In this document: positions 1 to 6,366 of the stretch, in pieces
Position numbering within the stretch: the stretch's first letter is position 1
Layout of the letters: the number at the start of each line of letters is the position of its first letter
Source of the DNA: an uncultured Bacteroidota bacterium
GTDB taxonomy: Bacteria; Bacteroidota; Bacteroidia; Bacteroidales; SZUA-534
DNA: 6,366 bases
NCBI GenBank assembly: GCA_937885735.1
Contig: CALABN010000352.1
Coordinates: 1 to 6,366, forward strand
Direction: 5' to 3'
Notes under the pieces: generated by a model
Told to the model about the DNA's origin: nothing
Databases searched by the model: none
What the model saw: only the letters and a program-made list of their open reading frames with translations
Made by a program: the position numbers and the translations under genes

Positions 1-111
1 GCTGGCTCTTGGATCCCTGCCTCCACGGTTCGGCCCCGGATTTCCCTTGATGAATTCCGCATGGACGACCATGCAGGCCAATGCCACAATGGCAACTGCA
101 ATCTTTTTCAT
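1..111 (-). CDS. Small secreted protein, N-terminal fragment (runs off window)
   Basis: Reading the minus strand from 111 gives 37 open codons to the window edge, beginning MKKIAVAIVALACMVVHAEF. This is a classic Sec signal peptide: two lysines, a hydrophobic core (residues 4-16) and a likely cleavage after V-H-A at residue 18. A cysteine at residue 13 follows A-L-A, which is not a convincing lipobox, so signal peptidase I processing is more likely. The mature start is Gly/Pro/Asn/Arg-rich. The start codon overlaps the stop of the upstream membrane-protein gene (ATGA). A good Shine-Dalgarno AGGAG (complement of 118-122) lies six bases before it, so start and translational coupling are well supported. 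It probably shares an operon with the 108-971 gene. Too little is present to assign a function. Confidence 0.72.
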   Translation of the reverse strand, partial: MKKIAVAIVALACMVVHAEFIKGNPGPNRGGRDPRAS

Positions 112-971
112 TTGTCACTCCTGTTTGCCTTGTCAATGAGACTTCTGACGGCACGGCGCATGAAGATTGACTTCGACACCGGGCGCATGCCGTTTTCGGA
201 AAGCATCTTGTTGGCGGCGTCAATCATGTCGCCGACATATTCCTCGGACTTTGTTTCGTCATTTCTGGCATCGCGAATCATCTTCATCATGTCAGTGCGA
301 TACCGCGCCAGACGATCAATCTCTTTCCGCGACTCCTCAAGAATCTCCTTCAGACTTTCGCCATTCTTTATCCGTTCGGCGATTTCCTTTTTGGTCGCTT
401 CCACCGCCTCCTTGATTTCTATGTCGGCGGGCGTGTCATCGGGAGCTATCTCAACCTTGTTGGCGAGCGACTCCATGAACTTCTGCTCGAAATGCTTATT
501 GTACGGGACAACCCCGAACATCGGTTCTCCGGGACGGTGAATCAGGATTCTTTCGATCTCCCTCTCGGCGGGATTGTGGAACCGCAGCTTGAACCTCGGC
601 TTGCCCTCTGCATCAAGACTGAGATTGTGAATTTTCTCTCCGGCCGCTCGCCTTGCCGCAAGCGCCGCCTGCGCTTCCTCTGGGGTCAGTACCGGACGTT
701 TCCGTGGAACTGCGGCTGCAGGGACTTGAACTGGGGTGTCGTTCTGCATGTCCGAAGGGGGCTCCTGCATGGTCCGAACGACTTTTTCAGTTTGCCGCGC
801 CCGTTCGGTTTTCGGCGCTTCTTCGTCCGATCCCGTGAAATAGATCAACGCTGCAACAAGAGCGATGATTGTCAACAACCCCGCGACAAGGCAAAACGAA
901 TGGTTTGCCCCGTTCTCACGGGCAACTCGCTCCGAGTTCTTGTTTGATCCGTTCGGCCTATTCCACGCCAT
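108..971 (-). CDS. Single-pass membrane protein with charged helical C-terminal region, unknown function
   Basis: The product has 287 residues from the ATG at 971. Residues 1-25 are polar and basic (MAWNRPNGSN...). Residues 26-46 form one clear transmembrane helix (core LLTIIALVAALIYF), then a Pro/Ala/Glu-rich linker (about 47-100). A short beta-type stretch with PRFKLRFHNP and HRPGEP lies near 125-150. A strongly charged Lys/Glu helical, possibly coiled-coil region covers about 175-250 (EAVEATKKEIAERIKNGES, then ILEESRKEIDRLARYR). With no signal peptide ahead of the helix, the bulk is probably outside the cytoplasm, anchored like a signal-anchor protein; this is inference. The 971 start is preferred to the in-frame ATG at 1034 because the extra 21 codons would cover the 995-1020 hairpin and a G-rich ribosome site sits at 980-984. 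The gene overlaps the next one by ATGA. I do not recognise a named family; it may be lineage-specific. Confidence 0.8.
   Translation of the reverse strand: MAWNRPNGSNKNSERVARENGANHSFCLVAGLLTIIALVAALIYFTGSDEEAPKTERARQTEKVVRTMQEPPSDMQNDTPVQVPAAAVPRKRPVLTPEEAQAALAARRAAGEKIHNLSLDAEGKPRFKLRFHNPAEREIERILIHRPGEPMFGVVPYNKHFEQKFMESLANKVEIAPDDTPADIEIKEAVEATKKEIAERIKNGESLKEILEESRKEIDRLARYRTDMMKMIRDARNDETKSEEYVGDMIDAANKMLSENGMRPVSKSIFMRRAVRSLIDKANRSDK
118..122 (-). promoter_or_regulatory. Ribosome binding site for the 111 start
   Basis: The minus strand reads AGGAG, then six bases, then ATG at 111. It lies inside the last codons of the upstream gene. It confirms that the short open frame at the window edge is a real gene start, and it contrasts with the SD-less start at 5919 in the right half. 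Confidence 0.7.
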
Positions 972-979
972 TCTATTAT

Positions 980-984
980 CCCCC
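980..984 (-). promoter_or_regulatory. G-rich ribosome binding site deciding the 971 start
   Basis: The minus strand reads GGGGG, then eight bases, then ATG. GGGGG can pair with the CCUCC anti-Shine-Dalgarno with one G-U wobble. Spacing is normal, which supports 971 rather than 1034 as the start of the membrane protein. Confidence 0.45.
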
Positions 985-994
985 AAATTGAAGC

Positions 995-1020
995 AGCCCG
1001 CCCGATTGCTCGGACGGGCT
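995..1020 (-). terminator. Intergenic hairpin, possible terminator after the PEP-CTERM gene
   Basis: Arms AGCCCGCCCGA (995-1005) and TCGGACGGGCT (1010-1020) pair over 11 positions with one mismatch around the TTGC loop. It lies in the 78-bp gap between the stop of the PEP-CTERM gene (1050) and the start of the membrane protein (971), both on the minus strand. On that strand the bases after the stem are GCTTCAATTT, so there is no proper U-run. It may be a weak or factor-assisted terminator, an attenuator, or an RNA-stabilising stem. The structure is seen; the role is inferred. Confidence 0.5.
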
Positions 1021-1049
1021 ACCTTCGTTAGCAATCAACCTTTAGCTGA

Positions 1050-1469
1050 TTACTTCTGCTTGCGGCGGAGCGCGAGACCCGTGACACCGAGGAGGAGCAG
1101 AAGGCCGCTCGTCGGCTCAGGAATGACCGGGGTCGGCGAAGTAATCTTCGTCCAGGTCATCCCGGAACCGAGCACACTTTGAGTCATGGCCTTATCTGAG
1201 GAGTTGAGGTAGCTCCTCGAATCAACCATATACCAATCGCCTTCGCCAATCTGACCGTCCTTGTTGGCATCGTAGGTGAAGATAATCGACGCATAAGACG
1301 TGGCGTCCTTATCTACGACATCCTTGCTGCCAGTCGCCGTAAAGGTCGTGTTACCACCACCACCAGAACGAGCAGCCGTGAACGACGTTTTCTTCTCGGT
1401 TTGTCCGGAGACCGTATAGAAACCGTCTTCCCCCTTGGTGGCGTAGGTATCCCACAGCGTTGACGCATC
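1050..1469 (-). CDS. PEP-CTERM sorted protein with an EF-hand-like loop, N-terminus missing
   Basis: About 140 residues can be trusted, from DASTLWDTYATKGEDG to the TAA at 1052-1050. The C-terminus is a textbook PEP-CTERM sorting tail: IPEPTSG, a Leu/Gly/Val hydrophobic helix, then RRKQK. Such proteins are exported, cleaved and retained at the surface by exosortase-type enzymes (known for the family). In the middle, YDANKDGQIGEGDW fits a calcium EF-hand loop (D-x-N-x-D-G-x-I-x-x-x-D), as in one half of a dockerin. A Gly-rich patch (RSGGGG) and many Thr/Ser suggest an extracellular protein. A signal peptide is required but absent. The frame stays open to an ATG at 1613, but that extension is the antisense of the collagen coding sequence on the other side of the junction and should not be annotated. 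The 5' end is thus broken at about 1465-1475. The specific function is unknown. Confidence 0.75.
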   Translation of the reverse strand, partial: DASTLWDTYATKGEDGFYTVSGQTEKKTSFTAARSGGGGNTTFTATGSKDVVDKDATSYASIIFTYDANKDGQIGEGDWYMVDSRSYLNSSDKAMTQSVLGSGMTWTKITSPTPVIPEPTSGLLLLLGVTGLALRRKQK

Positions 1470-1480
1470 AATGGCACCAA
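1460..1480. other. Probable chimeric junction between two unrelated genomes
   Basis: Left of here the minus strand encodes a PEP-CTERM protein lacking its signal peptide. Right of here the plus strand encodes a collagen-like protein lacking its start. Gly-X-Y periodicity begins at 1473 (NGTNGTNGEKGDKG). One step back, at 1464, the expected Gly codon is CGC, and at 1461 the frame meets TGA. Base composition, ribosome-site type and taxonomic signature all change across this point. A few bases such as GCATCAATGGC could belong to either side, so the breakpoint cannot be placed more exactly. Confidence 0.75.
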
Positions 1481-4400
1481 CGGCACTAACGGCGAAAAGG
1501 GTGACAAGGGTGACACTGGTGCAACAGGTCCTCAAGGACCTCAAGGTCCTCAGGGTGCTGCAGGAACCGGACTCAATAACAATGGAGGATGGAAAGAAGG
1601 CACAGTTTATCATTCTGGTGATTATGTGTTTGCTCCAAGTAGCAACGATCCGTCAACACACACAATGTGGATATTGGAAACAGATTCCCTGTTGTCAACG
1701 ACAGTGCCAACCGCAGGCGATGGCAATTGGGTTGAATTCCATGCTCCCGAAGGCCAGCCAGGTGCCGACGGCTCGGGCATAGCATATGTTACATTTAATG
1801 ACGACTATACAATGACTGTCACTCTTGAGGACAGCAGCAAATATACATCGGCATCAATCCGTGGCGAAAAGGGTGAGCAAGGCCTGCAAGGAGAACAAGG
1901 CCCACAAGGTCCACAAGGCCAGGCCGCAACCATTGCCATTGACACGGTAATTACAGGCGAGCCAGGAAGCTTGGCTATTGTCTCAAATGTTGGCACTGCA
2001 TCTGAAGCAAAACTAAGGTTCGTCATACCACAAGGAGCAAAGGGTGATCAAGGCGATCAGGGACAGCGCGGAATACCGGGTGAAAACGGTCAGGCCGCAA
2101 CCATAGAAATAGGAACAGTTACTTCTGGAACGGAAGCACGTGTTGAGAATAAAGGCACGGTAAATGCGGCCAAACTGAATTTTGTTTTGCCAAAAGGTGA
2201 AAAAGGCGATAAAGGCGATGCTGCTACAGTTGCCATAGGTAATGTGACAACGGGTACAGAGGCGTCTGTTGAAAACGTCGGGACAAGCAATGCCGCCATT
2301 TTAAACATTGTTTTGCCAAAAGGGGAAAAAGGTGATCAAGGTGAAGTAGGTCCCCAAGGCCCTCAAGGACCTATTGGCGCAACTGGTCCACAAGGTCCAC
2401 AAGGACAAAAGGGTGATGCTGGTACAGGATTGACCAACAAGGGTGATTGGAAAACAAACACTGCATATTCATCAGGCGATTATGTGTTTGCCGAAAGTTC
2501 ATCCGATGCCAGTGTCAATTCCATGTGGATAGCAAAGGCAAATGTAACATCTTCGGACCAGCCTAAAAACGACTTGACAAACTGGGTTGAATTCCAGGCT
2601 CCATCTGGACAAGACGGCGTTGGCATAAGAACAATTACAAACAACAACGACGGCACACTCACTTTCTATTTGACTGATGGCACTAATTTCAAGACTCCAG
2701 ACCTTACAGGTCCACAAGGTTTAAAGGGTGATAAAGGTGACCCAGGTGAAACCGGAGCCAAGGGTGATACAGGTAAGACTCCAAATTTAACCATTGGAAC
2801 GGTAACGTCAGGAAATGCAGGATCATCACCTGCAGTGTCAATTACAGGAACCACTGACAATCCGGTGCTTAACTTTACCATACCACAAGGTAGCACAGGT
2901 ACGCAAGGACCTCAAGGCGCCCAAGGTGAAAAAGGTGCAACGGGTGCCGCTGCTACAATTGTTGTAAATTCTACAACTACAATAGCTGCCGGCAATAGTG
3001 CGAGTGTCACTAATTCAGGTGATGCAAACAATGCGAAACTGAATTTCAAAATACCACGCGGTGCCGATGCAAAAGTGTCGGTAGGATCAACAACGACACT
3101 TGATGCGGGTTCGCAGGCCACAGTGTCAAATAGCGGCACGTCTTCCAATGCTGTGCTTAATTTTGGCATTCCAAAAGGAGAAAAGGGCGACAAGGGTGAC
3201 GACGGCATGCAAGTGCCAGGCACCAAGGGCCAGACATTGGTGCACAACGGCACCACATGGGTGGCCACAAGCGAGCTGCCGGCCTTGAATGTAAAGGAGC
3301 CTGCAACAGCCACCGAAGAACCATTGTTCTCAGTAAAGGACAAGGATGGCAACGTGGTGTTTGCAGTCTATCCAAATGCAGTGCGCGTATATGTTGATGA
3401 AGACAACGGCAAGGCAATGCGAAGCGGCTTTGCGGTAAGCAAGCGCCATTCAGCCACCAAGGAAGATGCCGACAACGACATATTTGCAGTAAACACAGAA
3501 GGTACACAGGTATATATCGACGACAGCGAGGGCAAGGCAATGCGAAGCGGCTTTGCGGTAAGCGGACGCCATTCGGCCACCAAGGGCGGCAATGGAGATT
3601 ATTTCACAATCAATGCCGATAGCACCCGTATCTATATTGACGACAGTGAGGGCAAGGCAATGCGAAGCGGCTTTGCGGTAAGCGGACGCCACTCAGCCAC
3701 CAAGGGCGGCAATGGAGATTATTTCACAATCACAGCTGACAGCACCCGTATCTATATTGACGACAGCGAGGGCAAGGCAATGCGAAGCGGCTTTGCGGTA
3801 AGTGGACGCCATTCGGCCACCAAGGGCGGCAATGGCGACATTCTGAAAGTTACCAAAGACAGCACCCGTGTTTATGTTGACGGTGGTTCAAGCAAGAGCG
3901 GCTTTGGCGTTGAAGGCAAGGGCTCTGCCGATGGCAAGTCTGGTTTCTCTGTTGAGGAAAAAGGTGCTTCTGGCAATGCAAGTTATTTGAATGTTACATC
4001 TAAAAACTTCTTTGCAGGCTACGATGCAGGTCGCAGTAGTTCAAAGTCCACTTCTAGTTTGCTGGGAGGCAATAATACTTTTGTAGGTAACGGCGCTGGC
4101 ACGAAAAATGTTATCGGAAGAAACAACGTGTTTATAGGCGATAGTGCAGGCCATAATAATACCGGAGGTAGAAGCATAAAGGCAGAAGGACGAACTAGAA
4201 TTATTACATATACAGGTAGTTCAAATGTATTTATGGGCGATAAGGCTGGATTCTTAAATGAAAAAGGTAATTATAATGTGTTTATTGGTTATAATTCAGG
4301 TTATTCGAATACAGCTTCAAATAACACATTCCTTGGCTATCAGACAGGTTTGTCAAATACATCTGGCGCCAACAATGTATTCATTGGTACAAGTGCTGGC

Positions 4401-5480
4401 AACTCAAATACTACGGGTGCCAGCAATGTGTTTTTGGGATATAATGCAGGTCAGTCAAATGCTAAAGCATCAAATAATGTTTTTTTAGGTAAAGAGGCTG
4501 GTTATAAAAATGATAATCCAACAAACAATGTGTTTATAGGCAATCAAGCTGGGTATAGTAATAATTCGAATATTTCGTATCAACAGGAAAATCCTTTGAC
4601 GAAGGAATTTGAAACTTTTTATGACGGTTCTGACAATGTGTTTATAGGCAATCAATCCGGTTTCAGCAATACGACTGGTTTTTATAACGTTTTTTTGGGA
4701 AACCAGGCTGGGTATTATAACACGAAAGGCTGGAACAATATTTTTATTGGAAATTTAGCTGGTGCAAATAATAAAGAGGCAAGCAATAATATTTATATGG
4801 GTAAAGAGGCTGGATTTTCTACAGAAACAGGTAGTTGTAATGTGTTGTTGGGTACTTGTGCAGGTAAATTTATTGTAGATGGAACCAGGAATACGATGGT
4901 AGGTTATTATGCTGGTTTGTTTAATGAAAAATCATATAATGTGTTTATAGGAAATTCTGCTGGGTGTTATAATTATGAGGGTACAGGTAATGTTTTTATC
5001 GGTAATGAAGCCGGTTATAACGAAACCGGTAGCAATAAACTTTACATAGCTAATTCAAGTACTTCGATACCTCTTATCTGGGGCGATTTCTCAAATGGTG
5101 TCGTAAAGGTTAATGGTAGTTTCTCATATACTTCCGATGCCCGTTTCAAGGAGAACATAAAGATCCTTGAAAACGCATTGCAGAAAGTAATGAAAATGCG
5201 CGGTGTAACCTATACTTGGAAGACAAATGCCGAGATGAACGAGATAAGGGGCATTAAAACCGATTCAGTTGACAATTCACGAATGCAGGAAGGAACCCAG
5301 TTGGGTGTAATTGCACAAGAGATTGAAGAGATTGTGCCTGAGGTTGTCATTACTGACGAAGAAGGATTCAAGTCGGTTGACTACATTAAACTCACTCCGG
5401 TCCTAATTGAGGCTATAAAGGAACAGCAGAAAGAGATAGATGAACTAAAAAAAATGGTTCAGCAGTTGATGGAAAAGTAA
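1464..5480 (+). CDS. Giant collagen-like / tail-fibre-like surface protein with S74 chaperone, 5'-truncated
   Basis: The frame is open from 1464 (after TGA at 1461) to TAA at 5478-5480, 1338 residues. There is no plausible start: the GTG at 1626 is an internal valine in a conserved GDYVF motif. Order of modules: collagen Gly-X-Y tracts (1473-1568, about 1866-1922, 2037-2093, 2325-2429, 2706-2777, 2892-2948, 3180-3230); two CBM5/12-like modules; six beta-spacer copies; a junction segment near 3231-3386 with GKGQTLVHNGTTWVAT and an FSVKDKDGNVVFAVYPN strand-rich piece; four 40-41-residue repeats; a 17-turn beta-solenoid; and a peptidase_S74 domain with C-terminal coiled coil. Collagen and S74 are trimeric in known proteins, so a secreted homotrimeric fibre is inferred. 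No T9SS C-terminal domain is seen. The missing start is likely a signal peptide plus NYQAVVR-type domain, as in the next gene at 5919. Promoter and start lie beyond the junction. A strong terminator follows. A prophage tail fibre is an alternative, but no phage genes are visible. Confidence 0.9.
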   Translation, partial: RINGTNGTNGEKGDKGDTGATGPQGPQGPQGAAGTGLNNNGGWKEGTVYHSGDYVFAPSSNDPSTHTMWILETDSLLSTTVPTAGDGNWVEFHAPEGQPGADGSGIAYVTFNDDYTMTVTLEDSSKYTSASIRGEKGEQGLQGEQGPQGPQGQAATIAIDTVITGEPGSLAIVSNVGTASEAKLRFVIPQGAKGDQGDQGQRGIPGENGQAATIEIGTVTSGTEARVENKGTVNAAKLNFVLPKGEKGDKGDAATVAIGNVTTGTEASVENVGTSNAAILNIVLPKGEKGDQGEVGPQGPQGPIGATGPQGPQGQKGDAGTGLTNKGDWKTNTAYSSGDYVFAESSSDASVNSMWIAKANVTSSDQPKNDLTNWVEFQAPSGQDGVGIRTITNNNDGTLTFYLTDGTNFKTPDLTGPQGLKGDKGDPGETGAKGDTGKTPNLTIGTVTSGNAGSSPAVSITGTTDNPVLNFTIPQGSTGTQGPQGAQGEKGATGAAATIVVNSTTTIAAGNSASVTNSGDANNAKLNFKIPRGADAKVSVGSTTTLDAGSQATVSNSGTSSNAVLNFGIPKGEKGDKGDDGMQVPGTKGQTLVHNGTTWVATSELPALNVKEPATATEEPLFSVKDKDGNVVFAVYPNAVRVYVDEDNGKAMRSGFAVSKRHSATKEDADNDIFAVNTEGTQVYIDDSEGKAMRSGFAVSGRHSATKGGNGDYFTINADSTRIYIDDSEGKAMRSGFAVSGRHSATKGGNGDYFTITADSTRIYIDDSEGKAMRSGFAVSGRHSATKGGNGDILKVTKDSTRVYVDGGSSKSGFGVEGKGSADGKSGFSVEEKGASGNASYLNVTSKNFFAGYDAGRSSSKSTSSLLGGNNTFVGNGAGTKNVIGRNNVFIGDSAGHNNTGGRSIKAEGRTRIITYTGSSNVFMGDKAGFLNEKGNYNVFIGYNSGYSNTASNNTFLGYQTGLSNTSGANNVFIGTSAGNSNTTGASNVFLGYNAGQSNAKASNNVFLGKEAGYKNDNPTNNVFIGNQAGYSNNSNISYQQENPLTKEFETFYDGSDNVFIGNQSGFSNTTGFYNVFLGNQAGYYNTKGWNNIFIGNLAGANNKEASNNIYMGKEAGFSTETGSCNVLLGTCAGKFIVDGTRNTMVGYYAGLFNEKSYNVFIGNSAGCYNYEGTGNVFIGNEAGYNETGSNKLYIANSSTSIPLIWGDFSNGVVKVNGSFSYTSDARFKENIKILENALQKVMKMRGVTYTWKTNAEMNEIRGIKTDSVDNSRMQEGTQLGVIAQEIEEIVPEVVITDEEGFKSVDYIKLTPVLIEAIKEQQKEIDELKKMVQQLMEK
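1584..1748 (+). other. CBM5/12-like (tail-fibre type) module, copy 1
   Basis: The segment shows the spacing G-W-(x5)-V-Y-(x2)-G-D-Y-V, then M-W-I, a Pro, and N-W-V-E-F. This matches the aromatic/GD-V/W...W pattern of the small CBM5/12 fold, which in chitinases binds polysaccharide and in phage fibres serves as a spacer or receptor module. Copy 2 at 2442-2603 matches it closely in protein but less so in DNA. Carbohydrate binding is inference. Confidence 0.5.
1923..3179 (+). repeat. Six dispersed copies of a 35-39-residue beta-rich spacer between collagen tracts
   Basis: Copies at 1923-2036, 2094-2198, 2220-2324, 2778-2891, 2949-3062 and 3063-3179. The consensus is roughly A-A-T-I-x-I-G-T-V-T-x-G-x-x-A-x-V-x-N-x-G-T-x-x-x-A-x-L-N-F-x-I-P-x-G, and each ends at I/L-P-x-G where Gly-X-Y usually resumes. 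Copies 5 and 6 are directly abutted without collagen between them. Similar segments occur in phage tail fibres and collagen-like surface proteins (general knowledge of the class). DNA of the copies is clearly diverged, so the duplications are old. They probably act as register-setting trimeric knobs along the stalk; this is inference. Confidence 0.75.
2442..2603 (+). other. CBM5/12-like (tail-fibre type) module, copy 2
   Basis: It reads G-D-W-K, T-A-Y-S-S-G-D-Y-V-F, S-M-W-I-A-K, P, then T-N-W-V-E-F-Q-A-P. It retains the three Trp and the GDYVF core of copy 1. As in copy 1, it is followed by a G-x-G-I piece with an N-x-D-x-T-x-T...L-x-D strand pair (2616-2700) before collagen resumes, so the duplicated unit is really module plus beta strands plus collagen. 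Confidence 0.5.
3387..3869 (+). repeat. Four tandem 120-123-bp coding repeats
   Basis: Units at 3387-3509 (123 bp), 3510-3629, 3630-3749 and 3750-3869 (120 bp each), with a degenerate fifth beginning at 3870. Each encodes V/I-Y-I-D-D-S-E-G-K-A-M-R-S-G-F-A-V-S-G-R, then HSATKGGNGD and a variable strand ending D-S-T-R. Units 2-4 are nearly identical in DNA, including third codon positions; the central KAMRSGFAVS block is shared by all four. This implies recent duplication or ongoing homogenisation. The period is a whole number of codons, so unit gain or loss keeps the frame. The likely fold is a repeated beta hairpin in the stalk. Confidence 0.92.
4071..5033 (+). repeat. Beta-solenoid of about 17 NNVFIGxxAG repeats
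   Basis: Roughly 17 copies of N-N-V-F-I/L-G-x-x-A-G-x-x-N-x-x-G, 16-18 residues apart, for example NNVFIGTSAGNSNTTG and NNVFLGKEAGYKN. Two turns carry insertions: about 4168-4221 (between copies 2 and 3) and about 4569-4630 (between copies 9 and 10). A degenerate turn (FFAGYDAGRS) precedes the array. The spacing, buried V-F-I-G strand and Asn ladders recall the YadA head / Hep_Hag left-handed beta-roll, also trimeric, although the motif is not the same (N-S-V-A-I-G there). The DNA is markedly more AT-rich than the collagen part and copies differ at the DNA level. The array ends with the NKLYIAN...PLIWGDF segment that often precedes S74 domains. Confidence 0.85.
5133..5477 (+). other. Peptidase_S74 intramolecular chaperone domain with coiled-coil tail
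   Basis: The final 115 residues begin with S-D-A-R-F-K-E-N-I, the hallmark of the endosialidase-type C-terminal chaperone. In the family the Ser (codon 5133-5135) and the Lys five residues on (5148-5150) form the auto-cleavage dyad; both are present, so cleavage between Thr and this Ser is predicted. Further family signatures are G-V-T-Y-T-W, Q-L-G-V-I-A-Q-E-I-E, V-P-E-V-V and Y-I-K-L-T-P-V-L-I-E-A-I-K-E-Q. A heptad Glu/Lys/Leu coiled coil runs to the stop. Its known role is to trimerise and fold the fibre and then be released. Confidence 0.9.
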
Positions 5481-5498
5481 AATTGACATTTATACAGC

Positions 5499-5534
5499 AA
5501 AGGGCAATGGACTACGTTCTGTTGCCCTTTTTTT
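5499..5534 (+). terminator. Intrinsic terminator of the fibre gene
   Basis: Perfect nine-base arms AAAGGGCAA (5499-5507) and TTGCCCTTT (5522-5530) enclose a 14-base loop. A run of seven T (5528-5534) covers the stem foot. It sits 18 bases after the stop at 5480. It separates the fibre gene from the next gene, which has its own promoter. Confidence 0.9.
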
Positions 5535-5550
5535 GTTTATGCAGTCACAT

Positions 5551-5617
5551 GTCATGCTGAACTTGTTTCGGCATTTCGTCCAGCCTTCACGCTTTCCCGT
5601 GTCAGGCGTTGAATGAC
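5551..5617. repeat. Imperfect palindromic intergenic repeat (REP/BIME-like)
   Basis: The ends are inversely related: GTCATGCTGAAC at 5551-5562 against GTTGAATGAC at 5608-5617 (reverse complement GTCATTCAAC, two-base gap and one mismatch). Inside are a hairpin ATGCTGAA/TTCGGCAT (5554-5561 with 5567-5574, one wobble) and a small CACG/CGTG stem (5588-5591 with 5598-5601). Words like GTCATGCTGAACTTGTTTC are familiar as interspersed intergenic repeats in Bacteroidota genomes; this is recollection, not a search. Confidence 0.5.
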
Positions 5618-5754
5618 GGAATATTGGAGGATACACCAGTGTCCGGTTACAGTTTATTCTTGTATAGTCATTGCATTTTGCCGTTATGTAGTGATGACTT
5701 TTTTCAAATTATCAGATGTTATTGAGAATTAAAAACCCTATATCCTAATCCCGA

Positions 5755-5772
5755 TCCCGAAAGCGTTCGAGA
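5755..5772. repeat. Small inverted repeat flanked by ATCCTA direct repeats
   Basis: TCCCGAA (5755-5761), AGCG loop, TTCGAGA (5766-5772) pair with one mismatch. ATCCTA occurs just before (about 5742-5747) and twice after (5784-5789, 5791-5796). The arrangement looks like degraded intergenic repeat material. No function can be assigned. Confidence 0.35.
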
Positions 5773-5803
5773 CTAAATCCCACATCCTACATCCTAAATA
5801 TAA

Positions 5804-5815
5804 ATACCTAGGTAT
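5804..5815. promoter_or_regulatory. Perfect 12-bp palindrome upstream of the promoter, possible operator
   Basis: ATACCTAGGTAT is its own reverse complement and is bracketed by two direct copies of TATAAATA (5799-5806 and 5813-5820) that overlap its ends. It lies about 70 bases upstream of the -7 element of the 5919 gene. A dimeric regulator could bind here, but AT-rich intergenic DNA yields such palindromes by chance, so the role is a guess. Confidence 0.3.
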
Positions 5816-5863
5816 AAATACTTATTATCTACTTTATTTTCAAAAATATAGGACAAAAAAACC

Positions 5864-5890
5864 TTGTATTGAAAAAATAAATTACCTTTG
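5864..5890 (+). promoter_or_regulatory. Bacteroidota-type promoter (-7 TAnnTTTG)
   Basis: TACCTTTG at 5883-5890 matches the Bacteroidota -7 consensus TAnnTTTG exactly. A weak -33 candidate, TTG at 5864-5866, lies 16 bases upstream, slightly short of the usual spacing. Transcription would start near 5893-5898, giving a leader of about 20-25 bases that is A-rich and has no Shine-Dalgarno, as is usual in this phylum. It fixes the ATG at 5919 as the start and supports the phylum assignment. Confidence 0.75.
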
Positions 5891-5918
5891 TAACAAAATT
5901 AAATAAACCTATCATTCT

Positions 5919-6366
5919 ATGAGAACATTTGGAAAATCCCTATTGGCAATAGCCATGCTATTCTCGACTATTGCAGTGAATGCCCAAACCGATGGATTCA
6001 ACTATCAGGCAGTGGTACGCAATGCACAAGGCGAACTTGTGGGCAACAGTTCGGTTTCCTTGCGCATCAGTCTTGTTAATCAAGATGGCACTACAGTGTA
6101 TTACACAGAGACACAGACAGTGGAGACCAACGCACAAGGTGTGTTGTCTGCCGTTGTAGGAACAGGAAATGTAATAAAAGGCACATTCGACAGTGTGGCT
6201 TGGGAATCAGGCAACATCTGGATGAAAGTTGAGGTGGACATAACAGGCGGTACCAACTATGCCGACCTTGGCACAACCAAGCTGCAGAGCGTTCCATTCG
6301 CCAACTATGCACTAAACGGCAAGAAGGGCGACAAGGGCGACAAAGGTGATAAGGGCGACAAAGGTG
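5919..6366 (+). CDS. Secreted collagen-like fibre protein, N-terminal part (runs off window)
   Basis: From the ATG at 5919, 149 codons stay open to the window edge. Residues 1-22 are a signal peptide (MRTFGK, hydrophobic core to about 18, V-N-A then Gln at +1, a common Bacteroidota pattern). Residues about 23-132 form a beta-rich N-terminal domain beginning G-F-N-Y-Q-A-V-V-R-N-A-Q-G-E-L and ending L-Q-S-V-P-F-A-N-Y-A-L. This type of domain opens many Bacteroidota secreted proteins that end in tail-fibre/S74 domains. From residue 134 a Gly-Lys/Asp collagen tract (GKKGDKGDKG...) starts and continues past the window. It is probably a tandem paralogue of the 1464-5480 gene and likely has the same modular plan, but its C-terminus is not visible. 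It is transcribed separately from its own promoter after a terminator. The start is very well supported. Confidence 0.9.
   Translation, partial: MRTFGKSLLAIAMLFSTIAVNAQTDGFNYQAVVRNAQGELVGNSSVSLRISLVNQDGTTVYYTETQTVETNAQGVLSAVVGTGNVIKGTFDSVAWESGNIWMKVEVDITGGTNYADLGTTKLQSVPFANYALNGKKGDKGDKGDKGDKG
6315..6366 (+). repeat. Start of a Gly-Lys-X/Gly-Asp-Lys collagen tract
   Basis: A nine-base period of GGC/T-GAC/T-AAG/A repeats runs to the window edge, encoding alternating GDK triplets after NGKK. The DNA is close to a simple repeat here, so contig breaks and misjoins are expected. It resembles the GEKGDKGD words of the larger gene near 1491-1514, 2202-2219 and 3180-3197. Confidence 0.85.

Follow-up and report, generated by a model that had tools for sequence, protein, structure and literature searches.

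A probable mosaic adhesive trimer fibre of Bacteroidota, with a type IX-sorted companion gene at related loci

Results

Gene content of the window

The window (the whole 6,366-bp stretch of DNA analysed here) contained two minus-strand genes from position 1 to about 1470, encoding a PEP-CTERM protein and an unassigned protein of 287 aa that is hydrophobic over a stretch close to its N-terminal end, followed on the plus strand by a large fibre gene and the beginning of a second one. The features from the junction rightwards were as follows:

1465–1472, no strand: probable chimeric junction, at which the PEP-CTERM gene (minus strand) and the fibre gene (plus strand) are both cut
1464–5480, plus strand: fibre gene, N-terminus missing; open frame of 1338 codons plus stop (translation and Pfam)
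1473–1571, plus strand: collagen-like Gly-X-Y run 1 (script count)
1569–1754, plus strand: CBM5/12-like knob 1 (included in the alignment behind the knob 2 model)
1863–1925, 2034–2096 and 2322–2429, plus strand: collagen runs 2 to 4, with short modules in between (script count)
2427–2609, plus strand: CBM5/12-like knob 2, modelled (structure prediction)
2709–2780, 2889–2951 and 3177–3212, plus strand: collagen runs 5 to 7, with short modules in between (script count)
3408–3835, plus strand: 40-residue repeat (KAMRSGFAVSGRHSATKGG...), 3.5 copies of a 120-nt unit (tandem repeat finder and script)
4005–5015, plus strand: head region with 16 motif copies, e.g. NVFIGNQAG (script count)
5133–5348, plus strand: S74 intramolecular chaperone/protease (Pfam), with SDARFK at 5133–5150
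5499–5537, plus strand: probable intrinsic terminator, hairpin plus U-run (folding)
5919–6366, plus strand: second fibre gene with signal sequence, MAT_N domain and start of a collagen stalk, running off the window end (NCBIfam and structure model)

The original prediction had described one polypeptide of more than 1300 residues that joins collagen and S74 parts, and this was borne out by a 1338-residue open frame matching Pfam Collagen (five stretches, 1.6e-11) and Peptidase_S74. Its extent as a fibre gene held in so far as the frame was open throughout, but position 1464 was merely the first codon past a stop, the true N-terminus being absent. The frame harboured seven Gly-X-Y runs (script count, each of at least four triplets), and in the head region the motif N-x-[FYVIAMN]-[LVIAYFM]-G-x-x-[AS]-G occurred in 16 copies (raw script count) at spacings of 17 residues in 9 of 15 cases and of 16, 23 or 33–36 residues in the others. 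Peptidase_S74 covered fibre residues 1224–1295 at 3.3e-16 and 59.7 bits, over the curated cut-off of 22; the SDxxxK motif of S74 was present as SDARFK, and a solved relative of the region (6f45) was found at 7e-6. Two CBM-like knobs were located; the predicted structure of knob 2 had a pLDDT of 94.6 and superposed on part of a chitin de-N-acetylase (rmsd 1.1 Å over 47 residues), and the Pfam CBM_5_12 match was weak (0.017; 15.6 bits, below the cut-off of 26.2). The terminator candidate had an MFE of -17.4 kcal/mol, with none of 200 shuffles equally good, and an Rfam scan of the window gave no match.

Junction at about 1465–1472

The sequence read through the join without a gap, as it would if the junction were real and the fibre gene had entered a PEP-CTERM gene by insertion, or had recombined with one, within a single genome; this was nevertheless considered unlikely, since the PEP-CTERM and fibre genes were truncated at one and the same point, GC3 was 0.67 and 0.64 in the two left genes versus 0.38 in the fibre, no transposase or integrase was found in the four proteins scanned, and the contig was short (6366 bp). 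P0125, the PEP-CTERM protein of the window, was recorded on a contig of this length, so the window probably represents the complete contig. The PEP-CTERM homologues P0126–P0129 were 202–210 aa long, had a signal-like start of their own and extended upstream beyond the similarity to P0003; in P0126, the similarity to the window's PEP-CTERM protein effectively started at DASTLWDTY, the opposite-strand start of the collagen frame. The string GCATCAA, found at the join, might be part of the one gene or of the other. An assembly chimera was the simplest reading and probably the correct one, with the genes at 1–1470 probably coming from a different, high-GC3 organism; it would explain the missing start of the fibre gene.

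Second fibre gene

No frame of at least 60 codons was present in the 438 bp between the fibre gene and position 5919. The product of the gene starting there (P0002) matched NCBIfam NF053851 (Bdello_MAT_N), whose name refers to the mosaic adhesive trimer (MAT) proteins of Bdellovibrio, at 5.4e-13 and 49.1 bits, below the family cut-off of 60. All 13 rows of the MAT_N alignment A2 matched NF053851, and no other family, at an NCBIfam threshold of E 0.01; the model of the beta domain of P0002 had a pLDDT of 82.8. A Sec signal peptide had been predicted for this next gene of the same class, and a Sec-type signal sequence was indeed read at its start.

Homologues and their N-termini

The sequence comparison was applied to two parts of the fibre: (i) residues 830–1338, which had at least 4672 homologues among 7981 scored candidates, and (ii) residues 560–890, which had at least 405 among 7995. 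The homologue set comprised 236 listed proteins, 120 for residues 830–1338 and 116 more for residues 560–890; the MAT_N profile matched 60 of the former 120 and 106 of the latter 116, giving a total of 166 of 236. The missing N-terminus was searched for in these homologues, as had been suggested along with the original prediction, and MAT_N began at residue 60 or earlier in 161 of the 166, preceded by a signal-like stretch in those read. All three of the best listed matches to residues 560–890 (P0142, P0143 and P0014) carried MAT_N, and these same three MAT_N proteins, within the 166, had similar 40-residue repeats. P0143, P0155 and P0144 were used to look in 395, 296 and 395 genomes, respectively, for relatives on chromosomes that share the 40-residue repeats of the window, and gave partial matches only. 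Twenty-one of the 166 MAT_N proteins also had collagen, head and S74 motif, and 20 of these 21 had a knob as well. No MAT_N was found in 70 of the 236 listed homologues, some of these records being cut; because of these 70, head and S74 appeared to occur on other N-termini too. The name Salinivirgaceae stood on 12 of the 120 rows listed for residues 560–890.

MAT_N was further sought in a sample of 198 genomes belonging to the same phylum as the genome G001, which had been reached via a Spirosoma contig carrying head-type proteins. It was present at E 0.001 in 53 of the 198, weak matches included, while strong MAT_N places (E 1.2e-17 or better) numbered 51 in 36 genomes. A search with NF053851 gave no match in the Spirosoma genome and none in 14 control genomes either, and was thus uninformative.

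Companion gene at MAT_N loci

Forty MAT_N loci from 34 genomes, chosen from the upper parts of the match lists and not at random, were read for neighbouring genes. By script, 34 of the 40 displayed, beside the MAT_N gene or gene pair, a same-strand gene for a protein of 150–217 aa whose C-terminus was of the type IX sorting type (hereafter the companion); it was upstream of MAT_N in 33 loci, at a distance of 30 bp or less in 28 of these. Companions of the first 20 loci had served to train the profile, and 18 of these loci were positive; of the second 20, which were outside the training, 16 were. Each of the nine companions tested matched TIGR04183 and Pfam Por_Secre_tail. Two of the six misses (L121 and L149) had a companion-like gene on the downstream side of the MAT_N place, some 2 kb away. 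Under a looser rule applied by eye (a neighbour on either side with a sorting domain or the companion N-part, some of greater length or truncated where the contig stops), the companion was seen at 8 of 14 and 3 of 4 further MAT_N loci, making 45 of 58 for all loci together.

A profile restricted to the companion N-part (A6, 10 rows), with the sorting domain left off, matched 29 places in 20 of the 198 sampled genomes, all 20 being among the 53 with MAT_N; 28 of the 29 places (19 of 20 after removal of the profile's 9 own seeds, which had been selected by this very neighbourhood) lay within 3 kb of a MAT_N place on the same strand. Conversely, an A6 place was found within 3 kb of 28 of the 51 strong MAT_N places; because the other 23 were without one, the profile must lack sensitivity or else the companion must be missing from some loci.

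A C-terminal sorting domain of their own was found in none of the 166 MAT_N homologues versus 6 of the 70 without MAT_N (Fisher p 6e-4, relatedness ignored). A 1771-aa head-repeat protein (L200, 6698–12013) had 27 motif copies, no MAT_N and a T9SS sorting domain of its own, a pattern suggestive of mutual exclusion between the MAT_N and own-T9SS export routes. At another locus (L181, 5064–8615), the gene for an 1183-aa protein that carries the companion N-part and a sorting domain immediately preceded a MAT_N gene of 1002 aa, so the companion can be enlarged. A third locus (L184, 1059–10150) resembled the window in harbouring two large MAT_N genes in tandem; their products, of 1339 and 1470 aa, had head repeats, and a companion did not adjoin them. 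The companion was likewise not present in the window between the two fibre genes (5481–5918), the upstream side being lost; because neither this interval nor L184 displayed it, the window type may use another route.

Relation to phages and injection systems

The fibre matched 55 PHROG families, with the tail category for most among the best 25 of the 55, had tblastn matches in 101 of 50,697 phage records, and was related through its collagen/knob half to at least 303 loci in IMG/VR, all of which spoke for a gene that encodes the tail fibre or tailspike of a phage or prophage in Bacteroidota. Such an origin was still judged very unlikely: all 101 matching records were below 60% identity and none covered 80% of the query, the closest listed relatives carried MAT_N near the N-terminus, and the MAT_N loci read in whole bacterial genomes had chromosomal neighbours, the MAT_N relatives there lying outside phage structural clusters as far as neighbours were read. 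Homologues among phage genes had been named beforehand as the point that would weigh against a surface role, and the MAT_N of the next gene had no match in the 50,697 phage records (tblastn, E 1e-5). No phage genes were recognised in the window, which is short and probably chimeric. The best Foldseek row for the knob was a baseplate chain from a contractile injection system of Anabaena (E 0.045), but it is extremely improbable that the protein serves as fibre in an extracellular system of this kind, given the signal sequence on the next gene and the T9SS companion as the recurrent neighbour of MAT_N.

Three scans of IMG/VR gave the following: (i) with the collagen/knob half, the best segments of the 80 stretches kept of 303 were 26–39% identical; (ii) with P0002, one locus was found, matching the collagen end only; and (iii) with A2, used as one peptide pattern, MAT_N was found in at least three contigs. 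In L103 (9527–10717), L104 (9479–11419) and L105 (9389–10723) of IMG/VR, a T9SS-sorted small protein and a MAT_N protein formed a cassette of two genes, and the C-terminal parts differed. The IMG/VR MAT_N proteins had 238, 478 and 265 aa, the companion adjoined in 3 of 3 contigs, and phage-type genes (terminase; DnaB-like helicase) were found by PHROG in both of the contigs scanned. The pair in these contigs has the look of cargo that a phage carries for the surface of its host, and not that of a tail gene.

Discussion

Comparison with known systems

PMC10769870 describes 21 MAT proteins in Bdellovibrio bacteriovorus, all with a conserved N-domain of about 130 aa after the signal peptide and 13 of them with the S74 SDxxxK motif; surface location was demonstrated for several, Bd3182 self-cleaves, Bd2439 binds glycans, and the authors had yet to identify what the N-domain partners with. 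The Bacteroidota fibres shared with the Bdellovibrio proteins a conserved beta-rich N-domain behind a signal sequence (here in the next gene and the relatives), a long fibre, S74 with SDxxxK, several paralogues and mosaic tips, but differed in coming from Bacteroidota, in having relatives often accompanied by a T9SS companion gene, and, for the window, in a collagen stalk with CBM-like knobs; the words collagen and Bacteroid were absent from the main text of PMC10769870.

Phage tail fibres and tailspikes, of which K1F and T5 are named in the same paper as bearing S74 chaperones, likewise have a C-terminal S74 chaperone, and collagen and small modules occur there too; the MAT type has an export signal and MAT_N, whereas the phage type has a virion-binding N-terminus. 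The streptococcal Scl and Lcl collagen-like adhesins resembled the fibre in a collagen stalk on a surface protein, and weak NCBIfam matches to them were obtained, but the scores were far under the cut-offs (Lcl, 79.5 of 500 bits). The Scl/Lcl families are not known to have S74 or MAT_N.

Identity and proposed working of the fibre

The window fibre is most probably a Bacteroidota version of a MAT fibre (probability about 0.8, its proposed working included), the source being probably a Salinivirgaceae-like member of the Bacteroidales. That a phage-fibre design had been reused as a bacterial surface appendage was the central claim of the original prediction, and it was supported by MAT_N and signal-like N-termini in the relatives and by chromosomal loci mostly with a T9SS companion; a phage-like fibre design outside the virion is right but already published for the Bdellovibrio MAT proteins. 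The window fibre itself would have carried MAT_N, to judge by its relatives and the next gene, its own N-terminus being absent and presumably lost at the chimeric contig junction.

By analogy with the protein families concerned and the Bdellovibrio work, trimerisation, cleavage, display and adhesion may be pictured as follows: a Sec-exported N-terminal MAT_N beta domain would tether the fibre to the cell; a trimeric stalk built of collagen and short modules would bear the CBM-like knobs, with the repeat head coming next; the C-terminal S74 would aid trimerisation and then cleave itself off to leave the mature tip, cleavage having been demonstrated for the MAT protein Bd3182 of Bdellovibrio; and the fibre would probably bind glycans of another cell, of mucus or of plant matter.

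Companion as partner of the MAT fibre

From the loci of the relatives, we propose the companion as an export or anchoring partner of the MAT fibre. At even odds, the Bacteroidota MAT is a two-gene system in which the companion, made just upstream and equipped with an N-domain of its own and a type IX sorting domain, binds MAT_N and either takes the trimer across the outer membrane or fixes it there, the phage copies being cargo. No description of the MAT_N/companion gene pair was found in the literature searched, covering titles and the beginnings of abstracts. The linked companion is the new part, and the fibre itself is a variant of the published MAT.

If the two-gene proposal is true, the fibre's own C-terminus would stay free for S74 cleavage, and the companion would be the surface partner left open in PMC10769870. 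Beyond the bacterial predator whose tool it was described as, the MAT design probably recurs in another phylum, and the T9SS companion offers a concrete, testable candidate for the surface element that holds MAT fibres.
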